DNA from: Paenibacillus sp.
GTDB taxonomy: Bacteria; Bacillota; Bacilli; Paenibacillales; YIM-B00363
Direction of reading: 5' to 3'
Assembly: GCF_035645195.1 (NCBI RefSeq)
Contig: NZ_DASQNA010000022.1
Location: 62,001 to 126,000, forward strand
DNA: 64,000 bases
In this document: positions 1 through 64,000 of the stretch, one piece after another
Numbering within the stretch: the stretch's first letter is position 1
Layout: the number at the start of each line of letters is the position of its first letter
Position numbers and translations under genes: made by a program
Notes under the pieces: model-generated
Seen by the model: only the letters and a program-made list of their open reading frames with translations
Told to the model about the DNA's origin: nothing
The model's database searches: none

Positions 1-1
1 G

Positions 2-208
2 CTGATCGTGGAGGAACCCACCCGGTTGTCCTATACGTGGGCCGGCGGCGAGAAGCATACGGTCACTTGGACGCTGCAGGATTTAGGGAACGGAACGGTG
101 AACCTTCATCTCGAACAGACCGGAATTTCGAATGACCAAGCGCTCAATGGCGCAAAGTACGGGTGGAGCAAATGGTGCGGCGAGCTTGAAAAGGCATTGG
201 AACGATAA
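2..208 (+). CDS. SRPBCC (AHSA1-type) protein, C-terminal fragment
   Basis: The reading frame is open from the left edge and ends at 208, so only the C-terminal 68 residues or so are present. The fragment contains the last beta strands and the long C-terminal helix typical of AHSA1-type SRPBCC proteins: a Y-T-W strand, a V-N-L-H-L-E-Q-T-G strand, then a G-W-x-x-W-x-x-x-L-E-K-A-L helix. Such proteins bind small hydrophobic ligands or are stress proteins whose exact function is usually unknown. The downstream YdeI-like gene lies 37 bases away on the same strand, so the two may be co-transcribed. The true start is outside the window. Confidence 0.7.
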   Translation: MIVEEPTRLSYTWAGGEKHTVTWTLQDLGNGTVNLHLEQTGISNDQALNGAKYGWSKWCGELEKALER

Positions 209-244
209 GCGCTATGAGTGCGATGCGAAAAGAGGCGTGTCCTG

Positions 245-838
245 ATGACAAAAGGGATAAGAAACCCTAAAATTGACCCGTTTTTCCACAAGGCCCAAAA
301 GTGGAAGGAAGAGTTCGAGAGGTTAAGAAATATCGTTCTTGACTGCGAACTGACCGAGGATTTTAAGTGGATGCATCCTTGTTACACGTACCAGAACAAG
401 AACGTCGTTCTCATTCATGGATTTAAAGAGTATTGCGCGCTTCTGTTTCACAAGGGCGCCTTGCTGAAAGATCCCCATGGGATTCTGGTCCAACAAACGG
501 AGAACGTACAGGCGGCGCGCCAGATTCGGTTCACGAACATTCAACAAATCGACGAGATGCAGCTGATCATAAAAGCGTATATCGACGAAGCCATCGAAGC
601 GGAAAAGGCCGGCTTGCAAGTGGAGTATAAAAAGAATACGGATTACGCCATTCCGGAAGAATTACATAATAAATTCGTGGAAATCCCGGATTTGAAGACA
701 GCGTTCGAATCGTTGACGCCGGGGCGCCAAAGGGCGTACCTCCTTCATTTCTCGCAACCCAAACAGTCCAAAACGCGAGAGGCAAGGATCGAGAAATATT
801 TGCCTCATATTCTCGACGGTAAGGGAATGGATGACTAG
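245..838 (+). CDS. YdeI/OmpD-associated (DUF1801-type) family protein
   Basis: A 197-residue cytosolic protein. The N-terminal two thirds carry the DUF1801-like fold (F-K-W-M-H-P-C-Y-T-Y followed by a hydrophobic strand and F-H-K-G-A-L-L-K-D-P). The C-terminal part carries the conserved YdeI tail (A-F-E-S-L-T-P-G-R-Q-R-A-Y-L, then the K-T-R-E-A-R-I-E-K-Y stretch). The family is widespread in Bacillales and of unsettled function; iron-responsive and peptide-resistance roles have been suggested for relatives. The frame extends upstream to 218, but the ATG at 245 is preferred because family members begin close to M-T-K-G and the earlier residues are cysteine/arginine rich and atypical. Confidence 0.8.
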   Translation: MTKGIRNPKIDPFFHKAQKWKEEFERLRNIVLDCELTEDFKWMHPCYTYQNKNVVLIHGFKEYCALLFHKGALLKDPHGILVQQTENVQAARQIRFTNIQQIDEMQLIIKAYIDEAIEAEKAGLQVEYKKNTDYAIPEELHNKFVEIPDLKTAFESLTPGRQRAYLLHFSQPKQSKTREARIEKYLPHILDGKGMDD

Positions 839-858
839 TACAGTCCGAGCAAAGTCAT

Positions 859-885
859 GCCGGCAGCCGAAGGGGCTGCCGGCTT
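859..885. terminator. GC-rich hairpin between convergent genes
   Basis: Perfect 10-bp inverted repeat (859-868 and 874-883) with a 5-base loop lies between the YdeI-like gene and the convergent kinase-like gene. It has only a very short T tract, so it is probably a weak bidirectional terminator. Confidence 0.55.
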
Positions 886-902
886 GAAACGTATAAGCGC
901 GC

Positions 903-1364
903 TTACCTCTTAAATTTAAAATCCCCGTAATCGATGACAATGATCCTTCCTTTGCGGTTCAACCGCAAGTTTTTCACTTTCGGATTATGGTTCCGATTAA
1001 ACATATCTTTGGGATCGATCCCTTTTCTGCGAAACTTCGATTTGAGCTTCTTCAATTTTTTCCTGTACGCTTTCGATGATTTCGGGAACTTCTTATCATA
1101 CTTCTTCATGATTAACCACAGGTTCCCGTAATCTTTGATTTCGGCAAGGTGTTTTCTAATAGAAGAGCCCGATGACCTGTACACTTTGATCTCGCGCCGA
1201 TTGTGCCCGATTCCGGCTTTGCTTCTCACGACCTTTAGGACATAGCCGTTATTTAGATCGTACACGACTCGGTTTTTGCCGGAGCTTATTTTTTTCTTCT
1301 TTTTTATCCACTTTCTGACGTCCTTGTTCAATTTCCGTTTGATTCGTTTTGGAACGCTCCCCAT
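903..1364 (-). CDS. Minimal kinase-like fold protein, lysine/arginine rich
   Basis: A 153-residue, strongly basic protein. Its motif order recalls a reduced protein-kinase or APH fold: a strand with G-Y-V-L-K-V-V-R (candidate ATP-site lysine), a helix with R-R-E-I-K-V-Y (candidate glutamate partner), a hinge-like L-W-L-I-M-K-K-Y, a loop H-N-P-K-V-K-N-L-R-L where HxDxKxxN would be, and V-I-D-Y-G-D-F resembling the DFG region. The usual catalytic aspartate of the loop is not evident, so it may be inactive. Family length is much shorter than canonical kinases (250 or more residues). No clear partner is nearby; malic enzyme follows upstream on the same strand but about 100 bases away. Function unknown. 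Confidence 0.6.
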   Translation of the reverse strand: MGSVPKRIKRKLNKDVRKWIKKKKKISSGKNRVVYDLNNGYVLKVVRSKAGIGHNRREIKVYRSSGSSIRKHLAEIKDYGNLWLIMKKYDKKFPKSSKAYRKKLKKLKSKFRRKGIDPKDMFNRNHNPKVKNLRLNRKGRIIVIDYGDFKFKR

Positions 1365-1461
1365 TCTACATCACTCTTTTTTAAGAAATTGTTAAGAACA
1401 AGTTATGCGAAGGGGGAGAATTTCGTATGGACTACCTCATCAAGTCTAGTTTGAGCTTCTC

Positions 1462-2868
1462 CTACATTCTGAAATCGGGCGGAATGCGTTTCGCGACGCC
1501 GGTACGAATCGCGGCGGCGATGACGGCGCTTCTGACGTCGGCAACGACGCGCTCATTGAAGATGCTCGGGATGATGTAGGACTCGTCCAGCTCTTGAGCC
1601 GTTACGGTGTCGGCGATCGCCTGCGCGGCCGCCATTTTCATCGTTTCGTTGATGATGCTTGCCCGGCAGTCCAGCGCGCCCCGGAAAATGCCCGGGAACG
1701 CCAGGACATTGTTGATCTGGTTAGGGTAATCGCTTCGGCCGGTAGCGAACACGCGGACGATGGGGAGGGCGAGCTCCGGCGCGACCTCCGGCACGGGGTT
1801 GGCCATGGCGAACACGATGGGGTCTTCGGCCATGTTCTTCAGATCGTCTTGGTCGAGCAAGCCGCCGCGCGATACGCCGATGAAGACGTCCGCCCCCCGA
1901 ATGACTTCCTTCAGCGAACCCGCCTCCGGCTCCACCTGAGGCTGGGCCGCGAGCCACCTCCACATGGGATGCGCATAGTCCGATCCTCTGACGATCGCGC
2001 CGTCCCGGTCTACGGGAGCCAGCTTGGTAACGCCCGCGGCAAGCAGCATTTTGCAGATCGAAACTCCCGCGGCCCCGATTCCGTTCACAACCACGCGGAT
2101 GTCTTCCATACGTTTCCCCGTAAGCTTAAGCGCATTGATCAGACCCGCCGTCACCACGATGGCCGTGCCGTGCTGGTCGTCGTGAAAGACCGGGATATCC
2201 AGTTCCTCGATCAATCGGGACTCGATTTCGAAGCATCGAGGCGAGCTGATGTCCTCGAGATTGATGCCGCCGAAGATAGGGCTGATTTGCTTGACGGTGC
2301 GAATGATTTCTTCGGTATCCTGGGTGTCCAGGCAGATGGGGAATGCATCGACGCCGGCCAGCTGCTTGAACAGCATCGCCTTGCCCTCCATGACCGGCGC
2401 GGCCGCATGCGGACCGATATCGCCCAGCCCGAGCACCGCCGAGCCGTCCGTGACCACGGCCACGGTGTTCCGCTTGATGGTGAGCGAATAAGCCCTTCTC
2501 TCGTCTTCGTGAATCGCGGCGCATACGCGGGCTACCCCAGGCGTGTACACCCTGGAAAGATCGTCCCGATTTTTGATCGGCATGCTCGGCTGGATCGAAA
2601 TCTTCCCTCCCAGATGAGCGAGGAAAGTACGGTCCGACAGGTTGACGATGCGAATCCCCGCGAGATCGCGAAGCGCGCCCACGACGGCGTCCTGCTGGCG
2701 CTCCTCCGCATCGATCGTAATGTCACGAACCGAATAGGCGCGATCCGACCGAATGACGTCGACGGAGATGATGTCGCCGCCGCTTCGCCCGATGAGCGAA
2801 GCCACCTCGCCGAAATGTACCTTCTCATGATCAAGTTCCATTCGAATGACCAGGCTGTTAAATGCCAC
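1462..2868 (-). CDS. NAD(P)-dependent malic enzyme with N-terminal ACT-like domain
   Basis: A 468-residue enzyme that oxidatively decarboxylates malate to pyruvate in the cytosol. Residues 1-80 form an ACT-like regulatory module (I-R-M-E-L-D...S-L-I-G-R-S-G-G-D-I). The catalytic part follows: the R-V-Y-T-P-G-V-A-R-V tyrosine motif, G-K-A-M-L-F-K-Q-L-A-G-V-D-A-F-P with the catalytic lysine, the metal-site E-D-I-S and F-H-D-D-Q-H-G-T-A motifs, and an N-G-I-G-A-A-G dinucleotide loop. This is the short bacterial malic enzyme form, comparable to the YtsJ/MaeB-like proteins of Bacillales with an extra ACT module. It is transcribed alone, divergent from the HisD-like gene. Which cofactor is preferred cannot be read from the sequence. 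Confidence 0.93.
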   Translation of the reverse strand: MAFNSLVIRMELDHEKVHFGEVASLIGRSGGDIISVDVIRSDRAYSVRDITIDAEERQQDAVVGALRDLAGIRIVNLSDRTFLAHLGGKISIQPSMPIKNRDDLSRVYTPGVARVCAAIHEDERRAYSLTIKRNTVAVVTDGSAVLGLGDIGPHAAAPVMEGKAMLFKQLAGVDAFPICLDTQDTEEIIRTVKQISPIFGGINLEDISSPRCFEIESRLIEELDIPVFHDDQHGTAIVVTAGLINALKLTGKRMEDIRVVVNGIGAAGVSICKMLLAAGVTKLAPVDRDGAIVRGSDYAHPMWRWLAAQPQVEPEAGSLKEVIRGADVFIGVSRGGLLDQDDLKNMAEDPIVFAMANPVPEVAPELALPIVRVFATGRSDYPNQINNVLAFPGIFRGALDCRASIINETMKMAAAQAIADTVTAQELDESYIIPSIFNERVVADVRSAVIAAAIRTGVAKRIPPDFRM

Positions 2869-3045
2869 GCCTCTTTCCCCCCGCCCAAAAAGTCGGCCAA
2901 CACGGCTTGGCCTGAATATTATCGTCGTAAATATAGCCGGGCGGTTGAAGCGCTGTCAATCAAAAATGTAACGTATTCTCACATCGATCAATGGAGTATA
3001 CCATTTCAGTCAATTACGTTTCTGTCTCCCTATGCCATATCTCTC

Positions 3046-3051
3046 TATAAT
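3046..3051 (+). promoter_or_regulatory. Candidate -10 element upstream of the HisD-like gene
   Basis: A perfect TATAAT lies 46 bases before the HisD-like start codon. No good -35 hexamer is seen at the usual 16-18 base spacing, so activator dependence or an extended element is possible. Confidence 0.45.
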
Positions 3052-3096
3052 GAAAATCACACGAAAGCAATTCTGCCATGGAAAGAGGGAGCAAGC

Positions 3097-4395
3097 ATGA
3101 TTGAAATCGTAAAAGAGCAGGAGCCGGCAGCGCAAGCGGAGAAAGGGCAGCTTGAAGCCACGGTATCCTCTATCATCGAACGGGTCAAAAGCGAAGGGGA
3201 CGCCGCGCTGAAATCGTTCCTGCGGCAGTTCGACGGCGTGGAGCTTGACGATCTGAAAGCTTCCATGGACGACATCGAGGCGGCGAAGAAGCAGCTGCCC
3301 GCTACGCTGCTCGAAGATATGGCGTTCTCGATCGAGCGCATTCGCGCGTTCGCCGAAGCGCAGCGCCGCACCCTGACCGAGTTTGAACAGGAGATGATCC
3401 CGGGCGTGTTCCTCGGCCAGCGCGTCATCCCGATCGAGGCGGTCGGCGCTTATGTCCCTGGCGGCCGTTATCCTCTGCTATCTTCCGCGCAGATGGCGAT
3501 CATTCCGGCGAAGGTCGCCGGCGTCTCCCAGATCCGGGTGTGCACGCCGCCGACGAAGGAAGGACGCATCCATCCCGCGGTCCTCGTCGCCGCCCATCTC
3601 TCCGGAGCGGACGAAATCTTCGCGGTCGGCGGCGCCCAGGCGATCGCCGCGCTGGCTTACGGTACGGAATCGATCCGTCCGGTCAACAAGATCACCGGTC
3701 CCGGCAACCGGTTCGTCACCGAGGCGAAGCGGCAGGTTCACGGTACGGTCGGCATCGACCTGCTGGCAGGTCCGAGCGAAGTGCTGGTCGTGGCGGACGA
3801 AACGGCTAAGCCGGCGTATGTGGCCGCCGATCTGCTGGCTCAGGCGGAGCACGACGTTCATACGCAGGCGATTCTGGTTTCCACGAGCCGCGAGCTGGCG
3901 TTCGCGGTAATGGAGGAAATCGAGAAGCAGCTAGAGACGCTGCCGACGGCGGCGACGGCACGCGCGTCGTGGGAGAAGCGCGGACGGGTGATCGTGACTG
4001 GTACGCTGGAAGAAGCGATCGAGACGGCTAACGATTTGGCGTCGGAGCACCTTCATGTCCAGATTAAGGACGCTTACCTGCACCGCGACAAGTTCACCAA
4101 CTACGGCTCGCTGTTCCTGGGCGAAGAGGCGACGGTCGTCTTCTCCGACAAAGTGTGCGGAACGAACCACATTTTGCCGACGAACCAGGCGGCCAAATAT
4201 ACGGGCGGCGTTTGGGTCGGTACGTTCCTGAAGGTCGTCACGTACCAGCGCATCGAGCAGGCGGGCGTCGAACGGCTTGCGCCGCACTGCGTGCGGCAGT
4301 CGGAACGCGAAGGGCTCATCGGTCACCTGCGGTCGGCCAACATCCGTCTTACCGGGGAGCTGGACGTTCGTCAGGAGATTGCGGCCGGTAAATAG
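3097..4395 (+). CDS. Histidinol dehydrogenase-superfamily enzyme, likely a catabolic (HpsN-like) paralogue
   Basis: A 432-residue zinc- and NAD-dependent dehydrogenase of the HisD fold. The zinc ligands and catalytic pair of HisD are kept: Gln249 and His252 (Q-A-E-H-D), Asp351, His410, and Glu317/His318 (S-E-H-L). The loop after Asp351 reads K-V-C-G-T-N-H-I-L-P-T, followed by A-A-K-Y-T-G-G-V-W-V-G-T-F-L-K, which resembles the HisD-like alcohol dehydrogenases such as sulfopropanediol dehydrogenase rather than biosynthetic HisD. No other his genes are near; instead a sugar-type ABC importer follows. The ATG at 3097 is chosen because GAAAGAGGGA ends 6 bases upstream, although the frame is open for another 1.5 kb. 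Substrate unknown; a polyol or substituted diol is inferred. Confidence 0.8.
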   Translation: MIEIVKEQEPAAQAEKGQLEATVSSIIERVKSEGDAALKSFLRQFDGVELDDLKASMDDIEAAKKQLPATLLEDMAFSIERIRAFAEAQRRTLTEFEQEMIPGVFLGQRVIPIEAVGAYVPGGRYPLLSSAQMAIIPAKVAGVSQIRVCTPPTKEGRIHPAVLVAAHLSGADEIFAVGGAQAIAALAYGTESIRPVNKITGPGNRFVTEAKRQVHGTVGIDLLAGPSEVLVVADETAKPAYVAADLLAQAEHDVHTQAILVSTSRELAFAVMEEIEKQLETLPTAATARASWEKRGRVIVTGTLEEAIETANDLASEHLHVQIKDAYLHRDKFTNYGSLFLGEEATVVFSDKVCGTNHILPTNQAAKYTGGVWVGTFLKVVTYQRIEQAGVERLAPHCVRQSEREGLIGHLRSANIRLTGELDVRQEIAAGK

Positions 4396-4414
4396 GGACG
4401 GGAGACATGGCAAG

Positions 4415-4449
4415 CCGTTCCTCCAATTTCCATGATGGAGGAACGGACT
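4415..4449 (+). terminator. Hairpin terminator after the HisD-like gene
   Basis: An 11-bp perfect stem (4415-4425 and 4436-4446) with a 10-base loop is followed by ACTTT. It is a probable weak terminator separating the dehydrogenase from the ABC operon. Confidence 0.6.
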
Positions 4450-4472
4450 TTCGGCTCCGAAGGATGTTATAT

Positions 4473-4489
4473 TTGAAAACGTTAACAGG
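4473..4489 (+). promoter_or_regulatory. CcpA cre site upstream of the ABC importer operon
   Basis: The sequence TGAAAACGTTAACA (4474-4487) matches the cre consensus TGNAARCGNWWNCA at every fixed position. It lies about 55 bases before the first permease start, overlapping a likely -10 region (TTATAT). Binding of CcpA-HPr(Ser-P) here would be expected to repress the importer when preferred sugars are present. Confidence 0.75.
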
Positions 4490-4543
4490 CAGTCGATGAA
4501 ACGCACCGAAAGCAATCATTACTACCGGGAGAGGTGAAGCAAC

Positions 4544-5476
4544 ATGAACGAACTTGCGGTTGCGAAGCAAGCCGTCCGGCCGCGCGCCTCCACCGACCGC
4601 AGGGCGAAGCCGAACAAGTGGCTGGTGTTCGCGGCTTTCGTGGGACCGGCGCTCCTCTGCTTCCTCTTGATTCAGATCATTCCGTTTGCCGTAGGCATCT
4701 ATTACTCCTTTACGTCGTGGAACGGCGTGAGCTCCGCCGTCTCTTGGGTGGGACTCCAGAACTTTGTCGACTTGTTCACGAAGGACGATAAGTTTGCGAA
4801 GTCGTTCCTGTTCACCTTCAAATTCACGTTTGCCGCCGTGTTGATCAGCAATCTGGTCGGCTTCGGCCTAGCGCTTCTCCTCAACGGGGCGCTGAAGACG
4901 AGGAACGCGCTCCGCACCGTCTTCTTCATGCCGAACGTAATCGGCGGCCTGCTGCTCGGCTTTATTTGGCAGTTCATCTTCATCAAAGGCTTCGCGGCCG
5001 TCGGCAGCGCCACCCAAATTCCGTTCTTCCAGCTTCCGTGGCTGGGCGACGCCGGGACGGCATTCTGGGGCATCGTCATCGTCTTCGCCTGGCAGCAGAG
5101 CGGGTACTTGATGGTCATCTATATCGCGGCGTTGCAAGGCGTGGACCAATCCATTCTCGAGGCGTCCCGGATCGACGGGGCGAGAGGTTGGACCGTCTTA
5201 AGGAAGATTGTCGTGCCGCTGATCGCGCCGGCATTTACGATTTGTCTCTTCCTGTCCATGTCCCATGCTTTTAAAATCTATGATCTGAATTACTCGCTCA
5301 CCGGCGGCGGGCCGTTCAACTCGACGGAGTCGGTGGCCATGAACATTTACGCCGAAGCGTTTACGAATAACCGCTACGGCATCGGGTCCGCCAAAGCGCT
5401 CGTGTTTTTCGTCGTCGTCGCGGTCATTACGCTCCTGCAGGTGACGCTGACGAAGAGAAGGGAGGTGGAGGCGTAG
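4544..5476 (+). CDS. Carbohydrate ABC transporter permease, MalF/UgpA type
   Basis: A 310-residue inner-membrane permease of the CUT1 family. It has a cytosolic basic N-terminus (1-25), six predicted membrane spans starting at W-L-V-F-A-A-F-V-G-P-A-L, and the cytoplasmic EAA loop that contacts the ATPase (E-A-S-R-I-D-G-A-R-G-W). The family moves oligosaccharides, polyols or glycerol-phosphates with a lipoprotein receptor. It heads a three-gene importer operon, preceded by a cre site, and its stop codon is directly adjacent to the next start. No ATPase is encoded here; CUT1 systems of Bacillales commonly share an MsmX-like ATPase encoded elsewhere. Confidence 0.93.
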   Translation: MNELAVAKQAVRPRASTDRRAKPNKWLVFAAFVGPALLCFLLIQIIPFAVGIYYSFTSWNGVSSAVSWVGLQNFVDLFTKDDKFAKSFLFTFKFTFAAVLISNLVGFGLALLLNGALKTRNALRTVFFMPNVIGGLLLGFIWQFIFIKGFAAVGSATQIPFFQLPWLGDAGTAFWGIVIVFAWQQSGYLMVIYIAALQGVDQSILEASRIDGARGWTVLRKIVVPLIAPAFTICLFLSMSHAFKIYDLNYSLTGGGPFNSTESVAMNIYAEAFTNNRYGIGSAKALVFFVVVAVITLLQVTLTKRREVEA

Positions 5477-6304
5477 ATGGAACGGAACTACACGGCGCGA
5501 ACCTTCGCGCTCGAAACGTTCGCCATTATGCTCGGACTTCTCTTCCTGGTTCCTTTTTACTTCGTGGTCATGAATGCGTTCAAGGATAATGCGGGCATTC
5601 TGATCGACGCGGCGGCGCTGCCGAAGGAACTGGTCGTGGACAACTTCTCGCGCGTCTGGACGCTGCTCGATTTTCCGAGGGCGTTCTGGAACTCTTTGCT
5701 GGTCACGGTCCTTAGCAACGTAGGGCTCGTGATCATCAGCTCGATGGCCGCTTGGCATCTCGTTCGTACGCCGGGCCGATTCAGTCAGGCGCTGTTCGCG
5801 CTCTTCGTTGCCGCCATGGTCATCCCGTTCCAGACGATCATGATTCCGCTCGTCAAGCTCGGCGCGTCGCTGCATTTGGTGAACAGCCTCCCGGGCCTCG
5901 TGGTCATGTACTTCGGATTCGGCGTCTCCATGACGCTGTTCCTCTACCACGGTTTCGTCAAGACCGTGCCGCTGGAAATCGAGGAATCCGCCGGCATCGA
6001 CGGCTGCGGCCCGTTCGGGGTGTTCTGGCGGATCGTATTTCCGCTGTTGCAGCCGATCACCGTCACGGTGTTGATATTGAACACGCTGTGGTTCTGGAAC
6101 GATTACCTGCTGCCCCGTCTCATGCTGCAGGACGCGGAGCTTCGGACGATCCCCGTGGCGATGAGCGCTTTGTTCGCCCAATACAACAAACAATGGGATT
6201 TGGGCCTGGCGGGTCTTGTGATCGGTACGCTGCCGATCGTCGTCTTTTTCCTATTGCTGCAAAAGCACATTATCAGGGGCATCGCGGCAGGCTCGGGCAA
6301 GTAA
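5477..6304 (+). CDS. Carbohydrate ABC transporter permease, MalG type
   Basis: A 275-residue partner permease with six predicted membrane spans and the EAA-loop motif E-E-S-A-G-I-D-G-C-G-P-F. It starts on the base immediately after the stop codon of the first permease, with GGGAGGTGGAGG as ribosome binding site inside the upstream gene, so the two are translationally coupled and should form the heterodimeric channel. The length is typical of MalG-like CUT1 permeases. Confidence 0.93.
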   Translation: MERNYTARTFALETFAIMLGLLFLVPFYFVVMNAFKDNAGILIDAAALPKELVVDNFSRVWTLLDFPRAFWNSLLVTVLSNVGLVIISSMAAWHLVRTPGRFSQALFALFVAAMVIPFQTIMIPLVKLGASLHLVNSLPGLVVMYFGFGVSMTLFLYHGFVKTVPLEIEESAGIDGCGPFGVFWRIVFPLLQPITVTVLILNTLWFWNDYLLPRLMLQDAELRTIPVAMSALFAQYNKQWDLGLAGLVIGTLPIVVFFLLLQKHIIRGIAAGSGK

Positions 6305-6374
6305 GCGGTATAGCATCCACGGCCGTATAACGGCTGAAGGAAACTACATACAACCTTTTGGGAGGTCTAGGGAC

Positions 6375-7682
6375 ATGAAGAAAGCAAAATTAATGAGCAT
6401 TTCCTTGCTCGCGCTGGCGACCTTGGTCGCTGCCTGCGGCGGCACGGGGGGCAGTTCGAACGGCAGCGCGGGCGGAAGCGCCGATGCGAACGAGGCCGCG
6501 TCCGGCGCGGCATCGGGCGAACCGGTCGAGATTACGGTATTCCAATTGAAGGTGGAAATCGCCGACAAATTCGAAGCCATGGTCAAGGAATTCGAGAAGG
6601 AGCATCCGGGCATTAAGGTCAAAGCGGAGACGGTCGGCGGAGGCACCGGCTACATGGACGCGCTGAAAGCGAAATTCGCCTCGGGCGAAGGTCCGGATAT
6701 TTTCAACAACGGCGGCGCGAAGGAAATGCAGCTTTGGAAGGAACATCTGGCCGATCTTTCCGACCAGCCTTGGGTCGGCCATCTGCTGCCGGGAACCGGC
6801 GACGGCATGACCGATACCGATGGGAAAATTTACGGTATGCCGATGAATATGGAAGGTTACGGTTATTTGTACAACAAGGATCTGTTCGCGAAGGCCGGCA
6901 TCGAGAAGCCGCCGGCGACGCTGACGGAGCTGCGGACGGCCGCCCAGAAGCTGAAGGACGCCGGCATTACCCCGTTCGCGAACGGCTTCGCGGAATGGTG
7001 GATTATCGGCAGCCACTTCACGAACGTCGCTTTCGGGCAGCAGGAGGATCCGGCGGGCTTCATCAATGAGCTGAACGAAGGCGCGGCGACCATCCCGGAC
7101 AACGCGATCTTCCAGCAGTTCCAGCAGCTAATGGATACGACGATGGAGTACGGCAATGAAAATCCGCTGACGACCGATTACAATACGCAGGTTACGCTGT
7201 TCGCCTCCGGCAAGGCGGCGATGCTTCAGCAGGGCAACTGGGTCGAAAGCATGATCGCCGATATCGCGCCGGATTTGAATATCGGCATTCTGCCGATGCC
7301 GATCAACGACGAACCGGCATCCGACCGCATCGTGGCGGGCGTCCCGAACAACTGGGCGGTCAACAAAAACTCCGAGCATGTGGAGGCAGCCAAGACGTTC
7401 CTCAACTGGATGGTATCTTCCGAAACGGCGCAGCGCTACATGACGGAACAATTCGGCTTCATCCCGGCGTTCGACAACATTTCGACGGATAAACTTTCGC
7501 CGCTGAGCCAGGACATCGTCTCGTACTCCAAAGCCGGGAAGACGATCCCAATGATTTGGACGAGCTGGCCGGACGGCGCGAACAAGGAATTCGCCTCCGC
7601 GCTGCAGGAATATTCCGTAGGACGCACCGAGTGGAGCGACGTGTTGAACGCGATGCAGGCGAGCTGGAACAAATTGAAATAG
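6375..7682 (+). CDS. Extracellular solute-binding lipoprotein, family 1
   Basis: A 435-residue receptor of the CUT1 importer. It has a lipoprotein signal with the lipobox L-V-A-A-C (Cys21), a Gly/Ser/Ala-rich linker to about residue 50, and then a two-lobed binding fold starting at V-E-I-T-V-F-Q-L-K. Family features include F-A-S-G-E-G-P-D-I-F, K-I-Y-G-M-P-M-N-M-E-G-Y-G-Y-L-Y and the aromatic-rich ligand cleft (W-W-I-I-G-S-H-F). It is placed last in the importer operon with its own strong ribosome binding site (GGGAGG), as expected for a receptor made in excess. Ligand unknown. Confidence 0.92.
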   Translation: MKKAKLMSISLLALATLVAACGGTGGSSNGSAGGSADANEAASGAASGEPVEITVFQLKVEIADKFEAMVKEFEKEHPGIKVKAETVGGGTGYMDALKAKFASGEGPDIFNNGGAKEMQLWKEHLADLSDQPWVGHLLPGTGDGMTDTDGKIYGMPMNMEGYGYLYNKDLFAKAGIEKPPATLTELRTAAQKLKDAGITPFANGFAEWWIIGSHFTNVAFGQQEDPAGFINELNEGAATIPDNAIFQQFQQLMDTTMEYGNENPLTTDYNTQVTLFASGKAAMLQQGNWVESMIADIAPDLNIGILPMPINDEPASDRIVAGVPNNWAVNKNSEHVEAAKTFLNWMVSSETAQRYMTEQFGFIPAFDNISTDKLSPLSQDIVSYSKAGKTIPMIWTSWPDGANKEFASALQEYSVGRTEWSDVLNAMQASWNKLK

Positions 7683-7780
7683 GAATCAGGCGGAGGCCGG
7701 ACGGTTTGCGCGACGGACAGAGGCTGCTATTTGTTATAGTAGATTCATAGCGAATTTAAGACAGGGACAGGAGATTTCCG

Positions 7781-9553
7781 ATGATCCGGACCAACCTACG
7801 AAACCGACTTGTCATTCTGCTTCTGGCCATCAGCGTGCTGCCGTTTGCGTCCTCCGTGCTGTTCACCTATTTTTACACTCGGGATTCGCTTAAGGATCAA
7901 TTCGTCCAAGAGAACGTGAATCTGCTCAGTCTCGGCAAGGTTCATCTCGAAAGCTATATGGATGAACTGATGGACATTACGCTTACCTTCTATAGCGATC
8001 CCAATTTTATCGCCTTCCTGCGGACGGCGGACCAAGCGGACGATTACGAGACGTTCTGGACGGTCCGAAGCCGTCTGACGCAGGTGCTGTATGCCAACGA
8101 GGGGATCCGGCGCGTCAGCATCGCCCTGATCAAAGACAACAGGACGATTCTCGTGTCGAAAAGCCAGGTGACGTTCACCGGCATAACGGAAAAACAGCGG
8201 GTGGACTTCGCCAAGGTCGCACGGAGCCCGAATCGGATTTATATCGAGACGATCCAGGACGGGGCGGCGGGAAGCCGCGCCTTCACGATTATGCGCTCGT
8301 TGACCGACGCGCCGAAGAGCGATCTCCTCGCGTATTTCACGATCGAGGTCGCGACCGATCAGGTTGCCGAGATCGGCCGAAAGCTGTATACGGACGGGCA
8401 GGAGCATTTCTCGATCCTGACGTCCGAGGGGGAACCCGTCTTCGTCTCGGATGCCGCCGGCAGCGACCCCGAGCTCGTGGAACGCGTCATCAGCTCCCGC
8501 GAGAGAAGCGGGACGCTGGTGTGGGGCCGCGGCGACCGGAGGGGAATCGTCATCTATGAACGGATCGAACGGTCAGGCGGGGGCTGGATTCTGCTCAAAA
8601 GCATTCCGTACGAAAATTTGTTCCGGCAGGGCAACCGGATTACGCAAATCAACATCGCCTTCGGCGTCGTCGGCATCAGTCTCGCCGTCCTGGCGGCCGT
8701 GCTCTTTTCCTTCCGGATTACGTCGCCGCTACGCATTCTCGTGGAAAACATTCGTCGCATCGAGAAGGGCAAGATGGAAGTCGGCTTCAAGTCGCTGGGT
8801 CACGACGAAATCGGGGTGCTCGGCGAAAGCTTCCGGCAGATGATCGGTCGGATCAACCATCTGATCGACCGGGAGTATAAGCTTGAAATCGAGAACAAAA
8901 CGAACCAGTTGAAGGTGCTGCAGTCACAGATCAACCCTCATTTTCTTCACAACGCGCTGCAGTCGATCGGCTCGCTCGCCTTGAAGAATCGCGGCGCGGA
9001 GGTGTATACCCTCGTGACGAATCTATCGAAGATTATGCGCTACAGCATGAATACGGACGAAGACAAGGTGACGCTGAAGCGGGAGGCTGCCAATGCGGAG
9101 GCGTTCCTCCTGCTTCATAAGGAGCGGTATTGCGACGAGTTCGAGTACGCCATCGACTTCGAGCAGGAGGCGCTCCGCGCCCTCTTGCCGAAAATGCTGC
9201 TGCAGCCGGTCATCGAGAACTATTTCAAGCATGGCATCGGCACGGAGACCGGCAAGAAAGGCCGTCTCCGCGTCGAAGGCCGGAAAGAGGGCGACAGCCT
9301 CGTCATCCGGATCGCCGACAACGGGCCGGGCATCGATCCCGGGCGCATGCAAGAGCTTGACCGCCGCTTGCGCGAGGAGAAACGGAGCGAGCCGGGCGAG
9401 GAAGCGAATATCGGCCTGCGGAGCGTCTATTTGCGCCTGAAACTGTACTACGGCGCCCGCGGCAGCTTGCAGCTCGAGAACCGGAGGGAAGGCGGGCTGC
9501 TGGTAACGATTCGGCTTCCCATTGAGTTCGAAGGAGGAGATGGAGCGGAATGA
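7781..9553 (+). CDS. YesM-type sensor histidine kinase
   Basis: A 590-residue membrane sensor. TM1 spans about residues 9-31, an extracellular Cache-like domain follows to about 290, TM2 covers 290-310 and a HAMP linker 310-360. The His_kinase motif I-N-P-H-F-L-H-N-A-L-Q-S-I places the phosphorylated histidine near residue 387, followed by the ATPase N box (L-L-Q-P-V-I-E-N) and G box (I-A-D-N-G-P-G-I-D). YesM-type kinases commonly pair with AraC-type YesN regulators to control neighbouring CUT1 sugar importers. The 4-base ATGA overlap with the next gene supports coupled synthesis with its regulator. Start at 7781 follows an AGGAG site. Confidence 0.94.
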   Translation: MIRTNLRNRLVILLLAISVLPFASSVLFTYFYTRDSLKDQFVQENVNLLSLGKVHLESYMDELMDITLTFYSDPNFIAFLRTADQADDYETFWTVRSRLTQVLYANEGIRRVSIALIKDNRTILVSKSQVTFTGITEKQRVDFAKVARSPNRIYIETIQDGAAGSRAFTIMRSLTDAPKSDLLAYFTIEVATDQVAEIGRKLYTDGQEHFSILTSEGEPVFVSDAAGSDPELVERVISSRERSGTLVWGRGDRRGIVIYERIERSGGGWILLKSIPYENLFRQGNRITQINIAFGVVGISLAVLAAVLFSFRITSPLRILVENIRRIEKGKMEVGFKSLGHDEIGVLGESFRQMIGRINHLIDREYKLEIENKTNQLKVLQSQINPHFLHNALQSIGSLALKNRGAEVYTLVTNLSKIMRYSMNTDEDKVTLKREAANAEAFLLLHKERYCDEFEYAIDFEQEALRALLPKMLLQPVIENYFKHGIGTETGKKGRLRVEGRKEGDSLVIRIADNGPGIDPGRMQELDRRLREEKRSEPGEEANIGLRSVYLRLKLYYGARGSLQLENRREGGLLVTIRLPIEFEGGDGAE

Positions 9554-11142
9554 GAGCTATCATCATCGACGACGAGAAGCACGTGCGGGACGTGATCCGC
9601 ATGCTTGCGCAATGGGAGCGGTTCGGCATTGAAGAGGTAATGGAGGCGAGAGACGGCGAGGAAGCCAAGCTGCTGATCGAAGCGCACCGGCCGGAGATCA
9701 TCTTCACCGACATGAACATGCCGAATTTGGACGGCATCGGGCTGCTCGAATGGTTGGCGCGCCACGCCGGGGGAAGCAAGACGATCGTCATCAGCGCGTA
9801 TGACGATTTCCATTATATGCGAAATGCGATCCTGTACGGCAGCTTCGATTATATGCTGAAGCCGATCGAGCCGGACGTTCTGAACGACGCGCTGGAGCGC
9901 GCGGTGAACGAATGGAAGCGGGACGCGGAGAGCCGGCAGTCGGCGCTGGAGAGCGTCCGCGTCGCGAACGAAGCGAAGCCGCTGTACTGGGACCGGCTGC
10001 TTTCCGATCTCCTGCAGCGTTCTCCGGCGCCGGACGCGGCGGAGAAGCTGGAGCGCGAGTTCGGGTTGCGGCTCGGGGTCGATATGCTGACGATCTGGCT
10101 TATGACCGTTCGGCCCCTGGCCTGCACACGGTTCGAAGGCAATGTCGAACAAGCTTTCGCGGCGCTGCTGCCCGTTTGCAACGATGCCCTTGAGCGGGCC
10201 GGCGTCGCATTCCGCCACGCAGCCAAGCACGACGAGCTGGTCATCCTGCTATGGCAAGGCAAGGAGAGGAACGCGATCGCAAGGCGCCTCGTCGCCGCCG
10301 TTCGGCAGAAGCTTGGGATTAAAGTCCTCCTCGCCGCCGGACGGGAGTCGAAGCATGCGGTCGACGCTTACGAATCGGCGCGCGCGGCGCTGATGAAGTC
10401 GAACCTGGAGACGGCGTTCGACCGGCAGCCGCCCGTCGACTGCGAAACGGCCGAGACGCGTCCGGCCTATCAGCTGCTCGATTACGCCCAAGATCTGAAG
10501 TGGGCGCTCCAGAGCGGCAGCGCGGAAAGCATGGACCGGCTGCTCGATACGATCTTCGAAGCGGTGCGGAATTCGGGCGGCATGACGCTGGATCGCTTGA
10601 ACAATTGGGAGAGCCAGCATGCGCTCCTGCAGGCCAATTGTCTGCAGGAATACGATATTTACGACGGCGCCGGCTTATATCCGGGCCATGCGTATTGGGA
10701 CGAGGACGGCGCGTTCTCCTTCCCCAAGTTCCGCGAGGAAAAGCGAAAGCAGTTCAGGGAGCTGATCCGCAAGCTGCATGATGTGCGGTTCAAGAAGGAA
10801 AAGAACAGCATGCAGGAAATCGCGCAGTATTTGCGGGACAATTGCAAGCGCGACGTCGGGCTTCAGGAGATCGCCGACCGTTTCTACCTCAGCCGGGAGT
10901 ATATCTCGAGAAAATTCAAAACGGAGTTCGGCCTGACGATTACCGATTTCGTCACTCAGGTGCGGATCGAGAAAGCCAAGGAGCTGCTCGAGAACCCGCA
11001 TTTGAAAATTTATGAGATCGCGGATGCGGTCGGCTACCAGAACGATAAATATTTCATCAAAGTGTTCAAGCGGGCGGAAGGCGTGACGCCGAGCGAGTAT
11101 CGGACCCGTCCGAGCCGCGGCGGAACGAGCTTCGGCTCATAA
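9550..11142 (+). CDS. YesN-type response regulator with AraC DNA-binding domain
   Basis: A 530-residue regulator. The receiver domain (1-125) has the acidic pair D-D-E-K, the phosphoacceptor Asp54 in I-I-F-T-D-M-N-M-P and the lysine of M-L-K-P-I. A variable middle region of about 300 residues follows, and the C-terminal 100 residues form a double helix-turn-helix AraC module (Q-E-I-A-D-R-F-Y-L-S-R-E-Y-I-S-R-K-F-K, then the conserved I-A-D-A-V-G-Y-Q-N-D-K-Y-F-I-K-V-F-K). It overlaps the sensor gene by four bases. It probably activates the adjacent importer operon in response to the sensed carbohydrate. Confidence 0.94.
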   Translation: MRAIIIDDEKHVRDVIRMLAQWERFGIEEVMEARDGEEAKLLIEAHRPEIIFTDMNMPNLDGIGLLEWLARHAGGSKTIVISAYDDFHYMRNAILYGSFDYMLKPIEPDVLNDALERAVNEWKRDAESRQSALESVRVANEAKPLYWDRLLSDLLQRSPAPDAAEKLEREFGLRLGVDMLTIWLMTVRPLACTRFEGNVEQAFAALLPVCNDALERAGVAFRHAAKHDELVILLWQGKERNAIARRLVAAVRQKLGIKVLLAAGRESKHAVDAYESARAALMKSNLETAFDRQPPVDCETAETRPAYQLLDYAQDLKWALQSGSAESMDRLLDTIFEAVRNSGGMTLDRLNNWESQHALLQANCLQEYDIYDGAGLYPGHAYWDEDGAFSFPKFREEKRKQFRELIRKLHDVRFKKEKNSMQEIAQYLRDNCKRDVGLQEIADRFYLSREYISRKFKTEFGLTITDFVTQVRIEKAKELLENPHLKIYEIADAVGYQNDKYFIKVFKRAEGVTPSEYRTRPSRGGTSFGS

Positions 11143-11178
11143 GGGAACGGGGGCAGGGAGCCACTTGAGCGGAAAGGG

Positions 11179-12480
11179 ATGGAGCCGCGGCGGGGCGGCC
11201 TGCATATGAGCGGGGCCGTTACGGGCCGCTCCCGCGCGAAAGAAGCGGCATTGTTTTTTGTCATCAGCTTGCTGTTTTTCGTCAGCATTACGGCGTTCGA
11301 TCCGTTCGTAGCTTCTTATGCGGCTTCGCTGGGCATTCCGGCGGCGATGATCGGAACCGTCGTCGGCGTCACCGGGCTGGCTTCGGTGTTCGCGAGGCTG
11401 CCGCTCGGCATTGCGTCGGGCTTCGTCGCGAGGCGCAAGCCGTTCATTCAGGCGGGGTTCGTCCTGACGATCGTGTGCTGGACCGCCGCCTGGCTCGCGC
11501 CGGGTCCGGCGACGCTGTTCATCGGCAAGCTGAGCAACGGGCTCGCCGGCGCCGTCTGGGTAATTTACACCGTGATGTTCGCTTCGTACTTCGCAGCCCG
11601 CGACGGCGCCAAGGCGATGGCCCTCATCTCGACGGCCACGCCTCTCGGCTCGCTCGCCGGCTCGACGATCGGCGGGCTCGTCATTCATGCCGGCGGTTAT
11701 TCGGCCGGCTTCGCCGTGGCGGTAGTCGCCGCGCTGCTAGCGCTGACGCTCACTGTCTTCCTGAGAGAGGAGGAGACGAGGCCGGGCGGCCCTGCCTACG
11801 ACCGGTAGACGTTGAGCCGGCAGTGCGCGGACCGAAGGCTGTGGGCGATCTCCCTCCTCGGCATTGTCGTGCAGATGACGATGTACGGGACGCGGGATAC
11901 GTTCACACCGCTCATGGCCGAGCGGCTCGGGGCGGGCCCGATCGCCGTCAGCTGGCTGGCGAATACCCATCTGGCGCTGTTCGCCTTGTCCACCGCGCTG
12001 TGTCCGTGGCTGTACCGCCGCTTGGGGCTGACCCGGACCGGCGTCGTCGGCTTCGCCGCGCAGGGCGCCGCCATCCTGTTGATGCCGGCGGCGAACGCGC
12101 TCCCCGCGCTGTTCGCGCTGCAGGCCGTCGCCGGCGTCGCCTACGGCATGGCGTTCACGTTCCTGATGTCGGTCGTGCTGGCGCGCGCGCAGCCGCAGGA
12201 GCGGACGACGCGCATGGGCTTCTTTCAGAGCATGTATTCGCTGGGCGTGTTCGCGGGACCGCTCCTGCTCGGACTGCTTGTCCAAAGCGCGTCCGAAGCG
12301 GCGGGATTTATCGCGTGGGGGCTGCTGTCGGCCGCCGGCGCCGCGTTGACGCTGCTTTTGCTGCCTGCGCGGCAAGAGGCCGCAGTGAAGCCGGAGCTTG
12401 CTTCGGCGCGGCCTGCTAGCGGGGATGCGAACCGCCCGAGCGGCAAAGGAGAGAGTTTTCGTGCAATGGAACACCATTAG
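11179..12480 (+). pseudogene. MFS transporter interrupted by an in-frame TAG at 11806-11808
   Basis: One reading frame carries a complete 12-span major facilitator of about 432 residues, but a TAG codon at 11806-11808 splits it exactly in the central loop. The first part (209 residues) has six spans with the family loop between TM2 and TM3 (R-L-P-L-G-I-A-S-G-F-V-A-R-R-K). After the TAG, ACG and TTG continue in the same frame into six more spans (222 residues) ending at 12480. No ribosome binding site precedes the TTG at 11812 (GGAGGAG is more than 30 bases upstream). A nonsense mutation, sequencing error, suppression, or an expressed half-transporter are all possible. The end overlaps the amidase start by 20 bases, which implies an operon. 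Confidence 0.75.
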
Positions 12481-13867
12481 CGCTTTGCTGGAAGGCTACC
12501 GAAAGCGCCTGTTCTCGCCGCCGGAGATCGTCCGGGCTTATCTGGATCGGATCGAGGCGCTCGACAAGGACTATCGCTCGATCATTACCGTCACCGCCGA
12601 ATCGGCCCTTCGCCAGGCCGTAGCGGCAAGCCGCCTGTTAGCCGAGGGCGGGAACGCAGCTCTTCCGGGCGTGCCGATTACGCACAAAGACAACATCGAT
12701 ACCGCGGGAATTCGGACGACCAACGGCTCGCGGATCGACCGCGACCGCGTGCCGGATCGGAGCGCGACAATCGCGAGCCGGTTGGAGAGGGCCGGCTGCG
12801 TAACTATAGGCAAGGCGAATCTCTACGAGTACGCCTTCGGCATTACCTCCGACAACCCGTTCTACGGCACGGTCCGCAATCCTTGGGATATTCGGCGGAC
12901 GGCTGGGGGATCGAGCAGCGGCTCCGCCGCTTCGGTCGCGGCGGGCTTCTGCCTCGGTTCCATCGGTACGGATACGGCGGGCTCGATCCGGGTGCCGGCC
13001 GCCTGCTGCGGCGTCGTCGGACTGAAGCCGACGCGCGGGCTGCTTCCGATGGACGGCATCGACACGCTGTCGTGGACGCTCGATCATGCCGGACCGATCG
13101 CGGGGAACGTACCGGATCTCGCGCTGCTGCTCGAAGGCGCGGCGGAACGGCGTTACGCGGGCGCGATCCGAGGCGATATCCGGGGTCTGCGCGTCGGCGT
13201 GCCGCGAGCTTTCGTCTATCGGCGCATCGATCCCGCCGTCAAAGCGCTGTTCGAAGCCGCGCTCTCGGACTTGGAACGGCTGGGCGCGATACCGGTCGAG
13301 ATCGATTTGTCGTTCGCGGAGGATGCGGTCGCCGTCGCGACGGGCATCGCTACGCCGGAGGTCGGGTACGCGCATCGCGAACGGATCGCTTCTTCGCTTG
13401 AGCTGTACGGCGAAGGCGCGGCCGAGACGTTCGCCCGCAGCAAGGCGGCGTCCGCCCATGCGTATATGGAAGCCATGCGGCAGCGCAGCGAGATGACGGC
13501 GCAGCTCGACAAGCTGTTCGAGTCGGTGGACGTCATCGTGACGCCGACGATGCCGGCGCCGCCTCCGCTGATCGGGCAGCGGGAATGCCTGTTTCCGGAC
13601 GGCTCGGCGGAGTCGGTCGACTTGTGCATGATCCGCTTCACCTGCTTATACGACATCACCGGCCATCCGGCGCTGTCGATGCCCTGCGGGCTGACCCCGG
13701 ACGGATTGCCCGTCGGCTTGCAGCTGGCCGCCGCCCACCGGGCCGAGGAGACGTTGATTCGCGCGGCCTGCGCGTACGAGCAGGCCGCGCTGGCCGGGTT
13801 TTATGCGGAGCGGGAAGCGCGCATGTTCGACGCTCTCGCGCGGACAAGCGAAGCCGGGCGGGGATGA
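12461..13867 (+). CDS. Amidase signature family hydrolase
   Basis: A 468-residue cytosolic amidase. The Ser-cisSer-Lys triad is intact: Lys76 in T-H-K-D-N-I-D, cis-serine in G-G-S-S-S-G-S (about Ser151) and nucleophile Ser175 in G-T-D-T-A-G-S-I-R, with the 75- and 24-residue spacings usual for the family. The GTG at 12461 is preferred because AAAGGAGAGAG lies just upstream; the open frame extends to 12398 but those residues overlap the transporter and are arginine rich. The family hydrolyses amides, including GatA and indole-acetamide types; the substrate here is unknown. Overlap with the MFS gene suggests that the transporter imports or exports the amide or its product. Confidence 0.88.
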   Translation: MQWNTISALLEGYRKRLFSPPEIVRAYLDRIEALDKDYRSIITVTAESALRQAVAASRLLAEGGNAALPGVPITHKDNIDTAGIRTTNGSRIDRDRVPDRSATIASRLERAGCVTIGKANLYEYAFGITSDNPFYGTVRNPWDIRRTAGGSSSGSAASVAAGFCLGSIGTDTAGSIRVPAACCGVVGLKPTRGLLPMDGIDTLSWTLDHAGPIAGNVPDLALLLEGAAERRYAGAIRGDIRGLRVGVPRAFVYRRIDPAVKALFEAALSDLERLGAIPVEIDLSFAEDAVAVATGIATPEVGYAHRERIASSLELYGEGAAETFARSKAASAHAYMEAMRQRSEMTAQLDKLFESVDVIVTPTMPAPPPLIGQRECLFPDGSAESVDLCMIRFTCLYDITGHPALSMPCGLTPDGLPVGLQLAAAHRAEETLIRAACAYEQAALAGFYAEREARMFDALARTSEAGRG

Positions 13868-13932
13868 TCCGGCGCCGCTGAGGAGCCGTTACTTGCGGCT
13901 CATGACATTTTTGCGAAAAGGATGGGTTGGGA

Positions 13933-15243
13933 ATGGAAAACAAGAGCAACGCCGGTTCGAAGGAAACGGGCTTGTCCGCGAACGGCGCGGCGGCGGAAGC
14001 GTCCGCGGGCAAATTGAAAAACGGCGGCGATGCGGCCGCGGCGCGGGCGAGCGACTGGACGGTCAGACGCGTAACGCAGAGCAACGTGTTCTACGCGGAC
14101 GCGGAAGAAGTAAACATGATCGACGCGAACGACGATTACGACTACATCAATTTGCCCGAAAGCCTGCAGAAGAAACAGAGTATGCAAGGCTTCGACCCGG
14201 CTTATAACAACATCGTCGATTACATCGTCAAGATTACGCGGCAAATTTGGAAAGAGAAAGACATCGGTCTTATCTACGAAACGTACAGCCATAACGTCTC
14301 CGTGCATAAGGGAATGATTAACAGCCACGGGGTGAACGAAGTCGTATCGGGCACCCTGCAGACGCTGCACGCGTTTCCGGATCGGAAAGGGCTCGGGTGG
14401 AGCGTCATCTGGTCGGGGAACGATAAAGAGGGCTTCTTCACCTCGCATCGGGGCAAGTCGATGGGCACGAATATCGGCGACAGCCTGTACGGGCCGGCCA
14501 CGAACAAAAAGGTGGTCTTCCGCACGACGGCGGACTGCATGATTTTGAACAATAAAATTTACGAAGAATGGCTCGTGATGGACACGTACCATATGGTCCA
14601 GCAGCTCGGGCTGGATCCGGTCGAGGTCGCGAAAGGGCTCGCCAAAGGGACGAAGACGCTGACGGCTCCGCTTCATTTCGGCTTCCCCGAAACGGCCGAA
14701 ATCGGCTTGCCGCCGAAAATTTACCAGCGGCAGTTCGAGGAATTCGAGGTCGGCGATTTCATGCTGGCCATGCTCAACCGGATCTGGGAGCGCCGATCGT
14801 TCAATTACGTGCATGAATTTTACGATCCGAACGCGGTGGTTCACTACGTGTGCAACCGGGACCTGATCGGGGCGGCGGAAATTAAGGGCATGTTCGTCAG
14901 CCTGTTCGCCTCCATTCCGAACGGCAAAACGCACGTCGACCGCATCACCTGCAACCGCCGGGGCTCCGATACGGAATGGGACGTGGCGGTCCGTTGGCGC
15001 ATTCAGGGAATTCACGAGGGCATGGGTTACTTCGGCCGTCCGAGCGGCAAACCGATCGAAATTTTCGGCGTGAATCATTACAAAATCAAGGCCGGCAAAA
15101 TCGTCGAGGAGTGGCTGTTGTTCGACGGCATCGACGTCCTCCGCCAGATTTACATGGAAAGCGATGCTTCGGCCTCCGGTTCTTCCGGCGCGGCCGCGCG
15201 TTCCGTGTCGGGCGGGGACGGGAGCTTTCCGGGGGTTTCGTAA
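13933..15243 (+). CDS. Tandem SnoaL-like (NTF2-fold, ester cyclase-type) protein
   Basis: A 436-residue protein with two SnoaL-like domains. Residues 1-40 are a low-complexity Ala/Gly/Lys tail. Domain 1 (about 70-200) has I-Y-E-T-Y-S-H-N-V-S-V-H-K-G and E-E-W-L-V-M-D-T-Y. Domain 2 (about 265-400) has V-H-E-F-Y-D-P-N-A-V-V-H-Y and I-V-E-E-W-L-L-F-D-G. The repeated E-E-W-L(V/L) motif shows an internal duplication. The C-terminus is Ser/Gly rich. SnoaL-fold enzymes catalyse cyclisations, isomerisations or hydrolyses, often of polyketides, but many are uncharacterised. It follows the amidase by 65 bases on the same strand and is closed by a strong terminator, so it is the last gene of this catabolic locus. 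Start ATG at 13933 follows AAAAGGA. Confidence 0.82.
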   Translation: MENKSNAGSKETGLSANGAAAEASAGKLKNGGDAAAARASDWTVRRVTQSNVFYADAEEVNMIDANDDYDYINLPESLQKKQSMQGFDPAYNNIVDYIVKITRQIWKEKDIGLIYETYSHNVSVHKGMINSHGVNEVVSGTLQTLHAFPDRKGLGWSVIWSGNDKEGFFTSHRGKSMGTNIGDSLYGPATNKKVVFRTTADCMILNNKIYEEWLVMDTYHMVQQLGLDPVEVAKGLAKGTKTLTAPLHFGFPETAEIGLPPKIYQRQFEEFEVGDFMLAMLNRIWERRSFNYVHEFYDPNAVVHYVCNRDLIGAAEIKGMFVSLFASIPNGKTHVDRITCNRRGSDTEWDVAVRWRIQGIHEGMGYFGRPSGKPIEIFGVNHYKIKAGKIVEEWLLFDGIDVLRQIYMESDASASGSSGAAARSVSGGDGSFPGVS

Positions 15244-15272
15244 GAGGTACGACGATCACGCAGCGATCGACA

Positions 15273-15313
15273 AAAAACGCTCCGCGACCATAAGGGTCTG
15301 GAGCGTTTTTTTA
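15273..15313 (+). terminator. Rho-independent terminator after the SnoaL-like gene
   Basis: AAAAACGCTCC and GGAGCGTTTTT form an 11-bp A/T-flanked stem around a 16-base loop, followed by a T tract. It ends the importer/amidase locus. Confidence 0.88.
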
Positions 15314-15508
15314 CGAGATATTTATATGCGTTTCGTGACTGCGGCAGGATTTTACGCGCGCTTATCCCCGTTATTCGACGAAATACTTTTCGGATCCGAT
15401 TTGCTTCCAAGCTTCTGACTTGAAGTTTTCCAGTTCCCCGGCATGACCACCACAACGAATCCCCCCCTTTTCCTGTTCCTCCCATACTATGCGAGATGGG
15501 AAGGACTG

Positions 15509-16021
15509 TCAATCGAATTTTGCGGCGTAGTTGGCAATGTCTGCCAACAGGGCGGTATACAGATTAAGTTTTACTCCCGGAGCTTCGATTTGCCCGTTCG
15601 GCCGGGAGAACTTGGCGTACAGCCGATTGTTTCGGCGATGGTTCTCCGCGGCGGCGAAAGTCATCCAGACAGCCTCCGGATGCCGTTCTTGAATCGTCCG
15701 TACCAAGATGCCGAGGCCTTTCGGGAAGAACGTCGTGCCTTGCCGCGAAACCGGCATTAAACAGTATTCGATGTAAGCGATCTGGCGATCCTCGTACTCT
15801 CCTTGGGGCGTGCCCATCGTATACCCGACGATGCCGATCACATCCCCCCGTTCATCCTCGAAACGGAGTAACGTCCCGTACGTGAGAATGCGCAGCATCG
15901 CGGTGTATGCGTCCGCCGTCCGAAGTTCGGGGTCGGCCGAGCGCCTCGTTTCCAACAAAAACGTCATGCATCGCCCGAAATCCGCATCGTCCTCGCAAAT
16001 ATAGGTTCGGAAAGGGTTCAT
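15509..16021 (-). CDS. GNAT-like protein associated with the CNB-domain ABC exporter
   Basis: A 170-residue protein whose core reads like a GNAT acetyltransferase: a beta bulge (I-G-I-V-G-Y-T-M-G), I-A-Y-I-E-Y-C-L-M-P, a glycine-rich turn with G-L-G-I-L-V-R-T-I, and a W-M-T-F-A-A-A-E-N-H-R-R-N-N-R-L-Y-A-K-F segment like the acetyl-CoA-adjacent asparagine/tyrosine helix. It begins with Y-I-C-E-D-D-A-D-F. The neighbouring gene encodes a protein with the same plan, so they appear to be paralogues. Start at 16021 has AGGAAGGAGCG at good spacing; a longer frame runs through the neighbour antisense-wise and is not used. Function inferred only by fold. Confidence 0.65.
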   Translation of the reverse strand: MNPFRTYICEDDADFGRCMTFLLETRRSADPELRTADAYTAMLRILTYGTLLRFEDERGDVIGIVGYTMGTPQGEYEDRQIAYIEYCLMPVSRQGTTFFPKGLGILVRTIQERHPEAVWMTFAAAENHRRNNRLYAKFSRPNGQIEAPGVKLNLYTALLADIANYAAKFD

Positions 16022-16061
16022 GTTCGTTCGCTCCTTCCTCGAAGCAGGCTGTTCGCCACGA

Positions 16062-16583
16062 TCAAGACGTCGTCGCCCTTCGGGACGTATACTGCTCAAG
16101 ACGCGCCGGGGACGTCTCGAACAGGTCGATGCGTCCGTAACTTTTGTCGTTCGTCTTGACGAGCCGGCAGAACTTTCCGAACAGCCTGCGCAGGTCCGCC
16201 CGGTCGGCCGGCGACCAGAACCGGATCGTCCCCGCCCCCGGCGCCTGTTCGGCAAGGTAAGCGGAGAACGCTTGGAGCAGCCGGAAGAACGCAGCGGAGC
16301 CGCGAACCTCCTCCCGCAAGTACAACGCTTCCGCTTGGCAGACGGCGGCAGGCGTTCCATCCTCTCCGTCAAGGAAGATGAACCCGAGGACGCCTGCCGT
16401 ACGGCCGTCGGCATCGCGAACGAGAAGCGCATCGCCCTGGATGATCGGGTCGCCGATAAAGCTGAACGCCACGCGAAACTCGTAAGGCAGTTTCAATTCG
16501 GCATAGCGTCCCATCAGCAGCAGGAAGTAATCGTCCCACAACGCATCGTCTTCCCCGCACAACATATATGTGAAAGGCGTCAT
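16062..16583 (-). CDS. GNAT-like paralogue overlapping the ABC exporter gene
   Basis: A 173-residue protein. It starts Y-M-L-C-G-E-D-D-A-L-W (compare Y-I-C-E-D-D-A-D-F in the next gene) and has T-A-G-V-L-G-F-I-F-L, A-E-A-L-Y-L-R-E-E-V-R-G-S-A-A-F-F-R-L-L and I-R-F-W-S-P-A-D-R-A-D-L-R-R-L-F-G-K-F, matching the order of its neighbour. Its start overlaps the stop of the ABC exporter by 4 bases (ATGA), so the two are translationally coupled. Together the three genes form an operon read leftward. A role in modifying an exported or signalling molecule is inference. Confidence 0.65.
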   Translation of the reverse strand: MTPFTYMLCGEDDALWDDYFLLLMGRYAELKLPYEFRVAFSFIGDPIIQGDALLVRDADGRTAGVLGFIFLDGEDGTPAAVCQAEALYLREEVRGSAAFFRLLQAFSAYLAEQAPGAGTIRFWSPADRADLRRLFGKFCRLVKTNDKSYGRIDLFETSPARLEQYTSRRATTS

Positions 16584-18724
16584 TTCATTCGCTCCTCCAG
16601 CGTTCGTTCCAACACGCCGCGAATGGACGGGTATGCGGCGGTCAGTTCCAACAGCTGATCCCGGCGCAGGGACAGCAGGACGGTCGGACCGATCGCGACG
16701 ATGTCGGCCGTGCGCGGGATATCCTTCAGCAGGGCGATTTCGCCGAAATAATCCCCGTCCTCCAGCACGGCCACGCGCACTCCGGCCTTCTCCACGGCGA
16801 CGCGGCCCCGCACGATGATGTAAAACTTATCGCCGGCATCGTTCTCCCGGACCACCCGGTGCCCGTCATCGTATGTCTCCGTAATGAACAAGCCGGACAT
16901 CGATTCCAATTGCTCCGCCGGAATGCCTCGGAAGAACGGCAGCTTCGACAGCCTTTCGCCCTCGACTTTGGCCAGGAAGCCGTCGGCGGACAAGACGAAC
17001 CCGTGCTGCTTCTCCCACATATCGGCGTACAGCCCGCCGCGCGCCAGCAGCTCGTCGTGGGTGCCGCTCTCCGCGACGCGGCCGTTCCGGAAGACGACGA
17101 TAACGTCGGCGTTCCTTACCGAAGCGAGACGGTGCGTGACCGTCACGATCGTCCGTTCCCCTCGGAGGCGCCAGATCAGCTCGTTGATGTCGGCTTCCGT
17201 CGCCGGGTCGAGCGCGGAAGTAATTTCGTCGAGGACAAGCAGCTGCGGATCGCCGATCAGAGCGCGGGCGATCGCGAGCCGCTGCCGCTGGCCGCCGGAG
17301 AAGCGGCCGCCGAAATCTTTTACCATCGTTTCGTACTGGTCGGGCATTCGCTCGATCAGCTCGCGGATGCGGGCGGCTTCGGCCGCGGCGCGGACCTCCT
17401 CAAGGGTGACGCCGGGACGCGATAGGCTGATATTTTCGAAAATCGTGTCGTTGAATAAGAACGAATCCTGGAAGACGACGCCGGTGTGCCGCCGGTAATC
17501 GGCTTCGCTCAGCTCCCGCAGGTCGACGCCGTCCGCCTCGATCGCCCCTTGTTTCGGGTCGTAGAACCGCAGCAGCAGCTGCAGCGCCGTGCTCTTCCCG
17601 GAGCCGCTCTGCCCGACGAACGCCGTCATGCCGCCGGCCGGAATCGCGAGCGATACGCCGTCGAGCGCGAGCGAACTCTCGTCGTAGCCGAAGGAGACAT
17701 CTCGGAAGCGGACCTCGTTGCGAACGCCCGCGAAGGGCTTCGGCCGGCTCGGCAGCGCCAGAGGGGAGCGGTGCCGCAGTACCTCGTCGATGCGCCGAAA
17801 GCTGACGCCGGCTTCGATCAGGCTCGGCACGATCTGCGATAACGACGAGACGGATTGGCCGACGTTCAGGAAGATGGTATAGAAGGCGATGAACGCGCCG
17901 ACCGACAAGTCGTCTTGCAAGATGAAATACCCGCCGAAGCCGATCATGACTGCGTTAAGCGCGAGGAAAGCCGTCAACGGAAGGCGGTCGAGCAGAGCAT
18001 AGACGAACGTGACCCGGATGCCGGCGCTCATCAGGGAGGTTAACCGCTGTTCGACCCTGCCGAGGATATAAGGCGCCGCATGCATGCCTTTCACGACGCG
18101 CCGGCCTTTCAGCACTTCGTCGATCAAGCCGATATAGGCGTCATTCTCGACCCGATAATGCTCCGAGCTCCGCTCGGCTTTGCGCCGGAGCAAATACGGG
18201 CTTGCGAACAGCAGGACCGACCCCGCCGCCATGACGATCGTCAGCTTCCATTCTAATTGCAGCAGCAAGCTCAACCCGATCAGAAGGGAGAGCGTTTCTC
18301 GGAACGAGCGCGGAAGAATGCCCGAGATGGTCCGGTCGACGGCCGCAATGTCCGAAGTCAGCCGGTTCATCAGCGACCCTTGGTCGAACCGATGGTAGAA
18401 CTCTTCCGATTGCGCCGCCACGTGGCGGAATATGTTCTCGCGCAAGTCGTAAACGGCCCGCTCGTTCGCCTTGGCCAACAGGCGATCGCTGAGAAGGCCC
18501 GCGCCGAGGTAGACGATTCCGCCGACGACGAGCAGCGCTAAAACCAGCGAAAACAGGCTGACGTCCTTAGCCGGGAACGCGCCGTCGATCAGGAACTGGA
18601 AGCTAAGAGGGGAGGCGGCAATGTATGCGGTCTCGACGATAATGCAAGCCGCAACCAGCAGCAGCGAGATCCAGTACGGACGGCAGAGCCGAAGCGCAAA
18701 GCGCAGCACGAACAAAAGGTTCAC
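16580..18724 (-). CDS. ABC exporter (fused membrane/ATPase) with C-terminal cyclic-nucleotide-binding domain
   Basis: A 714-residue half-size exporter. Residues 1-310 hold six membrane spans, then the ATPase with Walker A G-Q-S-G-S-G-K-S-T, signature F-S-G-G-Q-R-Q-R-L and Walker B L-L-V-L-D-E. The last 150 residues form a cyclic-nucleotide-binding fold (L-S-K-L-P-F-F-R-G-I, then the phosphate-binding cassette Y-F-G-E-I-A-L-L-K-D-I-P-R-T-A with its glutamate and arginine). ABC exporters of MsbA/LmrA type normally end after the ATPase, so the extra domain is unusual and suggests allosteric control by a cyclic nucleotide or similar ligand. Two GNAT-like genes follow in an overlapping operon. Substrate unknown. 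Confidence 0.88.
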   Translation of the reverse strand: MNLLFVLRFALRLCRPYWISLLLVAACIIVETAYIAASPLSFQFLIDGAFPAKDVSLFSLVLALLVVGGIVYLGAGLLSDRLLAKANERAVYDLRENIFRHVAAQSEEFYHRFDQGSLMNRLTSDIAAVDRTISGILPRSFRETLSLLIGLSLLLQLEWKLTIVMAAGSVLLFASPYLLRRKAERSSEHYRVENDAYIGLIDEVLKGRRVVKGMHAAPYILGRVEQRLTSLMSAGIRVTFVYALLDRLPLTAFLALNAVMIGFGGYFILQDDLSVGAFIAFYTIFLNVGQSVSSLSQIVPSLIEAGVSFRRIDEVLRHRSPLALPSRPKPFAGVRNEVRFRDVSFGYDESSLALDGVSLAIPAGGMTAFVGQSGSGKSTALQLLLRFYDPKQGAIEADGVDLRELSEADYRRHTGVVFQDSFLFNDTIFENISLSRPGVTLEEVRAAAEAARIRELIERMPDQYETMVKDFGGRFSGGQRQRLAIARALIGDPQLLVLDEITSALDPATEADINELIWRLRGERTIVTVTHRLASVRNADVIVVFRNGRVAESGTHDELLARGGLYADMWEKQHGFVLSADGFLAKVEGERLSKLPFFRGIPAEQLESMSGLFITETYDDGHRVVRENDAGDKFYIIVRGRVAVEKAGVRVAVLEDGDYFGEIALLKDIPRTADIVAIGPTVLLSLRRDQLLELTAAYPSIRGVLERTLEERMK

Positions 18725-18834
18725 ATCCTAGTACAAATTTCATAGTTCTTCCATCTTACCATGGCTGAATGGGGTGGGATATACAAAGCATACGTTTTGT
18801 TATCCGATAAGTTATTAACATGCTGTGTGTATCA

Positions 18835-18884
18835 TGTGGATAACGCTGTGGATAAAAACTGAGCGAACAACCGCTATATCCACA
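18835..18884. promoter_or_regulatory. Cluster of three DnaA-box sequences
   Basis: Two perfect forward DnaA boxes TGTGGATAA lie at 18835-18843 and 18847-18855, 12 bases apart. A reverse box ATATCCACA at 18876-18884 differs from TTATCCACA at one base. Together they resemble the DnaA-box clusters that titrate DnaA or regulate promoters in Bacillus. There is no dnaA, dnaN or obvious AT-rich unwinding element, so it is not proposed to be oriC. Confidence 0.65.
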
Positions 18885-18986
18885 GGCGATAGCCGCCTCC
18901 GCCGCAAACGAATCTCTTTGTTGTTTGATGAGACGCATTCCGGCTGAATGTTGCATTCCGACGAGACTGACGCACGGCAAAGCCGG

Positions 18987-19016
18987 TAGACAGACTGCGA
19001 ATGCGCTCATTATAAT
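18987..19016 (+). promoter_or_regulatory. Sigma-A-like promoter for the small ORF and dynamin operon
   Basis: TAGACA (18987-18992) and TATAAT (19011-19016) are separated by 18 bases. Transcription would begin near 19024 and run into the 58-residue ORF; no terminator is seen between that ORF and the first dynamin gene. Confidence 0.65.
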
Positions 19017-19069
19017 GTAGGCAGGCTTTACCAAACTTTACTAATCAATATTAGGGAGAGGGCGCAACG

Positions 19070-19246
19070 ATGGAATCGAAACAAAAAATCCCGAACTATA
19101 CGCCGTCCACGACAACGGTAAGGCCGCATTACGTAAAGCAGCATATTCGCGGCACCAATATTATTGGTCCTTCGTACCGCAACGGCGGGGGACACCCGAA
19201 TATCGACTCGCGTATCGGCTACAAGCGTAAGAACAGCAGAGGCTAG
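19070..19246 (+). CDS. Small basic protein of 58 residues, unknown function
   Basis: An ATG at 19070 preceded by AGGGAGAGGG opens a 58-codon frame ending in TAG at 19246. The product is basic and rich in Asn, Gly, Thr and Tyr: it begins M-E-S-K-Q-K-I-P-N-Y-T-P and includes Q-H-I-R-G-T-N-I-I-G-P-S-Y-R-N-G-G-G and a C-terminal R-I-G-Y-K-R-K-N. No membrane segment or recognised domain is visible. It lies directly downstream of a promoter and 65 bases upstream of the dynamin operon with no terminator between, so it may be its first gene. I do not recognise the family. The good ribosome binding site and sensible composition support it being real. Confidence 0.6.
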   Translation: MESKQKIPNYTPSTTTVRPHYVKQHIRGTNIIGPSYRNGGGHPNIDSRIGYKRKNSRG

Positions 19247-19311
19247 CAGCCGAAAGGGTTTTGAGGGGGTCTGGGTCTATTTCACCATTTCAACGGTCGG
19301 GGGACAGCTGC

Positions 19312-21186
19312 ATGATGAACGGTGAACAACTGACGAAGGAACGCTACGGCTCATTGCGGGAGGAATCGCTGGCCCGCTTTGAACAAATTAGGCAACTGCT
19401 TTGGGAAGAAGGCATGAATACGAACCAGATTCAACGCCTGTCGAATCAGCTGCAAGATAACCGATTCCAAATTATCGTGGTCGGCGAATTTAGCTCAGGG
19501 AAGTCTACCTTTATAAATAGTCTCCTAGGAAGAGCTCTTCTTCCTTCCAAAGTAAAGCCTACAACGGCAACGCTCGGCATCATTCAGGACGGGGCGCCCC
19601 AAGCTACGGCCGTGTACAAAGACGGAACCCGCAAACCGATCCCGCTGGAAGAGATCAAAACGTTCGCCACCGCGCTTGACCGGGCGGGCGCCGAAGAAGC
19701 GCGCAAGATCGAGCATATCGAGATTCAGTACCCCTGCGCCTTCACGAAGGACGGCGTCGTCATCATCGATACGCCTGGCGTCGACGAGTTGGACAAGCAG
19801 CGGGAGGAAGTTACCTACAACCTCATCCCGAAGGTGGACGCGGCGATTTTACTGATGGACGCTAGGCGTCCGTACAAGTACAGCGAGAAAGTGTTTTTGG
19901 AGGACCGTCTGCTGGCCAACCAGATCGGAAAAATTTTCATTGCGCTCAATTTTATCGACTCGATCATCGACGACGGCGAGGATCCCGAGGAAATCGTCGA
20001 TTACACGAGAGAGAAGCTGATCGAGAGCTTGCCCGCGATCGGACGACCGCGCTTGTACGCGCTGTCGGCGAGGGAGGCGCTTTCCGCCAAGGTGAACGGC
20101 GACTCGAATAACGACTATCTGGCCCAATTTCTGTCTTTCGAGGGCGACTTAATGGATTTCCTCGTCAATGAAAAAGGCATTCTCATGATCCGCAATGCCG
20201 TCGTGAAGGCGCTGCTCGAGCTGAAACAGCTGTACGACAATATCGTCGTCAAGCACGCGGGGTTGGATACGCCTCTGCAGCAATTGCTGCAGCAAGAGGC
20301 TGCGTTCGCCGAAAGACTGCGGCAGTTCGAAACGCATCGGCATCAGTTGATCGCCGACGTTCGTTCCGGCTTCCAAAGTCTGCCGAGCCTGTACGAAGCG
20401 GACATCCGTCAGGCGACGGCGATGGCCGTGAACGATATCGAGCGCATCGACCACAACAGATACAAATCCGGGCAATTCAAGGAAGAAGTCGAGGCAATCT
20501 TCCACGAAGCGCTACGCAAGCAGCTTGAACGCGCCGTGCTGCCGCGCATTTCCGAGCAGCTCAGGGACATGATGGAGCAGGCGCAAACGAGATCCGAACG
20601 GTTAATGGAGGAGTTGGAGCGGTTTCGGTACGATCAGCTCTCCATCGATGCGCTGGATTCAACGCGGTTGTACGATCTGAACGGCGTGTTCGAACGAGAC
20701 GCCTCCGTTGGGGGCAAGCAGCTGCTGATGGGCATCGGAGCATGGTTCGGCGTCCCGTTCCTCGTCAGTCTGTTCGCTACGGGAGGACTGGCTCTCATTC
20801 CGTGGGCGATCGGCATGGCTGCATCCATTTTCGGCATTGTCGTATGGGGCGATCGTCAAGAGAAAAAAGCGATCGTGCAGAAGTTGCGTCAAATGGAGCC
20901 TGAGATCGCATTTAAAATTAAACAGTCGATCTCGGAGAAGATGGAGGACGCCTGCGAACAATTCGTCGCGGCCTTAAGCGGTCAAATGAATGCCCGGATC
21001 GAAAATATGCAAGCCGCGCAAAAGGAAACAATCGAGAATAAGAGGAAATTGGCCGGCGAAATCGACGCGAAGAAAGCTTATTACGAGGAGCGGCTGCGTC
21101 AGTCGGGCGCGGTGTCGTCGAAGCTTCAAGCAGTGCTGAAGGAGCTCGGCCGCCGAGGGGTCGCAGCGGACTATGCCGTCACTTGA
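19312..21186 (+). CDS. Dynamin-family GTPase with membrane hairpin (first of pair)
   Basis: A 624-residue bacterial dynamin-like protein. The P-loop G-E-F-S-S-G-K-S-T is at about residues 57-65, switch I threonines follow in K-P-T-T-A-T-L, and the G3 motif D-T-P-G-V at about 151. The G4 position reads L-N-F-I-D, with the usual lysine replaced. A helical stalk follows, then a hydrophobic double span (about 472-515: I-G-A-W-F-G-V-P-F-L-V-S-L-F, W-A-I-G-M-A-A-S-I-F-G-I-V-V-W) and a charged coiled-coil tail. Bacterial dynamins bend or tether membranes, and Bacillus DynA protects membranes under stress. Start at 19312 (or 19315) follows GGTCGGGGG. It overlaps the next gene by 14 bases. Confidence 0.85.
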   Translation: MMNGEQLTKERYGSLREESLARFEQIRQLLWEEGMNTNQIQRLSNQLQDNRFQIIVVGEFSSGKSTFINSLLGRALLPSKVKPTTATLGIIQDGAPQATAVYKDGTRKPIPLEEIKTFATALDRAGAEEARKIEHIEIQYPCAFTKDGVVIIDTPGVDELDKQREEVTYNLIPKVDAAILLMDARRPYKYSEKVFLEDRLLANQIGKIFIALNFIDSIIDDGEDPEEIVDYTREKLIESLPAIGRPRLYALSAREALSAKVNGDSNNDYLAQFLSFEGDLMDFLVNEKGILMIRNAVVKALLELKQLYDNIVVKHAGLDTPLQQLLQQEAAFAERLRQFETHRHQLIADVRSGFQSLPSLYEADIRQATAMAVNDIERIDHNRYKSGQFKEEVEAIFHEALRKQLERAVLPRISEQLRDMMEQAQTRSERLMEELERFRYDQLSIDALDSTRLYDLNGVFERDASVGGKQLLMGIGAWFGVPFLVSLFATGGLALIPWAIGMAASIFGIVVWGDRQEKKAIVQKLRQMEPEIAFKIKQSISEKMEDACEQFVAALSGQMNARIENMQAAQKETIENKRKLAGEIDAKKAYYEERLRQSGAVSSKLQAVLKELGRRGVAADYAVT

Positions 21187-24163
21187 CTTACAGATACGGC
21201 TATATCGCGCGATGAAGGCATCGGAGGGGGCGGCTGCGCGTTCCGTTCGGGCCGAGGGGACGGACGCGACGCGGGAAGCAGCCCTGCTGGCCGGGCGTTT
21301 CTCGATGTGGCTCGCGGTGCGGCGGAACGTGCCGCCCCCGTCCGAACCCTCCGAGATGCTGGCTTGGCTTCGCTCGGAGCTAGCCGTTCTGGAGACGGAA
21401 TGGAAGGCGGAGTCGGGGCGGTCGTACGATTCGGAGAAATTAAACCGGTTGAACGGCATCCAACATTCCCTTGCCGAGCTGCACTATGCCGTGGGGGAAA
21501 CCTGTTGGGCGGCGGACGAACGCGAGCAGGCGATGAAAGAGTGGACGGGCTTGCCGAAGGCATTCCACCCATGGACGTATTTGTACCGGAGCCGACAGTC
21601 GGAAGCGGCCGGCGAGACGGCGGCGGCAATCGTCTATGCCAAGGCGATGACGTGTTCGCCCGGCACGTTGCTATATTTGGAGAAGCACTGGCGCTTGTAC
21701 CGGCTTTATGCGGCCTTGGGCGAAGCGGCCTCGGCGGAGTCCCATCTCCGCGACGTGCTGCGTTCGGAGCCCGATTACGAGGATGCTGCGGAAGAGGCGT
21801 ATCGGTTTTGGACGGCGGGCGGGAATTTCGTGATTGCATTCGAGCATTGTACGGAGCAGTATGTACGCGCGCCCGGCGACATTTGGGCGGACCGAGCGAT
21901 TAGACTTCTGACGGAGGTTGGCGAAATCGCGTCGTTCGCGCCGTGCCGCACGCTGTTGGAGGCATTATTCCGCGATGGCCGCCTAGAGCGATGGTCGCAA
22001 GCTGCGAACACGGCGTACGACGCCGTACCGTACGAAGCTCTCGATGAACTTGCCGCATATGTTAAAGCAACGCTGCTGCCGACGGTACGTCAGTCCGCCA
22101 TCGTCCCGCGTCTTGCGGACGCTGTGGAGCTGCTTGCCGAGTTGAGCGGGTTGTTCGACGGGGACGGCGAGCTGCGCGAGCGTCATTCGGCCGACATTGC
22201 TTGGATTATGATGGTATACGGTCTTTTGCTGCGACGGCGCGCTGCGGCGTTCGAAGGGGGCGTCCGGCTTCAGGTCGCGCTCGAGAAGGGCGATCCCGGC
22301 GACGCTAGGCGCGCCTTGTTGGACCAAACGCTGCTCCGCGTCGGCGTCCCGTCGGAGGAGGACCCCGTCGCCGCGGATTTTCCTTGGCTGCACGAGGTTG
22401 AGAAGTTGGCTGAAGCCATCGAAGATTGCGGAGGGAACGGGGAGCCGTTCAGGCGGCTGGTTCGATGGGAGCGGGATCCGAATTATCGAATCATGCTGAT
22501 CGGCACGTTTAACAACGGGAAGTCCAGCTTGATCAATGCCCTAGTTGGCGGGAAAGTGCTGAAAACGAAGTCGCTCCCCACTACGTCGATGCTCGTGTTT
22601 CTCTCCGCCGGCGAGCAGGAAGCCGCCGAGTTGTTCCGCCCGGACGCCGGGGAAACGCAGAAAGTGCCGTGGGAACGGGTGGCCGAGCTGACTGCGTTCA
22701 ACGCCGAGCGCAATCCTGGAGAGGATTGGCTGGCTCGGCTTCGGTTGCCGAACGCATGGCTGGCCGATAACCGGCTTGCTCTGATCGACACGCCCGGTTT
22801 TTTAGATTTTAGCAATCAAGCCAAACTCGTGAACGAACATGCGGAAGCGGCCGACCGCATCGTCATGGTCATCGATGCGACCAAACCGCTGACCGGATCG
22901 GAATCGGACATCCTCAGAGGCTTGCTGGCGTTGCCGGATATGGAACCGGATCGATTCGCGTTCGTGCTCAATAAAAGCGACATGCTGGATCCGGAGGAAC
23001 TGGATGACATCGTCGCGCATGTGCGGGGCGGTTTGTCCGAATTGCTAGGGAGCGAGCCTCCGCTGTTCGTGTTCAACAGCAGGGATCCGTCGATGGCGGA
23101 ACGACTTCGGCGCGACTTCGCCGGACTAATCCCGCCGCGCCCGTACGCGGTTCGGTTCGAGCGATTCGCAAGCCGGTTCGCGGAGGCGATGGCGGAGGAG
23201 GAACGCGCCGCGTCGGAACGGACGTCCGCCATGCGCGGGCAAGCGGAACGGTATCGGGCGCTGACAGAGCGATTAGAGACGCAGCGCGAAGATGTCCGGG
23301 GGGAGCTAACGAAGCTGCAGCGCACGCTCGCTGCCGAGCATGCGGCACTGAAGGGGCGGTTGGAACGGTACGTCCACGAGCAACTCCCCGCCTTGATGGA
23401 GCAGCAGACAGACCGCGTCTACATCGGCTTCGATTATAAAACGCTGCGCGAGCAAGTGGAGCGCAAGCTGCAGGAGATTGTTCGTGCGTGGGCCGAAGAG
23501 CATGTAACGCCGCAGTTGCGGGAGAATGTAGCGGGCTTGATGCAGCGAATCCAGCCTTCATACGAGGCGATGCAGTATTGCGTCGACCGGGCGATGGCGC
23601 GGCGGCTGCTTGCGTTGGGGGAGGAGAGCGAATTCGACGAACGCCGAGCGGTCGTCTCCGAACCGGTTCCTTGGCTCGGCATCGTTCAAGCCGCTTCCGA
23701 GCCGGCGCGGCGCTTCGTCGACAGCCAGACGTATTCGGTCCGGGTGCTCGGTTCCGGAGGCATGTTTGCGGGGTTGTTCCATGGCATCTCTTCCTTCTTC
23801 AACGGAACGAACAAGGTGCTGGAGGATGTGCGATCCGAGTTGAGGCGCGAAATTTCGGATTCCGGGGGGAAAACGGCGGAGCGGCTGCATGCGGCGGCGT
23901 TCTCCTCCTACAGCGGCTTCGCCGATGCGTTGTCCGCTGCCGTGCGGAAGTTGCCGGACGAGGCGGCTCATCTGCTGAAAGGCGATACGAAGCTTGTCGA
24001 GACGCGAGCGGAGGAGTTGTTTCGGTCCGCGGCGGAGCTCGAGCGGGAACGCGAACGCATGGCAGAAGCGTTCGCCGACGCCCGGCATCGAATGAAATTG
24101 TGGACATGCCAAGTCAGCCGAGGAGTGATCATCGAGAATGGACAATTATGCCGAATGGCATGA
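21173..24163 (+). CDS. Large dynamin-like GTPase with TPR-like N-terminal half
   Basis: A 996-residue protein. Residues 1-430 are alpha helical with TPR-like repeats (L-A-E-L-H-Y-A-V-G-E-T-C-W-A-A, A-A-I-V-Y-A-K-A-M, L-Y-R-L-Y-A-A-L-G-E-A-A-S-A-E-S). The GTPase follows with G1 G-T-F-N-N-G-K-S-S (near 443), T-T-S-M in switch I, G3 I-D-T-P-G-F (near 539) and G4 L-N-K-S-D (near 599). The C-terminal 330 residues are long amphipathic helices with a glycine/phenylalanine-rich patch (F-A-G-L-F-H-G-I-S-S-F-F-N-G) that could dip into a membrane. It overlaps the genes on both sides. Paired dynamins, as here, usually form heteromeric assemblies; the TPR half should recruit partners. Confidence 0.82.
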   Translation: MPSLDLQIRLYRAMKASEGAAARSVRAEGTDATREAALLAGRFSMWLAVRRNVPPPSEPSEMLAWLRSELAVLETEWKAESGRSYDSEKLNRLNGIQHSLAELHYAVGETCWAADEREQAMKEWTGLPKAFHPWTYLYRSRQSEAAGETAAAIVYAKAMTCSPGTLLYLEKHWRLYRLYAALGEAASAESHLRDVLRSEPDYEDAAEEAYRFWTAGGNFVIAFEHCTEQYVRAPGDIWADRAIRLLTEVGEIASFAPCRTLLEALFRDGRLERWSQAANTAYDAVPYEALDELAAYVKATLLPTVRQSAIVPRLADAVELLAELSGLFDGDGELRERHSADIAWIMMVYGLLLRRRAAAFEGGVRLQVALEKGDPGDARRALLDQTLLRVGVPSEEDPVAADFPWLHEVEKLAEAIEDCGGNGEPFRRLVRWERDPNYRIMLIGTFNNGKSSLINALVGGKVLKTKSLPTTSMLVFLSAGEQEAAELFRPDAGETQKVPWERVAELTAFNAERNPGEDWLARLRLPNAWLADNRLALIDTPGFLDFSNQAKLVNEHAEAADRIVMVIDATKPLTGSESDILRGLLALPDMEPDRFAFVLNKSDMLDPEELDDIVAHVRGGLSELLGSEPPLFVFNSRDPSMAERLRRDFAGLIPPRPYAVRFERFASRFAEAMAEEERAASERTSAMRGQAERYRALTERLETQREDVRGELTKLQRTLAAEHAALKGRLERYVHEQLPALMEQQTDRVYIGFDYKTLREQVERKLQEIVRAWAEEHVTPQLRENVAGLMQRIQPSYEAMQYCVDRAMARRLLALGEESEFDERRAVVSEPVPWLGIVQAASEPARRFVDSQTYSVRVLGSGGMFAGLFHGISSFFNGTNKVLEDVRSELRREISDSGGKTAERLHAAAFSSYSGFADALSAAVRKLPDEAAHLLKGDTKLVETRAEELFRSAAELERERERMAEAFADARHRMKLWTCQVSRGVIIENGQLCRMA

Positions 24164-25169
24164 GCGGCTGAATGCGTGCGTTCGGGAGCTATACGGAACG
24201 CATGAACAGGCCGAGGCGCCTTTGACGGGATCGGGGGGTGGCGGAGCGCTTCGCGTCTGCGTTGCCGGGGCGCACCCGAAGACCTACGAGGCTTGGGCGG
24301 GAGCGCTCGCGGAAGGGGACAGCGAGGTGCGTTTCGCGCAGCCGGACGCGAGCGGCCGCTACGATCTGGAAGCGGAGGCGCATTTCGTCGTCCAAGTCAT
24401 CCGGGCTACGCAGCCGGTCAGCCGGAGCGACGGCATCGGGTACGATTCGTTGAAGGAATGGGTGCCGAACGAACGCCACCGGTTCGCTGCGGACGAGATG
24501 GACCGGATCGATCCGGAAGAGCAGGCGGAAGTTAGCCGTTATATTGAAGAGAAAATAAACGTCGTAAAGCCGTCCTTGGATCCAGTATATTACATCTCCT
24601 CTAAAACCGGGGAAGGGTTGGAGGCGGTCGCGGAAACCGTTCGCGTTCTGGCAAGCCGGCGGGCGGAAGTTCAGGCCGATACGGAACGCTTCCGCCTCCG
24701 GCGGCGAATTCGACAGCTTCGGCAAGCGCTGCAAGCGGAGATCGATGAGCTGCGGCATGCGGGGCGACACAAGGCCGAACGGAAAGAGCAAGCCCGCTCG
24801 GCGATTCGCCGAGCGCTGCAGGACGCCGAGAAAATCGTCGCGTTCATAGGTGAACAGCAAGGGGATTGGGAGCGGCTTGCCGCAACCGTCCGCGCGGCGG
24901 CGCAAGAGAGATTTCGCCTGGAAGACGGCGAGATGGAGGGCGCGGCGCGCTTGGCCCGTCCGGCGTCCGGCGGCGATTCGCCTGCGGCAAAGCTGCGGAG
25001 CGTCGTCGCCGCATGGGCGGACGCCGCCGTCCGGAGGGAGAGGGCGGCTTTGCGCGAGTACGCAAACCGGGAGAATCGGCCGGAGCGGCTTGCCGCCTTG
25101 GAGGAGCTTCGGCAGGCGATTGACAGCATCGAGAAGGAGGCCGAGGAAGCGCATGCGAAAGGCTCTTGA
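24138..25169 (+). CDS. Degenerate dynamin-type GTPase (pseudo-GTPase)
   Basis: A 343-residue protein with a GTPase-like start but no nucleotide-binding motifs. Where a P-loop should be, it has L-R-V-C-V-A-G-A-H-P-K-T-Y-E-A-W, lacking GKS/T. A later stretch, V-V-Q-V-I-R-A-T-Q-P-V-S-R-S-D then H-R-F-A-A-D-E-M-D-R-I-D-P-E-E, lines up with V-M-V-I-D-A-T-K-P-L-T-G-S-E then D-R-F-A-F-V-L-N-K-S-D-M-L-D-P-E-E of the previous gene, so G4 has decayed. A G5-like I-S-S-K-T-G-E-G-L is kept. The C-terminal half is a charged coiled coil. It overlaps the dynamin gene upstream by 26 bases and the M48-like gene by 17. A structural or regulatory role is inferred. Confidence 0.7.
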   Translation: MDNYAEWHERLNACVRELYGTHEQAEAPLTGSGGGGALRVCVAGAHPKTYEAWAGALAEGDSEVRFAQPDASGRYDLEAEAHFVVQVIRATQPVSRSDGIGYDSLKEWVPNERHRFAADEMDRIDPEEQAEVSRYIEEKINVVKPSLDPVYYISSKTGEGLEAVAETVRVLASRRAEVQADTERFRLRRRIRQLRQALQAEIDELRHAGRHKAERKEQARSAIRRALQDAEKIVAFIGEQQGDWERLAATVRAAAQERFRLEDGEMEGAARLARPASGGDSPAAKLRSVVAAWADAAVRRERAALREYANRENRPERLAALEELRQAIDSIEKEAEEAHAKGS

Positions 25170-26061
25170 GGCCGAATTGAAGGATTGGTTGGAACCCGGG
25201 GAAAGGTTGATAAAGGGCCAATTCCGGCTCCGTCCGGAAACGTACGCTCATTCCGAAGCGAATCGGGCGCTGCAAGAGTATATGGAGCTCGTTCCGCATC
25301 GTCAATCGTTATTAACCTACTACCGACAGATGGAGCAAGGAGCGAATTTTCCGGATCTGCTCGGCAAGACGGCGGAAGCAGGACCAAAGCAGTTCGCTAG
25401 AGTATATCGGATGACGGAACAGCTGTCGCGTCTGCTGGGCGTTCCGACGCCTCGAGTGTTTATTTATGAGGAATTGTATTACCGTTCTCATACCGAAGGC
25501 GTCGACTTCCAATGGATCGAATTGAGCTCGGCGCTCGTCGAAGAGTTTACGAACGACGAATTGGCGTTCATTCTCGGCAGGGAGCTCGGGCATATCCAAG
25601 GGCGCCATTTTGAGTATGACGCGATCTACCAAGCGGCGGTCAAGACGTCCCAGTTCGCGGAGCGAATCCCTTTCGTCAATATTATGAACAAGCTGTATAC
25701 GCTTGATATTTATCAGGAGTATTTAAAGGCCTACGCGAACCGCTGGAAGCGGATCGCCACATACTCCGAGGACGCCTGCGGCCTGCTGTGCTCAGGCTCG
25801 ATAGCGGCGTCGGTAGCGGCGGTGAAAAAGCTGGTGCTGAACAACCCCGCGCTTGTCGACGAAGTGGATTTGACCTCGTTCGTTGCCCAGTCCGACGACA
25901 TCGCGGAGCTCGACACGACGGTAATGAAATACACGAAGTTGGACGAGCCGCTGCCGTATGCGCCGCACAGATTGTTGGAGCTCATTCGTTTCGGAAGCTC
26001 CGCGCGGGCGAAACGCGCGCTCTTCCAAATCCGAATTTCCGAGGAGGAACGGCGGTCATGA
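25153..26061 (+). CDS. M48-like peptidase homologue lacking key zinc ligands
   Basis: A 302-residue protein resembling M48 metallopeptidases: F-I-Y-E-E-L-Y-Y-R-S, I-E-L-S-S-A-L-V-E-E-F-T-N-D-E-L-A-F-I-L-G, then R-E-L-G-H-I-Q-G at residues 143-150. The HExxH motif of M48 is therefore R-E-L-G-H, with the first zinc histidine changed to arginine. The downstream ExxAD-like third-ligand motif reads A-T-Y-S-E-D-A-C-G-L, so the glutamate at the usual place is also missing. It is probably catalytically inactive, or it uses other ligands. ATG 25153 follows GAGAAGGAGG and overlaps the upstream gene by 17 bases. There is no obvious membrane segment. Role in the dynamin operon unknown. Confidence 0.72.
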   Translation: MRKALEAELKDWLEPGERLIKGQFRLRPETYAHSEANRALQEYMELVPHRQSLLTYYRQMEQGANFPDLLGKTAEAGPKQFARVYRMTEQLSRLLGVPTPRVFIYEELYYRSHTEGVDFQWIELSSALVEEFTNDELAFILGRELGHIQGRHFEYDAIYQAAVKTSQFAERIPFVNIMNKLYTLDIYQEYLKAYANRWKRIATYSEDACGLLCSGSIAASVAAVKKLVLNNPALVDEVDLTSFVAQSDDIAELDTTVMKYTKLDEPLPYAPHRLLELIRFGSSARAKRALFQIRISEEERRS

Positions 26062-26507
26062 GCGAATCGTTTTCGGTCAAAAAAATGGTTTCCTTTATGG
26101 CTCCGATTTTGAACAAAGGCGTAGAGGCGGCGACGGAGGTCGGCACACGCGCAGTGGGCGTGCTGGTCGATCATTTCGACGATTATTCCGTCCCGGAGCG
26201 GCCGAGCGTCTATGAAGGGATGCCTCGTAGCCAGGAAGAGTGGACGGAGGCGACCCGCGTCGAGCCGATGCGCGCCGAGCATCATTATCGGCTGGCCAGA
26301 TTGCATCATCGAAACTGCGAGCTGACGTCCGCGAAGCTGGAATACGAGGCCGCCGATTTGCTCCAGCCGTTGACGGGCGAACGCCGGCTTCACTACCTTG
26401 CGCTGTTGGACGCGCTCGGTCTTGCCGGCGAGGCTGAATTGCAAGAAATTGAAAGCATGGAGCTCGACCCGTCCGTGCGCGACTTGTACCCCGAGTATTT
26501 CTTGTAA
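26058..26507 (+). CDS. Small helical (TPR-like) protein ending the dynamin operon
   Basis: A 149-residue protein starting in an ATGA overlap with the M48-like gene and preceded by GAGGAGGAACGG. Residues 1-40 contain an amphipathic stretch (V-S-F-M-A-P-I-L-N-K-G-V-E-A-A). The middle has a TPR-like helix pair (H-H-Y-R-L-A-R-L-H-H-R-N-C-E-L-T-S-A-K-L, A-A-D-L-L-Q-P-L-T-G-E-R-R-L-H-Y-L-A-L-L). No family is recognised. Its placement and overlap argue that it works with the dynamin pair, perhaps as an adaptor. No terminator is evident after it before the next gene. Confidence 0.65.
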   Translation: MSESFSVKKMVSFMAPILNKGVEAATEVGTRAVGVLVDHFDDYSVPERPSVYEGMPRSQEEWTEATRVEPMRAEHHYRLARLHHRNCELTSAKLEYEAADLLQPLTGERRLHYLALLDALGLAGEAELQEIESMELDPSVRDLYPEYFL

Positions 26508-26556
26508 GCCTCCTAAAGTATACTGCGGTCTTCTACTACCGGGTAATATCGTGCGC

Positions 26557-26591
26557 CTCTCCTTTCCAGTAAGCTGTGATGGAAAGGAGAG
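26557..26591 (+). promoter_or_regulatory. Hairpin sequestering the Shine-Dalgarno of the next gene
   Basis: A perfect 11-bp inverted repeat (CTCTCCTTTCC at 26557-26567 and GGAAAGGAGAG at 26581-26591) encloses a 13-base loop. The right arm is exactly the ribosome binding site of the membrane protein starting at 26598. When folded, the site is fully paired, which would repress translation until opened. Confidence 0.65.
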
Positions 26592-26597
26592 ATAACG

Positions 26598-27323
26598 ATG
26601 AAAGAAAATGTAGAAATGCGGTGGATGCGCTTTTTGTCCCGGTGGATGTTCGTCATGCCCGTTCCCGTCCTGCTGCTGTTCGTCTCGATCGGCATGCTGC
26701 TGAGCAGAGCCGGCGGCGTTCCCGTCGAGCAGGCGTACATGGTCGCGGCGTCGCAGGAGCCGCTTGGACTGCGGCTGCTCGGCCTTGCGATCACGCTGCT
26801 GTGGGGGACCGTAGCGGTGTTTTTTATCGCCGCGGCGGGGGCGTTCAAGGGGCGGTATCCGATGAGAGGCACGTTCCTCGGCGCGACCGGCCTCGGCTTC
26901 TTGATCCCGATGTCGGCGGGGAACGTGCAGTGGACGGCGGCGATGGACATGGCCCGGCGGTACGGCGCCGCCGCGACGGAGGAGCAGCGGGAGACACTGC
27001 GGCAAATTCAGCTGACCGTCTTCCAAATCGTCGAGTCGCGGATCGACTTTTCCAATCTGCTGTGGGTGCTCGGCATGGCTCTGCTGATTTCCATGGCGCG
27101 GGAGGCGGGGATGATGCCGAAGACGACGGCCGCGCTGTACGCGCTGTCGGCGTTCGTCATGCTCGGCGTATTCGCGTCGCATGTCGTCGGCTATCCGTTC
27201 CCGTTCGTCTTGATTCCGGCGTACTGGGCGGTGACGCTCGGCGCGCATCTGACGTTCGGCGCGGCGCTCGTCCGCGGGCTTCGGACAGGCAAACTTCATG
27301 TCGACGCGACGGCGTCGGCGTAA
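26598..27323 (+). CDS. Polytopic membrane protein, unknown function
   Basis: A 241-residue integral membrane protein with about six hydrophobic segments (near residues 15-35, 55-80, 88-105, 148-167, 172-198 and 201-220) separated by short polar loops; a charged loop with E-E-Q-R-E-T-L-R lies in the middle. No catalytic motif or known family is recognised. It starts at 26598, 8 bases after AGGAG, but that site sits in a perfect hairpin (26557-26591). It lies between the dynamin operon and the type I methyltransferase genes on the same strand, ending at a strong terminator. Confidence 0.7.
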   Translation: MKENVEMRWMRFLSRWMFVMPVPVLLLFVSIGMLLSRAGGVPVEQAYMVAASQEPLGLRLLGLAITLLWGTVAVFFIAAAGAFKGRYPMRGTFLGATGLGFLIPMSAGNVQWTAAMDMARRYGAAATEEQRETLRQIQLTVFQIVESRIDFSNLLWVLGMALLISMAREAGMMPKTTAALYALSAFVMLGVFASHVVGYPFPFVLIPAYWAVTLGAHLTFGAALVRGLRTGKLHVDATASA

Positions 27324-27334
27324 AGGACGAAGAG

Positions 27335-27354
27335 GGGCCGCAAGGCCCTTTTTT
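27335..27354 (+). terminator. Rho-independent terminator
   Basis: GGGCC (27335-27339) and GGCCC (27344-27348) close a GCAA tetraloop, followed by six T residues. It ends the membrane protein transcript. Confidence 0.85.
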
Positions 27355-27466
27355 CGTTGGTCGAGAGCCCTTAGGGACAAGCCGAAAAAGGTTTTTCCGG
27401 AGCGGCGTTGAATGTATTGAGCATACATAACACGAGCGAGAGGCTTGCGGAAAGTTGGGGGAAGTC

Positions 27467-28936
27467 ATGCTGACGGGAGAAATTCGCAACAAAGTCGACC
27501 GCCTCTGGACGGATCTGTGGGCGGGCGGCATCGCCAACCCGTTGACGGCGATCGAGCAGCTGACGTATTTGATGTTTATCCGATCGCTGGACGAGAAGGA
27601 GCGGGAGGCCGAACGCGCCGAAGCGGCCGGCGGCCGGCCGGAGCCGAGGCGGTTTCCGCCCACGGAGGAAGGCCAGTCCATGCGGTGGAGCCGCTTCAAG
27701 ACGATGGACCCGCAGCGGATGTTCGACATCGTCGGGACGAAGGTGTTCCCGTTCATCAAAACGCTGAACGGAGACAACGCGACGGCGTTCGCCCGGTACA
27801 TGCAGGATGCCGTCTTCTTGATCCCGACCCCGCATGTGCTGCACAAAATCGTCGCCGGCTTGGACGAGCTGTACGAGCATGACGTTCGGGAGCTGGACAT
27901 GCAGGGCGACGTGTACGAGTATATGCTCGGGAAGCTGGCGACGGCCGGGCGGAACGGCCAATTCCGCACGCCGAAGCATATTCGTGATTTGATGGTGCGC
28001 TTGATCGCGCCGACGCCGGGCGAAACCATCTGCGACCCGGCCTGCGGGACGGCGGGCTTCCTCGTTTCCGCGGCCGAATACGTCCGGGCGAACTGCGGGC
28101 CGAGCATGACGGCCGAGCAGCGGGCGCATGCCGCGGGGGAGATGTTCACCGGATTCGACACGGACCGGACGATGCTGCGCCTGTCGGCGATGAACTTGAT
28201 GCTGCACGCGATCACGCGGCCGAACATCGATTACGCGGACAGCGTATCGAAGCGGAACGATCTCTCCGACGCGTTCGATATCGTCCTGGCGAATCCGCCG
28301 TTCACGGGGACGGTCGACGGCGACGCCATCCACGACGCCCTGAAGTCCGTGTGCGACACGAAGAAAACGGAGCTGCTGTTCGTGGCGCTCTCCCTCCGCA
28401 TGCTCCGGAAGGGCGGGCGCTGCGCCTGCATCGTGCCGGAGGGCGTCTTGTTCGGCGCGTCGAAGGCGCACAGAGCGCTCCGGCGGGAGCTCGTCGACAA
28501 CCACCGCCTGCAGGCGGTCATCGCGATGCCGAGCGGCGTGTTCAAGCCGTACGCGGGCGTGAGCACGGCGATTCTGCTGTTTACGAAAACGGGCGAAGGC
28601 GGCACGGACCGCGTTTGGTTTTACGATATGAAATCGGACGGGTACTCGCTGGACGACAAACGGACGCCAATCGACGCCGGCGATCTCCCCGACATCGAAG
28701 CGCGCTTCCGCAAGCTCGAAGCCGAAGCGCTTCGGCGGCGGACGGAGCAAAGCTTCTTCGTCGAGAAGGCCGAGATCGCCGCGAACGATTACGATTTGTC
28801 GATACGGCGGTACAAAGAGGTCGTTCAGGGGAAGGCAGACTTCGAACCGCCCGAGGTCATTCTCGACCGTCTGGAACGCATGAACGCCGACATCGCCGCG
28901 AAGACCGAGAGGCTGAGGGGGCTCCTCCGTGAGTAG
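27467..28936 (+). CDS. hsdM: Type I restriction-modification methyltransferase subunit
   Basis: A 489-residue N6-adenine DNA methylase. It has the N-terminal helical HsdM_N domain (about 1-140, with L-T-Y-L-M-F-I-R-S-L-D) and a catalytic domain containing motif I D-P-A-C-G-T-A-G-F (190-198) for S-adenosyl-methionine, and motif IV N-P-P-F (276-279) for the target adenine. It needs HsdS for sequence recognition; the hsdS start lies inside its last codons. ATG 27467 follows GGGGGAAG; a TTG 12 bases earlier is also in frame. No hsdR is present on either side in this window, so the pair appears to be a methylation-only system or one with a distant R subunit. Confidence 0.93.
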   Translation: MLTGEIRNKVDRLWTDLWAGGIANPLTAIEQLTYLMFIRSLDEKEREAERAEAAGGRPEPRRFPPTEEGQSMRWSRFKTMDPQRMFDIVGTKVFPFIKTLNGDNATAFARYMQDAVFLIPTPHVLHKIVAGLDELYEHDVRELDMQGDVYEYMLGKLATAGRNGQFRTPKHIRDLMVRLIAPTPGETICDPACGTAGFLVSAAEYVRANCGPSMTAEQRAHAAGEMFTGFDTDRTMLRLSAMNLMLHAITRPNIDYADSVSKRNDLSDAFDIVLANPPFTGTVDGDAIHDALKSVCDTKKTELLFVALSLRMLRKGGRCACIVPEGVLFGASKAHRALRRELVDNHRLQAVIAMPSGVFKPYAGVSTAILLFTKTGEGGTDRVWFYDMKSDGYSLDDKRTPIDAGDLPDIEARFRKLEAEALRRRTEQSFFVEKAEIAANDYDLSIRRYKEVVQGKADFEPPEVILDRLERMNADIAAKTERLRGLLRE

Positions 28937-30065
28937 CCGGGTAACGGCGCGTCTCGGCGACGCAGCGATCATCCGAACCGGGAAGCTCGACGCAGGCGCA
29001 AGCTCGGCGGAGGGGCGGTATCCGTTCTTCACCTGCTCGAGGGAAACCTTGAAAATCGATACCTATAGCTACGACTGCGAGTGCGTCCTCGTCGGGGGCA
29101 ACGGGGAGCTGCACGTGAAATATTACGACGGCAAGTTCGATGCCTACCAGCGAACTTACATTATCGAATCGATCGATAAAGAAGTTCTGCACGTGCCTTA
29201 CCTGTACCATTTCTTGAACCATTACGTGGAAGCGCTGCGCAGCCGATCGGTCGGCGGGGTCGTCAAATATATCAAGCTCGGCCATTTGACGGAAGCGGCC
29301 GTTCCGCTGCCGCCGACCGACGAGCAGCGCCGCATCGCAGAGGTTATGCGCGAGGCGGCCGAGCTGGCGGAGCTGCGCCGGCGGCAGCTGAACGAGCTGG
29401 AGCTGCTCGCGCGGTCGGCGTTTCACGACCTGTTCGGCGATCCCGCCGTCAATGAGAAAGGATGGGACGCCGCTCGGTTCGGCGACGTGCTCGCGGCGAA
29501 GGCGCAGAACGGCTTCTTCGCCAAAACCGACGCCTACGCCGAGGACGGCAACGCCGAAATCGTGTGGATCAACGACTTCCTCGACCGCCGCGCCTGCGAA
29601 CTCGGCAAGCTGCGGCGGGTCAAGGCCGATCCCGCGCAAATCGCCAAGTTTCAAGCGGCTTACGGGGATTTGCTGTTCTGCAGGTCGTCGCTCACCGAAG
29701 CCGGCGTCGGGAAATGCGCCTATGTGCCGCGGGACGTGAGGCCGAACACGATGTTCGAATGCCATATCATCCGGACGAGGCTGGACTTGCGCCGAGTGCA
29801 TCCGGTATTTATGCAGGCGCAGACGATGACCGACGGGTTCAGGAGGCAGATAGCGGCGAAGGCGAAACGATCGACGATGACGACGATCGGACAGGACGGC
29901 ATCGTCGGCTGCCGGATCGTCGTCCCGCCGCTCGAGCTGCAGCGCCGGTTCGCGGACATCGCCGCGGACATCGATGCGCAGCGGGAGGCGGTCCGCCAGG
30001 CGCTTGACGCGACGCAGCGGCTGTACGACAGCCTCGCAAACCGGTATTTCGGGCGGGGCGCATAG
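28929..30065 (+). CDS. hsdS: Type I specificity subunit
   Basis: A 378-residue specificity protein beginning with GTG at 28929, overlapping hsdM by 8 bases. It has two target-recognition domains (about 1-115 and 180-320), each followed by a conserved helical spacer: P-L-P-P-T-D-E-Q-R-R-I-A-E-V-M-R-E-A-A-E with L-A-R-S-A-F-H-D-L-F-G-D, and V-P-P-L-E-L-Q-R-R-F-A-D-I-A-A-D-I-D with Y-D-S-L-A-N-R-Y-F-G. The two-repeat architecture gives a bipartite DNA target. Full length, no truncation. With HsdM it would form an M2S methylase. Confidence 0.92.
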   Translation: MSSRVTARLGDAAIIRTGKLDAGASSAEGRYPFFTCSRETLKIDTYSYDCECVLVGGNGELHVKYYDGKFDAYQRTYIIESIDKEVLHVPYLYHFLNHYVEALRSRSVGGVVKYIKLGHLTEAAVPLPPTDEQRRIAEVMREAAELAELRRRQLNELELLARSAFHDLFGDPAVNEKGWDAARFGDVLAAKAQNGFFAKTDAYAEDGNAEIVWINDFLDRRACELGKLRRVKADPAQIAKFQAAYGDLLFCRSSLTEAGVGKCAYVPRDVRPNTMFECHIIRTRLDLRRVHPVFMQAQTMTDGFRRQIAAKAKRSTMTTIGQDGIVGCRIVVPPLELQRRFADIAADIDAQREAVRQALDATQRLYDSLANRYFGRGA

Positions 30066-30119
30066 CGGCAACCTTCTTTCCCCAACGCGCGTCAATGTGT
30101 GGTGAGGGGGGATGGTATC

Positions 30120-30572
30120 GTGGGGAAACGGTGGGCGATTCTGTTGTCGGCGGCGCTTGTCTTCGGCGGATGCGGACCGGCGTCCGGCGGCGGCGAGCCT
30201 TCGGGAACATCGGGCGCGCATCCGATCGGGAAGTTGTTCGAGGAGGCGGAGCCGTTCGACTTTCGCCGCGGCGAAGTCGTCCGAGTGACGGTCTATACGC
30301 CAGGAGCAGAGAAGGTCGTCGCCGTCGCGAGCGGCGCCGAGGACTTGAACGAGCTGGGGGATATTCTGCATCGCGCCCGTCCGGCCGCGGGCGAAGCCGC
30401 TGCCGACTGGAACTATACGATCGTAATTGAGGGGCGCGACGGGGCGGAAAGAAGGCTGGAGGTCACGGGAGTCGGCACGGTGTTTGTCGACGAAAGCTCC
30501 GAGCAGCGGTATGCCTACGTATTGGATAAAAAGAAATTCCAGGCGTTCCTTGAGAAAAAGCGAGGGACATAA
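30120..30572 (+). CDS. Small putative lipoprotein
   Basis: A 150-residue secreted protein. The GTG at 30120 gives a lipoprotein signal: K-R-W then a hydrophobic core and F-G-G-C as lipobox. After a Gly/Ser spacer (S-G-G-G-E-P-S-G-T-S-G) comes a compact beta-rich domain (V-V-R-V-T-V-Y-T-P-G, W-N-Y-T-I-V-I-E-G-R, V-F-V-D-E-S-S-E-Q-R-Y). No recognised family or catalytic residues. The gene ends with a strong terminator and probably stands alone; the ribosome binding site GAGGGGGG supports this start over the earlier GTG. Confidence 0.65.
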   Translation: MGKRWAILLSAALVFGGCGPASGGGEPSGTSGAHPIGKLFEEAEPFDFRRGEVVRVTVYTPGAEKVVAVASGAEDLNELGDILHRARPAAGEAAADWNYTIVIEGRDGAERRLEVTGVGTVFVDESSEQRYAYVLDKKKFQAFLEKKRGT

Positions 30573-30577
30573 GACCA

Positions 30578-30604
30578 GACCCGAGCAGCCCGCTCGGGTC
30601 TTTT
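30578..30604 (+). terminator. Rho-independent terminator
   Basis: A perfect 9-bp stem (GACCCGAGC and GCTCGGGTC) with a 5-base loop runs into TTTT. Confidence 0.88.
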
Positions 30605-30703
30605 CGCGCGGTGCGAACCTCAAATAAATGGATAGTTAGGCTACAACGTAACTCGCCGTGTTATGTATTCAAACAAAAGTCATGAAAACCGATAAAAAAC
30701 GTA

Positions 30704-30733
30704 TTGACTCGCCTCGGGAATGTAACATATAAT
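30704..30733 (+). promoter_or_regulatory. Sigma-A promoter of the guanidine operon
   Basis: TTGACT (30704-30709) and TATAAT (30728-30733) are separated by 18 bases, about 55 bases before the first guanidine-I aptamer. Confidence 0.8.
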
Positions 30734-30786
30734 TCAGTCAACAGCAGCAAACGAGGTTGGATGTAAGAAATAATAACATAAAATGA

Positions 30787-30896
30787 AGTTGTCTAGGGTT
30801 CCGTTGGGCAAACGCCCGAGCTGGTCCGAGAGACGGCGTATGAACGCGGTGAACGTTCATATAACACGGAGGGATAAAAGCCCGGGAGGTCACACA
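30787..30896 (+). ncRNA. Guanidine-I (ykkC) riboswitch, aptamer 1
   Basis: The conserved ykkC elements appear in order: CTAGGGTTCCG at 30793, GCTGGTCCGAGAGACGG at about 30820-30836, and ACACGGAGGGATAAAAGCC near 30864-30882. This is the guanidine-sensing class I aptamer; the ppGpp and PRPP variants share the fold, but the guanidine catabolism genes downstream favour guanidine. Its 3' conserved segment overlaps the left arm of a terminator, so ligand binding should prevent termination and turn on the importer genes. Confidence 0.9.
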
Positions 30897-30912
30897 CTCC
30901 CGCGGCTTTTTT
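30877..30912 (+). terminator. Regulated terminator of riboswitch 1
   Basis: AAGCCCGGGAG pairs with CTCCCG-C-GGCTT (one bulge), followed by six T residues. The left arm is shared with the aptamer, the classic ykkC expression platform. Confidence 0.85.
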
Positions 30913-30985
30913 CATTTCAGAGATAAGAATGCACCGCCGTGTCTTATCTCTTATAAAAATCGATGAAAAAAAAGGACGTGGGGAC

Positions 30986-31996
30986 ATGGAGAGGACCAAA
31001 ACAAGCACGCTGCGGATCGTCTTTGCCTTCATAACGGCCATCGCGCTGATCTTGGGCGGATGCTCCGGCAAGCAGGCGGCATCGTCTGACGAACCGCTCA
31101 AAATCGCGCTCAGCCCTTGGCCGGGTTGGTTTTTCTGGTACGTCGTCGAAGAGAAGGGGTTCTTCGATAAACACGGCGTCGAGGTGCAGCTGGAATGGTT
31201 TCCGGTATACAGCGATTCGCTCCAAGCGCTGGCGACGGGCAAGGTGGACGCCAACAGCCAGACGCTCAGCGACACGCTGGCCCCCGCGTCCAAAGGGATC
31301 GGCCTGAAGGCGGTGCTCGTCAACGACAACTCGTTCGGCGGCGACGCGATCGTCGCGAAGCAAGAGATCGGGAGCATCGAGGAGTTGAAAGGGAAGACGA
31401 TCGCGACCGAGCTCGGCACCGTCGACCATCTGCTGCTGCTGACCGCGCTGGCGGAGCACGGCATGTCGGAGGGCGACGTCAACTATGTGAACATGACGGT
31501 CAACGACGCGGGGCCTGCATTCATCAGCGGCAAGACGGACGCGTCGGTATTATGGGAGCCGTTCCAGACGATCGCGGTGAAAGAGGGCAACGGCAAAATT
31601 TTGTTCTCTTCGAAAGATACGCCCGGCCTGATTCCGGATTTGCTCGTATTCAAGGAAGACGTCGTCGAGAGCCGGCCGGACGACGTGCAGAAGGTGGTCG
31701 ACGCCTGGTTCGACGCGGTCGCTTGGTACGCGGACAACGAACAGGAAGGGCTTGAAATCATGGCGGCGAAGGCCGAAACGACGGTCGAGGACTTCAAGCT
31801 CGGCATGGAAAGCATCAAGCTGTTTACGCTGGAGGATAACCTGAAGGCGTTCGAGCACGGCGACACGTACGAATCGCTGCATTACACCGGGCAAACGACG
31901 GCCGAATTTTTAAAAAATCTCGATATGCTGCAGGACATTCCGGATTTGACGAAGGTGCTGGAGCCGAAGTTCGTGCAAGACTTAGCGGAGAGGTGA
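30986..31996 (+). CDS. Guanidine-linked ABC importer, substrate-binding lipoprotein (SsuA/TauA type)
   Basis: A 336-residue lipoprotein with lipobox L-I-L-G-G-C (Cys26) and a periplasmic-binding fold of the nitrate/sulfonate/taurine class (L-K-I-A-L-S-P-W-P-G-W-F-F-W, V-D-A-N-S-Q-T-L-S-D, L-K-G-K-T-I-A-T-E-L-G-T). The W-P-G-W-F motif forms part of the ligand site in the family. It lies directly after the guanidine-I riboswitch and starts the importer genes, so guanidine is the likely ligand, as proposed for related loci with ykkC and urea-carboxylase-like genes. ATG 30986 is used because it gives a proper lipoprotein signal; a longer frame to 30929 would not. Confidence 0.88.
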   Translation: MERTKTSTLRIVFAFITAIALILGGCSGKQAASSDEPLKIALSPWPGWFFWYVVEEKGFFDKHGVEVQLEWFPVYSDSLQALATGKVDANSQTLSDTLAPASKGIGLKAVLVNDNSFGGDAIVAKQEIGSIEELKGKTIATELGTVDHLLLLTALAEHGMSEGDVNYVNMTVNDAGPAFISGKTDASVLWEPFQTIAVKEGNGKILFSSKDTPGLIPDLLVFKEDVVESRPDDVQKVVDAWFDAVAWYADNEQEGLEIMAAKAETTVEDFKLGMESIKLFTLEDNLKAFEHGDTYESLHYTGQTTAEFLKNLDMLQDIPDLTKVLEPKFVQDLAER

Positions 31997-32000
31997 GAAG

Positions 32001-32822
32001 ATGCAAATCGCAAACGGCGTGACGAGCGTCGCCAAGGCAAGGGGGCCGAAGAAAATGCGGATTTTTAAAGAGATTCGTCCTTCCCTGTTCACGGGCCTCG
32101 CCATCTCCTCCTTCGCAGTTATCGTGGCGATCTGGTCGCTGATCAGCTACTTGCAGCTGGTCAACCCCGTGTTTTTGCCGCAGCCGCACCTCGTGCTGTT
32201 AGAGATGCTGCATCAGCTCGGCACGGCGGAATATTGGGCGCATATCGGCATCAGCGTATTCCGCGTCAGCGCGGGCTTCCTGCTCGCCTGCCTGATCGGC
32301 ATCCCGATCGGCATTCTGGCGGGGACGTTCCGGGTCGGCTCGGCGGTCATCGAACCGCCGATGGAATTCATCCGCTACATGCCGGCGGTCGCCTTCATCC
32401 CGCTGCTTATGGTGTGGGTCGGCATCGGCGAATGGGCGAAAATTTTGCTCATCTTCATCGGCTGCTTCTTCCAGCTCGTGCTGATGGTCGCGGACGTGAC
32501 GAGGCGCGTGTCGCTCGATCTGCTGCAGGCGTCGTTCACGCTGGGCGCGAGCCGCTGGCAGGCGATCGAGACGGTGCTGCTGCCGGCGATTCGTCCCGAG
32601 CTCGTGACGACCCTTCGCCTCATTCTCGGCTGGGCGTGGACGTACCTCGTCGTCGCCGAGCTGGTGGCGGTCAACAGCGGCCTCGGTTACGCGATCATGA
32701 AGGCGCAGCGGTTCCTTAATACCGAAGAAATTTTCGTCGGCATCATCGTGATCGGCCTGCTGGGCCTGATCAGCGACCGAATTTTCGCATACTTGCAAAA
32801 ACGATTATTCCCTTGGGCGTAA
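32001..32822 (+). CDS. Guanidine-linked ABC importer, permease (SsuC/TauC type)
   Basis: A 273-residue inner-membrane permease with about six spans. The ATPase-contact EAA-like loop is Q-A-S-F-T-L-G-A-S-R-W-Q-A-I-E-T-V-L-L-P, and M-E-F-I-R-Y-M-P-A-V-A-F-I-P-L matches the SsuC/TauC signature. It begins 4 bases after the binding-protein stop codon, with GAGAGG as ribosome binding site, and is followed after 13 bases by the ATPase gene. The three form one importer. Confidence 0.92.
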   Translation: MQIANGVTSVAKARGPKKMRIFKEIRPSLFTGLAISSFAVIVAIWSLISYLQLVNPVFLPQPHLVLLEMLHQLGTAEYWAHIGISVFRVSAGFLLACLIGIPIGILAGTFRVGSAVIEPPMEFIRYMPAVAFIPLLMVWVGIGEWAKILLIFIGCFFQLVLMVADVTRRVSLDLLQASFTLGASRWQAIETVLLPAIRPELVTTLRLILGWAWTYLVVAELVAVNSGLGYAIMKAQRFLNTEEIFVGIIVIGLLGLISDRIFAYLQKRLFPWA

Positions 32823-32835
32823 GGAGGCGGAACGC

Positions 32836-33615
32836 ATGACGGCTGCACTGCAAGCGGCGGGACCGAAGCAAATCGAAATCGCCGGTCTCGGCAAAACGTA
32901 CCGCGCCCGCAAAGCGGCGTACGAAGCGCTGAAGGGCATCGATCTCACGATCGGAAAGAACGAATTTCTGACGCTGCTCGGCCCTTCGGGCTGCGGCAAA
33001 TCGACGCTGCTGCGCATCTTGGCGGGGCTCGAAGACGCGACGGAAGGGGAGCTGCGGCTCGAGGGCGAGTCCATCGTCGGCCCGGGCGCGGACCGCGGCA
33101 TGGTGTTCCAAGGGTACACGCTGTTCCCGTGGCTGAACGTCCGGCAAAACATCGAGTACGGCCCTAAACTGAACGGCACCCCGCTGCTGGAGCGCCGGCA
33201 GATCTCGGATTACTATTTGAAAATGATCAAGCTCGAAAAGTTCGCGACCGCGTTCCCGAAACAGCTGTCCGGCGGCATGAAGCAGCGTGTGGCCATCGCG
33301 CGGGCGCTGGCCAACAAGCCGAAAGTGCTCCTCATGGACGAACCGTTCGGCGCGCTCGACGCGCAGACGAAGCTGGAGATGCAAGAGCTGCTCCTCGAGG
33401 TGTGGGAGAAGGAGAAAACGACCGTCGTGTTCATCACCCACGATATCGAAGAAGCGGTGTTTTTGTCGCAGCGCATCTGCGTCATGGGAGCGAACCCGGG
33501 GCGCATCATCAGCGAGCATCGGGTCGAGTTCCCGGGGGTGAGATCGGAAGCGACGCGGCAGCTGCCCGAGTTTCTGGCGCTGAAGAAAGAGCTGCAGGCG
33601 CTGCTGAAGCATTAA
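32836..33615 (+). CDS. Guanidine-linked ABC importer, ATP-binding protein (SsuB/TauB type)
   Basis: A 259-residue cytosolic ATPase: Walker A G-P-S-G-C-G-K-S-T, Q-loop V-F-Q-G-Y-T-L-F-P-W-L, signature L-S-G-G-M-K-Q-R, Walker B V-L-L-M-D-E-P-F-G-A-L-D, and H-loop F-I-T-H-D-I-E-E-A. All catalytic elements are intact. It energises the neighbouring permease. Preceded by AAGGAGGCGG and followed 13 bases later by a small membrane protein gene. Confidence 0.94.
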   Translation: MTAALQAAGPKQIEIAGLGKTYRARKAAYEALKGIDLTIGKNEFLTLLGPSGCGKSTLLRILAGLEDATEGELRLEGESIVGPGADRGMVFQGYTLFPWLNVRQNIEYGPKLNGTPLLERRQISDYYLKMIKLEKFATAFPKQLSGGMKQRVAIARALANKPKVLLMDEPFGALDAQTKLEMQELLLEVWEKEKTTVVFITHDIEEAVFLSQRICVMGANPGRIISEHRVEFPGVRSEATRQLPEFLALKKELQALLKH

Positions 33616-33628
33616 GGAGGCGAGCGGG

Positions 33629-33838
33629 ATGCAACCGATGGATGAGCTTTACCGCGAAGGACGGAGCCGGTTTCGGCGGCAGGCGCACGCGGCGGCCGAG
33701 GGGGTAGTCGGCAGGCAGCGGTACCTCGGGCGCGCCGGACGGCGAGTCGCGTTGGCGCTGTGGATGGCAGGCGTCGAAGCGCTGCTGGCGGCGCACGCCC
33801 TCGTGTATTTGCTCGCCAAACGGGCGCTTGCCGTATAG
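33629..33838 (+). CDS. Small single-span membrane protein in the guanidine operon
   Basis: A 69-residue protein with an excellent AAGGAGG ribosome binding site 13 bases after the ATPase stop. Its first 35 residues are highly charged (E-L-Y-R-E-G-R-S-R-F-R-R-Q), then a single hydrophobic helix (V-A-L-A-L-W-M-A-G-V-E-A-L-L-A-A-H-A-L-V-Y-L-L-A). It lies between the importer and the second riboswitch. No family is recognised. It may be an accessory subunit of the importer or a regulator; this is inference from position only. Confidence 0.6.
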   Translation: MQPMDELYREGRSRFRRQAHAAAEGVVGRQRYLGRAGRRVALALWMAGVEALLAAHALVYLLAKRALAV

Positions 33839-33872
33839 TCCGGGATTTTTCCGCACAATTCCATATCGAATA

Positions 33873-33972
33873 CCTGTCTAGGGTTCCGCCGGCGCCGCGC
33901 CGGGGCTGGTCCGAGAGACGGGGATACGGGTCCGCGGATTCGTATTAACACGGAAGGATAAAAGCCTGGGAG
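33873..33972 (+). ncRNA. Guanidine-I (ykkC) riboswitch, aptamer 2
   Basis: CTAGGGTTCCG (from 33877), GCTGGTCCGAGAGACGG (about 33905-33921) and ACACGGAAGGATAAAAGCC (about 33948-33966) match the ykkC consensus. It differs from aptamer 1 in its variable stems and at one conserved position (GGAAGG for GGAGGG). No clear promoter is seen in the 34 bases between the small membrane protein gene and the aptamer, so it probably works inside the same transcript as aptamer 1, gating the catabolic genes a second time. Confidence 0.9.
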
Positions 33973-33993
33973 ATCTTGTTCCCCGGCTTTTTC
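33961..33993 (+). terminator. Regulated terminator of riboswitch 2
   Basis: AAAGCC-T-GGG pairs with CCC-GGCTTT (one bulge) across an 11-base loop and runs into TTTTC. The left arm is the aptamer's 3' conserved strand. Confidence 0.75.
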
Positions 33994-34021
33994 TTATTCA
34001 TCTCGAAGGAGGACGACGCGC

Positions 34022-34753
34022 ATGAACGACATCATCTGGAGCAAAACGATTCCGCCCGGGGGCAAATGGTCCGGGACGGTCGGTAAAAACAAGCTCGTCC
34101 GGTTTACGACGGCGGAAGCCGGGGCGAATGTGGCGGCGCTGCTGTATCATGCGGACGATTTGACGGAGCGGTACAACATGCCGGATACGCTGAAGGCGCA
34201 GTATACCGCGCATTTGACGGCGGGGAACGTGCTCATGAGCGACAACGGACGCGCGCTGGCGAGCATCGTGGAGGACAGCCTCGGCTGGCACGACCCGCTC
34301 GGCGGCATCACGACGAAGGATTTGACGGAGCGCAAATACGGCAAGACGACGTACCAGGAACTGCGCAACGGCTGGCTGAAGAACGCACGGGACAATTTCG
34401 CGGCGGAGCTTACGCGCAACGGACTCGGGCTGAGGGATCTTGTACCGGTCGTGAACTTGTTCTCCAAGGTCGTATGCGAGGAAGGCGGCGCGCTTCGGTT
34501 CGTGCCCGGGCATTGCCCGGCGGGAGCGACCGTCACGCTGCGTACCGAGCTGGATACGCTGTTCGTCGTCTCGAATACGCCGCATCCGCTCGATCCGAGC
34601 GAGACGTACCCTTCCGTGCCGGTCACGATCGAAGTGCTGCCGGCGGAGCCGGTCGATCCGGCGACGGACCGCTGCGTCAATCACCGCGGGGAGAACCGCC
34701 GCGCGTTCGAAAATACATGGGAGTATCTCGCTTTGAGGGGGAATGCGCGATGA
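34022..34753 (+). CDS. Carboxyguanidine deiminase subunit (DUF1989, urea carboxylase-associated protein 2 type)
   Basis: A 243-residue DUF1989 protein. Family motifs include [37 protein letters not shown] and [11 protein letters not shown]. These proteins, once named urea amidolyase-associated, were shown to be the two subunits (CgdA/CgdB) that deiminate carboxyguanidine to allophanate in the guanidine pathway. The longer length fits associated protein 2. It follows riboswitch 2 and overlaps the second subunit by 4 bases. Which Cgd name applies is not settled from sequence. Confidence 0.9.
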
Positions 34754-35403
34754 CGACGGAGATCAGACGAGTCGAGAGCGACCGCGCCGCGGAAGATGCC
34801 GTGTACGATGTGACGATTCCGGCGGGCGAAGGCTGGATGAAGGATTTGCTGCCGGGCCAGGTGCTGCGCATCGTCGACCTCGAAGGCAACCAAGCGGCCG
34901 ATACGCTCTTTTACGATACGAACAATCCCGAAGACCATTACAGCGCAGCCCAAACGATTTTGGCGCAGGGCAACTTGTATTTGGCCGCCGGGTCGAAGCT
35001 GCTCGCCGAATCCGGGAAGACGCTGCTGACGATCGTCGCGGACACGTGCGGCCGCCACGATACGGTGGGCGGTGCGTGCTCCGCGCAGAGCAACACGGTG
35101 CGGTATTCGCACGACACCTTGCCGATGCACAGCTGCCGCGACACGTTCATACTGCAGCTGGCGGAGCGCGGCGAGCCGTTCTCGAAGCGGGATCTCGCCC
35201 CGAACGTTAATTTCTTCATGAACGTGCCGGTGACGCCGGAGGGCGATTTGACGTTCGCCGACGGCATTTCTTCGCCGGGCGCGTACGTCGAGCTGCGGGC
35301 GGAGACGGCGACGACGGTGCTGATCAGCAACTGTCCGCAGCTGAACAATCCGTGCAACGCCTACAACCCGACGCCGATTCGTTTGCTGATTTGGGATCGA
35401 TAA
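34750..35403 (+). CDS. Carboxyguanidine deiminase subunit (DUF1989, associated protein 1 type)
   Basis: A 217-residue DUF1989 protein paralogous to its neighbour: [42 protein letters not shown] and [13 protein letters not shown]. The cysteine/histidine motifs (C-G-R-H-D and A-C-S) are typical metal or active-site residues of the catalytic subunit. Start is in an ATGA overlap with the upstream gene, so the two should be made stoichiometrically as a heteromer. Together they convert carboxyguanidine to allophanate. Confidence 0.9.
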
Positions 35404-35442
35404 ATCGATAAATTTCGCGCTGGCAGCAGAGGGGGAACGCGC

Positions 35443-38400
35443 ATGTTTACGAAGGTGCTCATCGCCAACCGCGGCGCGATCGCCGTGCGGATCGAACGAA
35501 CGCTCCGCCGCATGGGGATTCGTTCGGTGGCCGTATATACGAAAGCGGATCAAGACAGCCTGCACGTCGACCAAGCCGACGAGGCGGTGTACATCGGCGA
35601 AGGACCGGCGAAGGACAGTTATTTGAACGCGGAGCTGATCCTCGAGACGGCGATTCGGACGGGGGCCGAAGCGATCCATCCGGGGTACGGCTTCCTCAGC
35701 GAGAACGCGGCGTTCGCGAAACGGTGCCGCGAGCTCGGCATCGCCTTCATCGGACCGACGCCGGAGCAGATGGAGCAGTTCGGACTGAAGCATTCGGCGC
35801 GGGAGCTCGCGATTCGCTCCGGCGTCCCGCTGCTGCCGGGCACCGCGCTCATCGAGCGCTTGGACGAAGCGGTGCGGGAAGCCGGCCGGATCGGGTACCC
35901 GATCATTCTGAAAAGCACGGCCGGCGGCGGCGGCATCGGCATGCGCGTGTGCGAGAACGAAGAAGCGCTTCGCAGCGCATTCGACGCCGTGTGCCACCTG
36001 GCCGAGGCGAATTTCAAGAACGGCGGGGTGTTTCTCGAGAAATACATTGAGCGGGCGCGCCACGTCGAGGTGCAGATTTTCGGCAACCGGTTCGGGGAAG
36101 TCGTCGCGCTCGGGGAGCGGGACTGCTCGATTCAGCGCCGCAACCAGAAGGTGATCGAGGAAAGCCCGGCGCCGCATTTGCCGGCCGAAGTTCGTTCGGA
36201 GCTTCTCGCGTCCGCCGTCCGGCTGGCGCGCGAGGTCGGGTATCGGAGCGCGGGCACGGTGGAGTTTTTGTACGACCCGCAGACGTGCGAGTTTTACTTC
36301 CTTGAGGTCAATACGCGCCTCCAGGTCGAGCACGGCGTGACGGAAGAGGTGCTCGGCGTCGATCTGGTGGAATGGATGGTGCGCGAGGCGGCCGACGAAT
36401 TGACCGGGCTCGCCTCCCTCGTGCCGGAGCCGAAGGGCCACAGCATTCAGGCGCGCATTTACGCGGAAGACTGCCTGCAGGGGTTCCGTCCGAGCGCGGG
36501 GCAGCTCGATCAAGCGAAGCTGCCGGCGTCGGCGCGGGTGGAGACGTGGGTGCGGGACGGCATGACGGTGACGACGCTGTACGACCCGATGCTGGCGAAA
36601 ATCATCGTGCGCGGCGACACACGCGAAGAGGCGCTGGAGCTTCTCGGCGAGGCGCTGCGGGAGACGCGTTTTTATGGGTTGACGACGAATTTGCAATATA
36701 TTCAGGCGCTGCTTACGTCGGAAGGCTGCCGTTCGGGCGAGGTGTTCACCCGCATGCTGAACGACTTCCAGCCGGCGGAGCGTGCGCTCGAAGTGCTGGA
36801 CGGCGGCGTGCAGACGACGGTGCAGGATTGGCCGGGCCGCATCGGCTATTGGGACGTCGGCGTGCCGCCGTGCGGGCCGATGGATCCGCTGTCGTTCCGC
36901 ATCGGCAACCGGCTGCTCGGCAATCCCGACGGGGCGCCGGGGCTCGAAATGACGCTGCGCGGCGGCGCCTATCGGTTCCGCGACGACCTGCTGTTCTGCG
37001 TCGCGGGCGCCGACATGCAGGCGACGCTCGACGGCAAGCCGGTCGAGCCGTACCGCCCGATGGCGGCAAGGCGCGGACAGACGCTGCAGTTCGGCGAAGC
37101 CGCGGAAGGGATGCGCGCGTACTTGCTCGTGCAAGGCGGCCTTGACATGCCGCTCGTGCTCGGCAGCGCGTCCACGTTCACGCTGGGCGGCTTCGGCGGG
37201 CACGGCGGGCGGGCGCTTCGCACGGGCGACGTGCTCGGCGTGGCGGAGCCGGCGGGAGACGCGGCTGCGGCTATGGCAGAAGCGGCGGCTGCGGCGGCGT
37301 CGGCGGACTCGTCGGCGTATTCCGCCGGAGCCTTCGATCGGCCGCTCCCCGCGGCGTCCCGCCCGGGCATCGCCCGGAGCTGGACGATCGGCGCCATTCC
37401 GGGGCCGCACTGCTCCGAGGAGTTCCTGCACTCGAGCTACTTGGCTCAGCTGACGTCGACGGTGTGGGAGGTCCACTTCAACAGCTCCCGCACCGGCGTG
37501 CGGCTCGTCGGGCCGGCGCCGCGCTGGGCGCGGGAGGACGGCGGCGAAGCGGGGCTGCATCCGTCGAACATTCACGACAACGCGTACGCGATCGGCGCCT
37601 TGGATCTCACCGGCGACATGCCGATCCTGCTCGGACCGGACGGCCCGAGCCTCGGCGGATTCGTTTGCCCGGTGACCGTCGCGTCCGCTGAGTTCTGGAA
37701 GCTCGGTCAGCTGCATCCGGGCGATAAAGTGTCGTTCCGCCTCGTCACGCTGGAGGAGGCGGAGTCGCTGCGGCAGGCGCAGGAGCGATTCTTGTCCGCG
37801 ATCGGCGAAGGCGAAGCGGAGGCGCTGCCGGCGTACGGCCTGTCGACGCTGTCCGCGGCGACGAGCGAGGAGCTTGAGCTTGCGCCGTCTTATCCTGTAT
37901 TGGCGCGCCTCGAGGCGGGGCCGGGACGGCAGGTCCCGCTGACGGTCCGCTGCAGCGGCGACCAATATTTGCTGGTCGAGTACGGCGAGATGGAGCTCGA
38001 TTTGAAGCTCCGGTTCCAAGTGCACGCGCTCATGGAAGCGGTGCGCGGCTGCGCCGATTTCCCGGCGATCGATTTGACGCCGGGCATCCGGTCGCTGCAA
38101 ATCCATTTCGACCCGGCGCGCATGACGTCGCGCGAGGCGTGCGAGCGGGTGCTCGAACTCGAAGGTACGCTGCCGCCGCTCGCGTCGCTGAAGGTGCCGT
38201 CGCGCATCGTTCGGCTGCCGCTGTCGTGGGACGATCCGTCGACGCAGCTGGCCATTCAGCGGTACCAGCAGAACGTGCGGCCGGACGCGCCGTGGTGCCC
38301 GAGCAACCTGGAATTTATCCGGCGCATCAACGGGTTAGATAGCCTCGACGACGTAAAGCGGATCGTGTTCGACGCGAGCTACCTCGTGCTCGGGCTGGGC

Positions 38401-39147
38401 GACGTCTACTTGGGCGCGCCGGTGGCGACGCCGGTCGATCCGCGTCATCGGCTGGTGACGACGAAATATAACCCGGCGCGCACGTGGACGCCGGAGAACG
38501 CCGTCGGCATCGGCGGCGCATACATGTGCGTCTACGGCATGGAAGGGCCGGGCGGATATCAATTCGTCGGCCGGACGGTGCAGATGTGGAACAAGCTGCG
38601 GTCGACGGCGAGTTTCCCGGCCGGCAAGCCGTGGCTGCTCAACTTCTTCGATCAAATCCGCTTTTACCCGGTGTCCGCGGAGGAGCTGGAGAAGCTTCGC
38701 GAAGATTTCCTGCGCGGCCGGTTCGACGTCGAGATCGAAGAGACGACGTTCGATCTCGGTGAATATTTGGACTTCCTGCAGTCGATCGAGGATACGGCGG
38801 GCGACTTCAAGGAGCGCCAGCGGGCCGCGTTCCAGCAGGAGCGCGAGAACTGGAAGGCGCTCGGATTGGACGAATACGTCAGCGAACAGGACGCAGGCAA
38901 GCCGCTCGCGGACGACGAGCTGCCGGAGGGCGCGGTTCCGGTGCGGAGCTCGCTGCCGGGCAGCGTCTGGAAGGTGAACGTGGAGCCTGGGCAGCAGGTA
39001 AGCAAAGGCGACGTCCTCGTCGTCGTCGAGAGCATGAAGATGGAGTTCTCCATCGGTTCGCCCGGCGACGGACGCATCGAATCGGTGCATGTGACGCCGG
39101 GCGACGGCGTCCAAGCGGGGCAGCTGTTGATCGGTTTGGCGCAATAG
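35443..39147 (+). CDS. Guanidine carboxylase (urea carboxylase family, biotin dependent)
   Basis: A 1234-residue multidomain enzyme that ATP-dependently carboxylates guanidine. Residues 1-450 form biotin carboxylase (A-N-R-G-A-I-A-V-R-I, K-S-T-A-G-G-G-G-I-G-M, F-L-E-V-N-T-R-L-Q-V-E-H). KipA-like (about 455-760, with Q-D-W-P-G-R-I-G-Y-W-D-V-G-V-P-P-C-G-P-M-D) and KipI-like (about 835-1045) domains form the carboxyltransferase, and the C-terminal biotin carrier carries the motif E-S-M-K-M-E with Lys1199. An Ala/Ser-rich insertion lies near 610-635. Urea carboxylase is the alternative, but the riboswitches and deiminase genes argue for guanidine. The RBS is GAGGGGG. Confidence 0.92.
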   Translation: MFTKVLIANRGAIAVRIERTLRRMGIRSVAVYTKADQDSLHVDQADEAVYIGEGPAKDSYLNAELILETAIRTGAEAIHPGYGFLSENAAFAKRCRELGIAFIGPTPEQMEQFGLKHSARELAIRSGVPLLPGTALIERLDEAVREAGRIGYPIILKSTAGGGGIGMRVCENEEALRSAFDAVCHLAEANFKNGGVFLEKYIERARHVEVQIFGNRFGEVVALGERDCSIQRRNQKVIEESPAPHLPAEVRSELLASAVRLAREVGYRSAGTVEFLYDPQTCEFYFLEVNTRLQVEHGVTEEVLGVDLVEWMVREAADELTGLASLVPEPKGHSIQARIYAEDCLQGFRPSAGQLDQAKLPASARVETWVRDGMTVTTLYDPMLAKIIVRGDTREEALELLGEALRETRFYGLTTNLQYIQALLTSEGCRSGEVFTRMLNDFQPAERALEVLDGGVQTTVQDWPGRIGYWDVGVPPCGPMDPLSFRIGNRLLGNPDGAPGLEMTLRGGAYRFRDDLLFCVAGADMQATLDGKPVEPYRPMAARRGQTLQFGEAAEGMRAYLLVQGGLDMPLVLGSASTFTLGGFGGHGGRALRTGDVLGVAEPAGDAAAAMAEAAAAAASADSSAYSAGAFDRPLPAASRPGIARSWTIGAIPGPHCSEEFLHSSYLAQLTSTVWEVHFNSSRTGVRLVGPAPRWAREDGGEAGLHPSNIHDNAYAIGALDLTGDMPILLGPDGPSLGGFVCPVTVASAEFWKLGQLHPGDKVSFRLVTLEEAESLRQAQERFLSAIGEGEAEALPAYGLSTLSAATSEELELAPSYPVLARLEAGPGRQVPLTVRCSGDQYLLVEYGEMELDLKLRFQVHALMEAVRGCADFPAIDLTPGIRSLQIHFDPARMTSREACERVLELEGTLPPLASLKVPSRIVRLPLSWDDPSTQLAIQRYQQNVRPDAPWCPSNLEFIRRINGLDSLDDVKRIVFDASYLVLGLGDVYLGAPVATPVDPRHRLVTTKYNPARTWTPENAVGIGGAYMCVYGMEGPGGYQFVGRTVQMWNKLRSTASFPAGKPWLLNFFDQIRFYPVSAEELEKLREDFLRGRFDVEIEETTFDLGEYLDFLQSIEDTAGDFKERQRAAFQQERENWKALGLDEYVSEQDAGKPLADDELPEGAVPVRSSLPGSVWKVNVEPGQQVSKGDVLVVVESMKMEFSIGSPGDGRIESVHVTPGDGVQAGQLLIGLAQ

Positions 39148-39165
39148 AGAAAGGAGCGAGGCGAT

Positions 39166-40905
39166 ATGGGGGAGGTTCGGTTTCCGGAGCAGTTGACCAT
39201 CGAGTGGCTGCAGGACATGTACGAGAAGGGCGCGATCGCGCCCGAAGACACGATCCGCGAGGTCGTCCGGCGCGCGCAGGCGGACGCGGACAACCCGATC
39301 TGGATCACGCCGCCTTCGGCGGACGCGCTTCGCCCGTATCTCGAGCGGCTCGAGCGGATGGATCGCTCCGCCGCGCCGCTCTGGGGCGTCCCGTTCGCGG
39401 TGAAGGACAATATCGACGTCGCGGGCATGCCGACGACGGCCGCGTGCCCGGAGTTCGCGTACGTGCCTGAGGCGCATGCCGAGGTCGTGCGGCGGCTCGT
39501 CGACGCCGGGGCGATTCCGGTCGGGAAGACGAATCTCGACCAATTCGCGACCGGCCTCGTCGGGACGCGCAGCCCGTACGGCGAGACGCGGAACGCGCTG
39601 CGGCCCGAATGGCTGAGCGGCGGGTCGAGCTCGGGCTCGGCGGTCGCGGTGGCGAGAGGGCACGCGGCGTTCTCGCTCGGCACCGATACCGCCGGCTCCG
39701 GCCGGGTGCCCGCGGCGCTCAACGGGCTCGTCGGCTACAAGCCGAGCGTCGGCGCATGGCCGACGAAGGGCCTCGTCCCGGCGTGCGCGAGCCTCGACTG
39801 CATCACCGTGTTCGCGCACAGCCTCGCGGACGCGCTGGCCGTCGACGCGGCGGCGCGAGGGGCGCATGGCGGCGACCCGTGGTCGCGCGACATCGCGCGT
39901 TCGGACTCGCTGCCGCCTTCGCGCATCCTTTTGCCCGCGGAGCCGCCCGCGTTCTTCGGCCCGCTCGCGCAGGAGTACGCCGCAGCTTGGGGCGAGGCGG
40001 TCCGGCGGCTGACGTCGCTCGGCCTGCCGGTCGAAACCATCGATACGAAGCTGTTCGAGGACGCAGCGTCGATCTTGTACGACGGCCCTTGGGTCGCCGA
40101 ACGATGGGCGTCGCTCGGCGAATTCGTCGACGGCCATCCGGGGACGGCGTTCCCGGTGACCGAGCGGGTGCTCCGGTCGGGCGCCGCGGAGCGGCACACC
40201 GCCAGCGCCGCGTTCCAAGCGATGCACAAGCTGCAGCGGTATAAGGCGGAAGCTCGCAAGCTGCTGCGGAACGCGGTGCTGGCGATGCCGACGGTCGGCG
40301 GCACGTACACGCGCGAGCAGGTGCGGCACGATCCGATCGCGACGAACAGCAATTTGGGGAAATACACGAATCATTGCAATTTGCTCGACCTGAGCGCGGT
40401 CGCCTTGCCGGCGGGGCTCGCGGACGAAGGCATGCCGTTCGGCATTACGCTGTTCGGCTTGTCGGATCAAGAGCACCTCGTCTGCGGCGCAGCGGAGCTG
40501 TGGGTCGGGCGGTCCGCGGCCGAGGAGCCTTCGACGCTCGTCGCCGTCTGCGGCCTCCATATGCGCGGCTTTCCACTGGAAGCGCAAATGCGCGCGTGCG
40601 GCGCGGCGTTCGTCGAGGAGGCCGACACGGCTCCGGCGTACCGGTTCGTAAAGCTGCCGACGACGCCCGCCAAGCCCGGATTGATTCGGTGCGAGGAAGG
40701 GGGCGCGTCGATCCGGCTCGAGCTGTGGCGGATGCCGCTCAAGACCTTCGGCGGCTTCGCCGCCGCCATCCCGGCGCCGCTCGGCATCGGCAAGGTGGAG
40801 CTCGCGGACGGGCGCGAGGTGCCCGGCTTCGTGTGCGAAGCGTACGCGGTCCGCGGCGCGGAGGATATTACGGAAGCGGGCAGCTGGCGGAACGTTATAT
40901 CATAA
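39166..40905 (+). CDS. atzF: Allophanate hydrolase
   Basis: A 579-residue enzyme hydrolysing allophanate to ammonia and CO2, the last step of guanidine use. The N-terminal two thirds is an amidase-signature domain with catalytic lysine in A-V-K-D-N-I-D, the G-G-S-S-S-G-S-A loop and nucleophile region G-T-D-T-A-G-S-G-R-V-P-A-A-L. The C-terminal 120 residues form the extra domain of allophanate hydrolases (M-R-G-F-P-L-E-A-Q-M, V-P-G-F-V-C-E-A-Y-A). It begins 18 bases after the carboxylase stop and ends at a strong bidirectional terminator, closing the operon. Confidence 0.93.
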   Translation: MGEVRFPEQLTIEWLQDMYEKGAIAPEDTIREVVRRAQADADNPIWITPPSADALRPYLERLERMDRSAAPLWGVPFAVKDNIDVAGMPTTAACPEFAYVPEAHAEVVRRLVDAGAIPVGKTNLDQFATGLVGTRSPYGETRNALRPEWLSGGSSSGSAVAVARGHAAFSLGTDTAGSGRVPAALNGLVGYKPSVGAWPTKGLVPACASLDCITVFAHSLADALAVDAAARGAHGGDPWSRDIARSDSLPPSRILLPAEPPAFFGPLAQEYAAAWGEAVRRLTSLGLPVETIDTKLFEDAASILYDGPWVAERWASLGEFVDGHPGTAFPVTERVLRSGAAERHTASAAFQAMHKLQRYKAEARKLLRNAVLAMPTVGGTYTREQVRHDPIATNSNLGKYTNHCNLLDLSAVALPAGLADEGMPFGITLFGLSDQEHLVCGAAELWVGRSAAEEPSTLVAVCGLHMRGFPLEAQMRACGAAFVEEADTAPAYRFVKLPTTPAKPGLIRCEEGGASIRLELWRMPLKTFGGFAAAIPAPLGIGKVELADGREVPGFVCEAYAVRGAEDITEAGSWRNVIS

Positions 40906-40909
40906 ATGA

Positions 40910-40943
40910 AGGCGCGCGCCGAACCCGGCGCGCGCCTGTTTTA
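40910..40943. terminator. Bidirectional terminator at the convergent end of the guanidine operon
   Basis: An 11-bp perfect stem (AGGCGCGCGCC at 40910-40920 and GGCGCGCGCCT at 40927-40937) is followed by GTTTT. It serves the guanidine operon and abuts the end of the opposing YkvA-like gene. Confidence 0.85.
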
Positions 40944-41285
40944 TGCCGTCTGCAGCTCTTCGTCCGCGTCCGCGTCGCGCAGCCACGCCAGCGCCTGCCG
41001 GCGATGGTCCTCCGTAATGTAAGCTTTGGCTGTCATGATGACGGTCGCGATCGCTGCGGCGTCGTCCAGAAACCCGCCCGGCAGAAGGTCCGGCACGGCG
41101 TCCAGCGGAGAGATGAAGTACGCGAGCGCGCCGAAGATCGCGATTTTCGCGCCGGTCGGCGTCTTCGGGTCCAGCGCGCAGAAGTAGAGGGCGACGGCGT
41201 CCAGTACGAAGGGGACTTTGCCGGCGGTCTGCTTCGCCTTTTTCCAAAAGTTTTTCTTCACTTGCTTCTCGTCGTTGCTCATCAT
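40941..41285 (-). CDS. YkvA-like DUF1232 protein
   Basis: A 114-residue small membrane-associated protein. The DUF1232 core is F-G-A-L-A-Y-F-I-S-P-L-D-A-V-P-D-L-L-P-G-G-F-L-D-D-A-A-A-I, a conserved signature with aspartates after the hydrophobic segment. The N-terminus is lysine rich (K-Q-V-K-K-N-F-W-K-K-A-K-Q). The family is common and of unknown function, often called YkvA. AGGAGG lies 6 bases before the start at 41285. It is divergent from the HTH regulator, with the regulator's palindromic operator between them. Confidence 0.85.
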   Translation of the reverse strand: MMSNDEKQVKKNFWKKAKQTAGKVPFVLDAVALYFCALDPKTPTGAKIAIFGALAYFISPLDAVPDLLPGGFLDDAAAIATVIMTAKAYITEDHRRQALAWLRDADADEELQTA

Positions 41286-41355
41286 GGGGTTCCTCCTAAA
41301 GGTTCGTTTGTGTGCTTGCTATATTTTTAGTATAGGAGGATACTTTGAAGCAGGG

Positions 41356-41372
41356 ATGGTCTGGCAGACCAT
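41356..41372. promoter_or_regulatory. 17-bp palindrome, candidate operator of the HTH regulator
   Basis: ATGGTCTG-G-CAGACCAT is a perfect palindrome with a single central base, located 17 bases before the start of the regulator gene and just before its ribosome binding site. Position suggests autorepression and possibly control of the divergent YkvA-like gene. Confidence 0.65.
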
Positions 41373-41389
41373 AAAGTTGGAGGATGAGC

Positions 41390-42112
41390 ATGCGCAACGG
41401 GGAAAGCATCGTCGACAAAATCCTGATGACGGAGCAATTTTTAAGCACGCAGAAAACTATGTTGATGCCCGACGTTCGGGAGCTGCAAGTATATAAGGAG
41501 CACCGGCATCGCTTCGAGAGCGTACTCCCGTATCTGGAACTCGATATTCGGTCGTCGCTGGCGATAAAGAACGCTTTATCGAAAATCGCCTTCCAACCGT
41601 TCACCTTCGCGATCCAACTGGTGAAGACGTTATCGCAGGCGCTCTTGGCCGGTAAACGCGGGGGAACGCCGCCGGGCTTGAACGGAGCGGGCGCCGCCGT
41701 CGGCGCGGTCGCCGCGATCGATAAGCATGCGATGGTTTACAAAATCCAAGAGATGCTGCGCGAAGAGGCGACGCACGCCAGCTTCGCGCAAGAGCTGAAC
41801 CGCATCGCGTTCGCCAAGGTATCGACCGTGAAAGAGCTGTCGGAGCGCTCCAACATCGAGTACAGCTATCTGAACAAGCTGCTGAACAACAAACTGCGGC
41901 CGAACGCGACGATCAGCCGGGATTTGACGATCAAGCTGTGCCTCGCGCTGGAGCTCGATTTGCTGGAGGCGAACGAGTTGATGTCGCGGGCGGGGTACAT
42001 TCTTTGCGGCAATACGGAGCGGGATCGCCTGCTTAGCCTCTGCGTGCAAGAGAAGACGGGAGTTATGACGGCGAACGAAATTTTGGAGGCAAGACAGCTG
42101 CCGTTGCTGTAG
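41390..42112 (+). CDS. HTH (XRE-type) regulatory protein with long N-terminal region
   Basis: A 240-residue protein. Residues 1-125 are mainly helical with no known domain; a Gly/Ala stretch (G-G-T-P-P-G-L-N-G-A-G-A-A-V-G-A-V) acts as linker. The C-terminal part carries an XRE-like HTH: S-T-V-K-E-L-S-E-R-S-N-I-E-Y-S-Y-L-N-K-L-L-N-N-K-L-R-P-N, then D-L-T-I-K-L-C-L-A-L-E. ATG 41390 is preferred over 41384 because GGAGG lies six bases upstream of 41390 but touches 41384. Its upstream palindrome is the likely target. The regulon is unknown; the yojF/bshB2 genes follow on the same strand by 40 bases. Confidence 0.75.
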   Translation: MRNGESIVDKILMTEQFLSTQKTMLMPDVRELQVYKEHRHRFESVLPYLELDIRSSLAIKNALSKIAFQPFTFAIQLVKTLSQALLAGKRGGTPPGLNGAGAAVGAVAAIDKHAMVYKIQEMLREEATHASFAQELNRIAFAKVSTVKELSERSNIEYSYLNKLLNNKLRPNATISRDLTIKLCLALELDLLEANELMSRAGYILCGNTERDRLLSLCVQEKTGVMTANEILEARQLPLL

Positions 42113-42152
42113 GGCGAACGAAAGGGCAAGCGATAGAAAGGGGAGGCGCACG

Positions 42153-42461
42153 ATGCAGCCGATCGAGATCGAACGATTGGAGACGGTCCTTCAAGCGTAT
42201 GAAGGGCGTACTCCTTACATTCATGTAGAGGTGACGCCGGGGGCGTTCGTGCGCAACGTGACTGCGGCGATCGAACAAGCTTACGTGCGCGGCTCCGGCC
42301 CTTATCGGGTGGCGCTGCGCCTTAAGGGCGACGGGTGGATTCGCGCGGAAGGCCTGACGCACATGGCGGAAGAGCCGGGGCGGCTGCTCCTCGCCGGGCA
42401 TGACGAGCTGGGGCGGCTCACGTGCGGGCTGCAGCTGAGTACGGAACGTTTCGAGGCATAA
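42153..42461 (+). CDS. yojF: YojF-like DUF1806 protein
   Basis: A 102-residue cytosolic protein of the DUF1806 family (P-G-A-F-V-R-N-V-T-A-A-I-E, P-Y-R-V-A-L-R-L-K-G-D-G-W-I-R-A-E-G-L-T-H-M). In Bacillales this gene is next to bshB2, as here, where it lies 17 bases upstream. Its molecular role is unknown, but the constant pairing suggests it assists or modulates the deacetylase. The ribosome binding site is GGGGAGG. Confidence 0.88.
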   Translation: MQPIEIERLETVLQAYEGRTPYIHVEVTPGAFVRNVTAAIEQAYVRGSGPYRVALRLKGDGWIRAEGLTHMAEEPGRLLLAGHDELGRLTCGLQLSTERFEA

Positions 42462-42477
42462 GGGGGCGGAGGAAAAC

Positions 42478-43185
42478 ATGACTGCAGGAACAAAAAGCAT
42501 TCTCGGACTGTTCGCCCATCCCGACGACGAAACGTTCATTTGCGGCGGCACGCTGGCGCATTACGCGAAGCGGGACGCGTCGGTCGCGGTCGTCTCCGCG
42601 ACCCGCGGGGAGATGGGGCGGCGCATGGGCTATCCGCCGCGCATCACCCGCGAATCGATGCCGCGGATTCGGGAGGAAGAGCTGCGCGAAGCGTGCCGCC
42701 GGCTCGGCATCGAAGCGCCGATCTTCCTCGGCATCCGCGACAAAACGGTCGAATACGAAGACCGGCCGGCGCTCGTCGCGCGGCTCGCCGCTATTATCCA
42801 GGAGCGCAGGCCCGACGTCGTCCTGACGTTCCACCCGGCGTGGGGCGGGCATCCCGACCACTGCGCGATCGGCGAAGCGGCGCGCTCCGCCGTCGAGACG
42901 TTCGGCGCGGACGGGCCGGCGCTGTTGTACATCTCGTTCGGCGACCCGCTGCGGCATGCCGAGTGGGCGGCGTCGCTCGCCGCGGCGGACGTCGTCCGCG
43001 TCGACGTCCGGGACAGCCTGCGGGAGAAGCTGAACGCGTTCCGCGCGCATCGGTCCCAAACCGAGATGGATTCTTGGCTGTGGGAGGCCGGGAAGGACGC
43101 CGTCCGCCGGTTCAAGGCGTACGAATATTTCGTCGTCGACCGCTCGCTGCCGGGGCGCGAGCTGCCGGAGTGGTTCGGCGCATGA
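42478..43185 (+). CDS. bshB2: Bacillithiol biosynthesis deacetylase BshB2
   Basis: A 235-residue zinc-dependent deacetylase that removes the acetyl group from N-acetylglucosaminyl-malate, giving the glucosaminyl-malate precursor of bacillithiol. The metal motif A-H-P-D-D-E (His14, Asp17) and the second H-P-D-H motif are intact (L-T-F-H-P-A-W-G-G-H-P-D-H). It has the size and N-terminus of LmbE-type deacetylases and is coupled to yojF. Presence of this pathway fits a Firmicutes host. The gene ends at an unusual 21-bp inverted repeat. Confidence 0.92.
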   Translation: MTAGTKSILGLFAHPDDETFICGGTLAHYAKRDASVAVVSATRGEMGRRMGYPPRITRESMPRIREEELREACRRLGIEAPIFLGIRDKTVEYEDRPALVARLAAIIQERRPDVVLTFHPAWGGHPDHCAIGEAARSAVETFGADGPALLYISFGDPLRHAEWAASLAAADVVRVDVRDSLREKLNAFRAHRSQTEMDSWLWEAGKDAVRRFKAYEYFVVDRSLPGRELPEWFGA

Positions 43186-43195
43186 GCGAAAATAC

Positions 43196-43257
43196 AATCC
43201 CCTCCAAGGAAACCGACCGCTGCGCATGAGCGCGCCTCGGTTTCCTTGGAGGGGATT
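43196..43257. repeat. Perfect 21-bp inverted repeat after bshB2
   Basis: Two perfect 21-base arms (43196-43216 and 43237-43257) surround a 20-base spacer. The hairpin would be very stable, but no T tract follows, so it may be an atypical bidirectional terminator, an mRNA 3'-end stabiliser or a small repeat element. The rest of the 43258-43409 region holds only a TATAAT (about 43361) upstream of the cupredoxin gene. Confidence 0.75.
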
Positions 43258-43409
43258 CGTCGTTTGCGGGCCGCCTTTGCACGGTCCCGGCGGCCGTAGA
43301 TTCTACTTTAGTATACTCCCGAATTCACCCTGAGGATAATATTCGGCCGCTCGCAACGTCTTTATAATCCGAAGAGTGATGTTTCCATAAACGAGGAGGA
43401 TATTGAAGA

Positions 43410-44750
43410 ATGAAAAAGGCGAGTTCAGTCGTACTGTCGTTAATCGTCGCGTTCGCTGCATTCGGCTCGGCAGGGGCCGAGGAGGCGCAGAAAGGCGCCG
43501 TCTACGAAGTAGCCGTAGGGCAAATGGCAGACGGAGACCTGCATTTGTCGACCATGGTGCCGAACATTGTGTATGTGCATGAGGGGGATTCCGTGACGTT
43601 CGCGAACAAAGACGCCCTGGCCCCGCACACGGTCACGTTCCTGGCGGGCGAGGCGCCGCTCAGCCCGGAAAACCCCGCATCGGCCGCGCCTACCGACGCC
43701 AGCGGCGTCGCTTGGGACGGAACGCGGCTGCTCAATTCCGGCATGCTGTTCCCGGGTCAGTCCTACACGGTGAAATTCACGTCGGCGGGCGCGTATTCGT
43801 TCTACTGCGTGCTGCATCCGGACATGAAGGGCGTTGTCGTCGTCGTTCCCCGAGGCCAGCCGATTCCGAGCAAGGCGGAGCAGAAGGCGGCCGTCAACCA
43901 AGCCATCCACAACTATAAGCAGCATGCGCAGGCGCTCCGCGCGATGCATGACGAAGTCCAATACGTTCGGAACGACGACGGCTCGCTTACCTACACCGTG
44001 CGCGCCGGCGTCGCGGCGGACGGAATCTTGTTCAATCGGTATGCGCCGGATACGATCGTCATTAACGAAGGCGACAGCGTGGAATGGATCAACGACACGC
44101 ACGAGGGGCATATGGTCGTCTTCAACAAGCCGGACGATTTTGCCGCGCTGGTCGACGGGCAGATGAATATGGCGGCGATGGCCCCGGCGGGCGGTCCGAC
44201 CTTCGACGGTACGGGGTTCGTCAGCTCCGGCCTGCTCTTCCATTCGTCCTACAAGCTGACGTTCACCAAAGCAGGCGTCTACGAGTATCAAGATCCGATC
44301 TTCGCGGGATTAGGCATGACCGGCAAAATCGTCGTGGTTCCGAAGGGCGCCCCTAAGGTCGTTGTGAACGGCGAACCGCTCGCGTTCGACGGCAAGCTCC
44401 CTCGCTTCCATCAAGGCGAGCTGATCACCGCCATCGTGCCGTTCATGAAAGCGCTCGGCGGCGACGTGCAGTGGAATGACGCGCTGTCCGCGGTGGTCGC
44501 GAATGTCGGCGGGAAGCACGAGCTCCCTGCAGGACTTAAGAAGGGGAAGCGGATAAATGTAGTCGTCAACGGGAAAGCGTTGGGGGCGGACGAAGGAACC
44601 GTCGTATCGATCGACGGCGTCAGCTACGCCTCGCCGGAGGATATCGTGCGCCTGCTCGGCGGCTCGTACGCTTGGGATGGGGGCAGCCAGACCTTCTATG
44701 CGAATGTAGGCGTCAAGCAAGCGAATGCAGGCCACAATCATGCGAAGTAA
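43410..44750 (+). CDS. Secreted double cupredoxin with copper amine oxidase N-terminal-like domain
   Basis: A 446-residue exported protein with a signal peptide (cleavage after A-G-A near residue 23). Cupredoxin 1 (about 27-150) has a full type 1 copper set: P-H-T-V, then Y-C-V-L-H-P-D-M. Cupredoxin 2 (about 190-305) keeps H-E-G-H-M-V but has Y-E-Y-Q-D-P-I-F in place of the Cys-x-x-x-x-His, so it probably does not bind type 1 copper. A Cu-amine-oxidase N-terminal-like domain (G-E-L-I-T-A-I-V-P-F) occupies about 310-430, and the tail ends H-N-H-A-K. Starts after GAGGAGGAT. It precedes a multicopper oxidase, suggesting electron transfer. Confidence 0.85.
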   Translation: MKKASSVVLSLIVAFAAFGSAGAEEAQKGAVYEVAVGQMADGDLHLSTMVPNIVYVHEGDSVTFANKDALAPHTVTFLAGEAPLSPENPASAAPTDASGVAWDGTRLLNSGMLFPGQSYTVKFTSAGAYSFYCVLHPDMKGVVVVVPRGQPIPSKAEQKAAVNQAIHNYKQHAQALRAMHDEVQYVRNDDGSLTYTVRAGVAADGILFNRYAPDTIVINEGDSVEWINDTHEGHMVVFNKPDDFAALVDGQMNMAAMAPAGGPTFDGTGFVSSGLLFHSSYKLTFTKAGVYEYQDPIFAGLGMTGKIVVVPKGAPKVVVNGEPLAFDGKLPRFHQGELITAIVPFMKALGGDVQWNDALSAVVANVGGKHELPAGLKKGKRINVVVNGKALGADEGTVVSIDGVSYASPEDIVRLLGGSYAWDGGSQTFYANVGVKQANAGHNHAK

Positions 44751-46116
44751 AGCAGTATATTGGGCGATCCTCCTGCTGGTTCTGGCGTCGGCTGCGCTCG
44801 GCGGCTCCGGGAAGTCCGCCGGCGGACTCCTCGCCGCGGCGCCGGCCGCCAAGCCGGCCGCCGAGCAGGCGGTCAAGAAATTTAAGCTATACGCAACGGA
44901 CGGCTACACGACCATGCCCGACGGCGAGAAGATTTATATTTGGGGATACAGCCTCAGCAATAAACAAGGGAGCGCGGCGTACCCCGCTCCCACGCTAACG
45001 GTGAACGAAGGAGACCGGGTCGAGGTGACCGTCGAGAACATCGGCCCGTCCGTCAAAGGAATCAAACGCGTGGCGCATACCGTACATTTCCACGGACTCG
45101 ACACCGATCAGGAGAACGACGGCGTTCCGCATACGTCTCATGCGATTCAACCGGGCCAAAGCTTCACCTACCGGTTTACCGCAACCCACGCGGGCACCTA
45201 TTGGTACCACTGCCATGTCGATACGGCGGAGCATCTGCAGATGGGCATGCACGGAGCGTTCATCGTCAAGGCCAAGGGCGGCGCGAAGGAAGCGTGGACC
45301 GGCGGTCCGGCGTACGACCGGGAGTATACGCTCCAACTGAACGAGTTGGATCCGGTATGGCATAAAGCCGTTGAGGAAGGCCGGGCCTACGATAAAACCG
45401 ATTTCCGTCCGGTGTATTTCACGATTAACGGCAAGGCGTACCCGGACACGGAGCGGGACCCGAACACCATGCTTCGGGCGAAGGTCGGGGAGAAGGTGCT
45501 CATTCGGCTGATCAATGCGGGCTATCAGGCCCACAGCATCCATACGCACGGTCACCATTTCCAGGTCATCGCCTCGGACGGCCGCCCGCTGCCGAAGCCA
45601 TACGAGAAGGATACGATTTTGATCGGACCGGGCGAGCGTTACGATTTGCTGATGACGGTGACCCAGGCCGGACATTTTCCGATCCACAGCCATAATATCA
45701 TCGACAATCTCAACAACGGGGTGTATCCGGGCGGGATGCACACGATGATGGAGGTCGCTCCTGAAAGGGAGGAGGAGGCTGCGGCTTCGCCTACGCCCGC
45801 GCATAACGATCATCATACCGGAAACGGAGATGCCGGACACGGAACAGCCGGACATGGAGCGGCGGGATCGGGTACCACCGTATATATTCAAAATAACGTG
45901 TATTCCGTCAAACAATTGACGATTGCCAAAGGCACCAAAGTGACGTGGATCAATAAGGACAAAGAGCCGCATACGATCACCGATTTGGACGGCCGCTTCG
46001 ACAGCGGCGACGTATTGGCGGGAGCGTCGTGGTCCCATACGTTCAAGGAAAGCGGCGAATACGTCTATTACTGCAGCATTCATCCAGCCATGGAAGCGAA
46101 GGTCATCGTGAAGTGA
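44740..46116 (+). CDS. Two-domain multicopper oxidase fused to a cupredoxin
   Basis: A 458-residue secreted oxidase. A signal peptide (W-A-I-L-L-L-V-L-A-S-A-A-L-G) precedes two cupredoxin domains with four H-x-H motifs (H-F-H, H-C-H, H-T-H, H-S-H) for the trinuclear copper centre. The type 1 site lies in domain 1 (Y-H-C-H-V-D-T-A-E-H-L-Q-M); domain 2 has H-S-H with serine instead of cysteine. A third, plastocyanin-like domain (about 375-458) with P-H-T-I and Y-C-S-I-H-P-A-M could pass electrons. A His-rich linker (H-N-D-H-H-T-G-N-G-D-A-G-H) separates it. ATG 44740 overlaps the cupredoxin gene, so they are coupled. Ferroxidase, cuprous oxidase or laccase activity cannot be told apart. Confidence 0.85.
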   Translation: MRSKAVYWAILLLVLASAALGGSGKSAGGLLAAAPAAKPAAEQAVKKFKLYATDGYTTMPDGEKIYIWGYSLSNKQGSAAYPAPTLTVNEGDRVEVTVENIGPSVKGIKRVAHTVHFHGLDTDQENDGVPHTSHAIQPGQSFTYRFTATHAGTYWYHCHVDTAEHLQMGMHGAFIVKAKGGAKEAWTGGPAYDREYTLQLNELDPVWHKAVEEGRAYDKTDFRPVYFTINGKAYPDTERDPNTMLRAKVGEKVLIRLINAGYQAHSIHTHGHHFQVIASDGRPLPKPYEKDTILIGPGERYDLLMTVTQAGHFPIHSHNIIDNLNNGVYPGGMHTMMEVAPEREEEAAASPTPAHNDHHTGNGDAGHGTAGHGAAGSGTTVYIQNNVYSVKQLTIAKGTKVTWINKDKEPHTITDLDGRFDSGDVLAGASWSHTFKESGEYVYYCSIHPAMEAKVIVK

Positions 46117-46129
46117 CGGAAGCGGCAAA

Positions 46130-46166
46130 GCGAAGCGCCTCGCCCGAATCGGGAGAGGCGCTTCGC
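46130..46166. terminator. Long hairpin after the multicopper oxidase
   Basis: A perfect 12-bp stem (GCGAAGCGCCTC at 46130-46141 and GAGGCGCTTCGC at 46155-46166) with a 13-base loop. There is no T tract, so termination would be weak. Confidence 0.55.
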
Positions 46167-46329
46167 GGCTTGCGCGCGGCTTGCCGTGCCGTCCGATGCC
46201 CTTGCGAGTAAATATTTTCCAAAGTGTGATGCAGAACACAAACACGCGGTGCGCGATCCTATACAATAACCTTCGGCACATGAATTCAAGGGTTACGCGG
46301 CGAATGCGCCGCAAAGGAAGGGGAAACGC

Positions 46330-49300
46330 ATGAAAAAACAATGGAAACAAAAAGCGGCGGCGCTGCTCGCGATCGCCGTGGCGGCGACGGCGCTGTTCGG
46401 CGCCGCGGGGCCGCTTCGGCCGACGCCGGCGTCGGCGGCAACGATGGAGACTTCGGCACAGGTGACGCCCGCGAAGGCGGAAGCGGGGTCCACCGTCGCC
46501 GTGGACGTATACGTCACGTCATCCGAAACCACATCGGTGTTGGTGGATGTGGAAATTTTCGACGAGTCGCTGAAGAAAGTGCATCAAGCGTTCAAAGACG
46601 ACATCCAGCTGACGGCGGAAGAGACGACCTCGGTGCCGTTCGCATGGAGCATCCCGTCGACGCTGCCGGCCGGCAAGTACATCGTCAGCTTGGGCATCTT
46701 CGGCGCCGGCTGGAGCGGCATGCACAAGTGGCACGCCGGCGCGGCGACGTTCGAGATTACGGGCGGCGGGGCGCCTCCCGCGGGGCTGCCGGCTCCCGGC
46801 AATGTGAAGGGCGAGCCGACGGATCGAAGCGTGCTGCTCACATGGGACCGCGTGTCCGGCGCATCCGTCTATGACGTTGAAGCGGACGGCGTCGTGACCG
46901 AGAACGTCGTCGACCCGTCGTACGTGCACCAAGGCCTCGCGCCGAACACCGCGCATGCGTACAGGGTGCGGGCGAAGGACGCGGCGGGCGCTCCGGGCGC
47001 ATGGAGCCCGGCGGTAACGGTGCGCACGACGAACGAGCAGACCGGCGGCGCGCTGCTCGAAGTGAAGACGAAGACGGGCGCGTCGTCGACGACGCAGATG
47101 ATTACGCCGGAACTGGAAGTCTACAACGTCGGTACGTCTGCGGTCCGCCTGCAGGACGTCACGATGCGCTACTACTTCACGGTCGACGGCGAGAAGCCGC
47201 TCTCGATCGGGTTCTGGACGACGGCGCCGAAGCAGTACGTGCAGACGAAATTCGTGAAAATGCCGATTCCGTCCGAGAAGGCCGATTATTACTTGGAGGT
47301 CGGCTTCGCGGCGGAAGCGGGCTCGCTCGAACCGGGCAAGAAGGTCGGCATCTATACGTGGATCAACAAAAGCGATTGGTCGACGTTCAACCAGACGAAC
47401 GATTACTCGTACAACGCTGCGGGCGCCATGACGGCCAATGCGCAGGCGACGGGCTACCATAGTTCCGCGTTGGTCTGGGGCGTCGAGCCGACGCTGTACG
47501 ACATTCCGCCGGCGCCGGAAGGCATTGCGGCGGAGCCGCAAGATACGAGCATCCGCATCGCATGGAATCCGGTGGAGGGAGCGACCGGGTACGACGTCGA
47601 AGCCGACGGCAAAGTGACGAGCAACGTCGCGGACGCATCCTTCCTGCACGAATGGCTGCAGCCGGGCACGAAGCATACGTATAAAGTGCGGACTCGCAAA
47701 GGCGATGCGGTCAGCATCTGGAGCGCGCCGCTCACCGTGAAGACGACCGGACTGCGGCAGCTGCCGGCGCCGGAGAACGTGCGCGGCAAGACGACGTCGA
47801 CGTCGATTGCGCTGACGTGGGATCGGCTGGAAGACGCCGACGTCGCGTACGAGGTGGAAGCGGACGGCGCGGTGATCGACGTCGGCGGGGCGGCGGCTTA
47901 CACGCATAACGGCCTTGCGCCGGGCACGAAGCACACGTACCGGGTCCGCGCGAAAGACGGCGCGGCGGTCGGACCGTGGAGCGCGCCGATCGTCACGAAC
48001 ACGGTGCTGACGCCGACCGGCGAATTCACGGTTGAGTTCACGGTCGATCCGACGGCAGACCGAAAGCCGATTTCGCCGTACATTTACGGCACGAACGCGG
48101 ACTTGACGGGCACGGAAAACTGGGGCTCGCGCCGCATCGGCGGCAACCGGATGTCGACGTACAATTGGGAAACGAACGCTTCGAACGCGGGCGACGACTA
48201 TTTCCATCAGAGCGACAACTACGTGCCGTGGTATTACGGCGGCGTGCCGTGGGGCGGGAACATGGACGAACCGGGCATCGGCATCGCGGGATTCCACCAG
48301 AAGTCGCTGGAGCAGGGCGCGTATACGCTGGCGACGCTGCAAACGGCCGGCTACGTCGCGGCCGACAAGAATGGCTCCGTGTCGGCGGCGGAGACCGCTC
48401 CGTCGAACCGCTGGGTGCCTGTGTACGCGGCGAAGAACGCGCCGTTCAGCTTGACGCCGGATTTGAACGACAACGCCGTTTATATGGACGAATTCGTGAA
48501 CGCCTTAGTGCATCGTTTCGGCGGCGCGTCGGCGGCGACGGGCATCAAAGGGTATGAAATTGACAACGAGCCGAGCCTCTGGAAGCATACGCATCCGTAC
48601 ATGCATCCGGAGAAGCCGGGTGCCGAAGAGGTGCTGACGAAGGGCATCGCCCTCACGAAGGCGGTGAAGAACGTCGATCCCGCCGCAGAAATGTACGGCC
48701 CGGTCGCCTACAGCTTCGACGAGCTGCACAGCATGCACGCCGCACCGGATTGGGAACAGCTGAAGTCGAATTACGATTGGTATTTGGACTATTACTTGGA
48801 TCAGTTCCGCGCCGCTTCGGCCCAGGAAGGGAAGCGTCTGCTCGACGCGGTCGACTTCCACTGGTATCCGGAAATTTCCGCAGGCGGCTATCGCATTACG
48901 GACAGCGGTTCGTACGAAAACTTGGAGGCGAACCTTGCGCGCATGCAGGCGCCGCGGTCGCTGTGGGATCCGACGTATACGGAGAACAGCTGGATCGGGC
49001 AATGGTACAGCTCGTTCCTGCCAATCATTCCGCGCGTCCAGCAGTCGATCGATAAATACAATCCGGGCACGAAAATCGCCATTACGGAATATAACTACGG
49101 CGGGGAAGACAACGTGTACGGCGGCGTGGCGCACGCGGATGTCATGGGGATCTTCGGCAAATACGGCGTGTACCTCGCGAACTTCTGGAAAATGACGAAC
49201 CACCTGCAGTTCGCGCCTTACGTCTCCGCGGCTGTCAAGCTGTTCACGAACTACGACGGCAGCGAATCGACGTTCGGGGATACGTCGGTGAAGGCGGAGA

Positions 49301-49575
49301 CGAACAATATCGAGAACAGCTCGATTTACGGCTCCGTCTTCGAAGGGAACGACGGCGAACTGCACCTGATCGTCATGAACAAAAACTATGATCATGCGAT
49401 GAACGCGGTGTTCGACATCGCGGGCGATACGGCATACACGTCGGCGCGCGTCTTCGCGTTCGACGCGGAGAGCCCCGACATTACGGAGCGCCCCGGCGTC
49501 GACGGCATCGAAGGCAATCGGTTCGAATACGAGCTGCCGCCGCTCACCGTCGCGCATATCGTGCTGACGAAGTAG
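46330..49575 (+). CDS. Secreted modular GH44 endoglucanase/xyloglucanase
   Basis: A 1081-residue exported enzyme degrading beta-1,4-glucans such as cellulose and xyloglucan. After a signal peptide (to about 37) come an Ig-like module (40-145), FN3 1 (about 152-235), a CBM3-like cellulose-binding module (about 238-395: L-E-V-K-T-K-T-G... W-T-T-A-P-K...S-W-S...), FN3 2 and 3 (about 400-560) and the GH44 catalytic domain (570-1081). The acid/base Glu747 lies in Y-E-I-D-N-E-P-S-L-W and the nucleophile Glu920 in A-I-T-E-Y-N-Y-G; their 173-residue spacing equals known GH44 enzymes. It is a single gene ending at a strong terminator. Ribosome binding site AAAGGAAGGGG. Confidence 0.9.
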   Translation: MKKQWKQKAAALLAIAVAATALFGAAGPLRPTPASAATMETSAQVTPAKAEAGSTVAVDVYVTSSETTSVLVDVEIFDESLKKVHQAFKDDIQLTAEETTSVPFAWSIPSTLPAGKYIVSLGIFGAGWSGMHKWHAGAATFEITGGGAPPAGLPAPGNVKGEPTDRSVLLTWDRVSGASVYDVEADGVVTENVVDPSYVHQGLAPNTAHAYRVRAKDAAGAPGAWSPAVTVRTTNEQTGGALLEVKTKTGASSTTQMITPELEVYNVGTSAVRLQDVTMRYYFTVDGEKPLSIGFWTTAPKQYVQTKFVKMPIPSEKADYYLEVGFAAEAGSLEPGKKVGIYTWINKSDWSTFNQTNDYSYNAAGAMTANAQATGYHSSALVWGVEPTLYDIPPAPEGIAAEPQDTSIRIAWNPVEGATGYDVEADGKVTSNVADASFLHEWLQPGTKHTYKVRTRKGDAVSIWSAPLTVKTTGLRQLPAPENVRGKTTSTSIALTWDRLEDADVAYEVEADGAVIDVGGAAAYTHNGLAPGTKHTYRVRAKDGAAVGPWSAPIVTNTVLTPTGEFTVEFTVDPTADRKPISPYIYGTNADLTGTENWGSRRIGGNRMSTYNWETNASNAGDDYFHQSDNYVPWYYGGVPWGGNMDEPGIGIAGFHQKSLEQGAYTLATLQTAGYVAADKNGSVSAAETAPSNRWVPVYAAKNAPFSLTPDLNDNAVYMDEFVNALVHRFGGASAATGIKGYEIDNEPSLWKHTHPYMHPEKPGAEEVLTKGIALTKAVKNVDPAAEMYGPVAYSFDELHSMHAAPDWEQLKSNYDWYLDYYLDQFRAASAQEGKRLLDAVDFHWYPEISAGGYRITDSGSYENLEANLARMQAPRSLWDPTYTENSWIGQWYSSFLPIIPRVQQSIDKYNPGTKIAITEYNYGGEDNVYGGVAHADVMGIFGKYGVYLANFWKMTNHLQFAPYVSAAVKLFTNYDGSESTFGDTSVKAETNNIENSSIYGSVFEGNDGELHLIVMNKNYDHAMNAVFDIAGDTAYTSARVFAFDAESPDITERPGVDGIEGNRFEYELPPLTVAHIVLTK

Positions 49576-49589
49576 TTTGATACAAAAGG

Positions 49590-49617
49590 AAAAGGCTGCC
49601 GCGAGGCAGCCTTTTTG
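49590..49617. terminator. Bidirectional terminator between GH44 and MFS genes
   Basis: GGCTGCC-GCGA-GGCAGCC with flanking AAAA and TTTTT runs on both strands serves both convergent genes. Confidence 0.88.
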
Positions 49618-49626
49618 ATATTGGCG

Positions 49627-50913
49627 CTACATCTGCGCTCCCCGACCCGCTGCTGCGGGCGCCGGGGAGCGGCGCGACCAGACGACGACCGGGATGAGCA
49701 GCAGCGAGAGGATGCCGCCGCCGAGCGAGAGCGCGGCGAAGCTCGAGTGCGCCACGACCATGCCGGACAGCGCGCCGCCCGAGGCGCCGGAGAGCGCGAC
49801 CAGCACGTCGATCGTTCCTTGCGTCTTGGCGCGGGACGCGAGCGGAGTCGCGTCGACGATCAGCGCCGTGCCGCTGATGAGGCCGAAGTTCCAGCCGAGG
49901 CCGAGCAGCGCCAGCGCGGCGATGAGGAGCGGCACCGAGTCGGCGGGCGCGAAGGCGGCGAGCAGGCCGGCCATAAGCAGGACGGCGCCCGCGGCCATCG
50001 CCATCGCGGTCCGGCCGATGCGGTCGACCAACACGCCGGTGACGAGCGACGGCAGGAACATCGCGGCGATATGGATGCTGATGACGACGCCGACCTCGCG
50101 CAGCCCGTGGCCGTGATGCTGCATGTGCACCGGCGTCATCGTCATGACGGCGACCATGACGATTTGCGTCAGCAGCATGATCGCCGCCCCGACGATGACG
50201 CCGCGGCCTCGAACGGGCGTCGCGGAGGCCGGGCCGGACGGCGAAGCGGCCCGGTTCGCGTCCTCCCGTTCGGCGATCGCCTTGGCGACGAGGAACGGGT
50301 CCGGGCGGAGGAACAGCCACAGGACGATCCCGGCGCCGAGGAAAGCCGCGGCGCCGAGCAAGAACGGCCCGGCGAGCGCCGGAATGCCGAGCGAAAGGGC
50401 GAAGCGGCCCATGACGTCGACCAGGTTCGGTCCCGCGACGGCGCCGAACGTCGTGGACACCATGGCGATGCTGACGGCGGTCGCCCGCTGGGCAGGCTTC
50501 GCGAGGTCGGTTCCGGCGTACCGCGCCTGCAGGTTGGTAGACGTGCCCGCGCCGTACACGAGCAGCGACAGGAACAGCAGGGCGACATGCTCGATCGTGG
50601 CGGCGGCGACGACGCCGACCGCGCCGACACCGCCGGCGAGGAACCCCGCGGTCAGTCCGGCGCGGCGCCCGAACCGCTGCGACAGCCTTCCGACGATCAT
50701 CGCGGCCCCGGCGGAGCCGAGCGTCAGCAGCGCGGACGGGATGCCGGCGAAACTGTCGCTGCCGAGCAAATCCTGCGCGAGCAGCGCGCCGACCGTGACG
50801 CCGGCGGCCAGCCCGGCGCCCCCAAAAATTTGCGAGAGAACGACGATGATCAGCGTTCTCTTGTAAAGCCGCTTCTTCATGTCCGGCGATTCAATATAGG
50901 CTTCATGCGACAT
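49627..50913 (-). CDS. MFS transporter in an ArsR-rhodanese operon
   Basis: A 428-residue, twelve-span major facilitator. The MFS loop motif G-R-L-S-Q-R-F-G-R-R lies between TM2 and TM3, a cytoplasmic loop of 25 residues is in the middle (R-E-D-A-N-R-A-A-S), and V-L-V-D-R-I-G-R-T repeats the motif after TM8. ATG 50913 is chosen because it is preceded by AAAGGCGGG and gives M-S-H-E-A-Y; a longer frame starts at 50937. Its start overlaps the upstream ArsR-rhodanese gene by 11 bases, so the regulator controls it. Substrate unknown; an arsenical, metal or reactive sulfur species is inferred. Confidence 0.85.
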   Translation of the reverse strand: MSHEAYIESPDMKKRLYKRTLIIVVLSQIFGGAGLAAGVTVGALLAQDLLGSDSFAGIPSALLTLGSAGAAMIVGRLSQRFGRRAGLTAGFLAGGVGAVGVVAAATIEHVALLFLSLLVYGAGTSTNLQARYAGTDLAKPAQRATAVSIAMVSTTFGAVAGPNLVDVMGRFALSLGIPALAGPFLLGAAAFLGAGIVLWLFLRPDPFLVAKAIAEREDANRAASPSGPASATPVRGRGVIVGAAIMLLTQIVMVAVMTMTPVHMQHHGHGLREVGVVISIHIAAMFLPSLVTGVLVDRIGRTAMAMAAGAVLLMAGLLAAFAPADSVPLLIAALALLGLGWNFGLISGTALIVDATPLASRAKTQGTIDVLVALSGASGGALSGMVVAHSSFAALSLGGGILSLLLIPVVVWSRRSPAPAAAGRGAQM

Positions 50914-51583
50914 CGTTCGTCCCGCCTTTCTCCGCATCCATAACTGCCCGCCACTCGAGAACGCCTTCTTCGAGGCGATGCGCCCGAAGCCCGCGCCGGC
51001 GCAGCAGCTCGACCGCCTGCGCGGACATCATGCAGTACGGCCCGCGGCAGTACGCGACGATATCGCGATCGGCCGGCAGGGATGATAAGTGCCGCTCCAA
51101 TTCGTCGAAAGGGATCGAGACGGCTCCAGGAATGTGATACGCCTCGTACTCTTCGCGAGGCCGAACGTCGACGAGCAGCGCTTCGCCCCGGTCCAGGCGA
51201 GCCTTGAGCTCCGTCAGCGGGATCGCCTCCAGCGCGTCGTGAGGGCGGACGAGCCGTTCTTTGATCAGACGCATCTCCGCCGAACGCCGCTCGGCCGCCT
51301 CGCGCATCGACAAGACGACGGCGGCGACGTCGGTGCCGGCCAGCTCGTAAATGACGTAATTTCCTTTCTTCGTAAATCGGACGAGCCTTGCTTCATATAA
51401 GAGCTGTAGATGCTGCGAGACGTTCGCGACGCTCATGCCGGAGAGCTTCGCCAACTGCTCGACGGATTTCGGACTCTGCGCCAACAGGTCGATCAATTCC
51501 AGACGCCTCGGGCTGGAGAAGCATTTGCCGATTCGCGAGAGCTCCTGATAAAACGATTCCTTCCACTCTGGAGGGGAATGCAT
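50903..51583 (-). CDS. ArsR-family regulator fused to a rhodanese domain
   Basis: A 226-residue protein. Residues 10-95 form an ArsR winged helix (F-S-S-P-R-R-L-E-L-I-D-L-L-A, M-S-V-A-N-V-S-Q-H-L-Q-L-L-Y-E-A). Residues 115-215 form a rhodanese domain with D-V-R-P-R-E-E-Y and the active-site loop Y-C-R-G-P-Y-C. The Cys of C-R-G-P-Y-C can carry a persulfide, so the protein could sense reactive sulfur or a thiol-bound metal(loid). A perfect 8-bp inverted repeat lies directly upstream. It leads the MFS gene in a two-gene operon. Confidence 0.88.
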   Translation of the reverse strand: MHSPPEWKESFYQELSRIGKCFSSPRRLELIDLLAQSPKSVEQLAKLSGMSVANVSQHLQLLYEARLVRFTKKGNYVIYELAGTDVAAVVLSMREAAERRSAEMRLIKERLVRPHDALEAIPLTELKARLDRGEALLVDVRPREEYEAYHIPGAVSIPFDELERHLSSLPADRDIVAYCRGPYCMMSAQAVELLRRRGLRAHRLEEGVLEWRAVMDAEKGGTNDVA

Positions 51584-51598
51584 CGGACACCGCCTATC

Positions 51599-51620
51599 TA
51601 TTCAATTATTTTATTGAATA
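51599..51620. promoter_or_regulatory. ArsR-type operator
   Basis: TATTCAAT and ATTGAATA form a perfect 8-bp inverted repeat around six bases, 15 bases before the ArsR-rhodanese start codon. The arms and spacing suit an ArsR-family dimer, implying autorepression. Confidence 0.7.
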
Positions 51621-51656
51621 CTTGAGATTGTAAGATCGCCATACTGGAAAGTCAAG

Positions 51657-51754
51657 ACAAAAAAAAGCCCCTTCGGCATGGAATTGCGCGCGCAAGAGGC
51701 CGCTTGTCGCCGGCGTTCGTCTTACGGGACCGCAGTTCGCCCGAAGGGGCTTTT
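51657..51754 (-). terminator. Long-loop terminator after the chemoreceptor gene
   Basis: On the minus strand a 14-bp stem (51741-51754 and 51663-51676, arm CCGAAGGGGCTTTT) encloses a 64-base loop and ends in a run of T residues. The loop is unusually long for a terminator. Confidence 0.65.
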
Positions 51755-51757
51755 CCG

Positions 51758-53875
51758 TCATATCGTAAATTTTTTCATTTCCTCGTCGAGTCGGACCGAC
51801 GTCTCCGTCAGCGTGTCGACGATCGCCTGCACTTCCTCCATCGCGGACAGCAGCTCTTCGCTGGAGGAGGAGACGGTCTGCGTTCGGCCGAGCGCCTCTC
51901 TTCCGATGGAAGCGAGCTCGGCAACGGAGGCGGCGACTTGCTGCGTGCCGGCCGACAGCTCCTCGGAGGCGGCGGACGCCTCCCCGATTTCGACAGCCAC
52001 CTGCTCGACGGACGTCATGATGTTCTTGAACATGGCGCTCACCTCGTCGATGGCGCGAATGCCTTCGTCCGTCGCGGCCTTGCCTTCGCCGGTTACCGCG
52101 TCGGCCTCCTGCACGGAGGCGACGATCTCCGTCACCAACCGCGCGATCGAGTCCGCCGATTCCTTGCAGCGGTCGGCGAGCTTCCGGATTTCGTCGGCGA
52201 CGACCGAAAATCCGCGGCCGGCTTCTCCGGCCCGAGCGGCCTCGATCGCCGCGTTCAGGGCGAGCATCTGCGTTTGGGCGCTGATTTCGGTAATGTCGGT
52301 GGTGATGGCGCCGATCGTCTCCGAGCGGAGTCCCAATTCGCGCACCGTCGCCGCCGAACGGTTGACGGTCCGGTGGATGTGTTCCATCTTCTCGACGGCG
52401 AGGCCGAGCAGGTTGCCGCCGCTCCGCGCTTTCGAAACGACGGACCCGGCCAAATCCGAAATTTCCGACGTCGATTCCGCGATACGCTGCACGCCGGCCG
52501 CCATTTCCTCCATCGCCCGGGACGTCTCGGACGCAGCGTCGAGCTGGCGCTCGGCGCCGACGGCGACTTGCTGAGACGCTTCGGTAATGTCCTCCGCGGC
52601 GGCGATCGTTTGCTCGGAAGTCGAGCGAAGGTGGATCGCCGAATGGGTCGTCTGCTCGATCATCGAGCGGTTCGCGCGAATCAGCCTCCCGATGCGCTCC
52701 GCCATCTCGTTGAACGCCGCGCCGACGGCAAGCAGTTCATCTTTCGTCTCCAAGGCGACCCGGACCGACAAATCCCCCTCCGCCAGCTCCTTGGCGCGCG
52801 AGCCGAGCTCCCGCACGGTCCGTCGAACGCTGAGGTAAAACCCGGCGAACAGCAGCGCCGCCGCCGCGAACGCCAATAGCAAGGCGGCCGCTACGACGGC
52901 GGCGCGCGTACGCACCTCGCGAATCCGCTCGTCGAGCAGCCGGTCGAGCGACGCGGCCGTTGCGTCGAACAAGACGGACGCCGCGTCGATCGTCCGCGTG
53001 CCGGTCTCGAAATAGTCGGCCGGCCGCATCGACAACGCGCCTTCGACGAACTGCTCCTGCACAAGGTTGGAGAACTCCGCGGACGTCTCGAGGCTGGCCG
53101 CCGCCGGCTGCTCCAATTCCTGCTTCAAAGCGGGATTGTAGGCGAGCGCTTGGTCGCGAGCTTTCATCATTTCGGAGACGGATCGCTCGATGTTTTCGAT
53201 CGCGAGCATGAACTCGAGTTTCCGCTCTTCAGGGACCGCCCCGGCCGCCAGGATGCCGGTTCCTCGCCCGCGCGCCTCGGCTGCGGTTTCCATTAAGGAG
53301 GGCAGCTCGTTCGTTAAGAGAGCGCCTAAATAAAACGTATCCAATCGGGAATCGAGCGTCAGGTTGGAGCGGTCGGCGATGACGACCATCAGCTTCTGCA
53401 GCGACACGATCAGGGCCGTATGCTTCCGGAAGCTGTCGTCCGGCTCGAGCTTGGCGTATTCACCCTTCAGCGAAGTCCAATCGGCTTCGAATCGCTGCCA
53501 AGACTCCGCTGCGCCGAAGGCGGAGCCGCCGTTCGCGAGGAAGGCGCGGAACGCGTCCATCCGCTGCTCCAATTCGGCCTCGGTCTGCTGCAAAGCGGCC
53601 GCCTGCGACGCGTCCCCGTTCAGGAAGCCGTTGGATAGCCCGCGGTGCTTTTGCAGTGCGACGATCAATGGTTTGACCTGCTGCGCGTAGGCGGAGCCTT
53701 CCCGTTCGAGCGAAAGCAGGCGAAGCTCTTCTCGGTATGTAGAAACCAATTGAATCAGCATGATGACGATCGGCACGGCGAATACCATGGTGAGTAAAAC
53801 GAATTTCTGCGCGTAACGGGCGCGGTTCATGACCGCGACGAACGGCTGCACGAAAATGGCCAGAATGGCTTTCAC
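51758..53875 (-). CDS. Methyl-accepting chemotaxis protein, possibly nitrate/nitrite-sensing
   Basis: A 705-residue chemoreceptor. TM1 (about 20-45) leads into an extracellular helical domain of about 260 residues with [12 protein letters not shown], resembling NIT (nitrate/nitrite) domains, then TM2 (about 320-345), HAMP (350-400) and the long cytoplasmic signalling hairpin with the tip [20 protein letters not shown]. It would signal to CheA/CheW, not encoded here. The ligand is unknown; a NIT-type sensor is a suggestion. Single gene, leftward. Confidence 0.9.
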
Positions 53876-54201
53876 AACAATGTACCCCCAATGAATGATG
53901 AAGCGAGTTTCCCCGGCTCAGCCGACTGTTGTTCGATTTTCTTACGATTTGCTATCAAAAACCCGAACAAATGTAACACAGTTGACCATTAATGTTCTGA
54001 AATATGTTGGCATAATATTACATGATTGCGTCCCGGCGAGCAATGCGATTTTACAGGTGAAATCGCTTACTTCGGTGATGGACGAAAAATTGTACATGTG
54101 ATGAATTTGTGATGAAATATGTTCCCGCGGAACGCGGAATTCGAATGGATCGACGTGCGGATAAGCAAACTACGAACGTCGCTACTCGGTCGTAGGGGGA
54201 T
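53876..54201. other. 326-base divergent intergenic region
   Basis: It lies between the chemoreceptor (leftward) and the SLH lipoprotein (rightward). A small hairpin GCGATTT/AAATCGC (54045-54066) and AT-rich stretches that could hold promoters are visible. A 68-codon open frame (53895-54101) lacks a good ribosome binding site and is not called. No riboswitch motif is recognised. Confidence 0.6.
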
Positions 54202-54207
54202 ATGTCG

Positions 54208-55293
54208 ATGTTGAACATGAGGAAATGGATGCTCGCGGCCTTGGCGCTCGCGCTCCTCGCGGGATGCGGGGGCGGCGCCGGCGGGGCGAGACCGTTCGCC
54301 GAAGGCGGGGCGGCGGCGGAGCAGCGGGTGTCTCTCGATATGTACTATCCGGCGGACATCGAGACGCATTGGGCGTTCGACGAGCTGGACAACTTCGTGA
54401 ACGCCGATCTGCTGAAGGGATATGTCGACGCCGAAGGGATCGTCACGCTCCGGCCCGAACAATCGATCAGCCGCGCGGAATTCGTGGCGATACTCGTTCG
54501 CGCGCTGGGGGCGGCGAGCGATGCGGCGGGGAAGACGTTCGTCGACGTGCAGCCGGGCGCTTGGTATTTCGAGCCGATCCGCATCGCCAGCGCGCTGGAT
54601 ATCGCGGGCGGCGTCTCGGCGACGGAGTTCGCCCCGGATCAACCGATCACCCGCGGCGAAATCGCGACGCTGGTCGTCAGGGCGTTCAGCGGAACGGTGT
54701 CGTTCGCCGGCGAAAGCAAGACGTTCGCGGACGTGCCGGACTATTTCGCGGCGGCGTCGATCGCGCAGGCGAGCCGAGTCGGCATCGTTCGCGGGGTGAC
54801 CGAGACGGAGTTTCGTCCGTTCGAGAAGGCGAAGCGGGCGGAAGCCGTCGTCATGCTGCAGCGGGCGCTCGACCTGCAGGCCGCGGATTTGCCCGCGGAC
54901 GAAATGCTGGCGAACGTCGTGCTCGAATCGGAGCGGCGGCAGTTCGAAGCGTATACCGACGAGGCTCGAAATTACGGACGGCTGTACGACGCGAACGCGG
55001 AATTTTACACGGGGTACTACTTGTCTTTCACCGATTCGGTCGCGGACGAAATCGTGTCGCTGGCGTCGGAGGGGTATGTCATCGATATGACGCAAACCGG
55101 GACGCCGTCCGTACAAGTGCTGGCCAAAAGCGACCGATTCGCCGTCGCCGAAGCGACCGGCGGGCGTTATCCGTACCGCATTTATCTCGGGGAAGACGAA
55201 GCGATAGGGGAAAAAACCGTCGAGGGGCTGTTTTACCTCAAGAAGATGAACGACCGAACTTGGAAAATCTACGCGTACTACCCGTACGATTAG
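54208..55293 (+). CDS. SLH-domain lipoprotein
   Basis: A 361-residue surface protein. ATG 54208 (7 bases after AGGGGGA; ATG 54202 is too close to it) gives a lipoprotein signal with L-L-A-G-C. Three SLH motifs follow: W-A-F-D-E-L-D-N-F-V ... S-R-A-E-F-V, W-Y-F-E-P-I-R-I-A ... T-R-G-E-I-A, and Y-F-A-A-A-S-I-A-Q ... K-R-A-E-A-V. The remaining 140 residues form a domain of unknown type. SLH motifs bind pyruvylated secondary cell-wall polymer, so the protein may bridge membrane lipid and wall. Function of the C-terminal part unknown. Confidence 0.8.
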   Translation: MLNMRKWMLAALALALLAGCGGGAGGARPFAEGGAAAEQRVSLDMYYPADIETHWAFDELDNFVNADLLKGYVDAEGIVTLRPEQSISRAEFVAILVRALGAASDAAGKTFVDVQPGAWYFEPIRIASALDIAGGVSATEFAPDQPITRGEIATLVVRAFSGTVSFAGESKTFADVPDYFAAASIAQASRVGIVRGVTETEFRPFEKAKRAEAVVMLQRALDLQAADLPADEMLANVVLESERRQFEAYTDEARNYGRLYDANAEFYTGYYLSFTDSVADEIVSLASEGYVIDMTQTGTPSVQVLAKSDRFAVAEATGGRYPYRIYLGEDEAIGEKTVEGLFYLKKMNDRTWKIYAYYPYD

Positions 55294-55307
55294 GATGCGG
55301 GAGGAAG

Positions 55308-55357
55308 GGCGATCGGAGCGGCGCCGGCGGCGCGGAGCGGATCGCCTTTCTTTTTCT
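55308..55357 (+). terminator. Terminator after the SLH lipoprotein
   Basis: GGCGATC (55308-55314) and GATCGCC (55340-55346) close a GC-rich internal hairpin and run into TTTCTTTTT. Confidence 0.7.
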
Positions 55358-55368
55358 GAAAAAACCTC

Positions 55369-55419
55369 TTGCCAAACCGGAAAAACCGATGTATATTGAG
55401 AACATCTCAAATTCAATAT
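55369..55419 (+). promoter_or_regulatory. Promoter with overlapping MhqR-type box
   Basis: TTGCCA (55369-55374) and TATATT (55392-55397) are 17 bases apart. Just downstream, ATCTCAAATTCAATAT (55404-55419) resembles the MhqR operator TATCTCGAATTCGAGATA of Bacillus, with its second half partly degenerate. It sits at the start site, a repressor position. Confidence 0.65.
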
Positions 55420-55517
55420 ATTTAATTTTCAAGTAAACTAGGCGGCAGACGGAGGTGGAGCCCGAAACAAGAGAGGATCGGGGAAAGAAGTAAGTAGGCA
55501 ATTTTTTTTCGTCAAGT

Positions 55518-55533
55518 ATCTCAAATTCAAAAT
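55518..55533 (+). promoter_or_regulatory. Second MhqR-type box before the DoxX gene
   Basis: ATCTCAAATTCAAAAT matches the first box at 15 of 16 positions and lies 35 bases before the DoxX start codon, within the leader. Confidence 0.55.
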
Positions 55534-55567
55534 TATTAAAATTGACAGAATGGAGAGGGAATTATTT

Positions 55568-55966
55568 ATGGAAGATATGGGTTTGTTGTTGATTCGCGTC
55601 ATTATCGGGTTGGCTTTCGTCGGGCACGGCGCGCAAAAGTTGTTCGGTTGGTTCGGCGGGTACGGTCCGAAAGGCACCGGCGGCTGGTTCGAATCGATCG
55701 GCATGAAGCCGGGCGTCATGATGGCGGTGGCCGCGGGACTCGTCGAGTTCGTCGGCGGGTTGTTCTTCGCGGCGGGTTTGTTCACTCCGGTCGTCTCCAT
55801 CCTGCTCGCGCTGACGATGGCGGTCGCGATCGCCAAAGTTCACGGCCGGAACGGTTTTTGGGTGACGTCGAACGGGTATGAATTCAACTTGGTGCTGATC
55901 GCCGTATTCGTCGGCCTCGCGCTCAGCGGCGCCGGCAGCTACTCCTTGGACGCGATCCTTAACTAA
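55568..55966 (+). CDS. DoxX-family membrane protein of the mhq cluster
   Basis: A 132-residue, four-span membrane protein of the DoxX/MhqP/CatD family (G-H-G-A-Q-K-L-F-G-W-F-G-G-Y-G, L-V-E-F-V-G-G-L-F-F-A-A-G-L, A-K-V-H-G-R-N-G-F). Relatives act in quinone and thiol-reactive stress resistance with ring-cleaving dioxygenases. ATG 55568 follows GAGAGGGA; an in-frame ATG at 55550 is less well placed. Two MhqR-type boxes lie upstream, and the downstream mhq-like genes support the assignment. Confidence 0.87.
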   Translation: MEDMGLLLIRVIIGLAFVGHGAQKLFGWFGGYGPKGTGGWFESIGMKPGVMMAVAAGLVEFVGGLFFAAGLFTPVVSILLALTMAVAIAKVHGRNGFWVTSNGYEFNLVLIAVFVGLALSGAGSYSLDAILN

Positions 55967-56089
55967 CAAAGAAAGAGCGAACGCGAACGTTTCGGATTCG
56001 GTTCGCTCTTTTCATCTCTTCGGCGGGAATTGCGGCCGAAGGGCGTTTTAGGGAATAATAAATAAATCATTTTGAACGGAGGGACTTCG

Positions 56090-57040
56090 ATGACGCAGCG
56101 AACGGCCGGAATTCATCACATTACCGCGTTCGTCGGCAACGCGCAGGCGAACGCCGACTTTTACGCAGGACTGCTCGGACTTCGACTTGTGAAAAAAACG
56201 ATTAATTTCGACGCTCCGGAGGTATACCATCTTTACTTCGGGAACGAAACCGGCAGCCCGGGCACGATTATTACGTTCTTCCCGTTCGAGCACGGGCGCA
56301 AAGGCGTCGTCGGCGGCGGTCAGGTCGGGTACACGACGTTCGCCGTTCCCGTCGGCGCGCTGCCCTTCTGGGAGGCTCGTCTGCAGGCGCACTCGGTTCC
56401 GTTCAAGCGGGAGGAGCGGTTCGGGGAAACGTATCTCCGCTTCAAGGATCGGGACGGACTGCAGCTCGAGCTCGTCGAGCGCGAAGCGGGCGAGCCGAGC
56501 CGGTGGTCGTTCGGCGGCGTGCCGCTTGACAAAGCAATCAAGGGCTTCGGCGGCGCGATGCTGTTCAGCATGGCGCCCGCTTCGACGATGCATACGCTGG
56601 AGCATGTATTCGGACTTGATCGGATCGGCGAGGAGAACGGTTGGGTGCGGTTCCGCGCCGCAGGGGACATCGGCAACGTCATCGACGTCAACGCCGCTCC
56701 GATGGGCCGCGGCCACGGCGGGGCGGGCACGATTCATCACATCGCCTGGCGGGCGAAGGACGTCTCGGACCAAGAGGCGTGGCGCGAGCGGGTCGCCGCG
56801 AACGGCTTCCAGCCGACGCCGATCGTCGACCGGCAATATTTTACGGCCGTCTATTTCCGCGAGGCGGGCGAAATTTTGTTCGAGATCGCGACCGATCCGC
56901 CGGGCTTCCTGCGCGACGAGCCGTACGAGTCGCTCGGCGAACGGCTGATGCTGCCGGAATGGTTCGAGACGCATCGCGCGCAGATCGAAGAAGGGCTGCC
57001 GCCGTTCGCGATTCGCGAGCTGAAGGAGGAGCGGCCATGA
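56090..57040 (+). CDS. Ring-cleaving dioxygenase (MhqO-like, glyoxalase fold)
   Basis: A 316-residue vicinal-oxygen-chelate enzyme made of two glyoxalase-like halves. It starts G-I-H-H-I-T-A-F with the first metal histidine; the second half has T-I-H-H-I-A-W-R and I-L-F-E-I-A-T-D (metal glutamate). Such enzymes cleave hydroquinone or quinone-derived rings and are regulated by MhqR in Bacillus. The start at 56090 follows GGAGGG. Its last bases overlap the hydrolase gene (ATGA), supporting a shared operon. Confidence 0.9.
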   Translation: MTQRTAGIHHITAFVGNAQANADFYAGLLGLRLVKKTINFDAPEVYHLYFGNETGSPGTIITFFPFEHGRKGVVGGGQVGYTTFAVPVGALPFWEARLQAHSVPFKREERFGETYLRFKDRDGLQLELVEREAGEPSRWSFGGVPLDKAIKGFGGAMLFSMAPASTMHTLEHVFGLDRIGEENGWVRFRAAGDIGNVIDVNAAPMGRGHGGAGTIHHIAWRAKDVSDQEAWRERVAANGFQPTPIVDRQYFTAVYFREAGEILFEIATDPPGFLRDEPYESLGERLMLPEWFETHRAQIEEGLPPFAIRELKEERP

Positions 57041-57660
57041 GGCATCTGTTCGAGCGAGGCGCGGATCGGGACGCTCCGACGCTGCTGCTGCTTCACGGCA
57101 CGGGCGGGACGGAGCGCGATCTGCTGCCGCTCGCCCCGATGATCGATGCCGGCGCTTCGGTGTTAAGCGTACGCGGCAACGTATCGGAGAACGGCATGCC
57201 GCGATTTTTCCGCCGGTTGGCGGAGGGCGTATTCGACGAGGAGGATTTGCTGTTCCGCACGCAGGAGCTGCACGATTTCGTCAATCAAGCCGCGGAGCAA
57301 TACGGGTTCGACCGTTCGAAGGTCGTCGCGGTCGGCTATTCGAACGGGGCGAACATCGCGGGCAGCCTGCTGTTTCATATTCCCGGCTCGCTGCAAGGCG
57401 CCGTTCTACACCATCCGATGGTGCCCCGGCGGGGCGCCGCCCTGCCGGATTTGACCGGCACGCCGGTGTTCATCGGCGCCGGCAGGAACGATCCCATCTG
57501 CTCCCCTCGCGAAACGGAAGAGCTGCAAGCGCTGCTGGCAGGCGCCGGCGCGTCCGTGTCCGTGCATTGGGAATCCTACGGCCATCAATTGACCGGATCC
57601 GAAGTCGAAGCGGCGGCGGCTTGGTACCGCATTCAATTCGGAAGACAAATTTCCGAGTAA
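57037..57660 (+). CDS. Alpha/beta hydrolase (MhqD-like)
   Basis: A 207-residue serine hydrolase. L-L-L-L-H-G-T-G-G forms the oxyanion region, V-G-Y-S-N-G-A-N the nucleophile elbow, and Y-G-H-Q-L the catalytic histidine; the acid is likely in G-A-G-R-N-D-P. MhqD-type proteins are predicted phospholipases/carboxylesterases co-regulated with MhqO. It overlaps the dioxygenase gene by 4 bases and is followed by the MarR gene after 49 bases. Confidence 0.9.
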   Translation: MRHLFERGADRDAPTLLLLHGTGGTERDLLPLAPMIDAGASVLSVRGNVSENGMPRFFRRLAEGVFDEEDLLFRTQELHDFVNQAAEQYGFDRSKVVAVGYSNGANIAGSLLFHIPGSLQGAVLHHPMVPRRGAALPDLTGTPVFIGAGRNDPICSPRETEELQALLAGAGASVSVHWESYGHQLTGSEVEAAAAWYRIQFGRQISE

Positions 57661-57709
57661 CATGCTATGATTAGGAGGTGGATCCGATCCGCCCCCGGAG
57701 GTGAAGGGA

Positions 57710-58147
57710 ATGGATGACCGAGAACTGTCGTTGAAGCTTCTGGTAGTGCTGTCTAAAGCATACAAAGTCGTCATGGATCGAGCTGCCAAAGACATGAAGA
57801 AAAACGGGTTATCGGAATCCGAATTCACGGTGATGGAGCTGCTGTATCACAAAGGGCGCGTACCGATGCAGCGCATCGGCGAAAGCATGCTCGTCACGAG
57901 CGGCGGCATCACCTACACTGTCGACAAACTCGAGGGCAAAGGATATTTGCGCCGGGTCGCTTGTCCCGAAGATCGTCGGGTGACGTACGCGGAATTGACG
58001 GAGGCGGGGAAGTCAAAGTTCGACGACATCTTCCCGGCGCACGCGTCCGCGATCGAGTCGATCATGGGGGGGCTTACCGAGGAAGAGAAGCGTCAGGCGA
58101 TCGCGCTCGTCAAAAAGCTCGGCTTGTACGCGCAGGAAACCAAGTGA
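57710..58147 (+). CDS. mhqR: MarR-family repressor, MhqR-like
   Basis: A 145-residue winged-helix regulator. The beginning M-D-D-R-E-L-S-L-K-L-L-V-V-L-S-K-A-Y and the DNA-binding region (S-E-S-E-F-T-V-M-E-L-L-Y-H-K-G-R-V-P-M-Q-R-I-G-E, then L-V-T-S-G-G-I-T-Y-T-V-D-K-L-E) closely recall MhqR. Location beside mhqO/mhqD-like genes and MhqR-type boxes supports the name. MhqR represses catabolism of hydroquinone-type compounds until quinones inactivate it. ATG 57710 follows GGAGGTGAAGGG; a GTG at 57701 is also open. A terminator follows. Confidence 0.85.
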   Translation: MDDRELSLKLLVVLSKAYKVVMDRAAKDMKKNGLSESEFTVMELLYHKGRVPMQRIGESMLVTSGGITYTVDKLEGKGYLRRVACPEDRRVTYAELTEAGKSKFDDIFPAHASAIESIMGGLTEEEKRQAIALVKKLGLYAQETK

Positions 58148-58160
58148 GACAGACATACCG

Positions 58161-58200
58161 GCCCGAACGGGGAGCGCCCTGTTCGGGCATTTTTTGTTTT
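58161..58200 (+). terminator. Terminator after the mhqR-like gene
   Basis: GCCCGAAC (58161-58168) and GTTCGGGC (58181-58188) enclose a 12-base loop, followed by ATTTTTTG. Confidence 0.85.
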
Positions 58201-58312
58201 ATAGATAGAGAGAAAAAGTAAATAACAGAATTTTTACAAGCGAAAAAGATTCCTAGCGCACGCCCAAGACCAGTATAATGGAACGGTATATAAAAAAAGG
58301 AGAGAAACGGGG

Positions 58313-59548
58313 ATGACGAACATCGAGGGGAAAGCGCAATGGAAGATGCCGCTCGCCGGCAGCCGCTCGGGAGGGCGGATGCTGGCGGGAGTGGTGCTCG
58401 GCACGGTGACGGCGATCGGACCGTTCTCGATCGATATGTATTTGCCGGCGCTGCCGGAGATGGCCGCGGAGTACGGAACGACCGCCGCGTGGACGCAGCT
58501 GACGCTGACTACGTTCCTGCTCGGCATGGCGTTCGGCCAAATCGTCGCGGGCCCGATCAGCGACGCTTGGGGCCGAAGGGGGCCGCTGTTCGTCGGCATG
58601 GCCGTATATATTATTACTTCGTTGTTATGCGCCTTCGCGCCGTCCGTGGAGTGGTTGGCGTTCCTGCGTTTCGTGCAGGGGCTCGCGGGCGCGTCGGGCA
58701 TCGTGATTGCGCGCGCGATCGCGAGAGACCGGTTCGACGGCGCGGAGCTGACGAAATTTTTCGCGCTGCTGACGCTGATCGGAGGCGCGGGGCCGATCGT
58801 GGCGCCGCTCGTCGGCGGGCAGCTGCTGCTCGTCACGTCGTGGCAGGGCGTATTCCTTCTGCTCGGCGCGTTCGGCGCGCTGCTGTGGCTGTCCGTGTAC
58901 CTGGCCGTGCCGGAAAGCTTGCCGAAGCATGCGCGCATCGCCGGCGGGCTGCCGAAGTCGGTGAAAGCGATGCTCGGGCTGCTGCGCAATCGGGAGCTGA
59001 TCGGCTATGCGGTGACGCAGGGGCTAATGATGGGCGGACTGTTCGCCTACATCTCCGGATCGTCCTTCATGATGCAGGACTTGTACGGCGTGTCGCCGCA
59101 GACGTTCAGCCTGCTCTTCGCGCTGAACGGCTCCGGGTACATCATCGGCGCGCAGGGGACGGCTCGTCTCGTCGGCAAATTCCGCGAGAGCTCGCTGCTG
59201 CTGACCGGACTGATCCTGTCCGCCGTCGCGGGGGCGGCGCTGTTCGCGGCGCTGCTGAGCCAGGCGAGTTTGTATGCGGTCGTTCCGGCTTTATTCGTCA
59301 TGATCTTCTGCGTCGGCATCATTTCGACGACGAGCATGTCGCTCGCGCTGCAGAAGCATAAACAGAACGCCGGCAGCGCGGCCGGGCTGCTCGGGCTGAT
59401 CGGCATGCTGTTCGGCGCCGTCATTTCCCCGCTGTCGGGGCTGTTCGGCGGCGAGTCGGCCGCGTCGATCGGCGCGGTGATCGCCGTCTGCTCGACGGGC
59501 GCGCTGGCCGGATATTTGCTCATCGTGCCGAAGTCGGAACGGGCATAA
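58313..59548 (+). CDS. Bcr/CflA-type multidrug MFS transporter
   Basis: A 411-residue, twelve-span drug:H+ antiporter. It has the Bcr motif I-G-P-F-S-I-D-M-Y-L-P-A-L-P in TM1, G-P-I-S-D-A-W-G-R-R in the first loop and R-F-V-Q-G-L-A-G-A-S-G in TM4, typical of drug exporters that expel bicyclomycin, chloramphenicol or similar compounds. A short TATAAT-like promoter lies about 40 bases upstream. ATG 58313 follows AAAGGAGAGAAACGG. Stand-alone gene; substrate unknown. Confidence 0.9.
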   Translation: MTNIEGKAQWKMPLAGSRSGGRMLAGVVLGTVTAIGPFSIDMYLPALPEMAAEYGTTAAWTQLTLTTFLLGMAFGQIVAGPISDAWGRRGPLFVGMAVYIITSLLCAFAPSVEWLAFLRFVQGLAGASGIVIARAIARDRFDGAELTKFFALLTLIGGAGPIVAPLVGGQLLLVTSWQGVFLLLGAFGALLWLSVYLAVPESLPKHARIAGGLPKSVKAMLGLLRNRELIGYAVTQGLMMGGLFAYISGSSFMMQDLYGVSPQTFSLLFALNGSGYIIGAQGTARLVGKFRESSLLLTGLILSAVAGAALFAALLSQASLYAVVPALFVMIFCVGIISTTSMSLALQKHKQNAGSAAGLLGLIGMLFGAVISPLSGLFGGESAASIGAVIAVCSTGALAGYLLIVPKSERA

Positions 59549-59623
59549 TGCGGCCGACGCCGCGCGCGATGGTGTACAATAGAACTTAGAAAGAAGTTTG
59601 ACAGAGAAGGAAGGAGTGCGGAA

Positions 59624-60397
59624 GTGAACCGAAAAATGGTGTTTTTCGACATCGACGGCACGCTGCTGGATCATCATACGCGAACGATTCCCGCGTCGAC
59701 GCGCGAGGCGATCGCGGAGCTGCGCAGACTCGGCCACGAGGTCGCGATCGCGACGGGACGGGGGCCGTTCATGTTCCGGAGCATCCGCGAGGAGCTCGAC
59801 ATTCATACGTACGTCAGCTTGAACGGGCAATACGTCGTGCACGAGGGAAGCGTCGTCCGCAGCCAGCCGATTCCGAAACCGGTCCTGGAGCGACTGCATG
59901 AATCCGCGAAAACAAGCAATCATCCGATCGTATATATGGCGGCGGAGACGATGAAATGCGCCGAGACGGACCATCCGTTCGTCGTGGAAAGCTTATCGTC
60001 CTTGGAGCTCGACATGCCGGACTACCACCCGAACTATTTTCATGAAGAGGATATTTATCAAGCGATGGTGTTCTGCGAAGCGGAGGCGGAGGAGGCGTAC
60101 CGGCAAGGCTTCGATCTGCAGTTTATCCGCTGGCATCGGTATTCTATGGACGTGCTGCCTTTCGGAGGTTCGAAGGCGGAAGGCGTGCAAGCGATGATCG
60201 AACGGCTCGGCTTCCGGAGGGAGGACGTGTACGCGTTCGGCGACAACCTGAACGATATCGAAATGCTGCGCTTCGCGGGCACCGGCGTCGCGATGGGGAA
60301 CGCGCCGGAGACGGTGAAGCTGGTTGCGGACGTCGTCACGCGCGACGTCGGCGACGACGGCATTTGGCACGGCTTGAAGGCGGTCGGGCTGTTGTAA
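59624..60397 (+). CDS. Cof-type HAD phosphatase
   Basis: A 257-residue HAD-superfamily hydrolase that starts GTG at 59624 after GGAAGGAG. Motif I D-I-D-G-T-L-L, the conserved Thr/Ser motif, and the C-terminal G-D-N-L-N-D-I-E-M-L motif IV are intact. A C2B-type cap occupies the middle. Cof-like enzymes remove phosphate from sugar phosphates, nucleotides or cofactors. A TACAAT-like -10 element lies about 50 bases upstream. A bidirectional terminator follows. Confidence 0.9.
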   Translation: MNRKMVFFDIDGTLLDHHTRTIPASTREAIAELRRLGHEVAIATGRGPFMFRSIREELDIHTYVSLNGQYVVHEGSVVRSQPIPKPVLERLHESAKTSNHPIVYMAAETMKCAETDHPFVVESLSSLELDMPDYHPNYFHEEDIYQAMVFCEAEAEEAYRQGFDLQFIRWHRYSMDVLPFGGSKAEGVQAMIERLGFRREDVYAFGDNLNDIEMLRFAGTGVAMGNAPETVKLVADVVTRDVGDDGIWHGLKAVGLL

Positions 60398-60401
60398 ATT
60401 T

Positions 60402-60439
60402 GAAAGGCAGGTCTCCTTTGCGGGGAGCCTGCCTTTTTT
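60402..60439. terminator. Bidirectional terminator
   Basis: AAAGGCAGG-T-CTCC and GGGGAG-CCTGCCTTT form a stem with a small bulge, flanked by A and T runs. It separates the convergent HAD and DUF3231 genes. Confidence 0.8.
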
Positions 60440-60442
60440 GCG

Positions 60443-61459
60443 TTAACTGTAAATCAATTGCTGCCGGTCCGTCGTCAAGGGAGGCTGCTCCAGCCATTGC
60501 CGCTCCACGACGATATCGAACGTGTCTTTGGCGTAAGCCATAATCTCGGCGATAATTTTGGTGTAGTTGGCGATCAAGTCGGTTCGCATGGACAGCGCCG
60601 TCGCATGGGATAGAAGCACGATGTCCACCGCGTTCAACATATTGATCATGGCCAAAATCAGTTTGTCGGAGAACGGGGATACCGTCGAGTCGGTCACTTC
60701 CATGCTGACCGTCACCGTGCCGAGCAGTTCCTCCTCGAGAAGCAGCTTGTTGAAAAACTCGATCTGTTTTTCGCTGATCTCTTTCCCCCGGAGGATGAAA
60801 TTTTTCAAATCCTTGTCCTCCATCACTTGGGCGAAGCCCAGCATGATGATGACGGCGAAGTAATTTCGTTCGATGTTAAAGAAGATTTCGCTTAACTCGA
60901 TGGCGTTCAGGGGTCGCTTCTTTCCGAACATCCCGTTCAAGAACGTTTGCTTTTGCACGAATTCCACCTTCTCGGGATAGTTCATTTTCGGCGGCCGGTC
61001 GTACAGCCCTTTCTCCAACAGCAGCTTCACCGCTTTGCCGAACATTTCGGTCGTCGAGTGCAAACATTCGTTGAAAAAATCGAGCACGTCGAGACGAACG
61101 TTGTTCGAGGACGTGAACGCGAAGTTGATCATGGCCAATCGATTGTTCATGTAAATGAAACTTAAAGCGAACGGGTCGTGAAATAAGGCGGGAGCCTCTA
61201 AGTTGACGTCTTTGTCCGTAAAGCCCGTCGGAATCGGAAATTGTTCGGCCGAGAAGATGCTCTCGATCCGGGATAAGCGCCCTTGCGAGAGGGCCAGCGA
61301 CTGTTCGGCGAGCGGAATGATTTCCTCGTCCTGCAGGTGGTGCAGGAAATAACGAAGGAAACAAACGGCCATGCTCTCCTGCATGTAAATGCTCCACAGA
61401 CCGCCGATTTCCGTAGAAGATAGTTCGATGTTCGCCGGCTTCACGCTTTCTGCGCTCAT
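60443..61459 (-). CDS. DUF3231 protein, tandem ferritin-like fold
   Basis: A 338-residue protein with two related helical halves. The N-terminal half starts with L-S-S-T-E-I-G-G-L-W-S-I-Y-M-Q-E-S-M-A-V-C-F; the second with L-N-A-I-E-L-S-E-I-F-F-N-I-E-R-N-Y-F-A-V. These match DUF3231, common in Bacillales and distantly similar to spore coat CotF. Function is unknown; spore coat or stress role is inferred from relatives. ATG 61459 follows GGAGG. Single gene, no neighbours on the same strand closer than 140 bases. Confidence 0.78.
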   Translation of the reverse strand: MSAESVKPANIELSSTEIGGLWSIYMQESMAVCFLRYFLHHLQDEEIIPLAEQSLALSQGRLSRIESIFSAEQFPIPTGFTDKDVNLEAPALFHDPFALSFIYMNNRLAMINFAFTSSNNVRLDVLDFFNECLHSTTEMFGKAVKLLLEKGLYDRPPKMNYPEKVEFVQKQTFLNGMFGKKRPLNAIELSEIFFNIERNYFAVIIMLGFAQVMEDKDLKNFILRGKEISEKQIEFFNKLLLEEELLGTVTVSMEVTDSTVSPFSDKLILAMINMLNAVDIVLLSHATALSMRTDLIANYTKIIAEIMAYAKDTFDIVVERQWLEQPPLTTDRQQLIYS

Positions 61460-61545
61460 AAGTCCTCCATGATATGAAGAATTGTCCTTATCGCGTAGTA
61501 TTTTGCCTGAATAGATAAGTTATTCTTAAAGGTCGATGGACTGGA

Positions 61546-61598
61546 GAAAAAACGGCAGCCGAGGTGCGGAGGAGTCGCCCCCCGCATCCGGCTGCCGT
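61546..61598 (-). terminator. Terminator of the AHSA1/ArsR operon
   Basis: On the minus strand a 10-bp stem (61552-61561 and 61589-61598) plus an internal GC-rich pairing is followed by six T residues. Confidence 0.75.
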
Positions 61599-61603
61599 GC
61601 GGA

Positions 61604-62575
61604 TTACATCGCGGCCAAATGGTCGGCCAGCTGGTCGAATGCGGTGCCGAAGCCTTGCTGCATGGAGGGATGCATCGACCGGAAAAACTCCGCCTCTTCC
61701 TCCGACGCATAGATCGGGGCGCTTTGCATCGTCACGATCGTCCGCCCGTTCGCCTCGGCGAACGTGACGAGGTTCATCACCTCGAGCGGATACTGCGCGC
61801 TGAACGGCGCCCGCGCGACGCTGCCCGCGGCATCGGAGAACGAATTGACGAACACGAGCTTGCTCGGGCTCGCGATGTCGAGGAAGCGGAATTTGGCCCA
61901 CATGACGGTTCCGTCCGGATGGGTCAACCGGTAATGGAACGCGCCGTCCGGCCGGAGATCGAACGCCATGACGTCGAGCACGAAGTCTTTCGGCCCCCAC
62001 CAGCGCTTCAGATGCTCCGGGTCCGTCCACGCCCGGAAGACCAGCTCGCGCGGGGCGTCGAAGGCGCGCGTCAGCTTGAGCGTCGCCGCATCGAACGCAT
62101 CCAGCGCTTGCGCCAGGCGGGACAGGGTCGATTTCGCGCCTTCGGCGGCGCCGTATTTCTCGACGGTGTACTGCAGCTCCTCCGCCGAGGGGAACGTCAT
62201 GCGCATCGTCAGCTCTGTCGCGCCGTCCCGATCCGCCATCGTTACGGACACTCGGAACCGCTCGTCGGCCGCGTCGTCGCCGTGAATGTAATCGAGCCGT
62301 TCCGGGCGGACGACGTCGACGTATCGGATGCGATTGACATAGTCGGTTCCGTCGGGGCCGTGCATGACGTAGTCCCAAATTCCCCCGGGCTTCACTTCGA
62401 TCGAGCGGATCGTGATCGAGAAGCCTTCCGGCCCCCACCAATTCGCCAAGTGGCGCGGCTCCGTCCACGTTTGGAAGACGAGCTCGCGAGGCGCCTTCAG
62501 CATGCGGGTCACGATGAGATCCCGCCCTTCGATTACAACATTCGCTTGGCTCAGCAGCCGATGTTCCCCAGTCAT
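61604..62575 (-). CDS. Tandem AHSA1-type SRPBCC protein
   Basis: A 323-residue protein with two AHSA1-type domains. Each half begins with the same motif: L-K-A-P-R-E-L-V-F-Q-T-W-T-E-P-R-H-L-A-N-W-W-G-P and F-D-A-P-R-E-L-V-F-R-A-W-T-D-P-E-H-L-K-R-W-W-G-P. Most family members have one domain, so this is a fused duplication. The fold binds hydrophobic ligands; function unknown. It lies 24 bases downstream of an ArsR-type regulator on the same strand, a common pairing in Firmicutes. RBS GGAGGAATAGG. Confidence 0.88.
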   Translation of the reverse strand: MTGEHRLLSQANVVIEGRDLIVTRMLKAPRELVFQTWTEPRHLANWWGPEGFSITIRSIEVKPGGIWDYVMHGPDGTDYVNRIRYVDVVRPERLDYIHGDDAADERFRVSVTMADRDGATELTMRMTFPSAEELQYTVEKYGAAEGAKSTLSRLAQALDAFDAATLKLTRAFDAPRELVFRAWTDPEHLKRWWGPKDFVLDVMAFDLRPDGAFHYRLTHPDGTVMWAKFRFLDIASPSKLVFVNSFSDAAGSVARAPFSAQYPLEVMNLVTFAEANGRTIVTMQSAPIYASEEEAEFFRSMHPSMQQGFGTAFDQLADHLAAM

Positions 62576-62599
62576 TGCCTATTCCTCCGATTCCATGAT

Positions 62600-62953
62600 T
62601 TAGTCGCGGTCGTTGGACGGATTCTGTAGTTCTTGGAGGTATTTGTCCAAACGGTCCAGCTTTTCCTCCCACAGGCTTCTGTACCCTTCCAGCCATACGT
62701 GCAGGCCGAGGAAAGGCTCGGGCTTCAGGTTGTAAATTCTGCGGTTGGCGTCCGCCTGTACATCGACGATGCCGCTGTCGTACAGGACGCGGAGATGTTT
62801 GGACACTTGCGGCTGCCGGATGTTCAACCGGTCGGCGAGCTCGCCGACGGTGAGCGGTCCTTTGCGCAGTTCCTCGACGATATGCAGCCGGTTCGGTTCC
62901 GACAGCGCCTGAAGCAGGGAAGCGGCTAGTTGTCGATCGGTATTGGAGTTCAT
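62600..62953 (-). CDS. ArsR-family regulator of the AHSA1 operon
   Basis: A 117-residue winged-helix repressor with L-L-Q-A-L-S-E-P-N-R-L-H-I-V-E-E-L and the recognition helix region R-Q-P-Q-V-S-K-H-L-R-V-L-Y-D-S-G-I. No cysteine-rich metal site is visible, as in the subgroup paired with AHSA1 proteins. ATG 62953 is used because the family begins near M-N-S; the longer frame to 63214 has no ribosome binding site. It probably represses itself and the downstream gene; GGAATATTCC upstream is the candidate operator. Confidence 0.88.
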   Translation of the reverse strand: MNSNTDRQLAASLLQALSEPNRLHIVEELRKGPLTVGELADRLNIRQPQVSKHLRVLYDSGIVDVQADANRRIYNLKPEPFLGLHVWLEGYRSLWEEKLDRLDKYLQELQNPSNDRD

Positions 62954-63014
62954 GTCCCTGGGCGGCCCTCCTTCGAAGGGGTCGGATGTTGGATGAAACA
63001 AATGTACCATATTG

Positions 63015-63024
63015 GGAATATTCC
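63015..63024. promoter_or_regulatory. 10-bp palindrome upstream of the ArsR gene
   Basis: GGAATATTCC lies about 62 bases upstream of the ArsR start, between a plausible minus-strand -35 (TTTACA) and -10 (TACATT) 18 bases apart. It is the best candidate for the ArsR operator. Confidence 0.5.
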
Positions 63025-63148
63025 TGTAAAGGAATACATGGGAGGTTAAAAATGAGCAGTTTCGTGCATGGGGAGGAGATATGAATGCTAATTTCAATAA
63101 AACTGAGCGGATATAAACAAAATATTTTAAAAACAGAGCAAAAACGCG

Positions 63149-63178
63149 TTGACATGAACAGTATTGAGGACTTAATAT
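63149..63178 (+). promoter_or_regulatory. Sigma-A promoter of the TarJ-like gene
   Basis: TTGACA (63149-63154) and TAATAT (63173-63178) are 18 bases apart, about 105 bases before the start codon. Confidence 0.75.
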
Positions 63179-63188
63179 GTGATTGAAA

Positions 63189-63222
63189 GCGCATAAATGA
63201 ACATGTATAAACATTTATGCGC
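63189..63222 (+). repeat. 11-bp inverted repeat at the TarJ-like transcription start
   Basis: GCGCATAAATG and CATTTATGCGC are perfect arms separated by 12 bases, immediately downstream of the -10 element. It may be an operator or a 5'-leader hairpin. Confidence 0.7.
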
Positions 63223-63284
63223 GGAAATGAACAACCCCTGCAGGGTCCATTCCGTCGATCGTCAGCGTTAGGAGGAGGAAGAGG

Positions 63285-64000
63285 TTGTCGCAAACGATGG
63301 TTAGCAGCATCCGGGTGCAGTCGCGCGCATACCGGCTGGTCAAACCGCATCTGGTCGTCGATACCGTCGTAGAGCACGAGGTGCGCCCGTGGGAGGTCGT
63401 CGTCGAACCGGCGCTGGGCAGCATTTGCCACGCGGACATCCGTTATTTTACCGGGCAGAGGCGCCCTGAAGCGTTGGAGCGCAAGCTGCCCATGGCGCTT
63501 ATTCACGAAGGGCTCGGGACGGTGATCCGTTCGGAATCGCCCGAGGTGAAGGTTGGCTCTCGCGTCGTGATCGTTCCGAACATTCCGGGTTCGTTGTACC
63601 GCAACGTCGATCCGCAGGATTGCTGTCCCGCCTGCCGGAGCGGCAAAGGGGATAACTACTGCCACTACGGCCGGTTCTTGGGCAGCGGCGTAGACGGCAT
63701 CGCGCAGGAGCGGGTCGTCGTTCCGGCCGCTTGCGCCGTGCCGATCCCGGGCGAGGTGCCCGACGATGTCGCGGTGCTGACGGAGCTGTGCACGGTGTCG
63801 TATCAAGCGCTGCTCGGCGTACGGGAGAAGCTGGGCTCGGCGAAGGTGGCCGTATTCGGCGACGGGCCGGTCGGATACTTGGGGGCGGCGATGCTGCGCC
63901 ATGTGTTCGGCGTCCCGAGGGAGCGGCTGCATGCGTTCGGGGCCGCCCCGGACAAATTGAACCAATTCGATTTCGCGAACCGGAGTCTGGTGCAGGAGTA
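63285..64000 (+). CDS. TarJ-like alcohol dehydrogenase (ribulose-5-phosphate reductase type), 3' truncated
   Basis: The frame is open to the right edge, giving the first 238 residues or so of a medium-chain zinc dehydrogenase. The segment S-I-C-H-A-D-I-R-Y-F-T-G-Q, then K-L-P-M-A-L-I-H-E-G-L-G, is very close to TarJ, which makes ribitol-5-phosphate for teichoic acid using NADPH. A structural-zinc cysteine cluster (C-C-P-A-C-R...Y-C) and the dinucleotide motif F-G-D-G-P-V-G are present. TTG 63285 has the best RBS spacing (GGAGGAGG six bases upstream); ATG 63297 is the alternative. TarI, its usual partner, is not upstream. Confidence 0.82.
   Translation, partial: MSQTMVSSIRVQSRAYRLVKPHLVVDTVVEHEVRPWEVVVEPALGSICHADIRYFTGQRRPEALERKLPMALIHEGLGTVIRSESPEVKVGSRVVIVPNIPGSLYRNVDPQDCCPACRSGKGDNYCHYGRFLGSGVDGIAQERVVVPAACAVPIPGEVPDDVAVLTELCTVSYQALLGVREKLGSAKVAVFGDGPVGYLGAAMLRHVFGVPRERLHAFGAAPDKLNQFDFANRSLVQE

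Follow-up and report, generated by a model that had tools for sequence, protein, structure and literature searches.

The window, by which we mean the whole 64,000-nucleotide stretch of Paenibacillus sp. DNA that was analysed, carries five consecutive forward-strand genes at 19312-26507, here called A to E. Genes A (19312..21186) and B (21173..24163) encode dynamin-like GTPases of 624 and 996 aa, both identified from Pfam Dynamin_N matches and their motifs, and in the case of A from its hydrophobic segments as well. The product of gene C (24138..25169, 343 aa) contains a degenerate dynamin-type G domain without a P-loop, recognised using hhalign. Gene D (25153..26061) encodes a zinc-less M48-fold protein of 302 aa that matches Pfam Peptidase_M48, and gene E (26058..26507) a small protein of 149 aa with a weak TPR-like stretch. 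Overlaps between consecutive genes are exactly 14, 26, 17 and 4 bases, reproducing the arrangement of five overlapping genes reported in an initial annotation of this DNA. Purine-rich, ribosome-binding-site-like stretches are found ahead of B, C, D and E, and a weak one ahead of A, for which there is an alternative TTG start at 19261.

The initial annotation had the operon read from a single promoter region. A promoter-like site, TAGACA-18-TATAAT, is indeed present on the forward strand at 18987..19016, with 11 of 12 consensus matches, in a region where consensus matching alone found four such sites against 2.7 expected. The refinement is that this site lies upstream of an unlisted 58-codon open reading frame (19070..19246, forward strand), which in turn precedes A and so heads the operon. 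The small gene has a good ribosome-binding-site-like stretch, GGGAGAGGG, before its ATG. Family searches with it gave no match, and it was detected in one of 119 genomes, its own; because its distribution is as narrow as that of the operon, it may be a sixth member. At the other end, a perfect 12-base inverted repeat read from the sequence (26557..26591; arms 26557-26568 and 26580-26591) sits between E and the next gene, overlapping the presumed ribosome-binding site of the latter.

The two dynamin-like GTPases, the GTPase relative with lost nucleotide motifs and the M48-like protein lacking its zinc site that were originally proposed for the first four genes were all borne out. A matches Dynamin_N at 6.2e-31 and has intact nucleotide motifs (P-loop GEFSSGKS, and DTPG), together with two strong hydrophobic segments at residues 471-489 and 493-511; judged by sequence, the 471-511 region is likely a membrane paddle. 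B matches at 1.4e-18 over residues 440-601, again with intact motifs (P-loop GTFNNGKS at 444, DTPG and NKSD), and its paddle-equivalent hydrophobic stretch is weak, while C and E have none. The solved relatives matched by A and B include BDLP1 and Cj-DLP1/DLP2 (5owv). Ahead of its G domain B has approximately 430 extra N-terminal residues, for which two TPR models, each with an E near 1, were the best matches. No match to this N-terminal part was found in plasmids, and its first 338 residues were matched in 0 of 392 genomes of the order at E 1e-8 among the matches listed, where all matches outside B itself begin at residue 339 at the least. A by itself, scanned genome-wide with patterns lacking the conserved P-loop, gave no relative.

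C drew no match from Pfam at E 0.1 or from the PDB at E 1, and its best NCBIfam match was EngA at 0.077. Residues 79-156 nevertheless align to the second, G4-G5 half of the dynamin G domain with an hhalign score of 41.3, against 21.2 for the best of 40 shuffles, using a 33-row dynamin G domain profile in which A and B of the window are included. The first half, which would hold the P-loop, is unrecognisable, and no P-loop is present. The region after the G domain is probably helical. The AlphaFold model of C, made from a single sequence, was too poor for use (pLDDT 41.7).

A and B are adjacent and co-oriented, and they were compared with ordinary tandem dynamin genes at nine loci, eight from genomes of the order and one from a Lysinibacillus plasmid; a tenth fetched locus, L073, has one large dynamin only. 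In these fetched loci open reading frames come from a simple caller, so that gene edges are approximate and phmmer E-values refer to a small set of frames. The second gene is the better phmmer match of B at every one of the eight genome loci, and the first gene is that of A at six; L077 and L078 show the opposite preference for A. A G-domain tree gives the same picture, though weakly: of the splits that group A among the first genes and B among the second, the deepest has a support of 53/93, and B sits on a long branch. In all nine loci a third, larger dynamin adjoins the pair or lies one small gene off. The window operon has no such large third dynamin; we infer that C may take its role. D had no match in the eight ordinary tandem-dynamin loci from genomes. 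Both points count against the reading that we prefer below. The window genome also has a separate DynA-like gene of 1235 residues on another contig.

D scores 34.7 bits against Peptidase_M48 (PF01435), for which the cut-off is 20.3; it reads RELGH where an active member has HExxH, and its downstream Glu zinc ligand is replaced by Thr. An AlphaFold model based on three sequences was again too poor for use (pLDDT 42.7). Of 398 genomes from the phylum searched with D as the single query, 36 gave a match. Among eleven D-matching stretches (ten from the phylum search and one from another genome search), that of G705 was the sole one without HExxH for which no reason for the absence was visible; in L067 the M48 reading frame is interrupted by a stop. 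Scanning GTDB contigs with a two-row alignment gave two relatives, from Schwartzia succinivorans, to which G705 corresponds, and from Firmicutes UBA5486, and a three-row profile gave five matches in 200 genomes of G705's class, among them two new members (G961 and G831), one intact M48 protein and one HtpX-like protein. In a 21-row tree, D groups with four others in a single clade (support 99/99, and 100/99 when the tree was repeated), in which HExxH is found in none of the five members, compared to all 16 of the other rows. The first His is replaced by R in four of the five. The downstream Glu has been lost in three (the window, L060 and L080) and retained in two (L087 and L088), so that the zinc site of this clade seems, from the aligned residues, to have eroded stepwise. 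Positions such as D68, G71, K72, E106, W198, R200, P268 and R273 (D numbering) are invariant in the clade. Within the order, the clade occurs in one of 296 genomes, the window's own, and the other 24 matches cover an HtpX-like core only.

At all four other D-clade loci a weakly TPR-like gene of one family adjoins the M48 gene or sits one small gene away, and at two of the four there is an AAA+ ATPase in the same gene row. No dynamin neighbour of the four was found in the stretches read. In the Schwartzia succinivorans and Firmicutes UBA5486 rows, which combine AAA+, TPR-like and zinc-less M48 genes of the same clade as D, the nucleotide-driven partner is an AAA+ ATPase, whereas in the window it is dynamins. 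M48 proteins such as HtpX function in membrane protein quality control. An alternative reading of the operon is accordingly that D and E derive from a zinc-less M48/TPR-like module for handling client membrane proteins, with the dynamins as a motor that replaces the AAA+ ATPase. We consider this unlikely. We know of no dynamin that acts as an unfoldase, and the TPR-like family is itself only loosely defined, with a sub-threshold TPR match in L060's member and none in L080's, the two that were scanned; the remaining members were linked by phmmer within a small set of frames. E, which matches TPR_16 at E 0.022, below the cut-off, has no detectable kinship to this family (hhalign probability 0.1%). 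When E, C, the N-terminal part of B and the 58-codon gene were compared with small or TPR-like proteins of the D-clade loci, four of 52 comparisons exceeded z 2.5, one for E and three for C. In each of the four, two or three out of 200 shuffles scored as high, making any such kinship unconvincing. None of A to E matched the AAA family PF00004 at E 0.1.

A link between the M48 fold and dynamins was seen elsewhere, in a different branch of the family. With the M48 protein of L068 as query, 11 of 299 genomes gave a match (E up to 1e-15), and in three of the 11 (G654, G492 and G444) a dynamin gene lies directly downstream of the intact M48 gene. These genomes belong to families f38, f37 and f24, from three Bacillota classes with class lists that do not overlap. 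A second dynamin comes next in G492 and G444. The assemblies are fragmented: L068 (G654) ends inside the first dynamin and L114 (G492) inside a dynamin gene, while L115 (G444) contains runs of N and its first dynamin is broken. As in the window, an M48-fold gene is directly beside dynamin genes. Here, however, it comes first, and its product keeps HExxH and a zinc-ribbon-like tail; within these incomplete stretches no gene was matched to C or E. In all three rows the M48 gene is immediately preceded by the gene of a protein with a zinc-ribbon-like end, which in L068 and L115 also has hydrophobic segments, the zinc-ribbon labels being based on sub-threshold Pfam matches and paired Cys residues picked out by eye. 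The first dynamin in each row is A-like. A special closeness of A to the M48-linked dynamins was considered and rejected, as the dynamin of L068 groups with six first-of-pair rows without A.

In the other eight matching genomes there was no dynamin in the stretch read, two of the contigs being short. If a dynamin is found as the next gene with a chance of approximately 0.003 (assuming some 2000 genes and up to six dynamin genes), then three cases in 11 would arise by chance a few times in a million, by our own arithmetic and at the assumed dynamin density. The class of G492 has one further, more distant M48 match, in G976 (8.8e-21). No dynamin was seen in the stretches read around the plasmid M48 genes of Thermus, Bernardetia, Rhodococcus and Tsukamurella; in the Nonomuraea stretch, which carries no annotation, the M48 gene was not recovered by the gene caller. 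The three dynamin-linked proteases form a single clade (100/100, in both trees) separate from that of D. Because the two clades are distinct, the link between M48 proteins and dynamins has either more than one origin or an ancient one followed by loss in most lineages. Against a general rule stand the occurrence of the D clade in a single genome of the order and the lack of a match to D at the eight tandem-dynamin loci. In short, working M48-fold proteases lie beside dynamins in a few, unrelated bacteria, and this adjacency offers a hint as to how dynamins may be controlled in bacteria.

None of the other genomes searched, among them five of this genus, yielded a second instance of the exact five-gene set; the genome sets of separate searches overlap, so that 1859 genome searches do not correspond to 1859 different genomes. 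D and full-length B are both absent from those five other genomes of the genus, one of which is 81% complete. The co-occurrence of all five families, which the initial annotation proposed as a check, was therefore not seen, given that 0 of 392 genomes of the order matched the N-terminus of B at E 1e-8 and that the D-clade relatives have no dynamin neighbours in the stretches read; what does recur is an M48-fold gene next to dynamins, in the three Bacillota genomes with the other M48 clade. The complete set is known from one genome only, which counts against the reading that we prefer below. Third-position GC of the five genes is 0.68-0.73, compared to 0.78-0.89 for 12 of 13 reference frames chosen across the window (the other being at 0.69). 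This low GC, together with the absence from same-genus genomes, suggests from composition that the cassette was acquired horizontally. Plasmid searches with A, B, C and D returned generic dynamins or M48 proteins, or nothing.

The set had been put forward as undescribed, and in the open-licence literature we likewise found no description of it among the matches listed. Among those matches there was also no report of M48 genes with bacterial dynamins, and none of zinc-less M48 proteins as a clade partnered by AAA+ ATPases or dynamins; the terms dynamin, M48 and operon co-occur in one bacterial study, in unrelated places in the part of the text seen (PMC10295235).

An ABC exporter gene whose product carries a cyclic-nucleotide-binding domain lies upstream, at 16580-18724, and is divergent from the operon. 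Downstream are genes for the type I modification proteins HsdM (27455-28936) and HsdS (28929-30065), which begin approximately 950 bases after the operon. The type I methylase neighbours of the initial annotation are thus present, with the qualification that a 241-codon open reading frame separates them from the operon and that no HsdR was found between the operon and a transport gene at 30929. Such neighbours raise the alternative that the operon is a dedicated anti-phage system, with the dynamin pair as its effector and C, D and E as sensors of infection; the type I modification genes might also take part. The narrow distribution and signs of acquisition are consistent with this, as are PADLOC matches of A (LeoA at 5.7e-17, LeoBC at 6.5e-15) and B (LeoA at 3.5e-19, LeoBC at 3.8e-6), for which no curated cut-offs were shown, and so is Bacillus DynA, for which a phenotype of membrane protection and delayed phage lysis is described in the part of the source available (PMC8844932). 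Among ten neighbouring proteins scanned with PADLOC, however, HsdM and HsdS alone were clear defence genes. The exporter matched mad3 at 2.1e-31 and cyclic-nucleotide effector models at 3.9e-13 at best, which we read, from its domains, as arising only through shared ABC and cyclic-nucleotide domains. No relative was found in viral contigs using three alignments, the one phage record matched by B is covered to 24%, and PHROGs matches were weak only, the best being 2.4e-4 (B, an elongation factor), with D at 0.003 (a virion protein). 'Defence island' was considered as a label for the surroundings and rejected, the sole defence-type genes being HsdM and HsdS without a nearby HsdR; the suggested defence-island location was not supported, and the PADLOC matches of A and B reflect a distant similarity to LeoA/LeoBC. 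An anti-phage function of this dedicated kind therefore seems improbable to us.

It is very unlikely that the operon is an ordinary tandem dynamin pair joined by accident to eroding genes, as the loss of catalytic motifs from C and D and the single occurrence of the full set might suggest, since every frame is open with overlapping starts and stops, the loss of HExxH is common to the whole D clade while D68, G71, K72, W198, R200, P268 and R273 stay invariant, and the linkage of M48 genes to dynamins recurs.

The reading we prefer, and for which we would put the chances at about even, is that A and B work as a heterotypic dynamin pair that tethers and protects the membrane, within a complex whose two subunits without enzymatic motifs serve as regulators or adaptors. 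A close precedent is Campylobacter jejuni Cj-DLP1/Cj-DLP2, where two dynamins are likewise encoded as a pair and which, as far as the accessible text goes, form a 2:2 tetramer that tethers liposomes, with DLP1 binding lipid and DLP2 as adaptor (PMC6104087). B of the window differs in its 430-residue N-terminal extension, and the main text of that study contains neither the word M48 nor the word peptidase, with no pseudo-GTPase subunit appearing in the accessible text (PMC6104087). LeoABC of enterotoxigenic E. coli is also an operon with several dynamin pieces, and is distantly similar by PADLOC and NCBIfam. There, according to the portion of its description available, a single dynamin is divided between LeoB and LeoC and no M48 protein is present (PMC4159319), whereas A and B are each a single chain with a G domain plus several hundred residues, and C is a third, degenerate member. 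Bacillus DynA is a single fused double dynamin in the parts of the sources seen (PMC4159319, PMC6104087), whereas A and B are separate genes, and the genome has its DynA-like gene besides the operon. In mitochondria, the M48 protease OMA1 controls the dynamin-family protein OPA1, as described in the accessible part of the source (PMC8027119). That system is eukaryotic, faces the intermembrane space and is proteolytically active, so that its likeness to the window is an analogy in logic only.

By analogy with the Campylobacter tetramer, A and B would form a heterotypic complex on the cytoplasmic face of the cell membrane, with A inserting into the membrane and B bridging A subunits. C, having no nucleotide loop, might cap, tune or bias assembly. 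D, having no zinc, could dock on a dynamin or on a damaged membrane protein without cleaving it, and E together with the N-terminal extension of B may provide a scaffold. The complex would tether and seal damaged membrane, leading to tolerance of pore-forming agents or to delayed phage lysis. A role in membrane surveillance or repair is a reasonable inference from the known tandem dynamins. Against the heterotypic complex we count the long branch of B, the two of eight loci where A fits the second gene better, and the fact that the nearest relatives of D sit with AAA+ or weakly TPR-like genes, not with dynamins.

A broader proposal, quite improbable in our estimation, is that proteins of the M48 fold serve specifically to regulate tandem dynamins in bacteria. 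Intact upstream proteases would then cleave or clear dynamins upon membrane stress in the three Bacillota classes, and the zinc-less lineage of the window would only dock, in company with a dead dynamin-like subunit. The recurrent link between M48-fold and dynamin genes, whether the M48 protein is intact or dead, provides concrete candidate regulators of bacterial dynamins. If the intact proteases act on dynamins, this would be a bacterial parallel to the mitochondrial protease-dynamin logic, and if the dead M48 proteins work too, they would be a clear-cut example of proteolysis being replaced by a pseudoenzyme.

Zinc-less M48 proteins related to that encoded by gene D of the dynamin operon are found in gene rows with an AAA+ ATPase in Schwartzia succinivorans (L060:7623-12593) and Firmicutes UBA5486 (L080:1789-5432; gene edges in fetched loci are approximate). 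Besides the ATPase and the zinc-less M48 protein, both rows contain a weakly TPR-like protein and small proteins whose N-termini are hydrophobic, and the Schwartzia set has an ankyrin protein at its end. A search of the open-licence PubMed Central literature gave no paper on this arrangement. Intact M48 proteases, of a separate clade, are seen in rows with a zinc-ribbon-like protein and dynamin genes at L068:8130-10131, L114:1-3387 and L115:7694-13825, together representing three Bacillota classes.

At each of the eight genome loci with tandem dynamin pairs that were compared from the window's own order (L071-L072 and L074-L079), a third, larger dynamin adjoins the pair or sits one small gene away. 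The Lysinibacillus capsici plasmid pFN9B carries a triple-dynamin operon (L040:4975-11923); an integrase and a gene predicted to mediate florfenicol efflux lie a few kilobases away.

In the window, HsdM and HsdS (27455-30065), with no HsdR seen nearby, may form an orphan type I modification pair. The gene at 26598 has its presumed ribosome-binding site within a perfect 12-base inverted repeat (26557-26591), a possible translational control element or terminator. The ABC exporter at 16580-18724 has a cyclic-nucleotide-binding domain at its C-terminal end.
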